Positions 1 to 64,000 of a DNA stretch of 64,000 nt are shown here, piece after piece. The translations under genes and the position numbers were made by a program. The notes beneath the pieces are model-generated. The model saw only the letters and a program-made list of their open reading frames with translations, was not told the DNA's origin and made no database searches. Position 1 is the stretch's first letter. Every line of letters begins with the position of its first letter. Source of the DNA: Blastococcus litoris (GTDB lineage Bacteria > Actinomycetota > Actinomycetes > Mycobacteriales > Geodermatophilaceae); contig NZ_QCZF01000001.1 of NCBI RefSeq assembly GCF_003075095.1, positions 62,001 through 126,000 on the forward strand. The letters run 5' to 3'.

Positions 1-1237
1 GGCCGGTGGCGACGCCGGTCCGCCCCGCCGGGGCAGCAGCGGCTGCCGCGGCGGGCAGGGCGGCGACCAGCGCACCCGAGCCGAGACCGGCGACCACCAT
101 GCAGGCCAGCGTCTCACCCAGCGTCGCGTGGAACGGCACCAGCAGGAGGTAGCCCGTGCCGACCAGGACGGCGGCGCCGATGAGCGTCGTCCGGGGGCTG
201 GTGCGGGCGGAGATCCGGGAGAACTGGCTGGCACCGACGAGCATCGAGATGACGTAGCCGCCGATCACGATCGACACCATGCTCGTCGAGAGGCCCAGCC
301 CGTAGCCGTACACGTCGGGATCGGTGCGGGCGAACGTCGACAGCGGGCCCTGGGCGCCGAGCACGCTGATGCCGAAGAGCCCCGCCGTGAGCTGGACCGG
401 CCACATGGAGGGGCTGCGGAGCACCCGGAAGTCGACCAGCGGGTCGGGGCGGCCGAGCTCGTAGCGCACGAACGGGACCACCAGCAGCAGACCCGCGGCG
501 GTCACGAGCCACGGCCAGGGCTCGCCGGCGCCGTTGATCCGCACGAAGGTCAGCCCGCCGGTGATGACCAGCAGGACGACGCTGAGCAGCGCCGCCCCGG
601 TGGCGTCGACGTCGCCCGCCAGGCGGTCGGTGCTCTCGGGCACCCGCAGCGCGACCACGGCGCAGACGCCCAGGACGAGGAAGCCGGGGACCAGCAGCAC
701 CAGCCAGAACTGGCCGGCGAAGGCGCTGCCGACCTGCCCGCCGCCCAGGGCGCCGACGATGGCGCCGAACTGCAGGGCGGCGACGATCAGGCCGGTGGCC
801 CGGCGGGTCTGCGCCGCCTGGTCCGCCCGCCCGCGGGAGCGGTCGTAGATCAGCGCGACCTGCAGCGGCAGCCAGGCGGCGTAGATGCCCTGCACCGCCC
901 AGGCGATCAGGAAGAGCGGGAAGGACTGCGCGAACGCCAGGACGACGGTGGCCGCCGCGACCACGGCGGCCGAGAGCAGCAGCATCCGCCGGTGACCGTG
1001 CAGGTCGCCGAGCTTCGCGAGGATCGGCACCGCGATCGCCGACAGCATCAGCTGGGCGGCCTCGAGCCAGTTGACGTCGGCGTCGTGGATGTCGAGGTGC
1101 CGCGCGACGTCGGTGAGCAGGGGGATGTAGTAGCCCTGCAGGACGCCGCTGGTGAACTCGACGAAGACCAGGAAGCCGACGAGGCCCCCGCCGATCCCCG
1201 CGATCCGCCCGCCGCTGCGCGCCGTCGTCCCCGTCAC
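1..1237 (-). CDS. MFS transporter (3' end outside window)
   Basis: Major facilitator superfamily permease of the inner membrane, most like DHA2-type drug/proton antiporters. The GTG start follows a clear AAGGA ribosome site six bases upstream. A cytoplasmic N-terminus of about 15 residues is followed by hydrophobic helices, and the loop 2-3 MFS signature appears as GDLHGHRRM near residues 77-85. The frame stays open to the window edge, so about 412 codons are visible and the C-terminus is missing. The substrate cannot be told from sequence. Transcribed leftwards after the excalibur-protein gene, from which a terminator-like hairpin separates it, so it is probably its own unit. Confidence 0.85.
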   Translation of the reverse strand, partial: MTGTTARSGGRIAGIGGGLVGFLVFVEFTSGVLQGYYIPLLTDVARHLDIHDADVNWLEAAQLMLSAIAVPILAKLGDLHGHRRMLLLSAAVVAAATVVLAFAQSFPLFLIAWAVQGIYAAWLPLQVALIYDRSRGRADQAAQTRRATGLIVAALQFGAIVGALGGGQVGSAFAGQFWLVLLVPGFLVLGVCAVVALRVPESTDRLAGDVDATGAALLSVVLLVITGGLTFVRINGAGEPWPWLVTAAGLLLVVPFVRYELGRPDPLVDFRVLRSPSMWPVQLTAGLFGISVLGAQGPLSTFARTDPDVYGYGLGLSTSMVSIVIGGYVISMLVGASQFSRISARTSPRTTLIGAAVLVGTGYLLLVPFHATLGETLACMVVAGLGSGALVAALPAAAAAAAPAGRTGVATG

Positions 1238-1305
1238 CCGAGGTCCTTTCCCGCTGCGCCACGGGTGGTGGCGCGGAGGGTCCGGAGCGTAGTGGGCGGG
1301 CAGTG

Positions 1306-1339
1306 CCGGGCGGAGCCCCCGGCCGGGAACTCCGCCCGG
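1306..1339 (-). terminator. terminator hairpin after excalibur-domain gene
   Basis: CCGGGCGGAG pairs perfectly with CTCCGCCCGG across a 14-nt loop, 11 bases beyond the stop codon of the leftward excalibur-domain gene. No U-tract, which is usual for high-GC actinobacterial terminators. Confidence 0.55.
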
Positions 1340-1349
1340 TCGGACGAGA

Positions 1350-2309
1350 TCAGGCCCGGCGGCGTCCGGAGGCGATCAGCCAGCTGCCCGACAGCGCGAG
1401 GGCGGCGCCCCAGGCGACCAGCGGCTGGACCGAGACGCCTGTGTAGGCGAGCTTCCCGGTTCCGGCGTAGGCCACCGGCTGGGCGTAGGTGGCCACGGTC
1501 TCCTCGCAGCCGACGCCGTCGTAGTCGCTGTCGAGGTGCGTGCCGTAGCCGTACTGGCCGGCGTACACCGGAGCGGCTCCGTAGGCGCGCGCCTCGTCGC
1601 AGTCCTTGTAGGTGAACGCGGGCTGGTGCGTCGTCGGGGGCGTGTAGTGGCCCGACGCCTGCGACGGCCGGGGCCCCTGCGTGCCACCCCCGGTCGGCGG
1701 GGTCGGGAAGCAGTCCTGGATGTCCTCGATGGCGTTCTCGATCAGCCGCTGCCCGGTCTCGAAGTCCTCGGGGGACACCCCGATCCCCTCCAGCAGGTCC
1801 TCGATGCCGGGCAGGTCGCCCGGGTCCAGGGCCTGGAGCTGCGCCTGCAGCGGTCCGGGCGCGGGAGGCGCCGAGGGACCGAGGGCGATCAGGTCCTCGA
1901 TCAGGTCCTGGATCACGCCTGCGACGCACTCGCCGGGGTTCTGGCTGGTCGAGGTGGTCGAGCCGGCCGAGGTCGACGTCGTCGTGCCGCCGGTGCTCGT
2001 CGCCGTCGCCGTCGTCGTCCCGCCGGGCTGGGTAAGGGTGATCGTCGTGATCTGGGTGAGCGTGACCGTGGCCTCTGCGGCGGCGAAGTCCGCCGCGGTG
2101 CGCTCGGCGGCCCCCGTCGTCCGGGCGGCCGACGAGCTGCCGCTGGTGTCCGCGCTGCCGGAGGTGGTCGTGCCCGGCAGGGACTCGAGGATCTCGGTGA
2201 CCTCGGCGTCGGTGGGATCGCCCGGGTCGGCCAGCGCCGACCCGGAGGAGAACAGCACCAGCACCGATGCGGCGAGCAAGGCGAACGGCATCCGCAGACG
2301 CGTGGACAT
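1350..2309 (-). CDS. secreted excalibur-domain protein with LAxTG-type sortase signal
   Basis: Predicted 319-aa surface protein. It starts MSTRLRMPF at an ATG behind a GGGGAG ribosome site; an in-frame ATG 16 codons upstream is less plausible. Residues 1-27 form a signal peptide ending ALA. A Ser/Thr/Ala-rich segment follows, then an excalibur calcium-binding motif at about residues 236-269 (DCDEARAYG ... HLDSDYDGVGCE), whose Asp/Cys pattern is diagnostic. The tail is LAYTG (287-291), a hydrophobic helix and RRR, which is a cell-wall sorting signal of the LAxTG form used by class E sortases. Inferred role: calcium-binding, wall-anchored envelope protein; the partner is unknown. Confidence 0.85.
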   Translation of the reverse strand: MSTRLRMPFALLAASVLVLFSSGSALADPGDPTDAEVTEILESLPGTTTSGSADTSGSSSAARTTGAAERTAADFAAAEATVTLTQITTITLTQPGGTTTATATSTGGTTTSTSAGSTTSTSQNPGECVAGVIQDLIEDLIALGPSAPPAPGPLQAQLQALDPGDLPGIEDLLEGIGVSPEDFETGQRLIENAIEDIQDCFPTPPTGGGTQGPRPSQASGHYTPPTTHQPAFTYKDCDEARAYGAAPVYAGQYGYGTHLDSDYDGVGCEETVATYAQPVAYAGTGKLAYTGVSVQPLVAWGAALALSGSWLIASGRRRA

Positions 2310-2450
2310 GGGCTCCCCCGAGAGCTCACAGCAGCAGTGGCCCGTGAGAGGTATCACGAGTCACAGGTAATCGCTGACACGAGTTCCCGGTACCGCGAGG
2401 ACCGTTCCGTCACGCGTCAGCGCGCCGCGACGCGCAGTAGCGCTTCGCGC

Positions 2451-3686
2451 TCAGAGCGACGCGCGCGCCACCGGGCACGACATGCAGCGCGGCCCGCCCC
2501 GGCCGCTCCCCAGCTCCGAGCCCGCGATCCGCACGACCTCGATGCCGGCGGCCTCCAGCGCGGCGTTCGTGACGGTGTTCCGCTCGTAGGCCACGGCCAG
2601 CCGCGGCGCGAGCGCCAGGGTGTTGTTGCCGTCGTCCCACTGCTCGCGCTCGGCGGTGACCGGGTCCAGCCCGGTGTCGATGACCCGCAGCCGGTCGATG
2701 CCCATGGCGGCGGCCGCCGCGGTGAGGAACGGCTGCGGTCCGGCGACCGCCAGCTCGGCGGTGTCGGCGTCGTCGGCGACCCCGTCGGGAGCGGTGACCG
2801 TCCAGGCGACCAGCGAGTCGGCGACCGCCGGGTACATGACCATCGCGTCGACGTCGACCATGGTCGCGATGGTGTCCAGGTGCATGGTGGCCCGCTGCTG
2901 GGCGATCGGGACGACGAGCACCGTGTGCGCCAGCCGGCGGGCGAAGAGCCGCCGGGCCAGCCGCTCGGCACCACCGGGCGTCGTCCGCTCCCCGACGCCG
3001 ACGGCCACGACGCCCGGCGAGAGCAGCAGCACGTCACCGCCCTCCAGGTGCTCGAGGTGCGCCCCGTAGAGCTGCTCCACCCCGGCGAAGCGCGGGTGGT
3101 GGGCGTAGACGGCGGCGGTGATCGTGCTCTCCCGGTGACGCGCGGGCATGGCCAGCGACGTCACCGCGACCTCGTCGCCCACCCACACCGACGAGTCGCG
3201 GGTGAACAGCAGGTTGGGCAGCGGGGGCACGACGAAGTCGCCGCGGTCCATGACCTCGAAGGCCAGGCCCTTGCCGCCGCGCAGCTCGTCGTGGGCCAGC
3301 CCCGCGATGAGCGCGCCGGCGAGGTCCTCCGGGTCGAGCCCGGACAGGTGCGTGGTCGTGGCCCGCTGGAGGGTGGCGCCCAGCCGCGGGTCGTCCACCG
3401 CCGCGGCGATGAGCTCGGCGCGGGCCGAGGGGAACGACAGCACCTCGGCCAGCAGCCGGTCGAGGTGCAGCACCTCGACCCCGCGGTCGCGCAGCGCCTG
3501 GGCGAAGGCGTCGTGCTCCTCCTGCGCGCGGTCGACCCACGGGACGCCGTCGAACAGGAGCTCGTCGTTGTTGCGCGGCGTCAGCCGCCGCAGCTCGGCC
3601 CCGGGGCGGTGCAGCAGCACGGTGCCCAGCCGGCCGACCTCGCTGGTGGCGCCCATGGCCGGCACGGCGTCGCCGTCGTCGATCAT
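2451..3686 (-). CDS. arcA: arginine deiminase
   Basis: Hydrolyses L-arginine to citrulline and ammonia, the first step of the ADI pathway. The 411-aa length is normal. Guanidino-group-modifying-enzyme motifs are present in order: LFTRDSS, LEGGDV, MHLDT, WDDGNN, and the terminal [11 protein letters not shown] with catalytic Cys401. No ornithine carbamoyltransferase (arcB), carbamate kinase (arcC) or antiporter gene lies nearby, so it may act alone in arginine catabolism, nitrogen supply or acid stress. The upstream DUF7144 gene ends 49 bp before its start in the same direction, so co-transcription is possible. Confidence 0.93.
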
Positions 3687-3735
3687 GCGCAGAGGTTCGC
3701 ACAGCGGCGGGATCGGCGGCCCGCCACCCGCCGGG

Positions 3736-4188
3736 TCAGCGGCTGTGCCGCATCTCCTCGCCGTGCACGGTGAGGGCGTAGATGACCAGGACGTCGAACG
3801 CGATGACGATCGTCGACCACCAGGGATAGGCGGGCAGGAACGCGAGGTTCACGATCGCGCTCAGCACGGCCAGCACCACCCCGACCACACGGGCGACGGT
3901 GTTGCCCGCCAGCAGCCCGGCGGCCGTGAGGATGGCGACGATCCCGAGGATCAGGTGGGTCCACCCCCACACGGTGTAGTCGACCTCGACCACGAGCCCG
4001 CGGCGGCCCACGACGTAGAAGCCCTCGTCCAGGAGGGCGGCCAGACCCTGCATGGCCTGCAGCAGCCCCACGACGATCAGCACCACGCCGGCGAAGGAGA
4101 TCCACGCCATCCAGCCCGTGGGTCCCTGCCCGACCGAGCGCCGCGGCCCGATGCCGGCCTCCGCCTGCCAGTTCGACTGCTGGGTCAT
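3736..4188 (-). CDS. DUF7144-family membrane protein
   Basis: 150-aa membrane protein starting [10 protein letters not shown] at an ATG behind GGGAGGAG. After a soluble N-terminus of about 35 residues there are four hydrophobic helices, with family hallmarks [10 protein letters not shown], the [16 protein letters not shown] loop, WGWTHLILG and [19 protein letters not shown]. These match the DUF7144 family, common in actinobacteria and of unknown function. The frame is open far upstream of this ATG, but that part reads as antisense of the divergent SDR gene and was excluded. Confidence 0.85.
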
Positions 4189-4332
4189 CGTCTTCTCCTC
4201 CCGACCGTGCACGGCATGCTGCTGCGCCCGGCCGGTCCGCCGCATCGTCCGGAGCAGGTGAGCTGCGAGCGGGCTGGCTAGGGTGCGGGAGAGGTCGGCA
4301 GTGCGGCCGGCCCGCCCGACCGGAGGTACCGC

Positions 4333-5103
4333 GTGGACCTGTTCGACCTGACCGGCAAGGTGGCAGTCGTCACCGGGGGCACCCGCGGGATCGGCCTGAT
4401 GATGGCCCGCGGTCTGCTGCAGGCCGGTGCCCGCGTCTACATCAGCTCCCGCAAGGCCGAGGCCGGCGACGCCGCCGTCGCCGAGCTCGGGGCGTTCGGG
4501 ACGGTCCGGTCGATCCCCGCCGACCTCTCCCGCGAGGAGGAGTGCGTCCGGCTCGCCCAGGCGGTCGGCGAGCGGGAGGACGCGGTGCACGTCCTGGTCA
4601 ACAACGCCGGCGCCACGTGGGGCGCGCCGTCCCTGGAGGAGTTCCCCTCCTCGGCGTGGGACAAGGTCGTCGACCTCAACCTGAAGAGCCCGTTCTTCCT
4701 CACCCGCGCGTTCCTGCCCCTGCTCGAGGAGGCGGCCGACGACGACGACCCCGCGCGCGTGGTGAACGTCGGCAGCATCGACGGCCTGCACGTCCCGCCG
4801 ATGCACACGTACTCGTACTCGTCGAGCAAGGCGGCGCTGCACCACCTGACGCGGGTGCTGGCCAAGGAGCTGGGGCCACGCCGGATCACCGTCAACGCCG
4901 TCGCCCCCGGGCCCTTCGAGTCGAAGATGATGGCCGCCACGCTGGACGCCTTCGGCGCGGAGATCGCCGCCCGCGCCCCGCTGGGCCGGATCGGCCGCCC
5001 CGACGACATGGCCGGTGTCGTCGTCTACCTGGCCAGCCGGGCCGGTTCCTACGTGACCGGTGCCGTCATCCCGGTGGACGGCGGGATCGCCACCACCCGC
5101 TGA
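4333..5103 (+). CDS. SDR-family oxidoreductase
   Basis: Classical short-chain dehydrogenase/reductase, 256 aa, cytosolic, NAD(P)(H)-dependent. It has a Rossmann cofactor motif TGGTRGIG (14-21), NNAG (90-93), catalytic Ser148, Tyr162 and Lys166 (YSSSK), and a C-terminal PVDGG. GTG start behind GGAGG. Resembles FabG-like and rhamnolipid RhlG-type 3-oxoacyl reductases, but the substrate cannot be assigned. Transcribed divergently from the DUF7144 gene and converging on the SARP gene across a perfect hairpin. Confidence 0.88.
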   Translation: MDLFDLTGKVAVVTGGTRGIGLMMARGLLQAGARVYISSRKAEAGDAAVAELGAFGTVRSIPADLSREEECVRLAQAVGEREDAVHVLVNNAGATWGAPSLEEFPSSAWDKVVDLNLKSPFFLTRAFLPLLEEAADDDDPARVVNVGSIDGLHVPPMHTYSYSSSKAALHHLTRVLAKELGPRRITVNAVAPGPFESKMMAATLDAFGAEIAARAPLGRIGRPDDMAGVVVYLASRAGSYVTGAVIPVDGGIATTR

Positions 5104-5105
5104 GC

Positions 5106-5138
5106 CCCGGGATGATCAGGAGACCTGATCATCCCGGG
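5106..5138. terminator. perfect 15-bp hairpin between convergent genes
   Basis: CCCGGGATGATCAGG is followed by a 3-nt loop and its exact reverse complement. It begins 3 bases after the SDR stop and lies just beyond the stop of the SARP gene on the other strand, so it can terminate both. It forms one half of an 80-bp dispersed repeat. Confidence 0.75.
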
Positions 5139-5188
5139 TCCTGGCTCACGCTCGACCCTGAGCCAGGTCACGGCACGGTGAGCTAGGA
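5109..5188 (+). repeat. 80-bp dispersed double-hairpin repeat, copy 1
   Basis: Two hairpins in tandem: the 15-bp stem around GATGATCAGG/CCTGATCATC, then CCTGGCTCA (5140-5148) pairing with TGAGCCAGG (5159-5167). The same 80 bases, at 63 of 80 identical positions by hand alignment without gaps, recur inverted at 53291-53370. The element's right end overlaps the stop codon of the SARP gene. Confidence 0.75.
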
Positions 5189-8100
5189 CGGCGCACGCAG
5201 CGCCGGCCCGACGGTGCGCTGACGTGGTGCCACCTCGGCGACCCGGGCCAGGTGCGCGTCGGCCAGCGCCACCTGGTGGGGGGACCCGACCAGCACGCCC
5301 TGCTCGCGCGCCCCGCGCCACCACTGCCGCGCGGCCCCCAGGTCGCCACGGCGTTCGGCGATCCGCCCGAGCAGCTCGTCGTAGGCGCCGAGGGTGAGCG
5401 ACGGCGTCCCGAGCACCGCCTGACGCCCCCGGTAGGGGAGCAGCGCCTGCACCGCCGACGCCCACTCCGGCTCGTCGCCCAGCCACAGCGCCGACTCCGC
5501 CTGCAGGAGGACGGCGACGTCGCTGGCCCAGTCGCGGATCAGCGTGCGCCCCCAGCGGGCCCGCAACCGCCGTGCCTCCCCGACGTCGCCGGACTCGGCC
5601 GCCGCCAGCACCGCCATCTCCTGCAGCAGCGGGCTGCCCTCGTCCCCGGTCTCGACCAGCAGGGGGATGGCGTCGGCCAGCCGCCCGTCCGCCCGCCGGA
5701 GGGTGAACTGGTGGGCGGCGTAGGCGTGCCGCGCGTGCGGGGTGACCCGGCGGTAGAGCTCGTAGGCCTCGGTGGTGAGCTCCTCCGCGCGCTCCGCGTT
5801 CCCCCGCAGCCAGGCCAGCCCGCCCGCCTGCCAGAGGACGTGCGGCCGGATCTCGGGACCGCTCAGCGAGACCGCCAGCCGCCGCGCCTCGGCGTGGTCG
5901 GCCTCGAAGCCGGCCAGGTCGGTCATGTGCAGCCGGATCGCGGCCCGGTGCAGCCGCGCCACGAACTCCGTCCAGCGCGGCAGCCCGGAGCCGACCATGG
6001 CCAGCGACTCGTCGGCCGCGGCCAGCCGCAGCTCGGCGGCGCCGGGGCGGCCCCAGACGGCGAGGCAGAAGTTGTTCAGCGCGCGCCCGAGCAGCTCCGG
6101 ATCGCCGATGCGGCGCGCGGTCTCGACGGCCCGCCGGGCCGCGCGGACCCCGCGGTCGTCGGTGCTGAACGCCAGCTCCACGCCGAGCGTGCCCAGCAGC
6201 TGGACGGTCGTGCGGTCGTCGGCGTCGTCGGCGAGCAGGTCCTCGAGGAGGGCGACCATGTCGTCGTCCACCACGCCGTGCGGGCGCCAGTTCCAGACGG
6301 TGACGCTGCCCCACACGGCCGCCGCCTGCGCCAGGCAGGCGCGGTCGCCGAGCTGGCGCGCGACGGTGATCGCCTGGGCGACCACCTCGCGGGCCTCGGT
6401 CCGCGAGCCGCTGCGCAGCAGGTCGTTGCCCAGCGCGGTGAGCAGGTCGTGCCGGGCTCGGGCGGCGTCCGGCTCGGCCGGGTCGACCAGGTCCAGCGCG
6501 CGACGGGTGTGCACCGCCGCCTCACCGTGCGCCAGCCGGGCCCGTGCGGCGCGGGCAGCCGCGGTCGAGTACATGCGTGCGGGCGCCGGTCCGGTGACCG
6601 GCAGCGCCTCGACGAAGTGGTGGGCCAGCCGCTCCACCAGGACGTCGTCCGTGGTCGTGGCGATCCGGCGCTCCAGGGCCTCGCCCAGCCGGGCGTGCAG
6701 GCGGGCCCGGCGGAGCGCGGGCAGGTCGCCGACCAGCACCTCCTGGATCAGCGCGTGCGTGAAGCGCCAGCTCCAGGGCCGGGAGCCCTCGACCACCAGG
6801 CCGACGGCGACCGCCGAGTCGAGCGCGCCGAGGGCCGCCTCGGCGGGCAGCCGCGCCGCCTCGAGCAGGTCCAGCGTCACCTCCCGGCCGGCCACCGCGC
6901 ACAGCTCGAGCACCTCGCGGGTCCCTGCGGGCAGGCGGCTCACCCGGGTGCGCAGCACCTCGCCGACGGACGGCGGCACCGGCACGTGGTCGAGGTGCAG
7001 GTCGTGGGCGCCGACCATCCAGCGGGACAGCTCGACGACGAAGAACGGGTTGCCGCCGGTCCGGTCGTGGACGGCGGTCGCCAGCGAGCGGTCGCCGGGG
7101 GAGCCGAGCTGGGCGGCCAGCAGCGCCGCGACCTCGTCGGCGTCCAGCCCGGGCAGCCGCAGGCAGGTGGCCGACGGCTCGCGGGCCAGGCGCGCCAGGC
7201 AGTCGGTGACCGCCTCCGGCAGCTGCTCGCCCACGGTGCGCGCGGTGACGACCAGCAGCACCGGCGCGCGGGGCAGGTGCCGCGCGAGCAGGCCGAGCAG
7301 CTGGACCGAGGTGGTGTCGGCACCCTGCAGGTCGTCGAGCACCACGAGCACGGGCGCGTCGCCGGCCGCGGCCGTCAGCCGGCTGCGCAGGTCCTGGAAC
7401 AGCCGGAACCGGGCCGCGTCGGCGTCGTCGTCGGCCGAGTCGGGGCGGAGGGTGAGCTCGTCCTGGCCGAGCTGCTCGAGCACCTGCGTCCACGGCCAGA
7501 GCGCAGGGGCGCCGGCGTCGTCGGCGCACCGGCTCCACGCCACCGACCAGCCCGCCGCCCGGCCGGCCTCCGCGGCGGCCTCGGCCAGCCGGGTCTTGCC
7601 GATCCCGGCCTCGCCCTCCAGGACGACGACGGCCGCCCGGCCGGACCCCACCTGCTCGGCCACGGCCTGCAGCTGGGACAGCTCGGCGGCGCGCCCGACC
7701 AGCAGCTCGTCGACCGGCGCGAGGGCCGGGGTGGGGGGCTTGCTCGCGGGCAGCACGGGGCGGGGCAGCCGCTCCAGCAGCCGCGGGTCCTGGGTGAGCA
7801 CGGCCCGCTCGAGGTCCCGCAGTTCCGGGCCGGGGTCGATGCCGAGCTCCTCGCGCAGCAGCTCCGCGCAGCGGCGGAGGGCGTCGAGGGCCTCGGCCTG
7901 CCGGTCGGCGGCGTACAGAGCGGTGACCAGCCGGGCCCACAGCCGCTCGCGCAGGGGGTGCTCGGCGACCAGGCGCTGCAGGTCGGTGACCGCGGCCTCC
8001 GCCCGGCCGGCGGCCAGCAGGGCGTCGCACCGGCGCTCGCGCGCGCGGACGTGCAGCTCCGTCAGCCGCAGCCGGTCGGTGCCGGCCGCCGGGGAGTCAC

Positions 8101-8539
8101 CGAGCTCGGCCAGCGGCTCACCCCGCCAGAGGGCGAGCGCCTCGTCGAGGAGCGCGATGCCGGCGGCAGCGTCCCCGGCCCCGACCGCGCGGTCACCGGC
8201 CTCCACCAGCTCCGGGAAGCGCAGCAGGTCCAGGTCGGCGGACTCGGCCCGGAGCAGATACCCCGGCGGGCGGGTCAGCAGCACCGTGGGCGCCTCGCGC
8301 GGCCCGCGGCTGGGCTCGAGCACGCGCCGGAGGTGGGAGACGTAGGCCTGCAGCGTGCCGGTCACGGTCGGCGGCGGGTCGTCCCCCCACAGCGTCGCGA
8401 CGATGCGGTCGATGCCGACCACGCGGCCGGGCTCGGCGAGCAGGAGCGTCAGCAGTGCCCGGGGCTTGGCCCCACCGACGTCGAGCGGGTTGCCGTCGGG
8501 ACCCGTGACCTCGAGCGGGCCGAGGACTCGGAAACGCAC
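5183..8539 (-). CDS. large SARP-type (AfsR-like) transcriptional regulator with ATPase and TPR region
   Basis: Predicted cytosolic regulator of 1118 aa. It opens at GTG with VRFRVLGPLEV, the usual start of SARP winged-helix DNA-binding domains; a TTG 32 codons upstream is the alternative. Order: winged helix (about 1-90), bacterial transcriptional activation domain (about 95-245), AAA/STAND ATPase with Walker A GEAGIGKT (about 309-316) and Walker B LVVLDDLQGAD, then a long TPR-like helical C-terminus. Such proteins activate secondary metabolism or stress genes in actinobacteria. No biosynthetic cluster is adjacent; the divergent neighbour is a BBE-like oxidase whose promoter would lie in the shared 203-bp gap. 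The stop codon lies inside the right end of a dispersed repeat. Confidence 0.9.
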   Translation of the reverse strand: MRFRVLGPLEVTGPDGNPLDVGGAKPRALLTLLLAEPGRVVGIDRIVATLWGDDPPPTVTGTLQAYVSHLRRVLEPSRGPREAPTVLLTRPPGYLLRAESADLDLLRFPELVEAGDRAVGAGDAAAGIALLDEALALWRGEPLAELGDSPAAGTDRLRLTELHVRARERRCDALLAAGRAEAAVTDLQRLVAEHPLRERLWARLVTALYAADRQAEALDALRRCAELLREELGIDPGPELRDLERAVLTQDPRLLERLPRPVLPASKPPTPALAPVDELLVGRAAELSQLQAVAEQVGSGRAAVVVLEGEAGIGKTRLAEAAAEAGRAAGWSVAWSRCADDAGAPALWPWTQVLEQLGQDELTLRPDSADDDADAARFRLFQDLRSRLTAAAGDAPVLVVLDDLQGADTTSVQLLGLLARHLPRAPVLLVVTARTVGEQLPEAVTDCLARLAREPSATCLRLPGLDADEVAALLAAQLGSPGDRSLATAVHDRTGGNPFFVVELSRWMVGAHDLHLDHVPVPPSVGEVLRTRVSRLPAGTREVLELCAVAGREVTLDLLEAARLPAEAALGALDSAVAVGLVVEGSRPWSWRFTHALIQEVLVGDLPALRRARLHARLGEALERRIATTTDDVLVERLAHHFVEALPVTGPAPARMYSTAAARAARARLAHGEAAVHTRRALDLVDPAEPDAARARHDLLTALGNDLLRSGSRTEAREVVAQAITVARQLGDRACLAQAAAVWGSVTVWNWRPHGVVDDDMVALLEDLLADDADDRTTVQLLGTLGVELAFSTDDRGVRAARRAVETARRIGDPELLGRALNNFCLAVWGRPGAAELRLAAADESLAMVGSGLPRWTEFVARLHRAAIRLHMTDLAGFEADHAEARRLAVSLSGPEIRPHVLWQAGGLAWLRGNAERAEELTTEAYELYRRVTPHARHAYAAHQFTLRRADGRLADAIPLLVETGDEGSPLLQEMAVLAAAESGDVGEARRLRARWGRTLIRDWASDVAVLLQAESALWLGDEPEWASAVQALLPYRGRQAVLGTPSLTLGAYDELLGRIAERRGDLGAARQWWRGAREQGVLVGSPHQVALADAHLARVAEVAPRQRTVGPALRAPS

Positions 8540-8742
8540 GGGGCGGGATGCTTCCAGCGCTCCGGCGTCGGCGGCACCCCTTTCGGTGCGGATCGGGCCC
8601 GAGAGCGGTCCAAGTGCGGCACAAGTATCCGCCAAGCGGCCCTCGCGACTCTTCCGACGTCCGAACGGGCCGCGCGGTCACCACCGTCGAGCCCCCCGAT
8701 CCGCGGCCACCGCCGCGGCCGCGAAGAGGAAAGCCCTCCCTG

Positions 8743-10185
8743 ATGAGTCTCACCGAGAAGCCCGAGCCGTTGCCGTCCGCCGTCATGAGCGACGCGGTGC
8801 TCGACACCCTCGTCCCGTCGTTCCCGGCCGGCGCGGTCGACGAGCTGCGCAGCCAGGTCCACGGCCCCGTGTACACCGCGGGCGACGACGGCATGGCCGC
8901 CGAGGTCGCCACCTGGAACGTGGCGATCCAGCACACCCCGGCCGTCGCCGTCGGCGCCACCTGCGCCGAGGACGTCGCCGCCGCCGTCTCCTGGGCCGTC
9001 GCGCACGACCTGCGCGTCGCCGTCCAGGCCACCGGCCACGGGCCGGTCAGCAACGCCGCCGGCTCGCTGATGATCACCACCCGGCGGATGCAGGGCACGA
9101 GCATCGACCCCGACCGGCGGGTGGCGCGGGTCGAGGCCGGCGTGAAGTGGAAGAAGGTCCTCGAGGCCGCCGCCGACCACGGCCTCACCGGCCTGTGCGG
9201 CTCGACCTCCGACGTCGGCGTCGTCGGCTACACCCTGGGGGGCGGGATGGGCTCGCTCGGCCGCCGGTTCGGCTTCGCCGCCGACCACGTGCAGGCGGTC
9301 GAGATCGTCACCGCCGACGGCCGGCTGCGCCGCGCCTCCGCCGACAGCGAGCCCGAGCTCTTCTGGGCCGTCCGCGGCGGGAAGGGCAACTTCGGCATCG
9401 TCACCGCGATCGAGATCGACCTCGTGCCGGTCGGCTCCCTCTACGCCGGCGGGATCTTCTTCACCGCCGACGACGCCCCGGCGCTGCTGCACCGCTTCCG
9501 CCAGTGGGCGCCGACGCTGCCCGAGGAGGTCGGGACGTCGATCGCCATCATGCGGATGCCCCCGCTGGAGGAGCTGCCCCCGCCGCTGCGCGGGCAGACC
9601 GTCGTCCACCTCCGCTACGCCTACTCGGGCACCGACCACGCCGAGGCCGAGAAGCTGCTCTCCCCGATGAAGATCGCGGGCACCATCGTCATGGGCTACG
9701 TCGGGCCGATCCGGACCGACGAGATGGACTCCATCCACATGGACCCGGTCGACCCCATGCCGGCCTGGGAGAAGGGCCTGCTGCTCGGGGAGCTGCCCGC
9801 GGAGGCCGTCGACGCCCTGCTCGCCGCCGCCGGGCCGCAGGTCGAGATCCCGATCATCATGGCCGAGATCCGGCTCATGGGCGGGGCGCTCGCCCGGCCG
9901 CCCAAGGTCCCGAACGCGGTGGCGGGGCGCAGCGGCGCGTTCGCCGTCGAGGTGGTCGGCCCGGCCATCCCGGAGCTCGCGCACGTCGTGCCGATGATCG
10001 GCAAGGGCGTCCTCGGTGCGCTGGCCCCGTGGCGGGCGCCGGAGACGATGGTCAACTTCCTGGGCGAGGTGACCGGCCCCGAGGAGGTGGCGGCCGCCTA
10101 CCTGCCGGAGACCATCGAGCGGCTGCGCGCGATCAAGGCCCAGCTCGACCCGGCCGGCGTCTTCTCCTTCGGCTACGCGATCTGA
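8743..10185 (+). CDS. FAD-binding (BBE-like) oxidoreductase
   Basis: 480-aa flavoenzyme of the PCMH/berberine-bridge-enzyme-like oxidase superfamily. It starts MSLTEKPEP at an ATG nine bases after AGAGGAAAG. The N-terminal FAD domain contains QATGHGPVS with His99, the residue usually linked to FAD in this family, and the stretch LCGSTSDVGVVGYTLGGGMG containing Cys152 near where a second covalent link occurs in bicovalent members. The C-terminus LDPAGVFSFGYAI corresponds to the BBE domain. Substrate unknown; family members oxidise sugars, alcohols or alkaloids. Divergent from the SARP gene, which may control it (inference from position). Confidence 0.88.
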   Translation: MSLTEKPEPLPSAVMSDAVLDTLVPSFPAGAVDELRSQVHGPVYTAGDDGMAAEVATWNVAIQHTPAVAVGATCAEDVAAAVSWAVAHDLRVAVQATGHGPVSNAAGSLMITTRRMQGTSIDPDRRVARVEAGVKWKKVLEAAADHGLTGLCGSTSDVGVVGYTLGGGMGSLGRRFGFAADHVQAVEIVTADGRLRRASADSEPELFWAVRGGKGNFGIVTAIEIDLVPVGSLYAGGIFFTADDAPALLHRFRQWAPTLPEEVGTSIAIMRMPPLEELPPPLRGQTVVHLRYAYSGTDHAEAEKLLSPMKIAGTIVMGYVGPIRTDEMDSIHMDPVDPMPAWEKGLLLGELPAEAVDALLAAAGPQVEIPIIMAEIRLMGGALARPPKVPNAVAGRSGAFAVEVVGPAIPELAHVVPMIGKGVLGALAPWRAPETMVNFLGEVTGPEEVAAAYLPETIERLRAIKAQLDPAGVFSFGYAI

Positions 10186-10209
10186 GCACCGCCTCCGGAG
10201 ACACCCTGC

Positions 10210-10244
10210 GGCGCCGCGGACCCCTGACCCAGGTCCGCGGCGCC
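10210..10244. terminator. bidirectional terminator
   Basis: GGCGCCGCGGACC pairs perfectly over 13 bp with GGTCCGCGGCGCC across a 9-nt loop, centred between the stops of two convergent FAD-oxidase genes. Confidence 0.75.
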
Positions 10245-10250
10245 GACGCG

Positions 10251-11912
10251 TCACTCCGGGAGCAGGACGCCCGGGTTGCAGATGCCGTTGGGGTCCAGCC
10301 GCTCCTTGACCGCGCGCAGCACCTCGACGCCGAGCGGGCCGACCTCGCGCTCCATCCAGGGGCGGTGGTCGGCCCCGACCGCGTGGTGGTGGGTGAGCGT
10401 CCCGCCCGCCCCCAGCAGCGCGTCGGTCGCGGCGCGCTTGCCGGTGAGCCACTGCTGGATGGGCAGCGCGTCGTCGCGGTCGGCCAGCACCGTCACGTAC
10501 AGCGAGGCGCCGGTCGGGTAGCCGTGCGACACGTGGCTCATGATCAGCGGACGTCGTCCCTCGCGGGTCAGCGAGTCGCGCAGCGCCCGGCGCACGGCGT
10601 CGTAGACGGTGGGCAGCGCGCTCCAGGTGGCCGCGGTCTCGAGGGTCTCGACCAGCAGGCCGCCGTCCAGGAGCCGGTCGCGCAGGTAGGGAGCGTGGAA
10701 CCGGTTCTTCTTCCACGACTGGGCGACCTTCGTGCCCAGCCGGATCGCGCCGCCGTCGCGCAGCAGCGAGGCGGCGGCCTTCTCCCGGGCGCGGACCATC
10801 GCCGGCAGGCCCTCCCACCCCAGCAGGAGCAGGCAGCCGTCGGCGTGGCCGCGCGCCCTGAGGCTGCCGCGCAGCAGCTTCGCTCCGGTGCCGGACGCCA
10901 TGAGCAGGTTGGCGCGGGTCTCGTCGGCGTCCGACAACCGGACGATGTCGGGCAGCAGGTCGTGCCGCGCGAGCTGCTGCAGCGCCGCCAGCCCGGCCGC
11001 CCACGACCGGAACGACCAGCCCTCGTAGGTCCCGGTGGCCGGCTTGGGCCGGACCCGCAGCGTGAGCTCGGTGATGATCCCCAGCGTCCCCTCCGAGCCC
11101 AGCGCCAGGCCGAGCAGATCGGGACCGGCCGCCGTGGCCGGCGGGTGGCCCAGCTCCAGGACGCCGGACGGCGTGGCCAGCGTCAGCCCGGCGACCAGCT
11201 CGTCGAAGCGGCCCACGCCGGTGCTGTTCTGGCCGGCCGACCGGGTGGCGGCGTACCCGCCGAGCGTGGCGAACTCCCAGCTCTGCGGCAGGTGGCCGAA
11301 GGTGAGCCCCTTCTCGTCGAGGGCCTGCTCCAGCGTCGGTCCGCGCATGCCCGGGCCGACGGTCACCAGCGACGACGGCACGTCGAGGGACTGCACCGAC
11401 GCCATCCGCCCCAGGTCGACCGCGATCGACGGCCGGTCGTCGGGGTCGACGCCGGCCAGCCCGCCGACGACGCTCGTCCCGCCGCCGAAGGGGACGACGA
11501 CGATGCCGAGCTCGCTGCACGCGGCGAGCAGCGCGGCCGTCTCCTCGGTGGTGCCGGGCAGGACGACGGCGTCCGGGGCGTCGGAGGCGTCGCCCTCGCG
11601 GCGGCGCAGCAGGTCGAGGTAGCTCTTGCCCCCGGCCCGGCGCAGGCGGGACTCGCGGTCGGTGCGGACGTTGTCCTCGCCCAGCAGCCCGACCAGGCGG
11701 GTGCGTGCCTCGTCGGGCAGCCGGCTCGGTGCCAGCTGGATGTCGTCGACGGCGACCGGCCGGGTGGGCCGCGGGGACCAGCCCAGCTCGCGGCTCAGGT
11801 AGCGGCGGGCGGCCTTCGGCAGCGTGCCGTCGAGGCCGCCGTCGGTCCCGCTGGACGGCGCGGGGTCGGCCGGACCCCAGCCCTGGATCGTCAGTTCCGG
11901 CTGCGTTGCCAC
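10251..11912 (-). CDS. FAD-binding oxidase of the alkyl-DHAP-synthase-like (AGPS) family
   Basis: 553-aa protein starting VATQPELTIQGWG (GTG); an ATG eight codons upstream is possible. The PCMH-type FAD domain shows VVPFGGGTSVVGG and LGLALGSEGTLGIITELTLRV, and the C-terminal oxidase domain ends HHHAVGADH ... LDPNGICNPGVLL, typical of alkyldihydroxyacetonephosphate-synthase-like and D-lactate/glycolate-oxidase-like enzymes. Divergent from glpD with a 35-bp gap. An AGPS homologue next to a glycerol-3-phosphate dehydrogenase suggests glycerophospholipid or ether-lipid-type metabolism, although actinobacterial ether-lipid synthesis by this route is not established. Confidence 0.85.
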   Translation of the reverse strand: MATQPELTIQGWGPADPAPSSGTDGGLDGTLPKAARRYLSRELGWSPRPTRPVAVDDIQLAPSRLPDEARTRLVGLLGEDNVRTDRESRLRRAGGKSYLDLLRRREGDASDAPDAVVLPGTTEETAALLAACSELGIVVVPFGGGTSVVGGLAGVDPDDRPSIAVDLGRMASVQSLDVPSSLVTVGPGMRGPTLEQALDEKGLTFGHLPQSWEFATLGGYAATRSAGQNSTGVGRFDELVAGLTLATPSGVLELGHPPATAAGPDLLGLALGSEGTLGIITELTLRVRPKPATGTYEGWSFRSWAAGLAALQQLARHDLLPDIVRLSDADETRANLLMASGTGAKLLRGSLRARGHADGCLLLLGWEGLPAMVRAREKAAASLLRDGGAIRLGTKVAQSWKKNRFHAPYLRDRLLDGGLLVETLETAATWSALPTVYDAVRRALRDSLTREGRRPLIMSHVSHGYPTGASLYVTVLADRDDALPIQQWLTGKRAATDALLGAGGTLTHHHAVGADHRPWMEREVGPLGVEVLRAVKERLDPNGICNPGVLLPE

Positions 11913-11947
11913 GGCTACAGTCTGCCGGTGCCGCATCCGGAGCGATC

Positions 11948-13468
11948 ATGGTGACCGCCTCGCTGCCCGGGACGCTCTCCCCGGCCCGGCGGGCGCAGGA
12001 ACTCGACGGGCTCGACGGCAGCGCTGTCGACGTCGTCGTCGTGGGTGCCGGGGTGACAGGTGCCGGCGTGGCCCTGGACGCCGCGAGCCGCGGGCTGTCC
12101 GTCGTCCTGCTGGAGCGCGCCGACCTGGCCGCGGGCACGAGCCGCTGGTCGTCGAAGCTGGTGCACGGCGGGCTGCGCTACCTGGCGCACGGGGAGATCG
12201 GGCTGGCGCGGGAGAGCGCCCGCGAGCGCGCGGTCCTGATGGGCTCGACCGCGCCGCACCTGGTGCGCCGGCTGCCCTTCCTGGTCCCGGACGCCGCCGG
12301 CCGCGACGTGACCGCCCTCGCCGAGGCCGGGGGCCGGGCGGCGGACCTCATCCGGCGGTCGGTCCCCGGTGGTCGCGGCTCGCTGCCGTCGACGCGGCGG
12401 GTGTCGCCGGACGAGGTGTCCCGCCTGGTGCCGGGGGTGCGGTCCGGTCGCGGCGGCGTCGTCTTCTGGGACGGGCAGCTCGTGGACGACGCCCGGCTGG
12501 TCGTGGCGCTGGCCCGCACCGCCGCGGCCTACGGGGCGCGGGTGCTGACCGGCGCCGAGGTCACCGGCGTGGACGGCGGCGAGGTGCACGTGGCCGTCGA
12601 CGGTTCGCCTCTGTCGCTGCGGGCCGGCGTCGTCGTGAACGCGGCCGGGGTCTGGGCGCAGCGGCTGTCGCCGTCGATCCGGCTGGTGCCCTCGCGCGGG
12701 TCGCACCTCGTCGTCCCGGGGTCGGTGCTCGGCTCGCCGTCGGCGGCGCTCACCGTGCCGCTGCCCGGGTCCCGCTCCCGATACGTCTTCGCGCTGCCGC
12801 AGGCCGACGGGCTGGTCTACCTGGGGCTCACCGACGAGCCGGTCGAGGGTCCGGTGCCCGACGACGACCCGGTGCCGAGCGACGCCGAGGTGGCGCAGCT
12901 GCTGGGGACGGTGAACCAGGTGCTGGCGCAGCCGCTCACCCGCGCGGACCTCGTGGGCGCCTACGCCGGGCTGCGCCCGCTCGTGCTGCCCGCGTCCGCG
13001 GGTGCCGGACCGGGGGACGCGACCGCCGACCTCTCCCGCAAGCACCTGCTGCAGTGGGACGGAACGGTCCTCTCGGTGGTGGGCGGCAAGCTCACCACCT
13101 ACCGGGCGATGGCGGAGGACGCGGTCGACGCGGTGGTGGAGCGCCTCGGCCGGGGCGCAGTGCGGTCGCCGACCGCCCGGTTGCCGCTGCTCGGCGCGGC
13201 GCCGCGGCCCGCGCTGGAGCGGGTGGCCGCGCCGCAGCGCCTGGTGGCGCGGTACGGGACCGAGGCGCCGGCGGTCGAGGCACTGGGCCCGGCCGCCGTG
13301 GTGGCCGGCCGGCCGGAGACCGTGGGGGAGTTGCGCTTCGCCGTCCGGTACGAGGGGGCCAGGACGGTGGCCGACCTGCTGGACCGGCGCACGCGGATCG
13401 GGCTGGTGCCGGCCGATCGCGAGCGCGCCGTCGCTGCGGCGGAGGACGTGCTCGCGGCCGAGCTCTGA
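11948..13468 (+). CDS. glpD: FAD-dependent glycerol-3-phosphate dehydrogenase
   Basis: 506-aa membrane-associated flavoprotein converting sn-glycerol 3-phosphate to dihydroxyacetone phosphate and feeding electrons to quinone. The dinucleotide-binding motif VVVGAGVTGAG lies at about 31-40. Family signatures follow: SSKLVHGGLRYL, DARLVVALARTA, NAAGVWA, SRGSHLVVP and GGKLTTYRAMAEDAVD. ATG start with no clear ribosome site; TACAGT at 11915-11920 could be its -10 element. Divergent from the AGPS-like gene, with promoters necessarily overlapping in the short gap. Confidence 0.92.
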   Translation: MVTASLPGTLSPARRAQELDGLDGSAVDVVVVGAGVTGAGVALDAASRGLSVVLLERADLAAGTSRWSSKLVHGGLRYLAHGEIGLARESARERAVLMGSTAPHLVRRLPFLVPDAAGRDVTALAEAGGRAADLIRRSVPGGRGSLPSTRRVSPDEVSRLVPGVRSGRGGVVFWDGQLVDDARLVVALARTAAAYGARVLTGAEVTGVDGGEVHVAVDGSPLSLRAGVVVNAAGVWAQRLSPSIRLVPSRGSHLVVPGSVLGSPSAALTVPLPGSRSRYVFALPQADGLVYLGLTDEPVEGPVPDDDPVPSDAEVAQLLGTVNQVLAQPLTRADLVGAYAGLRPLVLPASAGAGPGDATADLSRKHLLQWDGTVLSVVGGKLTTYRAMAEDAVDAVVERLGRGAVRSPTARLPLLGAAPRPALERVAAPQRLVARYGTEAPAVEALGPAAVVAGRPETVGELRFAVRYEGARTVADLLDRRTRIGLVPADRERAVAAAEDVLAAEL

Positions 13469-13539
13469 CCCACCGCGGCGTCGTCCCGCTGTATGGGAAG
13501 AAGGTTCCGCTGGCTGGGACGGCGGAGTAGGACTGCCCC

Positions 13540-14334
13540 GTGGACACGTACACGCACGGGCACGCCGACTCCGTCCTGCAGTCGCACCGCTGGCGCACGG
13601 TGGAGAACTCCGCCGCCTACCTGGCCCCGGCTCTCCGGCCGGGCCTCGACCTGCTGGACGTCGGCTGCGGACCCGGCACGATCACCGTCGACCTCGCCGA
13701 GCGCGTCGCTCCCGGTCGCGTCCTCGGCATCGACGTCTCGGCCGACCCGCTGGCGGAGGCGCGGGCCGCGGCGGAGCGCGCCGGTGTGGCGGTCACCTTC
13801 GAGGTCGGGGACGTCTACGCGCTCGCGGCGGAGGACGACAGCTTCGACGTCGTGCACGCCCACCAGGTGCTGCAGCACCTCACGGACCCGGTGGCCGCGC
13901 TGCGCGAGATGGCGCGCGTGTGCCGCCCCGGCGGCGTCGTCGCGGTGCGCGACGTCGACTACGGCGCGTTCGTCACCTTCCCGGCGGACCCGGGTCTCGA
14001 CGTGTGGCTGGACCTCTACCACCGGGTCGCACGGGCCAACGGCGCCGAACCCGACGCCGGCCGGCGGCTGCTGTCGTGGGCGCACGCCGCCGGGCTCCGC
14101 GACGTCACGGCGTCGGCCACCACCTACTGCTACGCCTCGCCGGAGGAGCGGCAGTGGTGGGGGCGGTCGTGGGCCGGCCGGGCGACGTCGTCGGCGTTCG
14201 CCGAGCAGGCGCTCCGCTACGGCCTCGCGACCCAGGAGGAGCTGGACGAGATCGCCGCGGCCTGGCGGCGCTGGTCCGAGGACGACGACGGCTGGCTCGG
14301 CATGCTGCACGGCGAACTCCTCATCCGGGTCTGA
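13540..14334 (+). CDS. class I SAM-dependent methyltransferase
   Basis: 264-aa cytosolic methyltransferase with SAM-binding motif I DVGCGPGTI (40-48), acidic motif VLGIDVSADPL, motif II FDVVHAHQVLQHL and motif III CRPGGVVAVRD. Close to UbiE/methyltransferase-11 proteins; substrate not determinable. GTG start seven bases after AGGA. Followed by the TMEM175-like gene, which appears to have its own promoter. Confidence 0.87.
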   Translation: MDTYTHGHADSVLQSHRWRTVENSAAYLAPALRPGLDLLDVGCGPGTITVDLAERVAPGRVLGIDVSADPLAEARAAAERAGVAVTFEVGDVYALAAEDDSFDVVHAHQVLQHLTDPVAALREMARVCRPGGVVAVRDVDYGAFVTFPADPGLDVWLDLYHRVARANGAEPDAGRRLLSWAHAAGLRDVTASATTYCYASPEERQWWGRSWAGRATSSAFAEQALRYGLATQEELDEIAAAWRRWSEDDDGWLGMLHGELLIRV

Positions 14335-14364
14335 CCGGAGGGGCACAGTGGCCACGACGGCCCC

Positions 14365-14370
14365 TACGCT
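14365..14370 (+). promoter_or_regulatory. -10 element of a probable leaderless promoter
   Basis: TACGCT lies eight bases before the ATG of the TMEM175-like gene, and there is no Shine-Dalgarno sequence. A TANNNT hexamer at this distance is typical of leaderless actinobacterial mRNAs. Confidence 0.5.
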
Positions 14371-14378
14371 CGCGGCGC

Positions 14379-14996
14379 ATGGAAGGTGAGGCCCCGAGCC
14401 GGGACGTGACGCGGCTGGTCAACCTGAGCGACGCGGTCGTCGCGATCGCGGCCACGCTGCTGGTGCTGCCGCTGGTCGACCAGATCGACTCGATGCCCGG
14501 CGCGACCGTGGCGGAGATGCTCGGCGCGGCCGGCCAGCAGTTCGCCGCGTTCGTCCTGAGCTTCGTCGTCGTCGGCCGGTTCTGGCTGATCCACCACTCG
14601 GTGTTCAACGGCGTCCGCGAGATGACCGGCACGCTGTTCTGGCTCAACCTGGTGTGGCTGATCGGCATCGTCTTCCTGCCGTACCCGACCGAGCTCATCG
14701 GCGTGGTCGAGACCGACGACGTCTGGGCGCCGGTCGTCTACATCGGGACGCTCGCGGTCACGACGCTCGCCGGGATCGCCATGGACGCCGTCATCGCGCG
14801 GTCGCCGGAGCTCCGCGTCCCCGGCGCGGCCGTGCGCGACGACCTCGTACCTGGCCTGGTCACCGCCGGGACGATGCTGGTCGCGCTCGTCATCGCGCTG
14901 GTCCTCCCGGCCGTCGGCATGTGGTCGCTGCTGCTGCTCGTCATCTCCCCGCTGGTCGTCCGGCTGCTGTCCCGGCGCCGTCGCGCGGTCGCCTGA
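14379..14996 (+). CDS. TMEM175/DUF1211-family membrane protein
   Basis: 205-aa integral membrane protein of the TMEM175 (DUF1211) family, bacterial members of which can form potassium channels. After RDVTR comes the family signature around the first helix, here NLSDAVVAIAATLLVLPL in place of the usual FSDAVFAIAITLL; Phe of the FSD motif is replaced by Leu. WLIHHSVFNGV, the loop before further helices, also fits. About six hydrophobic segments and an Arg-rich tail. Channel activity is inference. A terminator hairpin follows the stop. Confidence 0.82.
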   Translation: MEGEAPSRDVTRLVNLSDAVVAIAATLLVLPLVDQIDSMPGATVAEMLGAAGQQFAAFVLSFVVVGRFWLIHHSVFNGVREMTGTLFWLNLVWLIGIVFLPYPTELIGVVETDDVWAPVVYIGTLAVTTLAGIAMDAVIARSPELRVPGAAVRDDLVPGLVTAGTMLVALVIALVLPAVGMWSLLLLVISPLVVRLLSRRRRAVA

Positions 14997-15009
14997 GGGT
15001 GGGCGCCGA

Positions 15010-15038
15010 TGCGCGGTTCCGGGCCCTGGAACCGCGCA
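15010..15038. terminator. terminator between convergent genes
   Basis: TGCGCGGTTCC pairs over 11 bp with GGAACCGCGCA across a 7-nt loop, between the stops of the TMEM175-like gene and the TipA-like gene; flanking GGGTG/CACCC can extend it. Confidence 0.65.
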
Positions 15039-15052
15039 CCAGCGCACCCTGA

Positions 15053-15805
15053 TCAGCCCTGCCGGGCGGCGTTGGCCTGGACGGCGGTGCTCACGTACTG
15101 CGCGAGCCCGGGTGCCATGGCCTCGTAGGTGGCGGTGAACCGCTCGTCCTCGACGTACATCCGGCCGAGACCGGCGTGCATCTCGGGCGAGCACGCGTAG
15201 AACCACCGGCTGATCGACTGCCGGTGCGCCTCGGCCACGTCCATCGCCTCGGCGGACTCGGCTGCCGCCCCGGACTGCATCGCGCGGACGAAGCGGGTGC
15301 CGATCTCCTCCTGCTCGGCCTTGATCCGGACCCAGTCCTCCTTGGAGTACGCCGCGGTCTTCCGCTTCGACTCCGCGTAGGCGTCGGTGTCCCCCCAGCG
15401 CTCCTCGACCTCCGCGTCGTACTGCGCCGGGTCGTGCTCGCCGAACACCTCGAACCGCTCCTCCGGGGTCAGTGCGATCCCCATCGACCGTGCCTCCATC
15501 TCCTTCTCGACGGCCGCGACCATGGCCGACGTCCGGTCCAGCCGGTCCCGCAGCAGCCGGTGCTGCCGGCGCAGGTGCGCCTCGGGATCGGCGGCCGGGT
15601 CGTCGAGCAGGGTCGCGACCTCCTCGAGGGGGAACCCGAGCTCGCGGTAGAGCAGCACCTGGTGCAGCCGGTCCAGATCGGCCGGCGCGTACTGCCGGTA
15701 GCCCGACGACGTCCGGCCGGACGGCGACAGCAGCCCGATCCGGTCGTAGTGGTGCAGCGTGCGCACCGTGACGCCGGCCAGTGCGGCGACCTCACCCACG
15801 TTCAT
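15053..15805 (-). CDS. TipA-type MerR-family transcriptional regulator
   Basis: 250-aa regulator. Residues 1-70 are a MerR winged helix (VGEVAALAGVTVRTLHHYDR, then GYRQYAPADLDRL), residues 75-110 a dimerisation coiled coil, and residues from about 125 a TipAS antibiotic-recognition domain (FGEHDPAQYDAEVEERWG). TipA proteins covalently sense thiopeptides and activate their own promoter and efflux genes. ATG behind GGAAGGAGGG. A perfect 7-3-7 inverted repeat sits between a -35 TTGACC and the -10, as expected for MerR autoregulation. Located downstream of the TMEM165-like gene in the same direction. Confidence 0.9.
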   Translation of the reverse strand: MNVGEVAALAGVTVRTLHHYDRIGLLSPSGRTSSGYRQYAPADLDRLHQVLLYRELGFPLEEVATLLDDPAADPEAHLRRQHRLLRDRLDRTSAMVAAVEKEMEARSMGIALTPEERFEVFGEHDPAQYDAEVEERWGDTDAYAESKRKTAAYSKEDWVRIKAEQEEIGTRFVRAMQSGAAAESAEAMDVAEAHRQSISRWFYACSPEMHAGLGRMYVEDERFTATYEAMAPGLAQYVSTAVQANAARQG

Positions 15806-15835
15806 CGCGGTCCCTCCTTCCTGTTGACGAGGAGA

Positions 15836-15866
15836 AGGGAACAGCCTGACGCAGCGTCAGGGTCAA
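15836..15866 (-). promoter_or_regulatory. MerR-type promoter/operator of the TipA-like gene
   Basis: On the minus strand TTGACC (15866-15861) is followed by a 19-bp spacer and TTCCCT (15841-15836). The spacer contains CCTGACG-CTG-CGTCAGG. The over-long 19-bp spacer filled by a dyad is the signature of promoters activated by MerR-family DNA distortion. Confidence 0.7.
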
Positions 15867-15874
15867 GGGCTTTC

Positions 15875-16468
15875 TCAGGCGAGCGCGCGGACCGTCTCGA
15901 TCGCCGCGACGACCGCGAACACGAGGAAGAGGCCGGCCGCCACCCGCCGGATGAGCGCGATCGGCAGCCGGTCGGCCAGCTTCTTGCCGAGGAACACCGC
16001 CAGCGCGGAGACGACGAGCAGGGCGGCCCAGGCGCCGATGAACACCGACAGCGGCTCGTCCAGGCGCGCGGCCAGGCCCGCGGTGGCCAGCTGCGAGAGG
16101 TCGCCCCACTCGGCGGCGAACAGGACGCCGAAGGAGATGGCGGCGACCCGGAAGAACGACGTCCCCTGCTTCGTCTCGTCGAGGTCCTCGTCCTCGGCGC
16201 CGCTGGTCGCGCTGCGCCACAGGACGATCGCGCCGACCAGGAAGAGCACCGCGACGATGCCGCTGACCAGCGCGTCCGGCAGGAGCGAGAGCAGCGAGCC
16301 GGCGGTGACCGCGATCGCCACCTGCAGGCCGAACGCCGCCCCGACGCCGACGAACACCGGCAGCGGTGGGAAGCGGGTGGCGAGCACGAGGCTGGCGAAC
16401 AGCGTCTTGTCCGGGAGCTCCACCGGGAGCACCAGGATGAACGCGGTCGCGATGACCGACAGGACCAC
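15875..16468 (-). CDS. TMEM165/GDT1 (UPF0016) family cation transporter, probable Mn exporter
   Basis: 197-aa membrane protein with the two inverted family repeats. The consensus E-x-G-D-K/R-(T/S) appears as ELPDKT (first repeat, Gly replaced by Pro) and EWGDLSQ (second repeat), each in a transmembrane helix and separated by a charged loop rich in Glu/Asp. Bacterial members such as MneA export manganese. GTG start (VVLSVIATAF) seven bases after GGAGGAG; the frame extends upstream through the riboswitch but that is not coding. A yybP-ykoY manganese riboswitch in its leader supports the Mn role. Confidence 0.9.
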   Translation of the reverse strand: MVLSVIATAFILVLPVELPDKTLFASLVLATRFPPLPVFVGVGAAFGLQVAIAVTAGSLLSLLPDALVSGIVAVLFLVGAIVLWRSATSGAEDEDLDETKQGTSFFRVAAISFGVLFAAEWGDLSQLATAGLAARLDEPLSVFIGAWAALLVVSALAVFLGKKLADRLPIALIRRVAAGLFLVFAVVAAIETVRALA

Positions 16469-16539
16469 GAGACGTCTCCTCCGCTGGGCGCCGCCGGGCG
16501 GAGTGCAGGCAGCCTCCGACCGGGCAGCGCAGGCTGCTG

Positions 16540-16645
16540 GTCGAAGGTCTCGCCCATCCACGCGAGGCGTGGACCCGCTGACCGGGCGGCCCCGGAGGGC
16601 GCGCCAGCATGTCGACCAGCGGACGGGGGGCTACTCCCCTTCGGC
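16540..16645 (-). promoter_or_regulatory. yybP-ykoY (manganese) riboswitch
   Basis: The minus strand shows the conserved blocks in order: GAAGGGGAGTAG (ending 16631), GTCGACATGCTGG (16616-16604), and GGCGAGACCTTCG (16554-16542). The outer GAAGG and CCTTC pair to form P1. These are the two Mn-binding internal-loop blocks and closing helix of yybP-ykoY aptamers. It sits in the leader of a TMEM165/GDT1 gene, the most common partner of this riboswitch. Mn binding would be expected to switch expression on. Confidence 0.85.
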
Positions 16646-16649
16646 GACG

Positions 16650-16655
16650 AGAGTA
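16650..16655 (-). promoter_or_regulatory. -10 element for the riboswitch transcript
   Basis: TACTCT on the minus strand lies just ahead of the first conserved riboswitch block, placing the transcription start at or next to the aptamer's P1 strand. A TGACTG sequence 19-20 bases upstream could be a weak -35. Confidence 0.4.
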
Positions 16656-16773
16656 GCGGGCGACATCGGCTGCGCAGTCATCGAGCCGGCGTTAGCCTCC
16701 GCACATGCCGTTCCGTTGACGCCCGTCCCCGAACGCACTCCCGCCCGCCGCCCGGCCGCTCGCCCGCCTGGCG

Positions 16774-17931
16774 GTGGGATGGGCCGCGCTGTCCGAGCTG
16801 GTGCCGCTGTACCCGCTCTACGCGCTGCTGTTCCTCGACACCGGCCTGTCCGGCGCGCAGATCTCGATGCTGTTCGCCGTCTGGTCCCTCACCTCCTTCG
16901 TCGCCGAGGTGCCCGCCGGTGTGCTCGCCGATCGGTGGTCCCGGCGCGGGGTCGTCGTCCTCGCCGGCGTCCTGCAGGCGGCCGGCTTCGCGGTGTGGAC
17001 GGCCGCACCGCAGACCTGGGCCTTCGCCGTCGGCTTCGTGATCTGGGGTCTGTCGGGCGCGCTGGTGTCCGGCGCGAGCGAGGCGCTGGTCTACGACGGC
17101 CTGGTCGCCGTGGGCGCCGGCGACGGTTACGTGCGGGTCAACGGCTGGATGACCTCCGCCGAGCTCCTCGTGCAGATCCCCACGGCGTTCGCCGCCGGCG
17201 CGCTGTTCGCGGTGGGCGGCTACGAGCTGGTCGGCTGGGCCAGCGTCGTCGCCTGCCTGGCCGCCGCGGCGCTGGCCCTCCGGTTCCCCGAGGCGCCGCG
17301 CACGGAGGACGACGACGAGGAGGAGCCGCTCCGGCAGGGCGTGCTCGAGTCGCTGCGCTCGCCGTCCCTGCGCGTGCTGGTGCTGGCGGTCGCGCTGATC
17401 GGCGGGCTGGACGCGATCGAGGAGTACTTCCCCGTCCTGGCCGGCGACTGGGGGGTGCCGACGACGGCGGTGCCCGTCGCGGTGCTCGTGGTCGCGCTGG
17501 CCGGTGCGGCGGGTGCTGCCCTCGGCGGACGGGCCGGCCGGCTGCGCGGGGGCACGCTCCTGGCGCTGCTCGTCGTCGCGGCCGCGTTCCTCGCGGGGGC
17601 CGCGCTGTGGGCCCGGCCCGCCGCGCTGGCGGCCGTCGCGGTGTTCTACGCCCTCTACCTCGCCGTCCTGGTCGTCGCCGAGGCCCGGCTGCAGGACGGC
17701 ATCGCGAGCAGGCACCGCGCGACGATCACGTCGGTGGCGGGCCTGGGCATCGAGCTGGCCTCGCTGCTGGTCTTCGCCGCCTGGGCGCTCGGCGGGCCGT
17801 TCGCGGTGGCCGCGCTGGTCCTCGCCGTCGTCCCGGTGGTCAGGGCGGGCCTGCGGACCCGGGAGCCGACCGCGCCCGCAGCAGGTACGCCGACGGGGGA
17901 ACGCCGACGACGGAGCGGAAGTCGCGGCTGA
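16774..17931 (+). CDS. MFS transporter
   Basis: 385-aa MFS permease with about 12 hydrophobic helices and the loop 2-3 signature GVLADRWSRRGVVV. The frame begins unusually late: GTG 16774 encodes VGWAALSELVPLYPLY, already the first membrane helix. Upstream in the same frame is an ATG (16705) with leaderless-type TAGCCT spacing, but a TGA follows after four codons, then 18 open codons without another start. Either translation begins at GTG without a ribosome site, or the start region is altered. The C-terminus overlaps the convergent AraC gene by 92 bp. Substrate unknown. Confidence 0.78.
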   Translation: MGWAALSELVPLYPLYALLFLDTGLSGAQISMLFAVWSLTSFVAEVPAGVLADRWSRRGVVVLAGVLQAAGFAVWTAAPQTWAFAVGFVIWGLSGALVSGASEALVYDGLVAVGAGDGYVRVNGWMTSAELLVQIPTAFAAGALFAVGGYELVGWASVVACLAAAALALRFPEAPRTEDDDEEEPLRQGVLESLRSPSLRVLVLAVALIGGLDAIEEYFPVLAGDWGVPTTAVPVAVLVVALAGAAGAALGGRAGRLRGGTLLALLVVAAAFLAGAALWARPAALAAVAVFYALYLAVLVVAEARLQDGIASRHRATITSVAGLGIELASLLVFAAWALGGPFAVAALVLAVVPVVRAGLRTREPTAPAAGTPTGERRRRSGSRG

Positions 17932-18718
17932 AGTGGGCCTGGTCGAACCAGCCCAGCGACGCCGCCAGCCCCGCCAGGTCGTCGACCTCGCCGGCGTCGA
18001 TCGCGGCGGCGGCGTCCTGCAGCCGGTAGCGGGCCAGCGCCGCCTTGGGGGTGACGCCGACGTACGCGGCGAACAGCCGCTGCACCGACCGCACGCTCAG
18101 GCCACCCAGCGCCGCCACCTGGTCGACCCGCACCAGATCGCGGTCGGAGATCATCGCGCCGATCAGGCCCAGCAGGTCGAGGTAGGCGCCCGGCGGCTCG
18201 GTCGCCAGCGGCGCCAGCGCGGCGTCCAGGGCGGCGGTGCGCTCGTCGTCGTCCTCGAAGCGCAGGACGTCGGACAGGAGCCGGGCGGCGGGGACGCCCA
18301 GCCGGTCGCCCAGCGGCTCGACGGTGTTGCGCCCGACCCGGGCGCCGGTGAGGGCGGTGAACCCGCCCGGCCGGAACTTCGCGGCGGTCACCCGGCCGGC
18401 GCCGGTGAGGTCGACGCTGAAGCGCCGGGTGACGACGCCGTGCAGGAGCGCCTCGGGCATCGCGAAGCCGAACCGGGGCTCGGTGCCCGACTCGACGGAC
18501 ACGTTCACGCTCGGGTGGCTGAGCACCTCGGAGCGGAACGGGGGTCTGCCCGTGAGGTCCCACCGCACCGACCAGTACCGCTCGACGAACGGCCGCAGCC
18601 CCTCGCTGACCGGGGCGTCGCGGCGCAGGTCGGCGTGCTCGGCGGTCTCGGCCGGCCGGAGGACCCCGCGCAGGGTCGCGGCCCGGTCGAGGGTTGTCGC
18701 GTTCTTCCAAGACGCCAC
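17840..18718 (-). CDS. AraC-family transcriptional regulator
   Basis: 292-aa regulator with an N-terminal effector region (SEGLRPFVERYWSVRWDLTG, typical of DUF6597-type AraC proteins) and a C-terminal double helix-turn-helix: VDQVAALGGLSVRSVQRLF and then LAASLGWFDQAHFSRDFRSV-VGVPPSAY. GTG start with TAGGCT six bases upstream and no ribosome site, so probably leaderless. Divergent from the VOC gene across only 18 bp and likely to control it (inference). Tail-to-tail overlap with the MFS gene. Confidence 0.88.
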   Translation of the reverse strand: MASWKNATTLDRAATLRGVLRPAETAEHADLRRDAPVSEGLRPFVERYWSVRWDLTGRPPFRSEVLSHPSVNVSVESGTEPRFGFAMPEALLHGVVTRRFSVDLTGAGRVTAAKFRPGGFTALTGARVGRNTVEPLGDRLGVPAARLLSDVLRFEDDDERTAALDAALAPLATEPPGAYLDLLGLIGAMISDRDLVRVDQVAALGGLSVRSVQRLFAAYVGVTPKAALARYRLQDAAAAIDAGEVDDLAGLAASLGWFDQAHFSRDFRSVVGVPPSAYLLRARSAPGSAGPP

Positions 18719-18723
18719 GACCG

Positions 18724-18730
18724 CAGCCTA
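18724..18730. promoter_or_regulatory. shared bidirectional -10 element of two leaderless genes
   Basis: On the plus strand CAGCCT (18724-18729) precedes the VOC ATG by seven bases. On the minus strand TAGGCT (18730-18725) precedes the AraC GTG by six bases. The two hexamers occupy the same base pairs within the near-palindrome GCAGCCTAGGCAGC. Confidence 0.5.
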
Positions 18731-18736
18731 GGCAGC

Positions 18737-19219
18737 ATGGGGGACATGACGATCACGAATGGCAGGCCCGAGGGCTACACGACCCTGACCCCGTTCCTGG
18801 TCTGCTCCCCGGCGAGCGAGGCCATCCGCTTCTACGAGGAGGTGTTCGGCGCCACGCTGGTCAGCCGCATGGACGGCCCCGGCGACACGGTCATGCACGC
18901 CGAGCTCGACCTCGGCCTGGGCCGGCTGCAGCTGTCGGACCCGAACGAGCAGTTCGGCCTCGTCGTCCCCGACCGGTCGAGCGACGCGGTCAGCGGCTCC
19001 ACCTGCATCTACGTCGCCGACGTCGACGCCGTCTTCGCGAAGGCCGTCGAGCACGGGGCGACCGTGCGGGAGAAGCCCGACACGTTCGTCACCGGTGACA
19101 GGTTCGCCTCGATCTACGACCCGTTCGGCCACCGCTGGGCGGTCATGACCAAGGTGGAGGACGTCAGCCCCGAGGAGGCCGAGCGGCGGCTGGCGGAGTG
19201 GGGTGCGCAGCAGGGCTGA
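18737..19219 (+). CDS. VOC-family (glyoxalase/PhnB-like) protein
   Basis: 160-aa single-domain vicinal-oxygen-chelate protein with two beta-alpha-beta-beta-beta units: TPFLVCSPASEAIRFYEEVFGA in the first and STCIYVADVDAVFAKAVEHGA then DPFGHRWAV in the second. PhnB-like members are mostly uncharacterised; the domain suits metal-dependent catalysis or antibiotic binding. An ATG three codons inside (18746) is an alternative start. Divergent from the AraC gene with a shared promoter; its 3' end overlaps the YczE-like gene by 56 bp. Confidence 0.85.
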   Translation: MGDMTITNGRPEGYTTLTPFLVCSPASEAIRFYEEVFGATLVSRMDGPGDTVMHAELDLGLGRLQLSDPNEQFGLVVPDRSSDAVSGSTCIYVADVDAVFAKAVEHGATVREKPDTFVTGDRFASIYDPFGHRWAVMTKVEDVSPEEAERRLAEWGAQQG

Positions 19220-19838
19220 CGGTCAACCGCGGGAGCAGCGGCTGCACCAGCGGTCCGATGGCGACGGCGTACAGCACGGTGCCGAGCCCGAGGGTGCCGC
19301 CGAGCAGCCAGCCGACGGCGACGACGGCGACCTCGATGGAGGTCCGGACCAGCCGCACGGACCCGCCGGTGCGCCGGACCAGGCCGGTCATCAGGCCGTC
19401 GCGGGGCCCGGGCCCGAACCGCACGCCGATGTAGGCAGCGGTCGCGACGGCGTTGAGCAGGACGCCGCCGGTCAGGAACGCGATCCGGACGGGCAGGGAC
19501 CCCGGTGCCGCGACGAGGGCCAGGGTGGCGTCCATCGCCAGCCCGAGGACGACGACGTTGCTGACGGTGCCCAGCCCCGGCCGCTGGCGCAACGGGATCC
19601 AGGCCAGGAGCACCAGCGCCCCGACGGCGATGGTCACGGTCCCGATCGACCAGCCCAGCCGGTCGGCCAGGCCCTGGTGCAGCACGTCCCAGGGCATGTT
19701 GCCCAGCGCCGAGCGGACGATCAGGGCCATCGAGACGCCGTAGAGCGCCAGTCCCGCGTACAGCTGGACGAGCCGGCGGGGGAGCCGGCGGCCCGTCAGG
19801 GAAGAGGTGGCCTGCAGCACCACCCCAGCCTGACCCAC
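19164..19838 (-). CDS. YczE/YitT-like integral membrane protein
   Basis: 224-aa membrane protein resembling the YczE/YyaS family: LYGVSMALIVRSALGNMPWD after the first helix, then repeated helices and the GPGPRDGLMTGLVRRTG loop typical of this family. Function unknown. Start uncertain: the GTG used here has no good ribosome site, and another GTG lies a few codons in. It follows larC by 46 bp in the same direction and may belong to that operon, but a functional link is not established. Confidence 0.78.
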   Translation of the reverse strand: MGQAGVVLQATSSLTGRRLPRRLVQLYAGLALYGVSMALIVRSALGNMPWDVLHQGLADRLGWSIGTVTIAVGALVLLAWIPLRQRPGLGTVSNVVVLGLAMDATLALVAAPGSLPVRIAFLTGGVLLNAVATAAYIGVRFGPGPRDGLMTGLVRRTGGSVRLVRTSIEVAVVAVGWLLGGTLGLGTVLYAVAIGPLVQPLLPRLTVSPAAHPTPPAAARPPRG

Positions 19839-19884
19839 GGATGGCCTGGTGCCTGCGGGCCAATCGCAGAAGTGGCCTGGACGG

Positions 19885-21057
19885 TCAGCCGGCCGGGTGG
19901 GCTGCCTCCGCCGCCGCGGTCGCCGCCCGCAGGACCTCCTTGACCGGCAGGCCGAGTTCCCGGGCCAGGGCGGCGACGTCCTCGTACTCGACGCTCACGT
20001 TGACCACCCGGCCGTCGTGGACGGCGACCTTGGTGCCGACGGTGCCGCCGAGCACCTGCACGGAGGTGTGCACGCGTTCCAGGGCGACCTTGCCGACGGG
20101 GACCACCCGCAGGCCGATGCTGGTCGTCGTCCGGAACACCGCCGCCCGGACGTCGGCCACGGCCTCGGGCCGGCACAGCGCCGAGAGCGTGTGGGCGGCG
20201 CGGCCCTTCTTCATCAGGATCGGGGTCAGCCAGGCGTCGGAGGCGCCCGCCGCGAACAGGGCGTCGAGGACGCCCGGCCACAGGCGGGGATCGAGGTCGT
20301 CGACGTTGGTCTCGAGGACCACCGGCCCGGCCGGCTCCGGCTCGGCCGGTTCGCCCAGGACGAGCCGGACGACGTTGGGCAGCTCGGCGGGGTCGCGCCC
20401 ACCCGCGCCCACGCCGACGCGCGCGACCCGCATCGGCGGCAGCGCCGTCCACTCGGAGACGCGGGCGGCGACCAGCGCAGCACCGGTGGGCGTGCACATC
20501 TCGGCGGGCACCGGCCCGGCGACCACCGGGATGCCGGCGAGCAGCTCGAGGACCGCCGGGCCGGGGACGGGGACGACGCCGTGCGCGCCGCGCGCCGAGC
20601 CGCTGCCGAGGGCGACGGGGGAGGCAGCGAGGCGGGTCAGCCCCAGGTGCTCGAACCCGGCGACCACGCCCACGACGTCCGCGAGCGCGTCCAGGGCCCC
20701 CACCTCGTGGAAGTGCACGTCGTCGGCCGCGACCCGGTGCACCCGCCCCTCGGCGACGGCCAGCCGCTCGAACACCGCGAGCGCGCCGTCGCGGACGGCG
20801 GCGGGCAGGTCGGCGTCGGCGAGCAGGCCGCGGACGTCGGCCCAGCTGCGGTGCTCGTGCGACTGCGGCGCGTGGACGTGCACGCGGGTGGCGCCCAGCC
20901 CGTGCCGGGTCGTCTGCTCGGTCACCAGCCGGATCTGCTCGACCGGCAGCGCGGCGACCGCGGTGGTGAGCACCTCGAGCGGCACCCCGGCGTCGACGAG
21001 GGCGCCCAGGAGCATGTCCCCGGACGCGCCGGCGGAGAGGTCCAGCCACCCGATCAT
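19885..21057 (-). CDS. larC: nickel-pincer cofactor biosynthesis protein LarC
   Basis: 390-aa LarC, the CTP-dependent cyclometallase that inserts nickel into the pincer nucleotide precursor. The N-terminus MIGWLDLSAGASGDMLLGAL is the family signature. His-rich HVHAPQSHEH, DDVHFHEVGALD, EMCTPTGAALV and the C-terminal ETNVDDLDPRLWP and LMKKGRAAHTLSALC regions all match. Both halves (LarC1 and LarC2 of Lactobacillus) are in one frame, with no sign of the programmed frameshift used there. Starts 47 bp after the GGDEF-LarB fusion gene. LarE, the sulfur donor, and LarA are not in the window. Confidence 0.92.
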   Translation of the reverse strand: MIGWLDLSAGASGDMLLGALVDAGVPLEVLTTAVAALPVEQIRLVTEQTTRHGLGATRVHVHAPQSHEHRSWADVRGLLADADLPAAVRDGALAVFERLAVAEGRVHRVAADDVHFHEVGALDALADVVGVVAGFEHLGLTRLAASPVALGSGSARGAHGVVPVPGPAVLELLAGIPVVAGPVPAEMCTPTGAALVAARVSEWTALPPMRVARVGVGAGGRDPAELPNVVRLVLGEPAEPEPAGPVVLETNVDDLDPRLWPGVLDALFAAGASDAWLTPILMKKGRAAHTLSALCRPEAVADVRAAVFRTTTSIGLRVVPVGKVALERVHTSVQVLGGTVGTKVAVHDGRVVNVSVEYEDVAALARELGLPVKEVLRAATAAAEAAHPAG

Positions 21058-21104
21058 GCGGTGATCATGGCCCAACCAGCTTCCTGTACCGAAAGCTCGG
21101 CGGA

Positions 21105-23915
21105 TCAGGCGCGGGCGGCGCGGCGGGCGACCCGGGCCGCGAAGACGCCCGCGGAGTACCCGTTGTCGATGTTGGTCACGGCGACGCCCGGGGCCGCCGA
21201 GCTCAGCATGGTCATCAGCGCCCCGAGGCCGGCGAAGGCGGTGGGGGCGCCGGCCGACGTCGGCACCGCGATCACGGGGACGTCGGACACGGCGCCGACG
21301 GTGGCCGCCAGCGAGGCGTCCATCCCGGCGACGACGACCAGGCAGTCGACGTCCGCGACCAGCGAGCCGTCGGCCAGCAGCGACCGGATGCGGCTGCCCG
21401 CGAGGTCGTCCACCCGGACCGCCTCGGTACCGCTGACGCGGGCGACGAACGCCGCCTCGGCGGCGACCGGGAGGTCGGCGCCGCCGGCGCACAGCACGTG
21501 CACCCGGCCGACGGGCTCCGGCAGCGGGCCGACCACCGCCGCCATCGAGGCCGCATCCATCGTCGTGTACGCGTCGTGCTCGGAGGCGAGCGCGACCAGC
21601 GTCTCCGCAGGCGCCCGCAGCACCAGCGCCGGCCGGTCCGGGTGCTCGCGGCGGGCCTCGCGGACCAGTGCCAGGACCTGGTCGGTGGTGCGGCCGGTGG
21701 CCCAGACCACCTCTGGCTCGGCGGCGGGCCGGACCGGGGCCTCGGCCGCCACGACCTCGACCGGCGCGGGCGCCGGCGCGGGCTTGGGCTCGGGCGCGAG
21801 CAGCGGCTCGTCGACGGTGGCCCGCCCGAGGGGCGGGTCCAGCAGGACGGGGGCGAAGGCGGTGATCTCGTCGGCGACGGGGCGGGGGTCCAGCGGGGCG
21901 GGCTGCTCGTCCGCGACGGCGACCGCCACGGCCTCCTCCTCCGGGACCTCCTCCCCCGGGGCCTCGGCGGGCACCGTGTCCTCCGCGGGGGCCGACGGCG
22001 GCGGCCCGAACAGCGCGTCCAAAGGGGCGCCGCCGGGCGCCCGCGTCTGGGTGACGCCGGAGAGCCGGACGACGCGGTCGCGGCCGCTGCGCTTGGCGTC
22101 GTAGAGCACGCCGTCGGCGGCGGCGAACAGCGTCCGCCGGTCGTCGCCGCGGGCGGCGGAGGCGATGCCGACGCTGATCGTCACCGGGATGTCGATGCCC
22201 AGCGACGACCAGTCGTAGGTCGCGACCGACCGGCGGATCCGCTCCAGCGCGCGCTCGCCCTGCTCGGCGGTCGTCTCGGGCAGCAGGATGACGAACTCGT
22301 CCCCGGCCCAGCGGCAGACCTCGTCGGTGTCGCGGACACCGGCGACCAGCAGCTCGGCGACGGTGCGGAGCGCCGCGTCGCCGGCCGGATGGCCGAACGC
22401 GTCGTTGATGCCCTTGAACCGGTCCACGTCGACGACGGCGAGCGCGGGCGCACCGCCCGTCGTGAGCAGCCCGTCGAGCCGGGCCTCGGCGTACCGGCGG
22501 TTCGGCAGGTGGGTGAGCGGGTCCTCGTAGGCCTGGCGGCGCAGCTGGCCGGCGGCGCGCTCGGTCTCCAGCAGGCTCTTGCGCCGCCCGAACAGCTCGA
22601 CCCAGCGGGTGCGGCGCTCGTCGACGCGGTCCAGCTCGTCGGAGAGGTAGGCCTGCAGGTAGGGCAGTGCCCGGCCGGCGTCGTCCAGCTCGGCGTGCAG
22701 CGTGCACAGCTCGCGGAGGGCGGCGCGGCGCAGCCGGGGCAGGCCGTGCTCGGTGGCGAGGGTGAGCGCCGAGACGAGGTGCTCGTCGGCTTCCCCCACG
22801 TCGCCCTGGCGGCGCAGGGCACGGCCCAGCGCCAGCTGCGCCGAGGCGAGCTGCGCGCGGTCGGCGGTCGCGGAGGTGATCCGGACGGCGGCGCGCAGCG
22901 GACCCACGGCGGCGGCGTGCTCGCCGAGGCCCACCAGGGCCCAGCCGTGCACGACCTGGGCGGTGACGACGCCCGGGTGGTCGGGCGGGAGGAGCTCGAG
23001 CGCCTTCTCGGCCAGCTGCCGCGCCTCGCCGAAGTGCGGGGTGGCCGACTCGGGGACGCCGTCGTCCAGCAGGCCCTCGCCCAGCTCCGCGCAGAGCTCG
23101 CCGAGGCAGGTGGCGGTGGTGGCGACGAGGACGTCGGGGTCGCCGTCCTCCGGCCCGAGCCCGCCCGGGTCGGCGGCTGCGGTGATCGCCGCCTCGTGCG
23201 CCCGGCGCTGGTAGTCCAGCGCCAGCGGCATGAGCTCGAGGTCGGCCAGCACGCCGGCGAGCGTGCCGAGGGTGTCGACGAGCAGGGCGCTGGGCGGCAG
23301 GACCGGGTCGAGCAGGCTGGCCGCCTCGACCGCCTCGTCCATGGCCGCGTCGATCCGGCGCGACAGCAGCTCGATCCGCGCGTGGCGGGCCAGGCCGGCG
23401 GCGCGCTGCAGCTCGTCGTCCGCGGCGTCGAAGGCGGCCTTCGCCGACCGGACCAGCGCGATGGCGAGCGCGGCGCGGGTGGCCGACTCCGCGCGGGGGT
23501 CGCCGTCGCCGTCGCCGTCGATGAGCTTCTCGACGCCGGCGTGCAGGTCGAGGGCCTCGCCCTCGGCGGCGTCGGCGGTGACCGGGTCGCCGACGAGCGT
23601 GAACCCGGCGACGCGCAGCCGGCGGACGAGCAGCTCCGCGCGCAGCGTGTCGGCCCACGCCTTGCCCAGCGAGACGGGGGCGTCCACGGGCGGCTCCGCG
23701 GCGACGTAGGGCGAGGACTCCTGGTCGACGTCGGCGAGGAGCTCCTCGGCGTCGTCCAGCTGCCAGTTCGCGAGCGCAGCGGTCACCCGATGATGCAGGG
23801 CTCCGGGCGGCACCAGCGCACTGTGCACGTCACCGGCGCGGGTGTCGAGCAGGTGTTCGGAAACGCGCCGTCCCCCGTCCGACGCGTCCCACCCGCCCCA
23901 GGCGGAGCGCGTCAC
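21105..23915 (-). CDS. TPR-like/GGDEF diguanylate cyclase fused to a LarB-like domain
   Basis: 936-aa fusion in one uninterrupted frame. Residues 40-440: helical TPR-like repeats. About 452-617: GGDEF domain with VVDVDRFKGINDAFGH, AGDEF at 537-541 and an RDTD I-site five residues before it, so c-di-GMP synthesis with product inhibition is plausible. About 620-733: Pro/Ala/Glu linker. 734-936: LarB (PurE-like) domain, PEVVWATGRT, AGGADLPVA, VVVAGMDASL, VIAVPTSAG, NIDNGY. The LarB active-site cysteine in the LNSC or LASC motif of the family is here Ala907 (LSSA), so canonical NaAD carboxylase activity is doubtful. GTG start overlaps the stop of the preceding GGDEF gene (GTGA). Confidence 0.88.
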   Translation of the reverse strand: MTRSAWGGWDASDGGRRVSEHLLDTRAGDVHSALVPPGALHHRVTAALANWQLDDAEELLADVDQESSPYVAAEPPVDAPVSLGKAWADTLRAELLVRRLRVAGFTLVGDPVTADAAEGEALDLHAGVEKLIDGDGDGDPRAESATRAALAIALVRSAKAAFDAADDELQRAAGLARHARIELLSRRIDAAMDEAVEAASLLDPVLPPSALLVDTLGTLAGVLADLELMPLALDYQRRAHEAAITAAADPGGLGPEDGDPDVLVATTATCLGELCAELGEGLLDDGVPESATPHFGEARQLAEKALELLPPDHPGVVTAQVVHGWALVGLGEHAAAVGPLRAAVRITSATADRAQLASAQLALGRALRRQGDVGEADEHLVSALTLATEHGLPRLRRAALRELCTLHAELDDAGRALPYLQAYLSDELDRVDERRTRWVELFGRRKSLLETERAAGQLRRQAYEDPLTHLPNRRYAEARLDGLLTTGGAPALAVVDVDRFKGINDAFGHPAGDAALRTVAELLVAGVRDTDEVCRWAGDEFVILLPETTAEQGERALERIRRSVATYDWSSLGIDIPVTISVGIASAARGDDRRTLFAAADGVLYDAKRSGRDRVVRLSGVTQTRAPGGAPLDALFGPPPSAPAEDTVPAEAPGEEVPEEEAVAVAVADEQPAPLDPRPVADEITAFAPVLLDPPLGRATVDEPLLAPEPKPAPAPAPVEVVAAEAPVRPAAEPEVVWATGRTTDQVLALVREARREHPDRPALVLRAPAETLVALASEHDAYTTMDAASMAAVVGPLPEPVGRVHVLCAGGADLPVAAEAAFVARVSGTEAVRVDDLAGSRIRSLLADGSLVADVDCLVVVAGMDASLAATVGAVSDVPVIAVPTSAGAPTAFAGLGALMTMLSSAAPGVAVTNIDNGYSAGVFAARVARRAARA

Positions 23916-25588
23916 GCGGCGCCTCCGTCGTCGCCCGAGGAAGGCATGACCCCCGGCGCGCGGACGCGGTTGCGGCCGCTGCGCTTGGCGGAGAAGAGGT
24001 TGAGGTCGGCGGAGTCGAACAGCGCGCGCCAGCCCACGACCGCGGCCGGCTCGTCGTCGTCGCCCACGGCCGGCGCGGTCGCGACACCGATGCTCACGGT
24101 CACCGGGCCCGGGATCAGGTCGCTCCAGTCGGCCTCGGCGACGGCCGCCCGCAGGCGCTCCATCACCACGACGGCCTGGGCCTCGGTGGCGGTCGGCAGC
24201 ACCACGAGGAACTCGTCACCGGCCCAGCGGTAGACCTCGTCGCCGGTGCGGCTGTGCTCGCGCAGCAGGTCGGCCACCCGGCGGAGGACGGCGTCCCCGT
24301 GGGTGTGCGACGCCTCGTCGTTGACCTCCTTGAACCTGTCGACGTCGACGACCGCCAGCGACAGGGGCTCCTGGCCCAGGCGCATCGCGCCCAGCCGGCG
24401 CTCGGCGCTGCGCCGGTTGCCGAGCCCGGTGAGCGGGTCCTCCAGCGCGTGCCGGCGCAGCATCGCGGCCTGCCGCTCGGCCTCGCGCAGCCGGCTGCGG
24501 CGCACGAACATCTCCGCCCACATCTCCCGCCCGCGGGTGTGCGCGCGACCGGTGTCGGCGCGGTAGGCCTCCAGCCAGTGCAGCGCCTCGGCGGGCCGGC
24601 CCAGGTCGGCGGAGTTCTGCCCCAGCTCCAGGAGGCACTGCCGGTAGCGACGCCGGTCGCCCGACGCGACGAAGGCGCCGGCGGAGTCGACCAGCAGCTC
24701 CATGGCCTCCTCGCCGTACTCCTCGTCGTCGTCGCGCTGGGCGATCCGCACCAGGAGTCGGGCGAGCACGAGGTCGGTGTACCCGCGCAGCCACAGCCCG
24801 CCGTGCTCCTGGACGCGGCGGCGCACGCGGCGCAGGGGGCCGAGGGCGGTGTCCAGCTCGTCGGTGCAGGTCATGGCCCAGGCCTGGACGACGTCGAGCA
24901 GGTCGGCATCGGCCGGGTCGGGGTCCCACGCCATCTCGCGGGCCTCGGTGGCCTGCGCGATGGCCACGGCGGCCAGCGCCCGCGCCCGCTCCGAGTCGCC
25001 GCGCCGGCGCAGCGTCTGGGCCAGCTCGGCGTGCTGCTGGGCGGACAGCTGGAGCATCTGCCACTGGTCGGCCAGGTCGGGGAGGACCGCGGCGATGCGG
25101 TGGCCGCGGCCGGCGTGGGAGACCGCCAGCTCCTCCAGGTCCAGCCCGGACAGCGACAGCGACAGCCAGCGGTGCGCCTGGTGCAGGGCGCGGGTGGGCT
25201 CGCCGGCGTTCGGGCCCTCGGTGAGCAGGCTCGCGTCGACGGCCAGCAGCATCGCGGCGTCGAAGTGGTCGGCGGTCACCTCGACGTGGGCCAGGTGGGC
25301 CAGCGTGAGCGCGGTGTCGGCCGACGGCGGGCACTTGTCCAGCGCCTCGCGGGCCGCGGCGACCGCCTCGACGGCCGCCTCGGGGTCGCTCTCGATCAGC
25401 GCACGGCGGGCGGCGAGCGTGTGCCGCCAGGCGGTCCAGCGCGGGTCGGTCGACTCGGCGAACGCACCGTCGGCGTCGTCGAGCAGGGTGAGGAAGGCGG
25501 TGGAGTCCTCGCGCGAGCTGGCGTCCAGCAGACGCCAGAGCACGGCCGCCAGGTCGCCCGAGGCGACGCGGGCCGTGCTGGGAGCCAC
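23912..25588 (-). CDS. TPR-like/GGDEF diguanylate cyclase
   Basis: 558-aa cytosolic protein. The start was set at GTG 25588 (VAPSTARVASGD) because GGAGGGG lies six bases upstream; a GTG 28 codons earlier is possible but lacks a ribosome site. The N-terminal 380 residues are TPR-like helices, then a coiled region, then a GGDEF domain: DPLTGLGNRRS, AVVDVDRFKEVND, AGDEF at about 456-460, with an RTGD I-site five residues before. Expected to make c-di-GMP. Domain layout mirrors the N-terminal part of the next gene, so the pair looks like a tandem duplication after which one copy gained the LarB domain. Confidence 0.9.
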   Translation of the reverse strand: MAPSTARVASGDLAAVLWRLLDASSREDSTAFLTLLDDADGAFAESTDPRWTAWRHTLAARRALIESDPEAAVEAVAAAREALDKCPPSADTALTLAHLAHVEVTADHFDAAMLLAVDASLLTEGPNAGEPTRALHQAHRWLSLSLSGLDLEELAVSHAGRGHRIAAVLPDLADQWQMLQLSAQQHAELAQTLRRRGDSERARALAAVAIAQATEAREMAWDPDPADADLLDVVQAWAMTCTDELDTALGPLRRVRRRVQEHGGLWLRGYTDLVLARLLVRIAQRDDDEEYGEEAMELLVDSAGAFVASGDRRRYRQCLLELGQNSADLGRPAEALHWLEAYRADTGRAHTRGREMWAEMFVRRSRLREAERQAAMLRRHALEDPLTGLGNRRSAERRLGAMRLGQEPLSLAVVDVDRFKEVNDEASHTHGDAVLRRVADLLREHSRTGDEVYRWAGDEFLVVLPTATEAQAVVVMERLRAAVAEADWSDLIPGPVTVSIGVATAPAVGDDDEPAAVVGWRALFDSADLNLFSAKRSGRNRVRAPGVMPSSGDDGGAA

Positions 25589-25691
25589 TGCATCCCCTCC
25601 ACTGACGGGTCGGGCCAGCCACCGTGCGGCCGGATCTGTCGGTGACGACTCGGTTCCCCCGGGTCGGGACACGCCCCTGACCCGCCCGCAC

Positions 25692-25697
25692 TACCCT
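25692..25697 (+). promoter_or_regulatory. -10 element of leaderless pheA promoter
   Basis: TACCCT followed by six bases and the ATG of pheA; no Shine-Dalgarno sequence. Confidence 0.5.
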
Positions 25698-25703
25698 CGT
25701 CGG

Positions 25704-26648
25704 ATGCCCGGGATGCACCCCAGAACAGGTCCGACGCGGTTCGCCTATCTCGGGCCCGAGGGTACCTTCGCCGAGGCGGCGCTCCGCAGCACGCTTGCCT
25801 CCTCTGAGGGAGCGCTGTACCCCCAGCCGAGTGTCACCGCGGCCCTGGCCGCCGTCCGATCGGGCGACGCGGACGCCGCACTGGTCCCGCTGGAGAACTC
25901 CGTCGAGGGTTCGGTGCCCGCGACGATGGACGGGCTGGCCCAGGGCGACCCGCTGGTGATCACCCGCGAGGTCGTCCGCGACGTGGCGTTCGTGCTCGGC
26001 GTGCGGCCCGGCACGGAGCTGGCCGGAGTGCGCTCGGTGGTCAGCCACCCGCACGCCCTCGCGCAGACCGCCGGGCGGCTGGCGGAGCTGTTCCCCGACG
26101 TCGTCCCGCTGCCGCTGTCGTCGACGGCGGGTGCCGCGGCGGCGGTCGCGGCGGGGGAGCACGACGCCGCCGTCTGCGCGCCCATCGCCGCCGAGCGCTA
26201 CGGGCTGGCGCCGCTGGTCGAGGACCTCGCCGACACCCCCGGCGCGGTGACCCGGTTCGTCGTGGTGGAGCCGGCCGGTGCCCTGCCGGCGCCCACCGCC
26301 AACGACAAGACCTCGCTGGTCGTCGTCGTCGAGGACCGCACCGGCGCGCTCCTCGACGTGCTGCGCGAGTTCGCCGTCCGCGACATCTCGCTGACCCGCA
26401 TCGAGTCGCGGCCCATCCGGGAACGCAAGTGGGTCTACTCCTTCTCGCTCGACTGCGAGGGCCACGTGGCCGAGGGCCGGGTGGGCGAGGCCCTGGCCGC
26501 GCTGCACCGGGTCGCGGAGGACGTCCGCTTCCTCGGCTCGTACCCGCGGGCCGACGGACGCGACAACCGGCCGGTGCCCGCGTCGGCCGCCGACGCGGCC
26601 TTCGCCGAGGCGGGGGAGTGGCTGGCCCGGGTCCGCGAGGGCGGCTAG
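25704..26648 (+). CDS. pheA: prephenate dehydratase
   Basis: 314-aa monofunctional prephenate dehydratase (prephenate to phenylpyruvate, phenylalanine synthesis). The catalytic domain begins RFAYLGPEGTFAEAAL and contains PLENSVEGSV, VVSHPHALAQ and the catalytic TRF motif (VTRFVVVEP). It is followed by an ACT regulatory domain, TGALLDVLREFA and ESRPIRE, the phenylalanine-binding ESRP motif, so feedback inhibition is expected. A short Ala-rich tail follows. Leaderless start likely. Its stop is 4 bp from that of the convergent panE-like gene. Confidence 0.95.
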   Translation: MPGMHPRTGPTRFAYLGPEGTFAEAALRSTLASSEGALYPQPSVTAALAAVRSGDADAALVPLENSVEGSVPATMDGLAQGDPLVITREVVRDVAFVLGVRPGTELAGVRSVVSHPHALAQTAGRLAELFPDVVPLPLSSTAGAAAAVAAGEHDAAVCAPIAAERYGLAPLVEDLADTPGAVTRFVVVEPAGALPAPTANDKTSLVVVVEDRTGALLDVLREFAVRDISLTRIESRPIRERKWVYSFSLDCEGHVAEGRVGEALAALHRVAEDVRFLGSYPRADGRDNRPVPASAADAAFAEAGEWLARVREGG

Positions 26649-26652
26649 AGGG

Positions 26653-27528
26653 TCAGTCCCGAGTGCGCAGGTGCTCGACGACGCGGGCCGTGACCGGGAC
26701 CGCGACGCCGTGCCGCTCGGCCGCCCGCAGCACCGCGCCGCCGATCGCCTCGAGCTCGGTCTCGTGGCCCGCCGCGGTGTCGCGCTGCAGCGACGACGTC
26801 ATGCCGGCGGGCACCGTCTCCATGAACGCCAGCGTCGCGGCGGCGTCGGCGTCCGCGCCCTCGGCGCGGGCGACCGCGGCGGTCTCCTCGACCAGCGCCC
26901 GCAGGTCGTCGCCGAGCTGCTCGCGGACGGCGCCGAGCGGGGCGTCGAGCGTGGTCGTGAGCAGCGCGACCGGCGCGAGGAAGGCCAGCTTGTCCCACAG
27001 CAGGCCGGCCTCGTCGGGGCGGACCGCGACGTCGAGCCCGGCGTCGGCGAGCGCGTCGGCCAGCGGCCCGGCCCCCTCGCACAGCTGGACGGCGGCCAGC
27101 TGCCCCTCGTGGCGGATCTCGCCGGGTGCCGTGCGGCTGGCCACGACGCGGATGGCGCCGGCGACGACGCGGGCGTCGGGGTAGCGCTGCCGCAGCAGGG
27201 CCATGTGGTCGATGCCGTTGAGCAGCGGGACGACGAGGGCGTCGCCGAGCACGTCCGCCGGAACGCGCTCCAGGGACTCCTCCAGCCGGGTGGCCTTCGG
27301 GGTCACCAGGAGCGCGTCGACCGGCGCGGCCAGCCGTTCGGCGCCGTGCGCTGGTGCGGTCACCTCGCCGTAGCGGTCGCTGACCAGCCGCAACCCGTGG
27401 GCCTCGATGTGCGCGGCGGTGCCGTGCCCGGCCAGGCAGGTGACCGCGGCGCCCTGCCGGGCGAGCAGGGCGCCGACCAGCCCGCCGACGCCGCCGGGTC
27501 CGAGGACGGCCACGCGCAGGGTGCTCAT
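26653..27528 (-). CDS. panE: 2-dehydropantoate 2-reductase (ketopantoate reductase)
   Basis: 291-aa NADPH-dependent reductase of the PanE/ApbA family acting in pantothenate synthesis. The N-terminal Rossmann motif is VAVLGPGGVGGLVGALLARQ; LLVTPKAT with the family Lys follows, then LLNGIDHMALLR and the C-terminal helical domain with WDKLAFLAPVALLTT. Many genomes carry several PanE-like paralogues with other 2-keto acid substrates, so the specific role is likely but unproven. ATG start with CAGGAT six bases upstream, possibly leaderless. Confidence 0.88.
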   Translation of the reverse strand: MSTLRVAVLGPGGVGGLVGALLARQGAAVTCLAGHGTAAHIEAHGLRLVSDRYGEVTAPAHGAERLAAPVDALLVTPKATRLEESLERVPADVLGDALVVPLLNGIDHMALLRQRYPDARVVAGAIRVVASRTAPGEIRHEGQLAAVQLCEGAGPLADALADAGLDVAVRPDEAGLLWDKLAFLAPVALLTTTLDAPLGAVREQLGDDLRALVEETAAVARAEGADADAAATLAFMETVPAGMTSSLQRDTAAGHETELEAIGGAVLRAAERHGVAVPVTARVVEHLRTRD

Positions 27529-27547
27529 CCGCCCATCCTGCCCGTGG

Positions 27548-29677
27548 TCACACGGTTTCGAGCTGCCGCTCGCGCTCCGCCGCGGACGGGCCCGTCGCGA
27601 GGCGGCTGGGCCACCAGACCCGGTCGCCGATCAGCTCGACGGCGGCGGGCACGAGCAGCGACCGGACGACGAAGGTGTCGAGCAGGACGCCGAAGCCGAC
27701 CAGGAACCCGAGCTGGGTCAGGATCACCAGCGGCAGCACGGTGAGCGCACCGAAGGTCGCGGCCAGCACCAGGCCGGCGCTGGTGATGACCCCGCCGGTG
27801 ACCGCGAGCGCACGGGTCATGCCCTCGCGCGTGCCGTGCCGGAGCGACTCCTCCCGGGCCCGGGTCATGAGGAAGATGTTGTAGTCGATCCCGAGGGCCA
27901 CGAGGAAGACGAAGCCGATGAGCAGCACCTGCGGGTCGCTGCCGGGGAAGCCGAAGCCGTAGTCGAAGACCAGCGAGCCGACGCCGACGGTCGCGGCGGT
28001 GCTGAGCGCCACCGTCGCCACGAGCAGCACCGGTGCCGCGATCGAGCGCAGCAGCAGGGCGAGCACGACGGTGATGACGCCCAGCACCAGCGGCACGATC
28101 ACCGCGAGGTCGCGGGCGGCGGTCTCCTGGGTGTCCAGGTCCTGCGCGGTCGAGCCGCCGACCAGCGCGTCCGCGTCGACGTCGTGGAGCGCGGTGCGCA
28201 GCTCGGCGACGGTCGCCTGCGCCGCCTCGCTGTCGGGGGCGTCGTCGAGGGTGACGTCGATCCGCACCAGGCCGTCGACCTCCACCGGCTCGCCTCCGCC
28301 GCTGCCGGGCGGGCCGGCCTGTGCGCCGGTGAAGGGCGCGACCTCGATCACGCCGTCGACGTCGCCCGCAGCCTCGGCAACCGCCTCCCAGTCGTCGGCC
28401 GGCGTGATGACGACGGTCGGGCTCGCACCGCCGGCGTCGTAGTGCCGGGCCAGGGCCTCCTGCCCCGCCGCCGACGGCGAGCCGCCGCGGACCGCCTCGG
28501 ACAGCGGGATGCCGTCGTCGTCGAACGTGGGCACGAAGGCGGCGAGGACGAAGAGCGGGACGAGCGTCCACACCAGCACCCGCGCGGGTCGGCGCGCGAC
28601 GGCGGCGGCCACCCGTTCCCATCCCCGGCCCTGCCGGTGCTCCTCGCCGTACTTCGGCCGGAACGGCCAGAAGGCCGCCCGGCCGAACAGCACGAGGACG
28701 GCGGGCAGGAAGGTGAGGGCGGCGAGCATGGCGAACGCGATGCTGACGGCGGAGATCGGGCCCAGGCCCCGGTTGGAGCCCAGATCGGAGAAGAGCAGGC
28801 ACAGGACGCCGAGGATGACCGTGCCGCCGCTGGCGACGATCGGTTCCCAGGACTGGCGCAGCGCGACGCGCATCGCGGCGAACCGCGACTCCTCCCGCCG
28901 CAGCTCCTCGCGGTAGCGGGCGACCAGCAGCAGCCCGTAGTCGGTGGCCGCGCCCACGACGAGGATCGAGGCGATGCCCTGGCTCTGCCCGTTGACCGCG
29001 ATCCAGCCCTGGTCGGCCAGGAAGTACGCCACGGCGAGCGAGACCACCAGCGCCAGCCCGGCCGTCGTGATCACGAGCAGCGGCAGGAGGGGGCTGCGGT
29101 AGACGACCAGCAGGATCAGCAGCACGACGCCGAACGCGGCGAGCAGCAGCAGTCCGTCGATGCCGGAGAAGCCCTCCGCGAAGTCGGAGAAGACGGCGCC
29201 GGGGCCGGTCACGTACGCGGTGGTGCCGTCGATGCCCGGCAGCGCGCGCAGTTCCCCGATCACCTCGGGCAGGGCGTCGCCGAGGTCGGGGTCGAAGGGC
29301 AGCAACGCCTGGACCGCCTGGCCGTCCTCCGACGGGATCGGCGGTGACGCCTCGCCCTGGAGCGCGCCGGCGTCCTCGGCGACGGCGACCGCCTCGTCGA
29401 CCCGCCGCTGCGCCTCCTCGAGGGCCGCGGGGTCCAGCGCCCCGTCCTCGCTCTCCCAGAGCAGGAGGACCGGCAGCGTGCGCTCGGTCTGGAACTCCCG
29501 CTGGAGCTCGGTCACCCGCGTCGACTCCGCGCTGTCGGGCAGGAAGACCGAGGAGTCGTTCTCCGACACCTCGGCGAGCTTCCCGCTGAACGAGCCCAGC
29601 GGGCCGGCCAGTCCCAACCAGAGCAGCGCGACGAGCGCCGGGAGGAGCCAGCGGAGGACGGAGCTGCGGCGAGGCAT
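27548..29677 (-). CDS. MMPL-family (RND-like) transporter
   Basis: 709-aa membrane transporter of the MMPL/RND superfamily with two halves, each a helix, a large extracytoplasmic domain (after FSGKLAEVSENDSSVFLPD and after TFDDDGIPLSEAVRGG) and five clustered helices. Family motifs are GAATDYGLLLVARYREEL and VALGIDYNIFLMTRAREE, which carry the membrane Asp-Tyr pairs that relay protons. Exports lipids or drugs in mycobacteria; cargo here unknown. ATG behind AGGGA. Divergent from a MarR regulator with a dyad operator between them, so efflux under MarR control is likely. Confidence 0.9.
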   Translation of the reverse strand: MPRRSSVLRWLLPALVALLWLGLAGPLGSFSGKLAEVSENDSSVFLPDSAESTRVTELQREFQTERTLPVLLLWESEDGALDPAALEEAQRRVDEAVAVAEDAGALQGEASPPIPSEDGQAVQALLPFDPDLGDALPEVIGELRALPGIDGTTAYVTGPGAVFSDFAEGFSGIDGLLLLAAFGVVLLILLVVYRSPLLPLLVITTAGLALVVSLAVAYFLADQGWIAVNGQSQGIASILVVGAATDYGLLLVARYREELRREESRFAAMRVALRQSWEPIVASGGTVILGVLCLLFSDLGSNRGLGPISAVSIAFAMLAALTFLPAVLVLFGRAAFWPFRPKYGEEHRQGRGWERVAAAVARRPARVLVWTLVPLFVLAAFVPTFDDDGIPLSEAVRGGSPSAAGQEALARHYDAGGASPTVVITPADDWEAVAEAAGDVDGVIEVAPFTGAQAGPPGSGGGEPVEVDGLVRIDVTLDDAPDSEAAQATVAELRTALHDVDADALVGGSTAQDLDTQETAARDLAVIVPLVLGVITVVLALLLRSIAAPVLLVATVALSTAATVGVGSLVFDYGFGFPGSDPQVLLIGFVFLVALGIDYNIFLMTRAREESLRHGTREGMTRALAVTGGVITSAGLVLAATFGALTVLPLVILTQLGFLVGFGVLLDTFVVRSLLVPAAVELIGDRVWWPSRLATGPSAAERERQLETV

Positions 29678-29695
29678 GATTTCCCTAGATGGTCG

Positions 29696-29720
29696 ATTAT
29701 CTCGATCGTCGAGATATTAT
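29696..29720. promoter_or_regulatory. MarR operator with overlapping divergent -10 elements
   Basis: TATCTCGA-TCG-TCGAGATA (29698-29716) is a perfect 8-3-8 dyad in a locally AT-rich stretch. TATTAT (29715-29720, plus) and GATAAT (29701-29696, minus) are plausible -10 boxes for the MarR and MMPL genes, so a bound repressor would block both. Confidence 0.7.
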
Positions 29721-29753
29721 GTCGGACGTCGCCGTGGTGCGACCGGGGGTGGG

Positions 29754-30212
29754 ATGACGGACGAGGAGGAGCGGCGGGAGGTGGCACTCCTCCTTCGCCG
29801 GCTCAACGTCGAACTGGATGCGGTGGGCCAGCGGTTCGCCGACCTGCACGGGCTCAACCGGACCGACGTCCGCGCGCTGGTGGCGATCATGGACGCCGCC
29901 CGGCGCGGTGAGTCGCTGACCGCTGGACGCCTGGGGGAGGCGGTCGACCTGCGCTCGGCCTCGGTGACCGCGCTGGTCGACCGGCTCGAGCGGGTCGGGC
30001 ACGTGCGGCGGGTGCGCGACCCCGAGGACCGCCGCCGGGTCGGGCTGCAGATGTCGGAGTCGGCGATGGCGGCCGGGGCCGAGCACTTCGGGGGGCTGGC
30101 GCGCGACCTGACGGCGGCGATGGAGGGCTACTCCGCCGACGAGCTGGCCGTCGTCCGCCGCTGGCTCGAGGACATGACCGCCGTGATCACCCGCCACTCC
30201 CGCGGCTCCTGA
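29754..30212 (+). CDS. MarR-family transcriptional regulator
   Basis: 152-aa winged-helix regulator. The recognition region is LGEAVDLRSASVTALVDRLE followed by the wing GHVRRVRDPEDRRRVGLQM, the MarR DxRRxxL-type signature. Helices at both ends form the dimer interface. ATG start at the end of a purine-rich GGGGGTGGG. Likely represses itself and the divergent MMPL transporter through the dyad at 29698-29716, with a small molecule as inducer (inference from position and family). Confidence 0.9.
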   Translation: MTDEEERREVALLLRRLNVELDAVGQRFADLHGLNRTDVRALVAIMDAARRGESLTAGRLGEAVDLRSASVTALVDRLERVGHVRRVRDPEDRRRVGLQMSESAMAAGAEHFGGLARDLTAAMEGYSADELAVVRRWLEDMTAVITRHSRGS

Positions 30213-30226
30213 CCACGGCGCGACCG

Positions 30227-30565
30227 CTACAGGTACAGGCCGGTCGATTCCTCGATGCGCTCGGCGGCGACGGCGTGCACGTCGCGCTCGCGCAGGATGA
30301 TCAGGTCCTCGCCGTGCACCTCGACCTCGTGCTGGTCCTCCGGCGAGAAGAGCACCTGGTCGCCGACCTTCACCTGCCGCACCGACGCGCCGACGCCGCG
30401 CGCCTCGCCCCAGACCAGCCGCTTCGCGACCTGGGCGGTGGCCGGGATCAGGATGCCGCCGGTGGAGCGGCGGTCGCCGTCCTCCTTGCGCAGCGCCACC
30501 AGGATGCGGTCGTGCAGCATCTTGATCGGCAGCTTGCCGACCGTCGGAGCGGTGTCGTCGGGCAC
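30227..30565 (-). CDS. GroES/Cpn10-like protein ending in GLYL
   Basis: 112-aa chaperonin-10 fold protein: IKMLHDRILVALR, then the mobile-loop region STGGILIPATA, and VKVGDQVLFSPEDQHEVEVHGEDLIILRERDVHAV. It diverges from classical GroES in the mobile loop and has no groEL partner here, so it is probably the second, actinobacterial Cpn10-like paralogue rather than the housekeeping co-chaperonin. The C-terminus STGLYL resembles the GQYL proteasome-docking tail of Bpa encoded elsewhere in this window. GTG start with TAGCGT eight bases upstream and no ribosome site. Confidence 0.82.
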   Translation of the reverse strand: MPDDTAPTVGKLPIKMLHDRILVALRKEDGDRRSTGGILIPATAQVAKRLVWGEARGVGASVRQVKVGDQVLFSPEDQHEVEVHGEDLIILRERDVHAVAAERIEESTGLYL

Positions 30566-30573
30566 GTCGTCCC

Positions 30574-30579
30574 ACGCTA
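30574..30579 (-). promoter_or_regulatory. -10 element of probable leaderless Cpn10-like gene
   Basis: TAGCGT on the minus strand, eight bases before the GTG start, without a Shine-Dalgarno sequence. Confidence 0.4.
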
Positions 30580-30774
30580 CCCGCGCCCCTGACCGCGTCC
30601 GCCGTGAGTGGCTGGCGTGGTCCCCGGTGCGCAGGAGGCTGCAGCGCCGTGGCGTCGACCTCGGAACGCCGTCCGCGGCGCGGGAGCGGCTTATGGTGAG
30701 ACAGGTCGTTCCGTCACGGAGCGCTCGCCCGGGCCCGTCTCTCGTCTGACCGCGGCTCTCCCCACCAGGAAGAC

Positions 30775-32607
30775 GTGCACCACCACATGCTCACTACGGC
30801 AGACGTCGTCACGCCCGCACCCGTCGAGCCGCCGCGGAGCGACCGCGGCATGGGCCGCCGGCAGCTCGCCGTGCGCACCGGGGTCCACCTGGCGTGGATC
30901 GCCGCACTGGCCGCGTTCCTCACGCTGCGCGTGGGCCGCTTCGGGTTCAACCCCAGCGACCAGGGCTTCATCCTGGCGCAGAGCTGGCGCGTGCTGAACG
31001 GCGAGATCCCGCACCTCGACATCGTCTCGGCCCGCCCCCTGGGCTCGGCGTACCTGCACGTCGTCGACTTCGCCCTGCCGGGGCCGCTGTTCCTCGTGTC
31101 GGGCTTCCTGACCGACGTCGAGCTGATCGTGGCGACGGTGGCCCTCGCCGCCCTGGTCACCGGCGTCTCGCCGTTGCGCTGGGGCCCGCTGCGGACCCTG
31201 CTGGTCGCGGCCGCGGCGGTGGTCAACCTGCACACGTTCCCGATGATGGCGTGGCACACCATCGACGGGATCCTGCTCGTGGCGGTCGGCTGGTGGCTGC
31301 TGGACACGGGCCTGCGGTCCGGCTCGGCAGGACGCCGCCGGTTCGGCCTCTTCCTCCTCGGCTTCGCGGTGATGGTGAAGCAGAGCTTCGTGTTCGCCGT
31401 CCCCGTCGGTCTGCTGCTGCTGGTGTTCCACCCCGCGCAGGACTGGCGTACCGACCTCCGTGATCGCCGGTGGTGGCGCCGGACCGTCGTCGACCTGGTG
31501 TGCCTGGCCGCGTTCCCGCTCGTCTACGCGGGGGTCGTCACGGCAGCCGGTGGGCTGGCACCGATGATCGAGCAGCTCACCGGCGGCACGGGGGCCTGGG
31601 GCAAGGGGCTCGTCGACTTCTGGTGGGCCGGTGAGTTCGTCGTGGGCGACGTCCGCCGGCACATCCTCATGGTCGTCGCGTGCGTGGTCGTCGCGGTCGC
31701 GCTGTGGCTGGGGCGTTCCCGGCTGGGCCGGGCCGGCGTACCGCTGCGCCTGATCCCGCTGCTCGGCGCCGCGGTCGTCACCGTCTACGCCCTGGTGCAG
31801 ACCGAGCTGGCGTTCCCCGGCAGCTGGGCGGTCAAGCTCCTGTGGCTGCTCATCGCGGTGGTCGTGCTGGACGCGGTGGTCCACCGGCAGCTGCCCTGGC
31901 GCCCGCTCCTGGTCGTCCTGCTCGCCTACATGGTCAGCCTGTCGTGGGGCTACAGCTATCCCGGCCTGCTCGGCGGCACGCTGGTGCTCACCACCCTCGA
32001 GCTGCTCGTCCGGGCGGCGCCGGAGATCGATCTCCGCGGGCGGCTGTGGCGGGTGCCCGCGGCGCTGATCGGTGCCGTCGCGGTGGCCACCGCATGCGTC
32101 GGGCTGGTCGTCCAGCACGACGAGGCGCCGGTCATCGACTTCCCGCGGGCGCAGCAGACCGTGGACCTCGGCACGGCCACCCCCACGATGCGCGGCATCC
32201 GCACGAACGCCGCCACCGGGCTGTACGTGAAGCAGATCGCGGCCTGCCTCGACCGCTATCCCGCGGCCCAGGTGGCCGTCCTGCCGGACAGCCCGTTCGC
32301 CTATCCCGCGTTCGGGGTGGAGAACCCCTTCCCGCTCGACTGGGCCCTGCCGCTGGAGCTGGTCGCCGACGCGGAGCAGCGCATGCTCGACACGGTGCCG
32401 CGGCTCAACCGCGAGGGCGACTACCTCGTCCTGTTCGCCACGACCGGCTGGCTCGCGCTGCGGTCCGGGGGGCCGGTCGCCGAGAGCGTGCCCGCCGACG
32501 CGCCGATCGTGGAGAACACCGGCCTGGAGAGCGAGATCCGCGAGGGCCTGGACGGCCGCGAGGTGTCCTGCGGGAGCTTCGTCGGGGTCTGGAGCCCGCG
32601 CGGCTGA
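30775..32607 (+). CDS. polytopic membrane protein, probable GT-C-type glycosyltransferase
   Basis: 610-aa membrane protein with about a dozen hydrophobic helices and a soluble C-terminal part (about 445-610). After the first helix it reads NPSDQGFILAQSWRVLNGE, then PHLDIVSARP, which resembles the first extracytoplasmic loop of GT-C enzymes (acidic residue, then ll.G..PY.D), the position of their catalytic Asp. GT-C enzymes use lipid-linked sugars on the outer face of the membrane. Substrate unknown. The start could also be ATG 30787. TATGGT at 30692-30697 may be its -10. Not in an obvious operon. Confidence 0.72.
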   Translation: MHHHMLTTADVVTPAPVEPPRSDRGMGRRQLAVRTGVHLAWIAALAAFLTLRVGRFGFNPSDQGFILAQSWRVLNGEIPHLDIVSARPLGSAYLHVVDFALPGPLFLVSGFLTDVELIVATVALAALVTGVSPLRWGPLRTLLVAAAAVVNLHTFPMMAWHTIDGILLVAVGWWLLDTGLRSGSAGRRRFGLFLLGFAVMVKQSFVFAVPVGLLLLVFHPAQDWRTDLRDRRWWRRTVVDLVCLAAFPLVYAGVVTAAGGLAPMIEQLTGGTGAWGKGLVDFWWAGEFVVGDVRRHILMVVACVVVAVALWLGRSRLGRAGVPLRLIPLLGAAVVTVYALVQTELAFPGSWAVKLLWLLIAVVVLDAVVHRQLPWRPLLVVLLAYMVSLSWGYSYPGLLGGTLVLTTLELLVRAAPEIDLRGRLWRVPAALIGAVAVATACVGLVVQHDEAPVIDFPRAQQTVDLGTATPTMRGIRTNAATGLYVKQIAACLDRYPAAQVAVLPDSPFAYPAFGVENPFPLDWALPLELVADAEQRMLDTVPRLNREGDYLVLFATTGWLALRSGGPVAESVPADAPIVENTGLESEIREGLDGREVSCGSFVGVWSPRG

Positions 32608-32619
32608 CCGCCGTCGGGG

Positions 32620-35927
<3,308 letters not shown>

Positions 35928-35931
<4 letters not shown>

Positions 35932-37007
35932 CGGACGACCGCCAGGGCGGGACGGCGCGGTCGTGCGTCCAGGTCGTCGAGCGTCGCGCGGGCGGCCCCG
36001 GCGGCCTGGCCGGACCCGGCGGCCACCTCCTCGAGCCAGGTCCGTCCTTCGGCGCCGAGGCCGGCGAGGGCGTCGGCGCACGCGGAGCGCACCGAGACGT
36101 CGGGCGCGGCCATGCCGGCCAGCAGGGGGATCGCCGCCACCGGGTCCCCGACCCGGCCGAGGGCCTCGGCGCTGGTGCGCTGCAGAACGGGGTCGTCGTC
36201 GGTGGTGAGGGCCCGCACCAGCGGCTCGGTCGAGCGCGGCGAGCCGATGCGGCCCAGCGCCGCGGCGGCGGCGACACGGACGGCGGAGGGCTCGTCCGCG
36301 TTCCGGAGCAGCTCCTCGAGGAGGGGCGCGGCCTCCACGTCGCCGTGCACGCCGAGCAGCTCGGCGATCAGCCCGCGGGCATGGGTGTGCTCGCCGGTGA
36401 GGGCGCCGCGCAGCACGGCCAGCGCCGTGGTGCCGAGGTCGAGCAGGGCCATGCCCACGACGCCGTGCGGGAGGGCGCGGGCGCCGGACATCGCGGGCAG
36501 GAGGTAGGCGACGGCGGCAGGGTCGCCGGCCTTGCCGAGCGCACGGGCGGCGGCGCAGCGGACCTCGAGGGAGCGGTCCTGCAGGCGGGCGGCCAGGACG
36601 GCGATGTGGTGGCTGCCCGCGGCCGAGCCCAGCAGGGCCACGGCGCGGCCCCGGCGCCAGGACTTGCGCGCGGTCAGGTCGGCGACGGCGCGGGCGACGA
36701 CGCCACGCTCGGCGAGCAGCCGCCGGAGGATCTCGCGGTCCGTGCCGCGCAGCTGGGGGAGGAGCTCGAGGACCACCTCGTCCAGGGAGCCGGGGGCGTT
36801 CACCAGGTCGGGCACCGGCACGGCGTCCGTCGGGTCGTCGTCCAGCAGGGCGTGGACCAGCGGCGTCATCTCCCGCTTCCGCCGCTCGTCGCGGGCCTGC
36901 CGGCGGGCCCGTGCCAGGTGGGTCGCGGCCACGGACAGGAGGAGGGCCACGATCGCGGCCGTCACGCCCGCTCCGGCCAGCAGGACGGGCCCGACGGGCG
37001 GCGTCAT
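35928..37007 (-). CDS. membrane-anchored HEAT-repeat protein
   Basis: 359-aa protein with an N-terminal membrane helix (VTAAIVALLLSVAATHLARA) and about seven HEAT/PBS-lyase-like repeats, e.g. LEVRCAAARALGKAGD, VRVAAAAALGRIGS, LQRTSAEALGRVGD and VRSACADALAGLGA. HEAT arrays are protein-binding scaffolds. Its position between a stand-alone response regulator and a glycan synthase, with 4-bp overlaps on both sides, suggests it passes a signal or holds the synthase complex together (inference). Confidence 0.85.
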
Positions 37008-37390
37008 CCCTGCACGCTGCCGGGCGGCAGCGCGGCGGTGACGCGGCTGATCAGCTCGCGGGTGCTGAACGGCTTGGCCACGAAGTCGGTGGCCCCGGCG
37101 GCGAAGCCGCGCTCGAGGTCGGGCTCCTGGGCCTTGGCGGTGAGCAGCAGCACGGGCGTGCGGGCGAGGTCCGGGTCGGGGTCGGCGCGCAGCGCGGCGC
37201 AGACCTCCAGGCCGTTCATCCGCGGCATCATCCAGTCCAGGACGACGAGGTCGGGGCGCAGCTCCCGGGCGGCGGCCAGGCCGGCCTCCCCGTCGGACTC
37301 GACGGAGATGTCGACGCCCAGCCGGCCCAGCCGGAAGGCGACCAGGTCGACGATGACGGGGTCGTCGTCGACGACCAGGACGTGGGTCAT
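37004..37390 (-). CDS. single-domain response regulator
   Basis: 128-aa CheY-like receiver with no output domain: acidic pocket VVDDDP, phospho-acceptor Asp in LVVLDWMMPRMNG, Thr in LLLTAK and Lys in VAKPFS. It begins the operon with the HEAT and glycosyltransferase genes. The divergent gene 109 bp away encodes a hybrid histidine kinase with an Hpt domain, the natural candidate to phosphorylate it. Output probably by protein contact with the HEAT protein (inference). Confidence 0.92.
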   Translation of the reverse strand: MTHVLVVDDDPVIVDLVAFRLGRLGVDISVESDGEAGLAAARELRPDLVVLDWMMPRMNGLEVCAALRADPDPDLARTPVLLLTAKAQEPDLERGFAAGATDFVAKPFSTRELISRVTAALPPGSVQG

Positions 37391-37499
37391 GGGGCTCCGA
37401 TCGGGAAAGGTGGGGCACAACCGGCATCGGCACGACCGGCCGGGAGCTGTAGCGCCCGTCTCGCCTTCACACCGGTGCGCCGGCGGCCGAAACCTCCGC

Positions 37500-40295
<2,796 letters not shown>

Positions 40296-40329
40296 CCTCG
40301 GGGTGGGCGGGCCCCCGCAGCCCGGCACC

Positions 40330-40335
40330 TACGAT
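40330..40335 (+). promoter_or_regulatory. -10 element of leaderless serS promoter
   Basis: TACGAT, six bases, then the GTG start of serS; no Shine-Dalgarno sequence. Confidence 0.55.
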
Positions 40336-40341
40336 CGGTGC

Positions 40342-41637
40342 GTGATCGACCTCCGGCTCGTGCGTGAGAACCCCGACGTCGTCCGTGCCAGCCAGCGCGC
40401 CCGGGGGGCCGACGAGTCCCTCGTCGATGCGCTCCTCGCCGCCGACGCCGCCCGCCGCGAGGCGGTCAAGCGGGGCGACGACCTGCGGGCCGAGCAGAAG
40501 AACGCCTCGCAGGCGGTGAAGAAGGCCACCCCGGAGGAGCGCCCGGCGGTGCTCGAGCGGGCCAAGGCCCTGGCCGCCGAGGTGAAGGAGGCCGAGGAGG
40601 CGCAGCGCGCGGCCGACGCGGCGCTGCGCGAGGCGCACCTGAAGATCCCCAACGTCGTGGCCGACGAGGTCCCACCCGGCGGGGAGGACGACGCCGTGAC
40701 GATCCGGACCGTCGGCGAGGTGCCCACCTACGACTTCCCGGTGCGCGACCACATCGAGATCGGCGAGGCGCTGGGCGCCATCGACATGGAGCGGGGCGCG
40801 AAGGTCTCCGGTGCCCGCTTCTACTTCCTCACCGGTCCGGGCGCCCTGCTGGAGTTCGCCCTCGCCCAGCTCGCGATCAGCCGCGCCGTGGCCGCCGGCT
40901 TCACCCCCGTCGTCGCTCCCGCCCTCGTGAAGCCGGAGGCGATGGAGGGCACCGGTTTCCTCGGCGAGCACGACGAGGAGGTCTACCGGATCGAGCGCGA
41001 CGACCTGTACCTCGTGGGCACCTCCGAGGTGGCCCTGGCCGGGATGCACGCCAAGGAGGTGCTCGACCTCTCCGCCGGGCCGAGGCGCTACGCCGGCTGG
41101 TCGTCCTGCTTCCGCCGCGAGGCAGGCTCCTACGGCAAGGACACCCGCGGGATCATCCGCGTGCACTGGTTCGACAAGGTCGAGATGTTCAGCTTCTGCC
41201 GGCCCGAGGACACCGAGGCCGAGCACCTGCGGCTGCTGCAGTGGGAGGAGGAGTTCCTCCAGGCGCTGGAGCTGCCCTACCGGGTGGTCGACATCGCGGC
41301 CGGCGACCTGGGCACCAGCGCCACCCGCAAGTACGACATCGAGGCGTGGTTCCCGACGCAGGGCACCTACCGCGAGCTCACCAGCACCTCGGACTGCACC
41401 ACCTTCCAGGCCCGGCGGCTGAACATCCGCTATCGCGACGAGGACGGCAAGCCGCAGACGGCGGCGACCCTCAACGGCACGCTGTGCGCGATCGCCCGCA
41501 CCATCGCCTGCTTCCTCGAGGTGCACCAGCGCGCCGACGGCTCGGTGCACGTGCCGACGGTGCTGCGGCCGTGGCTGGGCGGGGTGGAGGAGCTCGCCCC
41601 CGGGATGACGCTCGCGGCCGCGGTGCCTCCCGCATGA
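40342..41637 (+). CDS. serS: seryl-tRNA synthetase
   Basis: 431-aa class II synthetase charging tRNA-Ser. It starts [12 protein letters not shown], the usual N-terminus. A coiled-coil tRNA-binding arm spans about 30-105. Motif 2 is [26 protein letters not shown] and motif 3 is [20 protein letters not shown] and [13 protein letters not shown] are typical serine-pocket stretches. Leaderless GTG start. First gene of a probable operon with two HAD phosphatases; its stop overlaps the next start. Confidence 0.97.
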
Positions 41638-42542
41638 CCCGGGAGCGGCCGAAGGCGCTCAAGGCCTACGGCGTCCTGCCCGATGCAGACCGGGTGATCG
41701 ACCTCGGCGAGATGGACGGCTGGCGGCCCAAGCTGGTCGCCAGCGACCTCGACGGCACGCTGCTCGACAGCGACGGCGAGGTCAGCCCGCGCACGCGGGC
41801 GGCGCTCGAGGCGTGCTGGGACGCCGGCATCCCGGTCGTCGGCGTCACCGGCCGGGGCCCGCGCCTGCTCGACAGCGTCCGTGCCGCGCTGGACGGCCGC
41901 GGCATCGCGGTGCTCGCCCAGGGTGGGTTCGTCGTCGACCTGGAGCGCGACGAGGTGCTGCGGACCGTCGGGCTGCCCCGCGAGCAGGCCCAGGCGGTCA
42001 TCGAGCGGATCGAGGCGGTCGCCGGCGACCTGGTCATGGCCGTCGAGGACGCCTCGGAGCAGAGCGAGGTCTCCGGGCCGCTGCGCGTGCAGCACGGCTT
42101 CGACTGGCCCTACCCGGAGCCCGCGCACCTGCTGCCCAAGGACGAGGTGCTGCCGCCCGGCGCCGTCCTCAAGGTCTTCCTGCGCTCCGCCGCCCTCGGG
42201 CAGGACGAGCTCCTGGCGCGCGCGCAGCGGGTCGTCGACCCCGCCGACGCCGAGGTGACGCACGCCGGGCTGGGGTTCATCGAGGTGCTCCCGCCCGGCA
42301 TCACCAAGGCCACCGGGCTGGCGATCGCCCTCGAGCGGTACGGGGTCGGATTCGGCGACGTGCTCGTGTTCGGGGACATGCCCAACGACCTCCCGATGAT
42401 CGGCGCGGTGGCCGGCGCCGGCGGGCGCGCCGTCGCCGTGGCCAACGCGCACCCGGCCGTCCGGGCCGCGACGACCGGGGTCACCAGCGGCCACGACGCC
42501 GACGGCGTGGCCCGCTACCTGGAAGCGGTCCTGCATGTCTGA
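41634..42542 (+). CDS. HAD-superfamily (Cof-type) hydrolase 1
   Basis: 302-aa haloacid-dehalogenase-like phosphatase, subclass IIB. Motif I is [13 protein letters not shown], motif II VGVTGRG, with Lys in the GITKATGL stretch, and motif [13 protein letters not shown]. The C2B cap lies between. Cof enzymes dephosphorylate sugar phosphates or cofactors such as FMN or PLP; specificity not predictable. ATG overlaps the serS stop (ATGA). Precedes a second Cof-type gene by 11 bp. Two paralogues downstream of serS suggest an old tandem duplication. Confidence 0.9.
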
Positions 42543-42553
42543 CCGGGTGCGCG

Positions 42554-43357
42554 ATGTCTGACTGGAGGCCCCGGCTCATCGCCAGCGACATGGACGGCAC
42601 GCTGCTGCGCTGGGACGACACGGTCAGCGACGCCACTGTCGCCGAGCTGGAGCGCTGGCGGGCCGACGGCGTGCCGGTCGTCCTGGCGACCGGCCGTCCG
42701 CCGCGCTGGATGGTCCGCATCCGCGAGGTCCTCGGCTACGGGACGGCGGTCTGCTGCAACGGCGCGGTGATCATGGACCTCGAGCGCTTCGAGATCGTCC
42801 ACGAGGACCCGCTGCACCCCGACGTCCTGACGTCGGTCACCGCCGAGCTCCGCCGGCGGCAGCCGGACACCTGGTTCGCGGTCGAGTACGGGCTGGAGTT
42901 CCGTCACGAACCGATCTACAAGCCGCGCTGGGACGTCGACGCGCCCGGCGTCGCCGAGGCGACGCTCGAGGAGATGACCACCCAGCCGGTCGCCAAGCTG
43001 CTCGCCCGCCACGAGGACCTGCCGCGGGACGAGTTCGTGGCGATGGTGGAGGACGTCGTCGGCGACCGGGCGACGGTCACCCACTCCTCGAGCGACGCCC
43101 TGGCCGAGATCTCGGCGGCCGGCATCACCAAGGCATCCGGGCTCGCCCGCGTCGCCGCCCGCCATGGCGTCGGGCCCGAGGACGTCGTCGTGTTCGGGGA
43201 CATGCCCAACGACATCGCGGCGTTCGAGTGGGTCCGGGCCGCTGGCGGCCGCGCCGTGGCCATGGCGCACGCGCACCCCGACCTCATGGCCGTGGCCACG
43301 GACGTCACCGGCACCAACGACGACGACGGCGTCGCCCGTTTCCTCGCGTCTCTCTGA
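42554..43357 (+). CDS. HAD-superfamily (Cof-type) hydrolase 2
   Basis: 267-aa HAD-IIB phosphatase, paralogue of the upstream gene: motif [14 protein letters not shown], motif [11 protein letters not shown], Lys in AGITKASGL and motif [15 protein letters not shown]. The long open frame upstream is the antisense or shifted frame of the first HAD gene; ATG 42554 gives the canonical [16 protein letters not shown] start. Likely co-transcribed with serS. Natural substrate unknown. Confidence 0.9.
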
Positions 43358-43386
43358 AGCCGGCGCGCTCGTCGCGCTCGTCCGGC

Positions 43387-43413
43387 TGAACTTCGCCACG
43401 CAGTTGCCGAAAG
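43387..43413 (+). promoter_or_regulatory. candidate sigma-28 (FliA/WhiG-type) promoter
   Basis: TGAA, exactly 15 bases, then GCCGAAAG, compared with the consensus TAAA-N15-GCCGATAA. It is 47 bases upstream of the chemoreceptor ATG. Confidence 0.45.
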
Positions 43414-43460
43414 CGAAGCGACGGGCACGCTGGGTGCCGACTCAGGAGAGCGAGCAGCAG

Positions 43461-45098
43461 ATGGATCAGACGCAGGACGCCGGCCACCCGGTGGCGGACG
43501 AGGTGACCACGGAGACGTCGGGCCGGCGTGGCTTCGGCCTCCGCAGCCGCGTGCTGGGCGCCATCCTCGTGGTCGCCCTGACCACGGTCGGCATCGGCGC
43601 CTTCGGCATCCAGCGCATGGGCGTGCTCAGCGACCAGGCCCAGCAGGTCTTCGACGAGGGCGCCGAGCCGCTCGACGGGCTGCGCACCCTGCAGGCTGAC
43701 TGGTGGGAGCTCTCGGCCTACACCGCCCGGGCCGCCATCCCCTCGCTGCCGGCCGCCAGCATCCAGGCCTCCCAGCAGAAGGCCGCCGAGATGGCGCAGA
43801 CCATCGCCGACCACACGGCCGAGGTCGCCGAGCTGCCGCTGTCGCCGGACGCGGCCGCTGCCTTCGCCGAGTTCGGCGCCGGCGTGGAGACCTACATGGG
43901 ACTGCTCGCGCAGCTGCAGGCCGGCATGACGGGCAACCCCGCCGCGATGATGCAGACCATCGGGCAGATGAACGAGCAGGAGGCGATCATCGCCGATTCG
44001 CTCGTCGCCGCCACCGACGCCGCTCAGGCCACCGCCAGGGAGACCGCCGCGGAGGCGCAGGACGCCTACGAGAGCGCCCGCACGCTCACGCTGGTCATCA
44101 TCGTGGTCGGCCTGCTGGTCTCCGTGGTCCTCGCCGTCCTGGTCTCCCGCAGCGTGACCCGCCCGGTGCAGCGCATCCGCGAGATCCTCGGCCAGGTCGC
44201 CGCCGGCGACCTCACCGTCCGCGCCGGCCGCACCGGTGGCGCCGAGCTCGGCGAGATGGCCGCCTCCCTGGACGAGACCCTCGACGCCATCGGCAACGTC
44301 CTCGTCCTGGTCAACGACTCCTCGACCCGCCTCGCCGCCGCCTCGACCCAGCTCAACGCCGCGGCCGAGGGCATGCGGAGCAACGCCGAGACGGCGGCCG
44401 GCCAGGCCGACGAGGTCGTGTCCTCCGCCGGCGCGGTCGCCTCGAGCGTCGACACGGTGGCCACCGGCTCGTCGCAGATGGAGTCGGCGATCCGGGAGAT
44501 CTCGCAGAACGCCAGCGAGGCCAGCCGGGTGGCCAGCCAGGCCGTGGACGTCGCGGAGAACACGACGCGGACGGTCGGCAAGCTCGGTGACTCCTCGCAG
44601 GAGATCGCCACGGTCATCAAGCTGATCAACGGCATCGCCGAGCAGACCAACCTGCTGGCGCTCAACGCCACGATCGAGGCGGCGCGGGCGGGGGAGGCCG
44701 GCAAGGGCTTCGCCGTCGTGGCCAGCGAGGTCAAGGAGCTGGCGCAGGAGACCGCCCGGGCGACCGAGGACATCTCCAAGCGGGTCGAGGCGATCCAGGC
44801 CGACACCGCCGGCGCCGTCGACGCGATCAGCCAGATCAGCTCGGTCATCGGCGAGATCAACGACTTCCAGGCGACCATCGCCGCGGCGGTCGAGGAGCAG
44901 ACGGCGACGACCAACGAGATGAACCGCAACGTCGCCGAGGCGGCCAGCGGCACCCAGGGCATCGCCGCGGCGATCTCGGGGCTGGCCGCCGGCACGCAGG
45001 AGACCAACCAGCGCGTCGCCGACGCCCAGCGCGCCGCCGGCGAGCTGGCCCGCATGAGCGGTGAGCTGCAGGAGGCGGTCAGCCGCTTCACCGTCTGA
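43461..45098 (+). CDS. methyl-accepting chemotaxis protein
   Basis: 545-aa chemoreceptor. A cytosolic N-terminus of about 30 residues, TM1 ([20 protein letters not shown]), a four-helix-bundle extracytoplasmic sensor (about 55-205), TM2 ([20 protein letters not shown]), HAMP ([20 protein letters not shown]) and a signalling coiled coil with the hairpin tip [19 protein letters not shown]. Met/Glu/Gln/Ala-rich flanks could be methylation sites. AGGAG lies 12 bases before the ATG. Ligand unknown. No che or flagellar gene is in the window, but a receptor with a sigma-28-like promoter implies motility elsewhere in the genome. Confidence 0.93.
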
Positions 45099-45105
45099 CG
45101 GACGA

Positions 45106-45144
45106 CGACGGCGCCGCACCCCGGACCGGGGTGCGGCGCCGTCG
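45106..45144. terminator. strong bidirectional terminator
   Basis: A perfect 17-bp stem, CGACGGCGCCGCACCCC pairing with its reverse complement across a 5-nt loop, between the convergent chemoreceptor and DUF4190 genes. Confidence 0.85.
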
Positions 45145-45155
45145 CGCGTCCGGGC

Positions 45156-45428
45156 TCAGGTCAGGACGTTGTAGGCGATCACCATGTTCACGATCGCGAC
45201 GACGATCGCCACGGTCCCGCAGACCAGGCCGGCGGTCGCCTGCCCGCTGCGGGTCCCGTTGCGCCGGGCGACGCCGCCCAGCGCCACGCTCACCACACCG
45301 AGCGCGAGCCCGATGATCGCGAAGAGCACGGCGAAGACGATGCCGACGATGCCGGTGACGAGCGAGGCGACCGCGAGGCCGTTCTGCCCGGTCCTCGTGG
45401 CGGGGGTGGTCGAGTGCTCGGTGGTCAC
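45156..45428 (-). CDS. small DUF4190-domain membrane protein
   Basis: 90-aa protein starting VTTEHSTTPATRTGQ at GTG behind GCGGAGG; an upstream in-frame start would add an implausible Arg/Pro-rich extension. Two hydrophobic helices, LAVASLVTGIVGIVFAVLFAIIGLALG and ATAGLVCGTVAIVVAIVNMVI (quoted in part), flank a short basic loop with GGVARRNGT, the DUF4190 layout. Function unknown. The perfect hairpin GACCGGA/TCCGGTC at 45446-45462 lies just upstream of its ribosome site. Confidence 0.75.
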   Translation of the reverse strand: MTTEHSTTPATRTGQNGLAVASLVTGIVGIVFAVLFAIIGLALGVVSVALGGVARRNGTRSGQATAGLVCGTVAIVVAIVNMVIAYNVLT

Positions 45429-45545
45429 GGGTCCTCCGCTTCGGTGACCGGAGTCTCCGGTCGCGACGGCAGACGTCGGCACCGGCCGTCCGGGCGAAAC
45501 CAGCGGGGACCGCATTCACCCGTCAGGGCGACACGGTGCCGCCCG

Positions 45546-46094
45546 TCAGAGGTACTGGCCCCCACCGGGCCGGAAGTCCGGCTGCTGGCCGCCGGGCCCC
45601 TGACCGCCGGGCAGCGCCTTGCGGCGGACCTCCTCGAGCTGCGCCCGGGCGGCCATCTGCTGGGCGAAGATCGCCGTCTGGATGCCGTGGAACACACCCT
45701 CCAGCCAGCCCACCAGCTGCGCCTGGGCGATCCGCAGCTCCGCGTCCGACGGCGTCTCCCCGTCGGTGAACGGCAGCGTGATCCGCTCCAGCTCCTCCCG
45801 GAGCTCCGGCGCGAGGCCGTCCTCCAGCTCCCGGATGGACTTGGCGTGGATGTCGCGCAGCCGGTTGCGGCTCGCGTCGTCGAGCGGAGCGGCGCGCACC
45901 TCCTCCAGCAGCTGCTTGATCATCGTGCCGATCCGCATCACCTTCGCCGGCTGCTCGACCATCTCCCCGACGCCGGGCGGGCCGTCGCCGTCGTCCCCGC
46001 CCTGCGGGACCGCCAGGGCGCCGACCGGCTGCCCGTCGGGGCCCACGACGACGACCTGCTGGGGGCGCTCGCTGCCGTTCCCGGGTGCAGTCAT
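45546..46094 (-). CDS. bpa: bacterial proteasome activator Bpa (PafE)
   Basis: 182-aa homologue of Mycobacterium tuberculosis Bpa/PafE (Rv3780), the ATP-independent ring activator of the 20S proteasome. The central four-helix core is near-identical to the family: VEQPAKVMRIGTMIKQLLEE, SRNRLRDIHAKSIRELEDGL and AQLVGWLEGVFHGIQTA. The C-terminus GQYL is the proteasome-docking tail. Disordered Gly/Gln/Pro-rich ends. Starts MTAPGNGS; CAGGAT six bases upstream of the ATG suggests a leaderless mRNA. Its presence implies a Pup-proteasome system in the genome. Confidence 0.95.
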   Translation of the reverse strand: MTAPGNGSERPQQVVVVGPDGQPVGALAVPQGGDDGDGPPGVGEMVEQPAKVMRIGTMIKQLLEEVRAAPLDDASRNRLRDIHAKSIRELEDGLAPELREELERITLPFTDGETPSDAELRIAQAQLVGWLEGVFHGIQTAIFAQQMAARAQLEEVRRKALPGGQGPGGQQPDFRPGGGQYL

Positions 46095-46100
46095 GGCTCC

Positions 46101-46106
46101 ATCCTG
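46101..46106 (-). promoter_or_regulatory. -10-like element of probable leaderless bpa
   Basis: CAGGAT on the minus strand, six bases before the ATG, no Shine-Dalgarno; it fits an xAnnnT pattern seen at several starts in this window. Confidence 0.35.
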
Positions 46107-46223
46107 CACCGCCCCCGCGAGCCGCGGACGCGTGGTCCCGGGCGAGCTGAACCGATCGCCGCCGCGCGCCGTGCTGAGGGGGACGGTGGCCGTCCGGGGT
46201 CCGCCGGGGAGGGAGGAGGCGCC

Positions 46224-46730
46224 GTGCGCACCACCTGGAGGCCGGCGGCGGGCATCGCCGTGGTCCTGCTCGCCGCGGCCGGGTGCGGATCGGACGGCGG
46301 CGGGGACGACGCGGCGACGGCGCCCTCGAGCACAGCCGCCTCGGACGGCGTCCTCTCGACCGCGGACAGCGACCTGGGTGAGATCGTGGTGGACGCCGAG
46401 GGGCGCACCGTCTACGTCTTCGACAGGGACACCGCCGGATCGGGCAGCAGCGCCTGCGAGGGCACCTGCCTGGAGAACTGGCCGGCGGTTCCCGCGGACG
46501 AGCAGAACCCGGAGGCCGCCGGTGTCAACGGCGAGGTGGGCACCATCGAGCGCGGCGACGGCACCCGTCAGGTGACCCTCGACGGCATGCCCCTGTACAC
46601 CTACGCCGGCGATGCCGATCCTGGCGACGTGACGGGACAGGGCGTGCAGGGCGTCTGGTGGGTCGTCTCCCCGGACGGCGCGAAGCTGACCGCGGCGCCG
46701 TCCGAGCCGGCCCCGGTACCGGGGTACTGA
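46224..46730 (+). CDS. lipoprotein with Lipoprotein_15-type secreted repeats
   Basis: 168-aa exported lipoprotein: signal helix then lipobox LAAAGC with Cys21, a Ser/Thr/Ala spacer, and two COG4315/PF03640 repeats, GEIVVDAEGRTVYVFDRD ... CLENWPAV and GTIERGDGTRQVTLDGMPLY ... GVWWVVSPDG. The role of this repeat is unknown. GTG start behind GGGAGGAGG. Its stop is 4 bp before the ECF sigma gene, and such lipoproteins often travel with ECF sigma/anti-sigma pairs, so it may be part of an envelope-stress regulon. Confidence 0.87.
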   Translation: MRTTWRPAAGIAVVLLAAAGCGSDGGGDDAATAPSSTAASDGVLSTADSDLGEIVVDAEGRTVYVFDRDTAGSGSSACEGTCLENWPAVPADEQNPEAAGVNGEVGTIERGDGTRQVTLDGMPLYTYAGDADPGDVTGQGVQGVWWVVSPDGAKLTAAPSEPAPVPGY

Positions 46731-46734
46731 GCGG

Positions 46735-47259
46735 GTGCGGGCGCGCGGGGCGGTCTCGGCGGAGGAGAGCCTGCGGGCCCTCTACGAGGAGCACGCCCCG
46801 GTCCTGCTCGGCTACGCCCTGCGGCTCACCGACGGCGACCGGGCGCGCGCGGAGGACATCGTGCAGGAGACCCTCGTGCGTGCCTGGCGCAACCTCGACC
46901 GGGTCGACCAGGACGGCCGGTCGCTGCGCCCCTGGTTGTTCACCGTCGCGCAGCACATCGCGGTCGACGCGCACCGCGCCCGGCGGGCACGCCCGCCCGA
47001 GGTGGGCGACGCGGCGCTGGCGGTCCTCCCGGGGATGGACCAGGTCGAGGCCACCCTCGACCGGATCGTCGTGACCGACGCGCTGCACGCGCTGTCGCAG
47101 GAGCACCGGGCGGTGATCGTGGAGACCTACTACCGGGGCCGCAGCGTGGCCGAGGCCGCCCGGGTGCTGGGCATCCCGCCGGGCACCGTGAAGTCCCGCT
47201 GCTACTACGCGCTGCGGGCGCTCAAGCTGGCGCTCGCCGAACGGGGGGTGACCACGTGA
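46735..47259 (+). CDS. ECF-subfamily RNA polymerase sigma factor
   Basis: 174-aa sigma factor with regions 2 and 4 only. Region 2 shows LYEEHAPVLLGYALRL and AEDIVQETLVRAWRNLD, with RPWLFTVAQHIAVDAHRAR for promoter melting. Region 4 shows LSQEHRAVIVETYYRGRSVAEAARVLG and GTVKSRCYYALRALK. Resembles the SigK/SigL (ECF19) group, normally held by a membrane zinc anti-sigma factor; the next gene encodes one. Start is a GTG without a strong ribosome site; the second in-frame GTG (VSAEESLRALYEE) may be the true start. Stop overlaps the anti-sigma start. Confidence 0.92.
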   Translation: MRARGAVSAEESLRALYEEHAPVLLGYALRLTDGDRARAEDIVQETLVRAWRNLDRVDQDGRSLRPWLFTVAQHIAVDAHRARRARPPEVGDAALAVLPGMDQVEATLDRIVVTDALHALSQEHRAVIVETYYRGRSVAEAARVLGIPPGTVKSRCYYALRALKLALAERGVTT

Positions 47260-47882
47260 CCTGCCGGGAGGCGCCGGCGCTCGGCGCGTACGTCCTGGGC
47301 GCCCTCGGGCCCGACGAGCGACGGGCGGTGGAGGAGCACGTCGACAGCTGTGCGGAGTGCGCGGCGGAGCTCGCCGAGCTGGAGGGCCTCCCGGCGCTGC
47401 TCGACCGGGTGCCGCACGAGGCCCTCGAGCCGGTGGCCGTGGCGCCGTCGGCCGGCCTGTTCGACCGCGTCGCGGCCGCCGCCGACGTCCGGCCGGCCCG
47501 TCGCTCCCGGGCGAGGCTCCTGCTGGTCGCGGCCGCCCTCGTGGGTGCCGTCGGGCTGGGCGCCGGGGTGGCCGGTCAGCTGGCCGGGGACGACGCCCGC
47601 AGCCGCTCGGCGTCGGCCGGCCCGGTCCGGGCCACCGTCAGCGCCAGCGCCGACGGGGACGGCACCGCGCTCGACATCACGGTCGCGGGCCTGCGGGCCG
47701 GGGAGATCTGCACGATGGTCGCCGTGGACGACCAGGGCGACCGGCACGCGGCGGGGGAGTGGCCCACGTCGCCGGCCGGGGACGGCCGGTGGGTCGGCTG
47801 GACGACCGTCGACCCGGGTGCGCTGGACGAGGTGGTGCTGCTCGGCGACGGCGGGCGGGAGCTCGTGCGGCTGGACCTCTAG
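47256..47882 (+). CDS. zinc-binding anti-sigma factor (RskA/RslA-like)
   Basis: 208-aa membrane protein: N-terminal ZAS domain with the H-x3-C-x2-C signature HVDSCAEC (His28, Cys32, Cys35), a membrane helix at about 85-110 (LLLVAAALVGAVGLGAGVAG) and an extracytoplasmic RskA-like beta domain. It should sequester the ECF sigma factor whose gene overlaps it (GTGA) until regulated proteolysis or redox change releases it. The stop codon shares the CTAG tetranucleotide with the stop of the convergent quinone oxidoreductase gene. Confidence 0.9.
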   Translation: MTCREAPALGAYVLGALGPDERRAVEEHVDSCAECAAELAELEGLPALLDRVPHEALEPVAVAPSAGLFDRVAAAADVRPARRSRARLLLVAAALVGAVGLGAGVAGQLAGDDARSRSASAGPVRATVSASADGDGTALDITVAGLRAGEICTMVAVDDQGDRHAAGEWPTSPAGDGRWVGWTTVDPGALDEVVLLGDGGRELVRLDL

Positions 47883-48871
47883 TCCTCCGGCAGGAGGAGC
47901 ACCTTGCCGACGTGCTCGCTGGCCTCCACGACCGCGTGGGCCTCGCCGGCCCGCGACATCGGCAGCCGCCGGTCGACGATCGGGCGGACGACGCCGCGCT
48001 CGACGTCCGGCCAGACGTCGTGCCGGACGGCGGCCACGATGCCGGCCTTGCCGCCGGGCCCGGACGGCGGGCGCGAGCGCAGCGCGGTGGCGTGCACCGA
48101 CGCCCGCTTGCCCAGGAGCTTCGCGATGTCCAGCTCCGCCTTCGTGCCGCCCTGCATGCCGATGACGACGAGCCGGCCGCCGACGGCGAGGGCGTCGACG
48201 TTGCGGCCCAGGTACTTCGCGCCCATGTTGTCCAGGACGACGTCGACGCCGCGCCCGCCGGTCTCTGCGGCGACGACCTCGGCGAAGTCCTGGTCGCGGT
48301 AGTTGATGCCGACGTCGGCGCCCAGCTCGCGGCAGACGTCGAGCTTGGCCGCCGTCCCCGCGGTGGTGAGCACACGGGCGCCCGCGCGGGCAGCGAGCTG
48401 GATCGCCATGGTGCCGATGCCGCTGGAGCCGCCGTGGACGAGGAAGGTCTCGCCCCGCTGCAGGCCGGCCAGCTGGAAGACGTTGGACCAGACGGTGCAG
48501 GTCACCTCGGGGAGCGCGGCCGCGGTGGCCAGCTCCACCCCTGCCGGACGGGGCAGCAGCTGGACCGCCGGGACGGCGACCCGCTCGGCGTACCCGCCGC
48601 CGGCCAGCAGCGCGCAGACCTCGTCGCCCACCGACCAGCCGGTGACGCCCTCGCCGACCTCGCTGATCACCCCGCTGCACTCCAGGCCGAGGATCTCGCT
48701 GGCCCCGGGGGGCGGCGGGTAGAACCCCTGCCGCTGCAGCAGGTCGGCCCGGTTCACCGCCGTCGCCACGACGTCGACGACGACCTCGCCGGGGCCGCAG
48801 ACGGGATCGGGGACCTCCGCCCAGGTGAGCACCTCGGGTCCGCCGGGCTCGGGCACCGTCACCGCACGCAT
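47879..48871 (-). CDS. NAD(P)H-quinone oxidoreductase (zinc-type MDR family)
   Basis: 330-aa medium-chain dehydrogenase/reductase without the zinc ligands, of the quinone-oxidoreductase (PIG3/Qor) type. N-terminal GroES-like fold MRAVTVPEPGGPEVL ... NRADLLQRQGFYPPPPG, then cofactor motif VHGGSSGIGTMAIQLA, and VGINYRDQDF. Probably reduces quinones or enones with NADPH in detoxification. Leaderless promoter likely: TAGGGT lies six bases before the ATG. Confidence 0.9.
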   Translation of the reverse strand: MRAVTVPEPGGPEVLTWAEVPDPVCGPGEVVVDVVATAVNRADLLQRQGFYPPPPGASEILGLECSGVISEVGEGVTGWSVGDEVCALLAGGGYAERVAVPAVQLLPRPAGVELATAAALPEVTCTVWSNVFQLAGLQRGETFLVHGGSSGIGTMAIQLAARAGARVLTTAGTAAKLDVCRELGADVGINYRDQDFAEVVAAETGGRGVDVVLDNMGAKYLGRNVDALAVGGRLVVIGMQGGTKAELDIAKLLGKRASVHATALRSRPPSGPGGKAGIVAAVRHDVWPDVERGVVRPIVDRRLPMSRAGEAHAVVEASEHVGKVLLLPED

Positions 48872-48877
48872 GGGTCG

Positions 48878-48883
48878 ACCCTA
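48878..48883 (-). promoter_or_regulatory. -10 element of leaderless quinone oxidoreductase gene
   Basis: TAGGGT on the minus strand, six bases before the ATG, without Shine-Dalgarno. Confidence 0.5.
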
Positions 48884-48915
48884 GGAGGAGCGGCCCCTCG
48901 GCGTCCCCGTGGGGC

Positions 48916-49581
48916 TCAGGCCGCGACCAGCGCCGCACCGGAGACCGAGACGCAGCGGCCGACGTCGTCGCCGCCGGCCGCCAGCCGCGCCAGGACGCCC
49001 CCGACGGCTCGCCGGGAGACGGTCATCGTCTCCGTGCCGCCCGTGGTGGAGACGGCGGCCGGCTCGTCGCCGTCGGTGAGGTAGACCGGCTGCACGAGCG
49101 TCCAGTCCAGGCCGCTGGCGCGGACGATCCGCTCCTGCTCCTCGTGGTCGGCGATCTGGGGCCGCAGCACGAGCGCGAACACCAGGCGCGAGGAGAACGG
49201 CAGGAGCGACCGCGTTTCGCCCACGCCGTAGGACGACTGCACGACCAGCCGGCGCGCTCCGTGCCGCTGCATGGCGGCGACCACGGTGGCGGTGCCGCGC
49301 GAGCGCACGTCCAGCGGTGTGCCCCTGCTGCCGCGCAGCCGCACCCGCAGCGCGCTCTCGGCGATGCCCAGGGTCACCACGACGGCGTCCTGCCCCCGGA
49401 CCGCGCGGTCGACGTCGGCCGCCGACGTCGCGTCGCCGTCCACCGGCCGGACGTCGTCCCTCCCGCCGAACACCTCGCCCGCCCGGCGGGCGAAGGCGGT
49501 GACCTCGTGCCCCTCCGCCAGCAGGGCGGCCACGGCCGCCCGCCCCGAACCGCCCGTCGCGCCCACGACCAGAACCCTCAT
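48916..49581 (-). CDS. NAD(P)-binding atypical SDR / NmrA-like protein
   Basis: 221-aa single Rossmann-domain protein with the atypical-SDR motif VLVVGATGGSGRAAVAAL at the N-terminus, DGDATSAADVDRAV, and LVVQSSYGVGET; resembles biliverdin-reductase-B/NmrA-like NAD(P)H-binding proteins. Specific activity unknown; may be a redox sensor. ATG behind GGGAGGAG. Divergent from an AraC-type regulator that probably controls it through operator repeats in the 151-bp gap. Confidence 0.85.
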   Translation of the reverse strand: MRVLVVGATGGSGRAAVAALLAEGHEVTAFARRAGEVFGGRDDVRPVDGDATSAADVDRAVRGQDAVVVTLGIAESALRVRLRGSRGTPLDVRSRGTATVVAAMQRHGARRLVVQSSYGVGETRSLLPFSSRLVFALVLRPQIADHEEQERIVRASGLDWTLVQPVYLTDGDEPAAVSTTGGTETMTVSRRAVGGVLARLAAGGDDVGRCVSVSGAALVAA

Positions 49582-49663
49582 GACCTGCTCCTCCCTCGGG
49601 TGCCGGCCCCTGCGACCGGTGCGTCCACCGTCGCGGGGACGCGCGGTCACGGAAACGGCTGCC

Positions 49664-49703
49664 CGTCCAGACGGCATGACCGATCGTCCAGCTGCCCTGG
49701 ACG
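49664..49703. promoter_or_regulatory. candidate AraC operator repeats
   Basis: CGTCCAG occurs at 49664-49670 and 49685-49691, 21 bp apart, and its reverse complement CTGGACG at 49697-49703 makes a perfect 7-5-7 dyad with the second copy. The spacing of two helical turns fits AraC-family binding. CTGGACG recurs just inside the AraC gene. Confidence 0.5.
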
Positions 49704-49732
49704 CTCGGTGCCCGACCGGCCAGGGTCGGGGC

Positions 49733-50680
49733 ATGACCGCAGCTCCGGCGGCGCCCTGGACGCCCGTCGATCCCCTCGGCGAGGTGCTGGCCGACCTGCG
49801 CATCCGCGGCACCTTCTACTGCCGCGCCGAGGGCAGCGCCCCGTGGGGTGTGGAGATGCCGGCGCTGGCCGGGTGCATGAGCTTCCACGTCGTCACGGAG
49901 GGGAGCTGCCTGCTCGAGGTCGGCGGCGACGTCCACGAGATGCGCGCCGGCGACCTGGCACTGGTGCCGCACGGTCGGGGTCACCTGCTGCGCAGCGGCG
50001 CCGGCGCGCCGATCGCGGGACGGGCGGACCTGCTGCCGCAGGACTACCTGGGGGAGCACTACTCGGTGCTCCGGGTGGGCGGCGGGGGAGCGCCCTCCCG
50101 TCTGGTCTGCGGGGTGGTCGAACCGGAGCGCCCCGGCGTCGCCCACCTGCTGGATCTGCTGCCGCCGGTGCTGCTCGTGCGCAGCGACGCGGCGCGCGGC
50201 GGCTGGCTGCCCGTGCTGCTGGGGATGATCGCCGACGAGGTGCGGCACGACCGCGCGGGTGCCGAGGCAGTGGTGACCCGCCTGGCCGACGTGGTCGTCG
50301 TCCAGGCCATCAGGGGGTGGCTGGACGGCGGCGGGACCGGCCCCGGCTGGCTGCGGGCGCTGCGCGATCCGCAGGTGGGCCGCGTCGTCGCGATGGTGCA
50401 CCGCGAGCCCGGCGCCGCCTGGACGCTGGAGCGGCTGGCCCGCGAGGCGCGGATGTCGCGGTCGGCCTTCGCGTCCCGGTTCACCGAGCTCGCCGGCGAG
50501 CCGGCGCTGCGCTACGTCACCCGCTGGCGGATGCACGTGGCCACGATCGCCCTGGCGCGCGGCGCGCGGGTCAACGAGCTGGCGCGCACCCTCGGCTACG
50601 AGTCGGAGGCGGCCTTCTCCCGGGCCTACAAGCGGGTCACGGGCGTCCCGCCGGTGACGGTGCGGGGCCGGCCGGGGTAG
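49733..50680 (+). CDS. AraC-family regulator with N-terminal cupin
   Basis: 315-aa regulator: cupin effector domain (MSFHVVTEGSCLLEVGG ... MRAGDLALVPHGRGH, the AraC_binding_2/cupin_6 layout) and C-terminal AraC HTH pair (WTLERLAREARMSRSAFASR, then ARTLGYESEAAFSRAYKRVTGVPP). The arrangement next to a divergent NAD(P)-dependent reductase is common and implies control of that gene. A terminator hairpin overlaps its stop codon. Confidence 0.9.
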   Translation: MTAAPAAPWTPVDPLGEVLADLRIRGTFYCRAEGSAPWGVEMPALAGCMSFHVVTEGSCLLEVGGDVHEMRAGDLALVPHGRGHLLRSGAGAPIAGRADLLPQDYLGEHYSVLRVGGGGAPSRLVCGVVEPERPGVAHLLDLLPPVLLVRSDAARGGWLPVLLGMIADEVRHDRAGAEAVVTRLADVVVVQAIRGWLDGGGTGPGWLRALRDPQVGRVVAMVHREPGAAWTLERLAREARMSRSAFASRFTELAGEPALRYVTRWRMHVATIALARGARVNELARTLGYESEAAFSRAYKRVTGVPPVTVRGRPG

Positions 50681-50696
50681 CCGACCGGCCCCGCAC
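50660..50696. terminator. terminator overlapping AraC stop codon
   Basis: GTGCGGGGCCGG pairs perfectly over 12 bp with CCGGCCCCGCAC across a 13-nt loop that contains the AraC stop; serves both convergent genes. Confidence 0.65.
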
Positions 50697-50702
50697 CCGG
50701 GC

Positions 50703-52301
50703 TCACGCGCGAGCCTTGAGGTCCTTGCGCAGGATCTTGCCGGCGGCCGACTTGGGCACCGCGTCGATGAACTCGACGAACCGGACCTTCTTGTGCGGCG
50801 CGACCTTGGTGACCATGTACTCCATGACCGCCTCCTCCGAGATCTCGGAGCCCGGGGCGCGGACGACGAAGGCCTTGGGCAGCTCCTCGCCGCTCTCCTT
50901 GTCCGGGACGCCGATGACCGCGGCGTCGGCGATCTCCGGGTGCCCGATGAGCACGGCCTCGAGCTCGGCCGGCGCCACCTGGTAGCCCTTGTACTTGATC
51001 AGCTCCTTGACGCGGTCCACCACGGTGTAGCGGCCCTCGTCGTCGACCACCGCGACGTCGCCGGTGTGCAGCCAGCCGTCGGCGTCGACGGTGTTGCGGG
51101 TGGCCTCCTCGTTGTTGAGGTAGCCCTTCATCACCTGCGGGCCGCGGATCCACAGCTCGCCGCTCTGCCCTGCGGCGGCGTCCTCGCCCGTGCCCGGGTC
51201 GATCAGCCGGCACTCGGTGTTGGGCACCGCGTAGCCGACCGACCCCTTGGGGACGTCGGACCTCGCGCCCGGCGGCTCGCAGCCGGGGTCGGGCGTGGTG
51301 TGGGAGACCGGCGACAGCTCGGTCATGCCGTAGCCCTGGCCCACGGTGACGCCGTCGTCGGCGCCCTTGCGCAGCCGGCTCTGGGCCGACAGCGCGAGCT
51401 GCTCGTCCAGGGGGGCCGCGCCGGACAGGATCGACGTCAGCGACGACAGGTCGTACTGGTCGACCACCGGGTGCTTGGCCATGGCCAGCAGGATCGGGGG
51501 CGCCACGAACGCCCGGGTGATCTTGTGGTCCTGGATGGTGCGCAGGAAGTCCTCGAGGTCGAAGCGGGGGAGCGTGACGACGGCGCCGCCCCACGCCAGG
51601 CCCTGGTTCATCAGCACGGTCAGGCCGTAGATGTGGAAGAACGGCAGGACGGCGATGATCCGCTCGTCCTCGCCGAGGTTGATCAGCGGCCGGCACTGGG
51701 CCACGTTCGCCACCAGGTTGCGGTGGGTGAGCATGACGCCCTTGGGCAGGCCGGTCGTGCCGCTGGAGTAGGGCAGCGTGACCAGGTCGTTGGCCGGGTC
51801 GATGTCCACCTGGACGCTGGGGGCGTCAGCACCCAGCAGGTCGAACAGGTTGGCGTGCCCCTCCGCGCCGTCGAGGACGACGATCTCGTCGACCGGCGAC
51901 TTCTCGGCAGCCGCCGAGGCGCGGTCGAGGAACAGCGAGATCGTGATGAGGATCTTGGCGCCGGAGTCCTTCAGCTGGAAGGCGATCTCGTCGGGCGTGT
52001 AGAGCGAGTTGATCGGGCTCATCACGCAGCCGGCCGCGGCGATCCCGTGGAAGACCACCGGGAACCAGGGCGTGTTGGGGCAGAAGACGGCGACGACGTC
52101 GCCCTTCCGCAGCCCGCGGGCATGCAGGTTCGCGGCCACCCGGTCGACGTAGGCGGCGAGCTGGCCGTGGGTGATCACGTCACCCTTGAGGCCGTCGATC
52201 AGGGCCGGGGCGTCGGGCCGCTCCTTGCCCGCTGCCAGGACGAACTCGGGAACCGACAGGTTCGGGATCTCGACATCGGGATACGGGCTGGCCAGGGCCA
52301 C
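50703..52301 (-). CDS. acyl-CoA synthetase, 4-coumarate-CoA-ligase-like
   Basis: 532-aa ANL-superfamily ligase forming acyl-CoA from carboxylate, ATP and CoA. AMP-binding motif YSSGTTGLPKG, LPFFHIYGL, YGMTELSPVSH, DGWLHTGD, and the C-terminal hinge VDRVKELIKYKGYQVAP with catalytic Lys in PKSAAGKILRK. Closest in style to plant and actinobacterial 4-coumarate-CoA ligases; aromatic or medium-chain substrates are plausible. GTG start behind GAGGAGGAG. A nested inverted repeat upstream may bind a regulator. Confidence 0.92.
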   Translation of the reverse strand: MALASPYPDVEIPNLSVPEFVLAAGKERPDAPALIDGLKGDVITHGQLAAYVDRVAANLHARGLRKGDVVAVFCPNTPWFPVVFHGIAAAGCVMSPINSLYTPDEIAFQLKDSGAKILITISLFLDRASAAAEKSPVDEIVVLDGAEGHANLFDLLGADAPSVQVDIDPANDLVTLPYSSGTTGLPKGVMLTHRNLVANVAQCRPLINLGEDERIIAVLPFFHIYGLTVLMNQGLAWGGAVVTLPRFDLEDFLRTIQDHKITRAFVAPPILLAMAKHPVVDQYDLSSLTSILSGAAPLDEQLALSAQSRLRKGADDGVTVGQGYGMTELSPVSHTTPDPGCEPPGARSDVPKGSVGYAVPNTECRLIDPGTGEDAAAGQSGELWIRGPQVMKGYLNNEEATRNTVDADGWLHTGDVAVVDDEGRYTVVDRVKELIKYKGYQVAPAELEAVLIGHPEIADAAVIGVPDKESGEELPKAFVVRAPGSEISEEAVMEYMVTKVAPHKKVRFVEFIDAVPKSAAGKILRKDLKARA

Positions 52302-52324
52302 GGTGCTCCTCCTCGGTGCTGGTG

Positions 52325-52361
52325 TGGCGCCAGTCTCACACTTGGCGTGTCGGGCGCCACA
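52325..52361. promoter_or_regulatory. nested inverted repeat upstream of the acyl-CoA ligase gene
   Basis: GTGGCGCC (52325-52332) and GGCGCCAC (52354-52361) flank an inner dyad ACAC-TTGGC-GTGT (52339-52351). The placement upstream of the ligase ribosome site suggests an operator for a TetR/FadR-like regulator, or an mRNA stem. Confidence 0.45.
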
Positions 52362-52388
52362 AGGGGGTTGCCCGCGGGATCGGCCGTC

Positions 52389-52814
52389 TCACCGCGGCCA
52401 GAGCACCGACTGGGTGCACCGGAACAGCGCGATCGTCTTCCCGGACTCCGCGTTCGTGACGACGGCGTCCCAGACCTGCGTCGTCCGGCCCGCGTGGACG
52501 TTCGTCGCCGTGCAGGCGATCCGGCCCTCCCGCGCCGTCCCGAGGTGGTTGCTCTTCAGCTCGATGGTGGTGAAGCCGCTGGACCCCTCGGGCAGCAGGG
52601 CGCGCGTGGGCAGCCCGCAGCTGGTGTCGGCCAGCGTCACGACCGTGCCCGCGTGCAGGTAGCCGTTGGGCGCCAGCAGCTCGGGCCGGACGTCGAGGTG
52701 CGAGGTGAGCCGGCCGCGTTCGTGGGTGTCGATCACGATGCCGAGCAGCCCGGGGAAGGTGCCCGGGAGGAGGGCGTTGAGCTCGTCGGCGGTGTGGAAC
52801 CCGGTGGCGGCCAT
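52389..52814 (-). CDS. PaaI-family hotdog thioesterase
   Basis: 141-aa hotdog-fold protein of the PaaI/HGG thioesterase group: PNGYLHAGTVVTLADTSCG carries the HGG-like motif (HAG here) and the conserved Asp/Thr on the central helix, and TTIELKSNHLG is the following strand. Hydrolyses acyl-CoA thioesters, often aromatic ones. Located directly upstream of, and in the same direction as, the acyl-CoA ligase, so the pair may activate and release the same acyl group (inference). Confidence 0.88.
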   Translation of the reverse strand: MAATGFHTADELNALLPGTFPGLLGIVIDTHERGRLTSHLDVRPELLAPNGYLHAGTVVTLADTSCGLPTRALLPEGSSGFTTIELKSNHLGTAREGRIACTATNVHAGRTTQVWDAVVTNAESGKTIALFRCTQSVLWPR

Positions 52815-52824
52815 GCAGGGGAAA

Positions 52825-53205
52825 CTAGCGAGCGGTCTCCCAGAGCCCCATCACGTTGCCCTCGGGGTCGGTGAAGTAGGCCGCGAAGCCCATGTCGCCG
52901 ACCGGTGTCCTGCCGACGACGGTGGCGCCGCCCAGCTCCCCGATCCTCGCGAGCGTCCGGTCGATGCTGTCGACGTCGACCACGAGGACCGGCCCGCTGG
53001 TGGCCGCGTCCGAGCGGGAGAGCATGCCGCCGTTGATGAAGCCCTTCTCGGTGGGACCGCTGTCGTCGCTGGGGCCCGACATCACGATCGTGTAGCCCAT
53101 CTCGGGCATCTCCACCGCCTGCCAGCCGAAGGCGTCCTTGTAGAAGCCACGTGCCCGGTCACCGTCGTCGAACGGGACCTCGAAGTGCACGACCCGACCG
53201 CTCAT
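52825..53205 (-). CDS. VOC-family (glyoxalase-like) protein
   Basis: 126-aa vicinal-oxygen-chelate protein: VVHFEVPFDDGDRARGFYKD opens the first module, VVDVDSIDRTLARIGELGG and FTDPEGNVMGLWE the second. Similar to YdeM/PhnB-type members of unknown activity. ATG behind GAGGAGG; the frame continues upstream but that is intergenic. Ends 10 bp before the thioesterase start in the same direction. Confidence 0.86.
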   Translation of the reverse strand: MSGRVVHFEVPFDDGDRARGFYKDAFGWQAVEMPEMGYTIVMSGPSDDSGPTEKGFINGGMLSRSDAATSGPVLVVDVDSIDRTLARIGELGGATVVGRTPVGDMGFAAYFTDPEGNVMGLWETAR

Positions 53206-53290
53206 GGCGGCCTCCTCGGGGGTGGTCCGGATACCGACGCGGCGCAGGCTAGACCCGCGGTGGGAGGCGTGGAAGGGCCCCGCGACGCCG

Positions 53291-53370
53291 TCCTGGCTCA
53301 CCATTCAGGGACCTGGCTCAGCGTCCACCGTGAGCTACGACCCGGAACGATCAGCCGACCTGATCATCAC
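53291..53370 (-). repeat. 80-bp dispersed double-hairpin repeat, copy 2
   Basis: Reverse complement of the element at 5109-5188, with no gaps and 63 of 80 identities by hand count. The block TGAGCCAGGT is fully conserved, as are GATGATCAGG and TCCTGGCTCA-type ends, while the first hairpin's right arm has drifted. It starts 6 bases beyond the folP2 stop and so may end that transcript. Confidence 0.75.
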
Positions 53371-53375
53371 GGCCC

Positions 53376-54236
53376 TCAGGCGAGGCCGCGGACGGTCCTC
53401 GCGGGCGGGCGGTCGCCGCGGATCGAGGCGACCATGTCCAGCGTCTGCCGGGTCGCGCGGACGTCGTGCGCCCGGAAGACCCGGGCCCCGAGCCAGGCGC
53501 TGACGGCGGTCGTCGCCAGCGTGCCGGTGAGCCGCTCCTCCAGGGGGACGTCGAGGGTCTCCCCGACGAAGTCCTTGTTGGACAGCGCCACCAGCACCGG
53601 CCAGCCGGTCGCGACCAGCTCGTCCAGGCGGCGGGTCGCCTCCAGCGAGTGCCGCGTGTTCTTCCCGAAGTCGTGCCCCGGGTCGACCAGCACCCGCTCG
53701 CGGTGCACGCCCGCGGCCACCGCGGCCTCCGCGAGCGCCGTCGTCCGCCCGACGACGTCGGCCACGACGTCGTCGTACTGCACGCGGTGCGGCCGGGTGC
53801 GCGGCGGGAGACCGCCGGCGTGCGTGCAGACGATGCCGGCGCCCGCCTCCGCCGCCACGCCGGCCAGGTCGGGGTCGACGCCGCCCCAGGCGTCGTTGAC
53901 GACGTCGGCACCGGCGGCGAGCGCCTCGCGGGCGACCTCGGCGCGCCAGGTGTCGATCGAGATGGGCAGCGCGGGGTGCGCCGCGCGGATGGCGGCCACG
54001 AGGTCGACGGTCCGGCGGATCTCCTCGGCGGCGTCGACCTCGTCGCCGGGGGCGGCCTTCACACCGCCGACGTCGACCATGTCCGCGCCCTCGGCGACCA
54101 CCTGGTCCACGCGCGCCACGGCCGCATCCATGGCGTAGGTGGCGCCGCGGTCGTAGAACGAGTCAGGTGTCCGGTTCACGATCGCCATCAGCACGAACGC
54201 ACCGTCGGGCACGTCCAGCGCACCGATCCGGAGCAA
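53376..54236 (-). CDS. folP2: dihydropteroate synthase paralogue FolP2
   Basis: 286-aa TIM-barrel protein. The family's first motif appears as NRTPDSFYDRGA, but the pterin/PABA motif DIGGESTRPG is changed to VDVGGVKAAPG, and SIDTWRAEVA, NDAWGG and DPGHDFGKNTRHS follow. These match the actinobacterial FolP2 paralogue, which in mycobacteria lacks measurable dihydropteroate synthase activity, so a role in folate synthesis is uncertain. Start is probably TTG (LLRIGALDVPDG) seven bases after GGAGG. Divergent from the MaoC gene. Confidence 0.88.
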   Translation of the reverse strand: MLRIGALDVPDGAFVLMAIVNRTPDSFYDRGATYAMDAAVARVDQVVAEGADMVDVGGVKAAPGDEVDAAEEIRRTVDLVAAIRAAHPALPISIDTWRAEVAREALAAGADVVNDAWGGVDPDLAGVAAEAGAGIVCTHAGGLPPRTRPHRVQYDDVVADVVGRTTALAEAAVAAGVHRERVLVDPGHDFGKNTRHSLEATRRLDELVATGWPVLVALSNKDFVGETLDVPLEERLTGTLATTAVSAWLGARVFRAHDVRATRQTLDMVASIRGDRPPARTVRGLA

Positions 54237-54307
54237 CCCGTTCCCTCCCCGCCGACGACCGTGTGGTGGAGTCAGCCAACCAGACCGACTCGGAGGGGAC
54301 AGGGCAG

Positions 54308-54769
54308 ATGGCGCAGACCACCGTCGCGGGTATCGAAGGCGTGCAGGGCCTGGTCGGGCAGCACCTGGGCCACAGCGACTGGGTGGAGATCACCCAGGAG
54401 CAGGTGAACCGGTTCGCCGAGGCCACGGGCGACCACCAGTGGATCCACGTCGACCCCGAGCGCGCGGCGAAGGAGAGCCCGTTCGGCGGTCCGATCGCGC
54501 ACGGCTACCTGACGCTGTCGCTGATCCCCTCGCTGGTCCCGCAGATCGTCGAGATCACCGGCTTCCGCATGGGGGTCAACTACGGCACGGAGAAGGTGCG
54601 CTTCCCCTCGCCCGTGCCGGTGGGCGCGCGGGTGCGGGCCGGCGCCACGCTCGAGTCGGCGACCCCCTTCGAGGGCGGGATCGCGATGAACCTCGGCGTC
54701 ACGATGGAGGTCGAGGGCGGCACGAAGCCGGCGATGGTCGCCACCGTCGTCTACCGCCGCTACCTGTAG
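54308..54769 (+). CDS. MaoC-family (R)-specific enoyl-CoA hydratase-like dehydratase
   Basis: 153-aa hotdog-fold hydratase: FAEATGDHQWIHVDPERA is hydratase motif 2 with the catalytic Asp and His, followed by PIAHGYLTLSLIPSL and MGVNYGTEKVRFPSPVPVG. Hydrates enoyl-CoA in fatty acid or polyketide metabolism; resembles NodN/MaoC proteins. ATG behind a GGAGGGGACAGGG tract. The short divergent promoter region is shared with folP2. Confidence 0.9.
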   Translation: MAQTTVAGIEGVQGLVGQHLGHSDWVEITQEQVNRFAEATGDHQWIHVDPERAAKESPFGGPIAHGYLTLSLIPSLVPQIVEITGFRMGVNYGTEKVRFPSPVPVGARVRAGATLESATPFEGGIAMNLGVTMEVEGGTKPAMVATVVYRRYL

Positions 54770-54783
54770 CGCGGAGCGCTGTC

Positions 54784-54838
54784 GGCCCCCGTGCAGGGGC
54801 CCGCCGCGAGCGTGCGAGCGGTGGGGGGCACGGGGGTC
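54784..54838. terminator. terminator between convergent genes
   Basis: GGCCCCCGTGC pairs with GCACGGGGGTC over 11 bp (one G-T) around a GC-rich loop that can form smaller stems. It lies between the MaoC and serine hydrolase stops. Confidence 0.5.
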
Positions 54839-54843
54839 CTTCA

Positions 54844-56100
54844 TCAGTCGACGAGGGCCTGGTTGACCAGCGCGCGCAGGTAGCCGCGGATCGGCAGGGT
54901 GCTCGAGGGCAGCAGCTGCGTGTAGAAGCTGACCGTCACGTCCTCGACCGGGTCGACGTAGAACGCCGTGGACGCCGCACCACCCCAGCTGTAGTCGCCG
55001 GCGCTCGCAACGACGCCGTACCGCGCGGGGTCGATGACCATCGAGAAGCCGAGCCCGAAGCCCACCCCGCGCAGCGGCGTCTCCGCGAACAGGGGGCGGC
55101 CGAACGTCTCCAGGTCCTGGTTGCCGGGGAGGTGGTTGCGGACCATGTGCGCGATGGTCCGCGGGCCCAGCAGCCGCCCGCCGTCGTAGGAGCCGCCACG
55201 GCGCAGCAGCTCGACGAAGCGCAGGTAGTCGCCCGCGGTCGAGACCAGCCCGCCGCCGCCGGACAGGAACGCCGGCTTCGAGCGGGCCGCCGCGTCGAAC
55301 GCGGCGTTGAACGTCATCCCGGTCGCCGCTCCACCGGGCCGGCCCGGGGCGGCCAGGTAGAGCTTGGCGAGCGTCTCGGGGTCGTCGTCCGGACGCAGGC
55401 CGAACGAGGTGTCGCGCATGCCGAGCGGCGCGAAGATCCGCTGCTCGAAGAACTCGTCCAGCGGTAGGCCGGAGACCACCTCCACCAGCCGGCCCAGGAC
55501 GTCGGTGCTGACGCCGTAGTTCCACTCGCTGCCGGGCTGGAAGACCAGGGGGACTGAGGCCCACTGCCGGCAGACCTCGGCGGAGTCGGCCCCGGGCGGG
55601 GTCCCCCACTCGTGGCCCATCGCGCGGTACATCGCGTCGACGGGGTGGGCGTGGTGGAAGCCGTAGGTGAGGCCGGACATGTGGGTGAGCAGGTGCCACA
55701 CCCGGATCGGCTCGACCTGCGGGGCGGTGACCGGCTTCATCGCCGAGCCGGCCACGTAGACACGGGTCTCGGCGAACTCGGGCAGCCACCTCGCGATCGG
55801 GTCGTTGAGCTCGAACGCGCCCTCCTCGTACAGCATCATCGCCGCGACCGAGGTGACCGGCTTGGTCATCGAGTAGATGCGCCAGCGGGTGTCCTCCTCC
55901 ACCGGCAGGCCGTTCTCGACGTCGCGGAGGCCCTGCCGGCCCACGTGCACGAGCCGGCCGTGGCGGGAGACGGTGACCAGGAAGCCGGGGAGCTGGCCGT
56001 CGTCGACCCAGCGGGCCAGCCGCCGGTCGAGCCGCCCGAGGCGGGCCGGGTCGAAGCCGACCTCGGCGGGGTCGGTGCTGACGGTCAGGTCACTGCCCAC
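54844..56100 (-). CDS. serine hydrolase, beta-lactamase/EstB family
   Basis: 418-aa class C beta-lactamase-fold protein: SMTK (Ser77, Lys80) is the catalytic SxxK, WNYGVS supplies the YxN-like Tyr, and WHLLTHMSGL is typical of EstB-type esterases. Probably an esterase or D-Ala peptidase-like enzyme rather than a resistance enzyme. GTG start chosen for its GGAGG site five bases upstream. No signal peptide seen, so likely cytosolic. Confidence 0.9.
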   Translation of the reverse strand: MGSDLTVSTDPAEVGFDPARLGRLDRRLARWVDDGQLPGFLVTVSRHGRLVHVGRQGLRDVENGLPVEEDTRWRIYSMTKPVTSVAAMMLYEEGAFELNDPIARWLPEFAETRVYVAGSAMKPVTAPQVEPIRVWHLLTHMSGLTYGFHHAHPVDAMYRAMGHEWGTPPGADSAEVCRQWASVPLVFQPGSEWNYGVSTDVLGRLVEVVSGLPLDEFFEQRIFAPLGMRDTSFGLRPDDDPETLAKLYLAAPGRPGGAATGMTFNAAFDAAARSKPAFLSGGGGLVSTAGDYLRFVELLRRGGSYDGGRLLGPRTIAHMVRNHLPGNQDLETFGRPLFAETPLRGVGFGLGFSMVIDPARYGVVASAGDYSWGGAASTAFYVDPVEDVTVSFYTQLLPSSTLPIRGYLRALVNQALVD

Positions 56101-56126
56101 GGGTACCTCCGGGTGCCACAACGCCG

Positions 56127-56214
56127 TCCGCCGTCGGGCGGCTCCTGCACCCGCATCCTGACCCACGACGCTGTGGGCCGGACCACACGGGTCAGGCAGC
56201 CGCCCGACGGCGGA
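56127..56214. repeat. 88-nt nested inverted repeat
   Basis: Outer arms TCCGCCGTCGGGCGGCT (56127-56143) and its exact complement (56198-56214); inner arms CCTGACCC (56157-56164) and GGGTCAGG (56189-56196); innermost TGTGG/CCACA. About 30 bp can pair in three tiers. It sits after the HU gene and before the serine hydrolase start on the same strand, so it may terminate HU mRNA, but it is larger than the other terminators here. Confidence 0.6.
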
Positions 56215-56254
56215 GGAGGCAGTGCTCGGCGGGACGCGTGGTCCCGCGTCCCGA

Positions 56255-56539
56255 TCAGACGGGGACGGAGCTGGCGGCCTTCTTGAGGTTCGAGCCGGCG
56301 GTCACCTTGACGGTGTTGGCCGCGGGGATGTCGATCGACTCGCCGGTCTGCGGGTTGCGGCCGGTGCGCGCCGAGCGCTGCGTGCGCTCGACGGTCAGCA
56401 GGCCGGAGACGGCGACCTTCTCGCCGCGGGTGATCGCGTCGACGAGCTCCTCCTGCAGCCCGGCGAGGACCGAGTCCACGGTCGAGGCCGGGACGTCGGC
56501 GCGCTTGGCGATGGCGGAGACCAGTTCGGCCTTGTTCAT
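56255..56539 (-). CDS. hup: HU-family DNA-binding protein
   Basis: 94-aa nucleoid protein: MNKAELVSAIAKRADVPAS dimerisation helices, then VAVSGLLTVERTQRSARTGRNPQTGESI, containing the beta arm with the GRNPQTG DNA-intercalating tip, and KVTAGSNLKKA. It lacks the Lys/Ala-rich tail of mycobacterial HupB, so it is the short form. ATG behind AGAGGAA. The open frame upstream is not coding. Confidence 0.95.
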   Translation of the reverse strand: MNKAELVSAIAKRADVPASTVDSVLAGLQEELVDAITRGEKVAVSGLLTVERTQRSARTGRNPQTGESIDIPAANTVKVTAGSNLKKAASSVPV

Positions 56540-56836
56540 GAGGTTCCTCTCGTGTGTGCGGTGGCGGGTGCCAGGGCTCGGCACGCGGCCGGTTCCAGCT
56601 CCCGGCGGGGGTCCCCCGGGTGCCCCTGCGCTGGGCGCGGGGCGGGCTCGCCGCCCGGAATTCCGGGAAAGCTGACCCCGGGCACCGTGCCATGCCCGCC
56701 TGCGGTCTGGCCACCCAGGGGTCCCCGGAAGGCCCCCGGACGACACGTGGACCTCATCCGTACCACCTGCGGAAACGCCGACGACCGGGTGCGGCTGCAC
56801 CCGGTCGTCGTCGTGGCCCCTTCCGAGGGCGGTGGT
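56540..56836. other. 297-bp intergenic region upstream of HU
   Basis: Holds the HU promoter region on the minus strand, the 14-bp perfect palindrome CCCGGAATTCCGGG (56654-56667) as a possible operator, and the DUF1059 terminator at its right. No gene longer than a few codons looks real. Confidence 0.5.
56779..56810 (-). terminator. terminator after the DUF1059 gene
   Basis: CGACGACCGGGTGC pairs perfectly over 14 bp with GCACCCGGTCGTCG across a 4-nt loop, 26 bases beyond the DUF1059 stop. Confidence 0.8.
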
Positions 56837-57010
56837 TCAGATGCTGTGGATGTGGCTCCGGACGGCCGCGACCAGCTCCGGGGTGATGTCGGTGACGCCG
56901 TGGTCGGCGGCGGCGTGGCCGGCGACCTGGCTGAAGATGCCGTCCTCGTCGGTGGCCGAGAAGCTGGCGCCGCAACCGGGGATGACGTCTCCGCAGGCGA
57001 AGGTCTTCAT
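56837..57010 (-). CDS. DUF1059-family small protein
   Basis: 57-aa protein starting MKTFACGDVIPGCGASF at ATG behind AAGGAG. It has the DUF1059 layout: CGD-x3-GC at the N-terminus with two cysteines, a central AGHAAADHGVTD with His residues, and ITPELVAAVRSHIH at the end. The Cys/His pattern suggests metal binding, but the family function is unknown. It lies 66 bp after the EAL gene in the same direction and is closed by a strong hairpin, so probably ends that transcript. Confidence 0.88.
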   Translation of the reverse strand: MKTFACGDVIPGCGASFSATDEDGIFSQVAGHAAADHGVTDITPELVAAVRSHIHSI

Positions 57011-57076
57011 GGGTGGACTCCTTGTCGTCGTGAGGGTCGTGCGACCGGTCGCGGGGGCGGCCGGGGGTCTGGGCGG

Positions 57077-58174
57077 TCAGCGGCCGCGCGGGGCGGCCGA
57101 GGCGAGGTCCTCGATGCGGAGCAGGCCGAGCACGTGGCCCGAGGGGTCGGTGCACAGGACCGGGTCGAACCGGACGGCGGGCGGCCGGGTCAGGGCCCGC
57201 TGCAGCGTCTCGGTGACGTCGGTCGTCGGGTGCACCCGCAGCGACACGGGGGCCTCGTAGACCTCGTGGGTGCGGGGGTCGTGCAGCAGCATCGCGGTGG
57301 GCTCGCCCTGCGGGCCGAGCAGCACCACCGGCGGGACGACGGGCAGTTCCTCGTCGGGGGCGTGCTGGCGGACCGGGCGCACCAGCCCCGCGACGGTGTC
57401 GGTGAGCCGCGCCCGCGCCACCTGGGCCCGCACCAGCTCCGTCACGTCCTCGGCGAGCGGCGCGAAGCCGGGCGTCGGCCGGCCGAGCAGCCAGCCCTGC
57501 GCCAGCGGCACGCCGAGCCGGGCGAAAGCGGCGAGCTCGGCGGCGGTCTCGATGCCCTCCGCGAGCAGCCAGGCGTCGATCCGTCCCGCGAACTCGCCCA
57601 GCATCTCGGCCAGGGCCACGCGGACGGGATCGGTGTCGGCGTCGCTCACGAGGGCGCGGTCGAGCTTGACCACCTGCGGCCGGAGGACGGCGAGCTGCTG
57701 CAGCCCGGAGTAGCCGCTGCCGGCGTCGTCGAGGGCGATGAGGGCGCCGCGGGCGCGCAGCTCCTCGGTCTGCCGGCGCAGGGCGGCCAGGTCGTGGACC
57801 GGGGTGTGCTCGGTCAGCTCGACGACCACCCGGTGCAGCGCGGGGCGGGTGGCGAGGGCGTCCTGCACGGGCGCCGAGCCGAGGATGTGCGGGCTGACGT
57901 TGACGGTGAGGAAGGTGTCCGGCGGCAGGGCGGGGACGGCGGCCAGCGCCTTGTGGATGGCGAGCGCCTCCAGTTCCGCGGCCACGCCTGCCTCGGCGGC
58001 CGCGGCGAACCAGACGTCGGGCCCGGCGGCGCCCGGGAACCGGGCCAGGGCCTCGTAGCCGGCGATGGTGGCACCCGCGAGATCGACGATCGGCTGGAAG
58101 ACCAGCGTCAGGTCGTCGGGGTCGGCGAGCAGCGGACGGCAGTCCGGGAGGCGCGCCGTGCGCGTGCCGAGCAT
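57077..58174 (-). CDS. EAL-domain c-di-GMP phosphodiesterase with C-terminal CBS-like region
   Basis: 365-aa cytosolic protein. The EAL domain spans about 15-255: YEALARF (EAL motif, Glu41), VNVSP metal-site Asn, VVELTEH, ALDDAGSGYSGL (the usual DDFGTGYSSL, Phe replaced by Ala), VKLDRALV with the catalytic-site Lys, AEGIET and AQGWLLGRP. Most metal and catalytic residues are intact, so c-di-GMP hydrolysis is likely. Residues about 265-365 resemble a CBS-type domain. It could oppose the two GGDEF proteins of this window. Divergent from a SpoIIE-type phosphatase gene. Confidence 0.9.
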   Translation of the reverse strand: MLGTRTARLPDCRPLLADPDDLTLVFQPIVDLAGATIAGYEALARFPGAAGPDVWFAAAAEAGVAAELEALAIHKALAAVPALPPDTFLTVNVSPHILGSAPVQDALATRPALHRVVVELTEHTPVHDLAALRRQTEELRARGALIALDDAGSGYSGLQQLAVLRPQVVKLDRALVSDADTDPVRVALAEMLGEFAGRIDAWLLAEGIETAAELAAFARLGVPLAQGWLLGRPTPGFAPLAEDVTELVRAQVARARLTDTVAGLVRPVRQHAPDEELPVVPPVVLLGPQGEPTAMLLHDPRTHEVYEAPVSLRVHPTTDVTETLQRALTRPPAVRFDPVLCTDPSGHVLGLLRIEDLASAAPRGR

Positions 58175-58357
58175 GTCGTCCCATCGGCCCGCGCGGGCCG
58201 CTGCTTGACCTGCTGTGCCGCCGGTCACCCGCAGGGGGGAGGCCGTGGGGTCGCCATCGGCGCCGCGCGGGCAGGGGCGTGCGGCCGTGACAGCATTACC
58301 CTCGATCAGCGCCCGACCGGTCGCGCAGGGACGCAGGAGCGAGGGGGTCGCCCGGCA

Positions 58358-61090
58358 ATGCCCGATGCACCCGTCCGCCCCGACCCGGATCCGCTGCGCG
58401 ATCCGCACCGCATCGCCGCCGCGCGCCGGCTGCTGGCCGAGGTGTCCGGCCCCGCCGCCTACGACCGGCTGTCCGCTCTCGCCGCGCGGCTGGCGGGCGT
58501 CGCCCACGCCAAGGTCACCATCTTCACCGACCAGGACACCGTCGTCGGCGGGTTCGGCCTGCCCCCGGGGGTGATCGGTGGGCCCGCCCTGCTGACCGGG
58601 GCGCTCTCGGCGATCACGGTGCGCCAGCGCACGCCGCTGCGGATCGACTCCGCGGCCGCGGACGAGCGCGTCGCCGGGCTGCCGGCGGTCACGTCCGGGC
58701 AGGTGGGCGCCTATTTGGGTGCGCCCCTGGTGGCGGAGTCCGGCCACGTCATCGGCGTCCTGGCGGTGTACGACGCACTCCCGCAGACGTGGTCGGAGGA
58801 CGCCACCCACCTGCTCGACGAGCTGGGCGCCTCCGTGGTGGCGGAGTTGGAGCTGAGCGCCGCCCGGACGGCGATCGGCACGTCCCTCGCCCGCCTCGAC
58901 GTGGCCCTCGAGGCCAGCTCGGTCGGGACGTGGGAGGTCGACCTGCTCCGGGACGTCATGGACTGGGACGAGCGGTGCGCGGCGATCTTCGGCTACGAGG
59001 GCGCGGTCAACCTGCCGATGGACCGCCTGTTCGCCGAGCACGTCCACCCCGACGACCTCGAGGCGGCCCAGGCGGCGATGCAGGCCGCCATCGACGCCCG
59101 CGCCCAGTACACGGTGGAGCTGCGGGTCGTCCGGGCCGGGGACGGCGGCATCAGGTGGACCGTGTCCCGCGGCCGTGTCCTGGTCGACCCCAACGGCGTG
59201 CCGACGCGCATCCTCGGCACCGTCCTCGACGTGACGGACGCGCGGGAGGAGTCGGCGTCCCGGCTGGCCGCGATCCAGCGCGCCGCGGCGATCGCGGAGG
59301 TGGCCGCCCAGGCCGCGAACGCGGCGGGCATCGCCCAGCTCGCCGACATCACGTTGCGCGGCGCCGAGGTGCTGGGCGCCGAGTCCGGCGGTGTCGCCGT
59401 CTTCGACGGCGGCGGTGCGCTGCGCGTGTACCTGGGCCAGCGGCTCATCGAGACGGTCGAGGCCGAGACGCAGGAGGCGCTGCCCGTCGGTGGGGTCGAG
59501 GTGCAGCTGGACGACGTGCTGCCCACGCAGTACACCGCCCGCACCGGGGAACGGGTCCTCCTCCGGTCCGCCGCCGAGGCGGCGGAGCGCTTCCCGGCGA
59601 TGGCCGAGATCACCCGGATCCTCGGCATCCACTCCCTGGCGTCCCTGCCGCTGGTCGTGGAGGGCCGGGTGCTCGGCAGCTTCGTGGCGACCTGGACGAC
59701 CGACCACGACTTCACCGACGAGGACCTGGAGCTGCTCGACGGTCTCACGGCCCAGATCGCGCTGAGCGTGTCGCGGCTGCAGGCCGACGGCCAGCGCGCC
59801 GCCGCCGTCGCGGCCATGGTGGAGGCCAACCGGCAGGTCCAGCTGCTGGCCGACGCGGGGCGGGTCCTCTCCGGAACCCTGGAGATCAACCAGCAGATCG
59901 AGCAGCTGGCCGAGCTGGTCGTGCCCACGCTCAGCGACTGGTGCTGGATCCTGGTCACCGACGAGCAGGGGCGGCTCAACGGGATGGCCTCCGCGCACGC
60001 GGAGCCGGGCCGCCGCCAGGAGCTCGACGCGTACGTGCGGTCGATGGTGGCCGTGATGACCGAGGAGTCCGCCGCCCGGGTCGTCGCCGCCACCGGCCGT
60101 CCGGTGGTGATGCCGGAGATGGAGCGCGCGCACCTGGAGCGGGCGCTGCCCGACGCCGACGTCCGGGCGGCGCTGGACCGGCTGGGCGTGGCGTCGGCCG
60201 CCATCGTCCCGCTGGTCGCGCGCGGGCAGTCGCTGGGCGTCATGGGGCTGTTCAACGCGGTGGGCCGGGAGCCGCTGAGCGCGGCGGAGGTGGACACCGC
60301 CGTCGAGATCGGTCTGCGGGCCGGCCTGTCGCTGCAGCACGCCCGCCTCTTCGGGCAGCAGCGCGCGCTCGCCGACGCCCTGCAGCGGAGCATGCTGACC
60401 GAGCCCCCGGTGATCGACGGGGTCGAGATCGTCGTCCGCTACGTGCCCGCAGCGGAGGGCGCCGAGATCGGCGGCGACTGGTACGACGCCTTCCTCGACC
60501 GCGGCGGCCAGCCGGTGCTCGCCATCGGCGACGTCGTCGGCCACGACACCCGGGCCGCCGCCGCCATGGGCCAGGTGCGCGGCCTGCTGCGCGGGATCAG
60601 CTTCTCCAGCGGCGGCTCACCGGCCGAGGTGCTCCGGCGCGTCGACCGCGCCGTCGACGGGCTCGCCCTCGACACGATGGCCACCGCGATGGTCGCCCGC
60701 CTCGAACGGGACGACGAGGGAGACGGGACGGTCCTGCGCTGGGCCAACGCCGGTCACCCGCCGGCCATGCTCATCAGCCCCTCGGGCGAGGTGACGGTGC
60801 TCGACCCGAAGCCGGCCGACCTGCTGCTCGGCGTCTCCCCGGAGAGCGCCCGGGAGGACCACATCGAGGTGCTCGAGCCGGGGACGACGCTGCTGCTCTA
60901 CACCGACGGGCTGGTCGAGCGGCGCGACCGCGACATCGACGCGGGCACCGAGGCGCTGGTCGCCGAGCTGGCCGACGCGGCCGGCCTCCCGCTGGACGAG
61001 CTGTGCGACCGCACGCTGGCGAGCCTGGTCCTGCCCGACGCCGAGGACGACGTCGCGGTGCTCGCCGTCCGGCTGGCGCCGCGCGGCTGA
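58358..61090 (+). CDS. GAF/PAS/GAF-SpoIIE multi-sensor PP2C phosphatase
   Basis: 910-aa signalling protein: N-terminal GAF (about 15-165), PAS (about 170-285, VGTWEVDLLRDVMDWDER ... ILGTVLDVTDARE), two further GAF domains (about 295-440 and 460-625) and a C-terminal SpoIIE/PP2C serine phosphatase (LADALQRSMLTEPP, EIGGDWYDAF, IGDVVGHD, ANAGHPPAML, LLYTDGLVERR, DDVAVLAVRL) with its Mn/Mg-binding Asp residues. Such proteins dephosphorylate anti-anti-sigma factors in the general stress response. TACCCT at 58297-58302 may be its -10. No STAS or RsbW-type gene is adjacent. Confidence 0.92.
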   Translation: MPDAPVRPDPDPLRDPHRIAAARRLLAEVSGPAAYDRLSALAARLAGVAHAKVTIFTDQDTVVGGFGLPPGVIGGPALLTGALSAITVRQRTPLRIDSAAADERVAGLPAVTSGQVGAYLGAPLVAESGHVIGVLAVYDALPQTWSEDATHLLDELGASVVAELELSAARTAIGTSLARLDVALEASSVGTWEVDLLRDVMDWDERCAAIFGYEGAVNLPMDRLFAEHVHPDDLEAAQAAMQAAIDARAQYTVELRVVRAGDGGIRWTVSRGRVLVDPNGVPTRILGTVLDVTDAREESASRLAAIQRAAAIAEVAAQAANAAGIAQLADITLRGAEVLGAESGGVAVFDGGGALRVYLGQRLIETVEAETQEALPVGGVEVQLDDVLPTQYTARTGERVLLRSAAEAAERFPAMAEITRILGIHSLASLPLVVEGRVLGSFVATWTTDHDFTDEDLELLDGLTAQIALSVSRLQADGQRAAAVAAMVEANRQVQLLADAGRVLSGTLEINQQIEQLAELVVPTLSDWCWILVTDEQGRLNGMASAHAEPGRRQELDAYVRSMVAVMTEESAARVVAATGRPVVMPEMERAHLERALPDADVRAALDRLGVASAAIVPLVARGQSLGVMGLFNAVGREPLSAAEVDTAVEIGLRAGLSLQHARLFGQQRALADALQRSMLTEPPVIDGVEIVVRYVPAAEGAEIGGDWYDAFLDRGGQPVLAIGDVVGHDTRAAAAMGQVRGLLRGISFSSGGSPAEVLRRVDRAVDGLALDTMATAMVARLERDDEGDGTVLRWANAGHPPAMLISPSGEVTVLDPKPADLLLGVSPESAREDHIEVLEPGTTLLLYTDGLVERRDRDIDAGTEALVAELADAAGLPLDELCDRTLASLVLPDAEDDVAVLAVRLAPRG

Positions 61091-61095
61091 CGTCC

Positions 61096-61800
61096 TCAGC
61101 TGCCCGGCAGCCCGCCGTCCTTGCGGCGCCACCGGCCGAGCCGGTTGCGGGCGTGCAGGGGCAGGTCGACGGCGACCGGCGCCTCCCAGCCGCGCCAGAC
61201 CGAGAGCACCCGCAGCGCGGCGACCAGCAGGATGACGACGGCGGCGACCGGTAGCGGGTCCAGCTCCAGCGGGCCGGCCAGCACGGCCAGGACCGAGGCC
61301 CCGATCATCGCCGCGACGGCGTTGTAGGGCCCGGGCTCGACGATGTCGGCGCGCTGGGCGAGCAGCATGTCGCGGATGACCGCGCCGCCGACCGCGGTCG
61401 CCGTCCCGATGAAGACGACGGAGGCGCTGGGGAGGCCGGCGAGCTGGGCCTTCTGGGCGCCGATGACGGTGAAGAACCCGAGGGTGACGGCGTCCAGGAC
61501 CACCAGCAGGCCGGTGAGCCGGGACAGCCAGCCGGAGAAGAAGAAGGTGACCGCCGCGGCGATGGACACGGTCGGCAGGTAGGCCGGGTTGGTCATGGCC
61601 ACCGGCGGGACGGCGCCCAGCAGGACGTCGCGGATCAGCCCGCCGCCGAGGCCGCCGGTGACGGCGAGCAGCAGGACGCCCGAGACGGCGAACCCCTCCC
61701 GCGCGGCGAGCAGCCCGCCGGTCAGCGCCCCGATGACGATGGCGGCCAGGTCGACGGCGGCCGGGATTCGCAGTGCCTCGGCCGCAGCCACGATCTCCAC
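61096..61800 (-). CDS. TRIC/UPF0126-family membrane protein
   Basis: 234-aa membrane protein with the two internal repeats of UPF0126 (bacterial TRIC-like channels): GGLGGGLIRDVLLGAVPP in the first and TAVGGAVIRDMLLAQRADI in the second, each with the GG-x-RD-x-L kink motif. About six or seven helices and a basic C-terminus. Bacterial TRIC homologues conduct monovalent cations; other members have been linked to glycine transport. GTG start (VEIVAAAEALRIP); GACAAT eight bases upstream may be a leaderless -10. Stop is 5 bp from that of the convergent phosphatase gene. Confidence 0.87.
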   Translation of the reverse strand: MEIVAAAEALRIPAAVDLAAIVIGALTGGLLAAREGFAVSGVLLLAVTGGLGGGLIRDVLLGAVPPVAMTNPAYLPTVSIAAAVTFFFSGWLSRLTGLLVVLDAVTLGFFTVIGAQKAQLAGLPSASVVFIGTATAVGGAVIRDMLLAQRADIVEPGPYNAVAAMIGASVLAVLAGPLELDPLPVAAVVILLVAALRVLSVWRGWEAPVAVDLPLHARNRLGRWRRKDGGLPGS

Positions 61801-61850
61801 GAGAGGCCATTGTCCGTGGCCCGGCCGGACCGCCGGCAGAGGGCTCGCCG

Positions 61851-61894
61851 CGCAGTCGTGCTCTGCCCCTCGGGGTGGGCAGAGCACGACTGCG
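61851..61894. repeat. dispersed hairpin repeat, copy 2 (terminator-like)
   Basis: CGCAGTCGTGCTCTGCCC pairs perfectly over 18 bp with its complement ending at 61894 around a short G/C loop. The arms repeat those at 34436-34472. It lies just beyond the acyl-CoA dehydrogenase stop. Confidence 0.7.
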
Positions 61895-61905
61895 CGCAGA
61901 CCGGC

Positions 61906-63960
61906 TCACTGGCCGGGCGGGACCTCCACGGCGGTCGCGGTGCCGTCCGGGGTGCCCTCGGCGTTCTGCGCGCGCAGCTCGGCGTCGCGCGCGGCCATGG
62001 CCTCCTGCCGGTCGTCCTCCTCCTCGAGGATCCGCGCGGCCTTCCACTCGGCGGGGATGGCGAACGCGTCGACCAACGTGGTGATGTGCGGCCGCAGCTC
62101 CTTGAGCAGCTGGTTGACGGTGCTGGTCAGCAGCTTGGCGCGGGCCGCGGTCAGCTGGCCGTGCTCGAGGAACCAGGCCTTGTCCGCCTCGATCGTCGAC
62201 AGCGCGTACAGGTCGCACAGCTTGTCGAGGAGGGCCTTGGCGGCGGGGTCCTCGGTCCGGTCGACCCCGGCGACGAACGACTCCAGCACGATCCGGTCGA
62301 TGTGCGTCTGCGCCGTCTTCAGGACGTGGTCCTGGACGTCGTTGAACATGTCGAACGGGGCCATGCCCTCGGTGGTCGAGTTCTTCCGTAGCCGTCGGAT
62401 CGCGCCCTCGAGGCTGTGCTTCTCGCGGAACTCGAACATCTTGAGCTGCCAGCCGCGCTCGAGCATCGGGATGTCCTCGTCGTCCCGGCCGGGCAGGGCG
62501 TCGACGAGCCGGGCGATGAGGGCGCGGGCCGCCGTCCGCTCCAGGACGGTCTCCCGGACCATGTCGGCGACGAAGCCCACGCGGCCCCAGCCGTCGAGGG
62601 AGCCGAACGAGTCGCGGTAGCCGGTCAGCAGGCCCTTGGCGACCAGCTGCAGCAGCACGGTGTTGTCGCCCTCGAACGTCGTGAAGACGTCGGTGTCGGC
62701 CTTGAGGTGCGGCAGCCGGTTCTCCTGCAGGTAGCCCGCGCCGCCGCACGCCTCGCGGCACATCTGGATCGTCGCCGTCGCGTGCCCGGTCTGGGCGACC
62801 TTGAGGCCGGCGGCGCGGGACTCGAGCTCGCGCTGCGCGGCCTCGTCGACCTCCTGCCCGTGCACGTGGACGGCGGTCTGCACGTCGTGCATCGTCTCGA
62901 CCAGCGTGCTCTGCGCGAAGTGCAGGCCGTAGGTCTTGGCCAGCGCCGGGAGCAGCTTGCGCTGGTGCACGAGGTAGTCGTTGATGACGATCTCGCGGTC
63001 CTCGCCGGGCGCGGCGAACTGCCGGCGCACGTTGCCGTAGCGGACGGCGATGTCGAGCGCGAGCTTGGTGGCCGAGGACGCCGAGCCGCCGACGCTGACC
63101 CGACCGCGGACCAGCGTGCCGAGCATCGTGAAGAAGCGGCGGGTCTCGTTCTCGATGCTCGAGGTGTAGGTGCCGTCGGCGACGACCTGGCCGTAGCGGT
63201 CCAGCAGCATGTCGCGCGGAACCGTGACGTGGTCGAAGCTCAGCCGGCCGTTGTCGACGCCGGGCAGGCCCGCCTTCGGGCCGTCGTCCCCGATCGTCAC
63301 GCCGGGGCAGGGGTTGCCCTCGGCGTCCCGGATCGGGACCAGCCAGGCGTGCACGCCGTGGTTCTCGCCCCGGGTGACCAGCTGGGCGAAGACGACGGCC
63401 ATGCGGCCGTCCTTGGCCGCGTTGCCGATGTAGTCCTTGCGCGCGGCCTGGTGCGGGGTGTGCAGGTCGAACGTCTCGGTCTCGGGGTCGTAGGTGCACG
63501 TCGTCCGCAGCTGCTGGACGTCCGAGCCGTGGCCGGTCTCGGTCATGGCGAAGCAGCCGGGCAGGTCGAAGCTCATGACGTCGCGCAGGTACTTCTCGTG
63601 GTGCCGGCGCGTGCCGAGCAGCTCCAGCGCCCCGCCGAACAGGCCCCACTGGACGCCGGCCTTGACCATGAGGGAGAGGTCGCCGAACGCGAGCATCTCG
63701 ATCGAGGTCACCGAGGCGCCCGAGTCGGCCTCGCCGCCGAACTCCTTCGGGAAGCCCAGCCCGACCCGGCCGGAGTCGGCCAGCTTCTTGGCGGCGCGGG
63801 TCACCCGCTCGCGGGCCTCCTGCATGGTCTCGCCGTAGACCGGCAGGAAGTCGGGGTCGTCGAGGTTCTCGCGCGCGTCGCGGCGGACGTGCGCCCATCG
63901 GCCGTCGAGGACCTCGCGGATCTTCCCCGGGTCGACCGACGTGGGAACGGTGCTGGTCAC
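61906..63960 (-). CDS. acyl-CoA dehydrogenase/oxidase family protein
   Basis: 684-aa FAD enzyme of the long acyl-CoA dehydrogenase/ACOX-like group. FAD- and substrate-binding stretches are LPGCFAMTETGHGSDVQQL and YIGNAAKDGRMAVVFAQL, and the C-terminal lobe contains MCREACGGAGYLQENRL and DVFTTFEGDNTVLLQLVAKG, the EGDNT motif of acyl-CoA oxidases. A helical C-terminal extension (about 500-684) also fits ACOX-like proteins. Acts in beta-oxidation with FAD and either ETF or O2 as acceptor. GTG start behind AAGGAGGAG. Upstream of it only the window edge remains. Confidence 0.92.
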   Translation of the reverse strand: MTSTVPTSVDPGKIREVLDGRWAHVRRDARENLDDPDFLPVYGETMQEARERVTRAAKKLADSGRVGLGFPKEFGGEADSGASVTSIEMLAFGDLSLMVKAGVQWGLFGGALELLGTRRHHEKYLRDVMSFDLPGCFAMTETGHGSDVQQLRTTCTYDPETETFDLHTPHQAARKDYIGNAAKDGRMAVVFAQLVTRGENHGVHAWLVPIRDAEGNPCPGVTIGDDGPKAGLPGVDNGRLSFDHVTVPRDMLLDRYGQVVADGTYTSSIENETRRFFTMLGTLVRGRVSVGGSASSATKLALDIAVRYGNVRRQFAAPGEDREIVINDYLVHQRKLLPALAKTYGLHFAQSTLVETMHDVQTAVHVHGQEVDEAAQRELESRAAGLKVAQTGHATATIQMCREACGGAGYLQENRLPHLKADTDVFTTFEGDNTVLLQLVAKGLLTGYRDSFGSLDGWGRVGFVADMVRETVLERTAARALIARLVDALPGRDDEDIPMLERGWQLKMFEFREKHSLEGAIRRLRKNSTTEGMAPFDMFNDVQDHVLKTAQTHIDRIVLESFVAGVDRTEDPAAKALLDKLCDLYALSTIEADKAWFLEHGQLTAARAKLLTSTVNQLLKELRPHITTLVDAFAIPAEWKAARILEEEDDRQEAMAARDAELRAQNAEGTPDGTATAVEVPPGQ

Positions 63961-64000
63961 TTCTCCTCCTTGCTGGTCGGTGCAGGGTTGGTCCGTGCGG

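Follow-up and report, generated by a model that had tools for sequence, protein, structure and literature searches.

Many of the cyclases that produce c-di-GMP have unknown inputs. NaAD, the substrate of LarB, is also an intermediate of NAD synthesis and would be produced even in cells lacking lar genes. Structures of LarB from L. plantarum are available (PDB 7mj0-7mj2, 8soq, 8stc and 8std), and the title of the LarB structure paper names a cysteinyl-pyridine intermediate (doi 10.1073/pnas.2106202118). In the accessible text of a review of c-di-GMP sensory inputs (PMC8846402), the terms 'LarB', 'nicotin' and 'carboxylase' are absent.

Here, we analyzed a gene in a window of 64,000 nucleotides from Blastococcus litoris, whose product joins a GGDEF domain to a LarB-like domain. 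Just as in PleD and WspR, GGDEF cyclases with a sensory domain, all the examined catalytic and I-site columns are shared, and the GGDEF domain of the fusion aligns to the chains of both; unlike in these proteins, the extra domain is C-terminal and derived from a cofactor-synthesis enzyme. The extra domain is 37-39% identical to L. plantarum LarB over about 200 residues, its predicted fold matches LarB with a TM of 0.86, and it keeps Asp128, Glu134, the PTS motif and Asp231. Unlike LarB, it has neither Cys221 nor Ser127, Tyr204, Gly205, His158 and Arg159 are mostly changed, and it is fused to a cyclase and occurs in the absence of LarE/LarC. It also differs from the PurE/AIR carboxylase fold, which matches only over the last ~130 residues, while the LarB-specific N-terminal part is present.

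Layout of the fused protein and its cyclase domain

The profile matches confirm what the initial annotation had described from the letters alone: one frame comprising TPR-like repeats, a GGDEF domain with the AGDEF and RDTD motifs, a linker and a LarB domain (Table 1), the TPR-like part being supported by a marginal match. The single open frame of 936 codons starts with GTG.

Table 1. Features of the fusion gene and its neighbors, in window coordinates
Feature	Position	Strand	Basis
Fusion gene, 936 aa: TPR-like region, GGDEF, linker, LarB-like domain	21105..23915	-	
N-terminal helical/TPR-like region, ~residues 21-440	22596..23855	-	
GGDEF diguanylate cyclase domain, residues 462-614	22074..22532	-	Pfam
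Pro/Ala/Glu-rich linker, residues 619-732	21720..22061	-	Composition and pLDDT
LarB-like domain, residues 734-931; Cys221 and Ser127 columns occupied by Ala907 and Ala813	21123..21716	-	
larC, encoding a nickel insertion protein; follows the fusion after 47 nt in the apparent operon	19885..21057	-	
DGC1, upstream GGDEF paralogue, 586 aa	23912..25672	-	Pfam GGDEF 101.7 bits
pheA (prephenate dehydratase), divergent neighbor	25707..26648	+	Pfam PDT 153 bits and ACT

The N-terminal region scores barely above the cut-off of Pfam TPR_12 (30.2 vs. 30.1 bits) and below that of TPR_MalT (33.4 vs. 45 bits); AlphaFold2 predicted mainly helices with helical hairpins, the block at ~201-410 having a pLDDT of 79-97. 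The Pfam GGDEF match reaches 131.5 bits against a cut-off of 23.8, and TIGR00254 matches residues 458-616. The RDTD I-site (RxxD) corresponds to residues 528-531 and AGDEF to residues 537-541. With the roles of the columns presumed from PleD, the residues for metal and guanine binding, the signature and the I-site do not vary among the 91 in-frame relatives, except for F541, the last residue of AGDEF (F in 87, Y in 4). Judged by its residues, the cyclase site is intact together with the product-inhibition site, and c-di-GMP synthesis is predicted.

The linker is rich in proline, alanine and glutamate (fractions of 0.24, 0.22 and 0.12 in residues 626-730), varies in length from 72 to 179 residues among 90 relatives (median 119), and has a pLDDT <50 across most of residues 619-733. 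Such a long linker is as consistent with a tethering or assembly role as with allostery; the pTM of the full-length AlphaFold2 model is 0.45, so the relative placement of the domains is not interpretable.

Residues of the LarB-like domain

Against the NCBIfam LarB profile, the C-terminal domain scores 154.4 bits (E 3.3e-45), short of the curated cut-off of 175 bits. Pfam AIRC matches residues 855-930 (32.4 bits, cut-off 30), and a LarB fold is predicted with high confidence. Alignment columns were counted in 100 fused domains and 29 stand-alone LarBs, leaving out duplicate loci and the fusion of G010, which is split over two contigs. The alignment with L. plantarum LarB placed Ala907 (codon 21195-21197) at the column of Cys221, which we take to be the nucleophilic, catalytic cysteine, just as initially proposed. 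This column holds Cys in 29/29 stand-alone LarBs and in none of the fused domains (A78 S10 T6 G4 P2). Ser127 is likewise missing from all 100 fused domains (G50 A46 P2 V2), while the stand-alone rows have Ser in 26 and Ala in 3, one of the latter being the reference row, a crystal chain of the S127A variant. S127A variants of LarB were reportedly made to trap the substrate; if S127A does so, the natural substitution in the fused domain fits a state in which the ligand is bound but does not react. Such variants are named in PDB titles of LarB complexes.

The core columns are retained in the fused domains (Asp128 in 98/100; Glu134, Pro199, Thr200, Ser201 and Asp231 each in 100/100), as are structural glycines, prolines and the last helix, and several pocket columns are altered. 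Several columns that never vary among the 29 stand-alone LarBs are rarely kept in the 100 fused domains: Tyr204 in none, Gly156 in 1, Arg159 in 1, Val154 in 3, Gly205 in 7 and His158 in 8. Replacements fixed in the fused group include Lys57 to Arg (99/100) and Gly156 to Arg (90/100), and LarB position 181 is Ala in 100/100 fused but 2/29 stand-alone proteins.

The initial annotation had allowed for the catalytic cysteine being supplied elsewhere. None lies in the motif, and no replacement nucleophile both specific to and universal in the 100 fused domains was found, because Cys858 (99/100 fused) is common to stand-alone LarBs (15/29) and Cys809 is missing in 20 fused domains, which have Ser, Arg, Gly or a gap. 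The objection holds to the extent that both cysteines are present in the domain. Cys809 (LarB position 123, just N-terminal of the AGTSD loop) occurs in 80/100 fused and 3/29 stand-alone proteins, and may act as a replacement nucleophile in most fused domains.

Spread, origin and relation to the nickel-pincer pathway

The fusion is carried by 101 of the 112 family genomes searched, and by 101/103 outside genera g5-g7; named relatives bearing it belong to Blastococcus, Modestobacter, Geodermatophilus, Klenkia and Goekera. The family consists of soil and rock actinobacteria. Of the 100 fused loci aligned, 91 have a frame that is open through both GGDEF and LarB; six run into a contig end (G006, G017, G023, G034, G081 and G096; seven of 101 with the split G010), and three are broken by an in-frame stop (G008) or a linker frameshift (G046, G091). 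In a tree of the 'quick' type, built with 25 of the 100 fused rows and having a long fused stem (0.82), the fused LarBs form one clade (SH-aLRT 100), nested by branches with supports of 80-92 and 95. By sequence, the fusion is family-wide and of one origin.

LarB matches were found in 104/298 genomes of the order sample (family members included), 87/394 of the class sample and 232/396 of the phylum sample. None of the 17 extra-family loci inspected in the order was fused; in the class, none of the 12 listed matches whose open frame exceeded 500 aa had GGDEF in frame, the known fusions G000 and G038 aside; in the phylum, no open frame exceeded 681 aa among the ~150 matches listed, as judged from the listed frames rather than locus by locus. 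A named collection, reduced from 194 relatives to 80 loci, largely repeats genomes of the family sample and is not independent of it; its 23 loci <60% identical to the query, inside and outside the family, were not fused. No fusion turned up outside this family among the loci inspected in the class, order and named samples.

The gene neighborhood points to how the fusion arose. The downstream larC, the sole LarC match of the genome, scores 439 bits with Pfam Ni_insertion and above the cut-offs of NCBIfam LarC1/LarC2, and larC lies downstream in 39/53 named fused loci, within the DNA examined. Upstream, the stop codon of DGC1, which bears RTGD/AGDEF motifs, overlaps the GTG of the fusion by 4 nt. 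In related lineages, pheA, larB and larC are grouped together, and pheA marks this ancestral site. Among the named fused loci, 50 extend 4500 bases or more beyond the LarB match on its upstream side; in all of them, two cyclase genes lie between pheA and LarB, the second being fused to LarB. A cyclase thus appears to have taken up the neighboring larB gene, and the origin of its input domain can be traced to the LarB beside pheA/larC.

A separate LarB adjoining LarE is present in the B. litoris genome. A second LarB together with LarE and LarC was found in 62/101 fusion genomes, seven retain LarC alone, and 28, each at least 95% complete, have no match to a second LarB, LarE, LarC or LarA. Because of the separate pair here and these 28 genomes, the fused domain is, as far as gene content tells, dispensable for nickel-pincer synthesis.

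Possible roles of the LarB-like domain

We consider it somewhat probable that the C-terminal domain is a LarB devoid of catalytic residues, serving as a regulatory pseudoenzyme domain of a diguanylate cyclase. The initial suggestion that the LarB fold was recruited to govern c-di-GMP production gains support, as far as sequence can tell, from the loss of Cys221/Ser127 in 100/100 domains, the cyclase residues kept in 91/91 and the predicted fold. As the best reading, which we favor by a little, regulation would proceed through nucleotide binding (a pyridine nucleotide would be the presumed ligand) or oligomerization. The former LarB pocket would still accommodate a nucleotide-like ligand, NaAD being a candidate; binding would alter the pairing of GGDEF domains across the flexible linker, so that c-di-GMP output would follow the metabolite level, and the TPR-like N-terminus may be a second, protein-binding input. 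Most genera of the family retain the fusion in almost every member, also where the parent pathway is absent. This persistence speaks for the best reading, as do the single clade, the retained core columns, the replacements fixed in the fused group and the stronger constraint on the fused LarB than on larC in four LarC-only genomes (see below). That the cyclase reads NaAD or a near relative via a dead nickel-pincer enzyme, i.e., a cofactor gene captured as a metabolite sensor, is a possible but tentative extension. Since Tyr204, Arg159, Gly205 and His158 are altered, the ligand could differ from a pyridine nucleotide, and these changes would argue against unchanged NaAD recognition. Cys809, beside the pocket loop, may provide different chemistry or a redox-sensing thiol. 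The Cys221 column of the fused domains is not fixed to one residue, which counts against the best reading.

Rather unlikely, though next in rank, is a ligand-free assembly scaffold, where a PurE-fold multimer gathers GGDEF domains on long tethers and the local concentration would raise cyclase activity or c-di-GMP feedback. PurE-fold proteins form multimers (the PurE structures 3oow and 3opq are titled octameric), the fold is confidently predicted, the linker is long and of low confidence, and the structural residues are kept despite the altered pocket. However, a scaffold has no obvious need for Asp128, Glu134 and Asp231, fixed at 98-100%, and the N-terminal helices could already dimerize the cyclase.

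We regard as improbable that the domain is a decaying passenger of a useful cyclase, as its lost catalytic residues, the three broken loci and its rate of change might suggest. Mean identity is 0.735-0.743 for the LarB domain vs. 0.852-0.873 for GGDEF, and the median dN/dS, calculated by Nei-Gojobori on GC-rich genes and comparable only within one comparison, is 0.41 and 0.36 vs. 0.27 and 0.24, the LarB domain giving 0.414 for the 28 genomes that lack other lar genes and 0.363 for 61 with the pathway. This faster evolution and slightly weaker constraint also count against the best reading. A relic without constraint is nevertheless opposed by a dN/dS <1 in every pair with dS 0.1-1 (maximum 0.91), by the columns at least 95% identical (84/207 without lar genes, 81/208 with the pathway), by the retention in 101/103 genomes and by comparison with the adjacent larC. 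In four LarC-only genomes without LarE (6 pairs each), the dN/dS of larC is 0.29-0.44 vs. 0.10-0.20 for the fused LarB, suggesting that larC erodes there while the fused LarB stays constrained; this comparison covered 4 of the 7 LarC-only genomes (without G033, G057 and G081) and 9 of the 62 pathway genomes, with only saturated pairs dropped and some GGDEF pairs missing.

It is very improbable that the domain is still an enzyme, with LarB activity via, e.g., Cys809 or a new reaction, coupled to c-di-GMP by the fusion. The adjacent larC speaks for it, and owing to Cys809 we do not rate it lower, but this residue is missing in 20/100, Cys221 and Ser127 are lost throughout, and the score lies below the NCBIfam cut-off. 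The separate LarB/LarE pair and the 28 fusion genomes without another lar gene also oppose the fused LarB as the nickel-pincer enzyme of the genome, and disfavor the cofactor enzyme regulated by c-di-GMP that had been offered as an alternative. Finally, an artefact joining two genes by assembly or gene calling, for which the high GC content and the many overlapping open frames gave some reason, and which the initial annotation had considered as a frameshift or sequencing error, is refuted by relatives with the identical in-frame join in 91/100 loci, the rest being contig-end cuts or broken.

The case cautions against labeling such proteins as nickel-pincer enzymes. The traceable LarB origin, the catalytic loss throughout and the retention without the pathway together yield a short list of candidate ligands (NaAD, NaMN, NAD, AMP, etc.). 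If the domain is a scaffold, it would represent a new way of assembling cyclases; if it senses a pyridine nucleotide, NAD metabolism would be linked to c-di-GMP.

Distribution and integrity of the fused gene

The fused gene was matched in all 16 genomes of the genus Blastococcus and in 101 of the 112 genomes of the family set, presumably Geodermatophilaceae; of these carriers, 100 have an alignable LarB-like domain and one (G010) has the fused type divided between two contigs. Its named carriers are Blastococcus, Modestobacter, Geodermatophilus, Klenkia and Goekera; of the loci opened beyond the family, 17 from the order and 12 from the class, none was fused. The initial annotation had described one continuous GGDEF-LarB frame, to be checked for frameshifts in relatives. 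The frame from GGDEF through LarB was indeed open in 91 of the 100 aligned loci, six being ended by a contig edge and three broken, either by a stop codon ahead of the GGDEF domain (G008) or by one frameshift each between GGDEF and LarB (G046 and G091). These breaks represent either sequencing errors or real losses.

The 11 genomes without the fusion are nine of three genera (g5-g7), plus G080 and G097. A stand-alone LarB was present in 7/7 of the g5-g7 genomes opened (G066 and G068 were left out), and a canonical LarB alone was found in G097, which is 72% complete. G080, which is 99% complete, gave zero LarB matches, fused or stand-alone, and is the sole near-complete genome beyond g5-g7 to do so.

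Features discussed, with their positions in the window
Feature	Position	Strand	Description
Fusion	21105-23915	-	936 aa: TPR-like region, GGDEF domain, linker, LarB-like domain
Cys809 codon	21489-21491		LarB position 123
DGC1	23912-25672	-	Upstream GGDEF paralogue; overlaps the start of the fusion
Glycosyltransferase	34489-36081	-	Family 2; about 9 kb from the cyclases

The LarB pocket and the cyclase domain

The 100 fused domains were compared with 29 stand-alone LarBs, namely that of L. plantarum, whose numbering is used for the LarB columns, and 28 actinobacterial loci. The loss of the catalytic cysteine, first noticed in the single B. litoris sequence, was confirmed by this alignment: the Cys221 column holds Cys in 29/29 stand-alone proteins and in 0/100 fused ones, where it is occupied by Ala (78), Ser (10), Thr (6), Gly (4) or Pro (2). 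Ser127 has given way to Gly (50), Ala (46), Pro (2) or Val (2), so that both residues are missing in 100/100 fused domains. Judging by the entry titles, several complexes among the PDB LarB structures contain the S127A variant, which was reportedly made to hold the substrate. By its sequence, the LarB domain of the fusion is a pseudoenzyme.

Several other columns invariant in the 29 stand-alone proteins have changed as well: Tyr204 is kept in none of the 100 fused domains (mostly Gln), Arg159 and Gly156 in one each (the latter mostly Arg), Val154 in three, Gly205 in seven (mostly Pro) and His158 in eight (mostly Arg). At the same time, Asp128 is retained in 98 and Glu134, Pro199, Thr200, Ser201, Gly224 and Asp231 in all 100, while Lys57 has become Arg in 99, and position 181 is Ala in 100/100 fused vs. 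2/29 stand-alone domains. Since invariant columns have changed while others stay and the new residues are nearly fixed, the pocket looks like one that was remodelled and then constrained, rather than decaying freely. A point against a simple pseudoenzyme is Cys809, located just ahead of the AGTSD loop and found in 80/100 fused (absent in 20) vs. 3/29 stand-alone domains, which makes another use of a thiol beside the pocket loop possible, redox or ligand-reactive. Cys858 occurs in 99/100 fused domains and also in 15/29 stand-alone ones.

In the cyclase domain, Asp496, Lys501, Asn504, Asp513, Lys608 and Arg612, the AGDE of the AGDEF motif and Arg528/Asp531 of the I-site are identical in 91/91 fused relatives, four of which have Tyr in place of the final F of AGDEF. 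With the roles of these residues presumed to be those in PleD, the cyclase looks active. The c-di-GMP effector RsiG is reported for 16/16 Geodermatophilaceae species examined (PMC8325347). DGC1 was present in 50/50 named loci with enough upstream sequence and shares about 40% identity with the fusion across the TPR-like and GGDEF parts; this constant accompaniment and likeness suggest that the two proteins may work together. The nearby glycosyltransferase is possibly a matrix-polysaccharide enzyme.

Independence from the nickel-pincer pathway

The nickel-pincer pathway is described as LarB, LarE and LarC (PMC11796402, PMC9283937). On a contig other than the window's (C11, L001/L038), the source genome has a separate LarB (241 bits, motif LTAC) divergent to an adjoining LarE; its single LarC is that in the window, and LarA gave no match. 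Across the family, LarE was found in 72/112 genomes, LarC in 82 and LarA in 35. A second LarB, LarE and LarC accompany the fusion in 62 of its 101 genomes, 30 of which also have LarA; the other 32 have these genes but no LarA, and the cofactor may therefore have a different user there. None of the four was found in 28 fusion genomes, each at least 95% complete. LarC alone is retained in seven, LarC and LarA in two (both incomplete), and a second LarB, LarC and LarA, with no LarE found, in two.

Four of the seven genomes with LarC alone provided a control for relaxed selection: dN/dS was 0.29-0.44 for their larC vs. 0.10-0.20 for the fused LarB in the same six pairs; in pathway keepers (nine of the 62 genomes, 36 pairs each), the values were 0.13-0.33 and 0.17-0.45, respectively. 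At L059, L067, L058 and L052 (G017, G026, G028 and G030), LarE and the second LarB are lost, and conserved stretches of the larC beside the fusion are eroding. Median dN/dS (pairs with dS 0.1-1) in 28 genomes without lar genes vs. 61 with the pathway was 0.414 vs. 0.363 for the fused LarB, 0.270 vs. 0.243 for GGDEF and 0.395 vs. 0.361 for the TPR-like part. Thus, the fused LarB is under constraint with or without the pathway, though slightly more weakly where the pathway is missing, and more weakly than GGDEF.

Origin and possible function of the fusion

When 25 representative fused domains were placed in a tree with 65 stand-alone LarBs, they formed a single clade (SH-aLRT 100) with a long stem. 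The clade is nested among LarBs encoded in larB-larC pairs of g6, g7 and related lineages (support of the nesting branches 80-92 and 95); the LarE-linked LarB of the source genome falls elsewhere. In all four g7 loci opened, as in several other lineages, pheA, larB and larC stand together, pheA being divergent and larB commonly overlapping larC by a few bases. Wherever a named fused locus had 4500 or more bases upstream (50/50), DGC1 and the cyclase part of the fusion lie between pheA and the LarB part. In some Blastococcus relatives (L166, L167 and L178), about 4.5 kb separates the fusion and larC. The simplest history, whose order of steps we infer, starts with the arrival of two cyclase genes between pheA and larB, followed by fusion of the second one to larB and loss of catalysis; the nickel-pincer pathway was, or came to be, served by a second LarB beside LarE.

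Judging by their entries, none of the open-access papers searched describes a GGDEF-LarB fusion, and none of them combines GGDEF with AIR carboxylase or links a diguanylate cyclase to NAD and nicotinic acid adenine dinucleotide (NaAD); a review devoted to the sensory inputs of c-di-GMP enzymes contains neither LarB nor "nicotin" (PMC8846402). Because the fold is kept, the pocket is constrained but altered, the known catalytic residues are gone and the cyclase is intact, the C-terminal LarB domain is most readily taken as an input tethered to that cyclase, and we regard such a pseudoenzyme sensor, taken as a whole, as slightly on the probable side. A LarB domain acting as a multimer scaffold is a live alternative; sensing is preferred to it because the pocket acids are kept. 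A LarB domain that is still enzymatic is very unlikely, even with Cys809 taken into account. Although the changed Tyr204, Gly205, His158 and Arg159 columns count against NaAD as the ligand of the sensor, NaAD or a near relative may be put forward as a tentative candidate for what the domain would bind.
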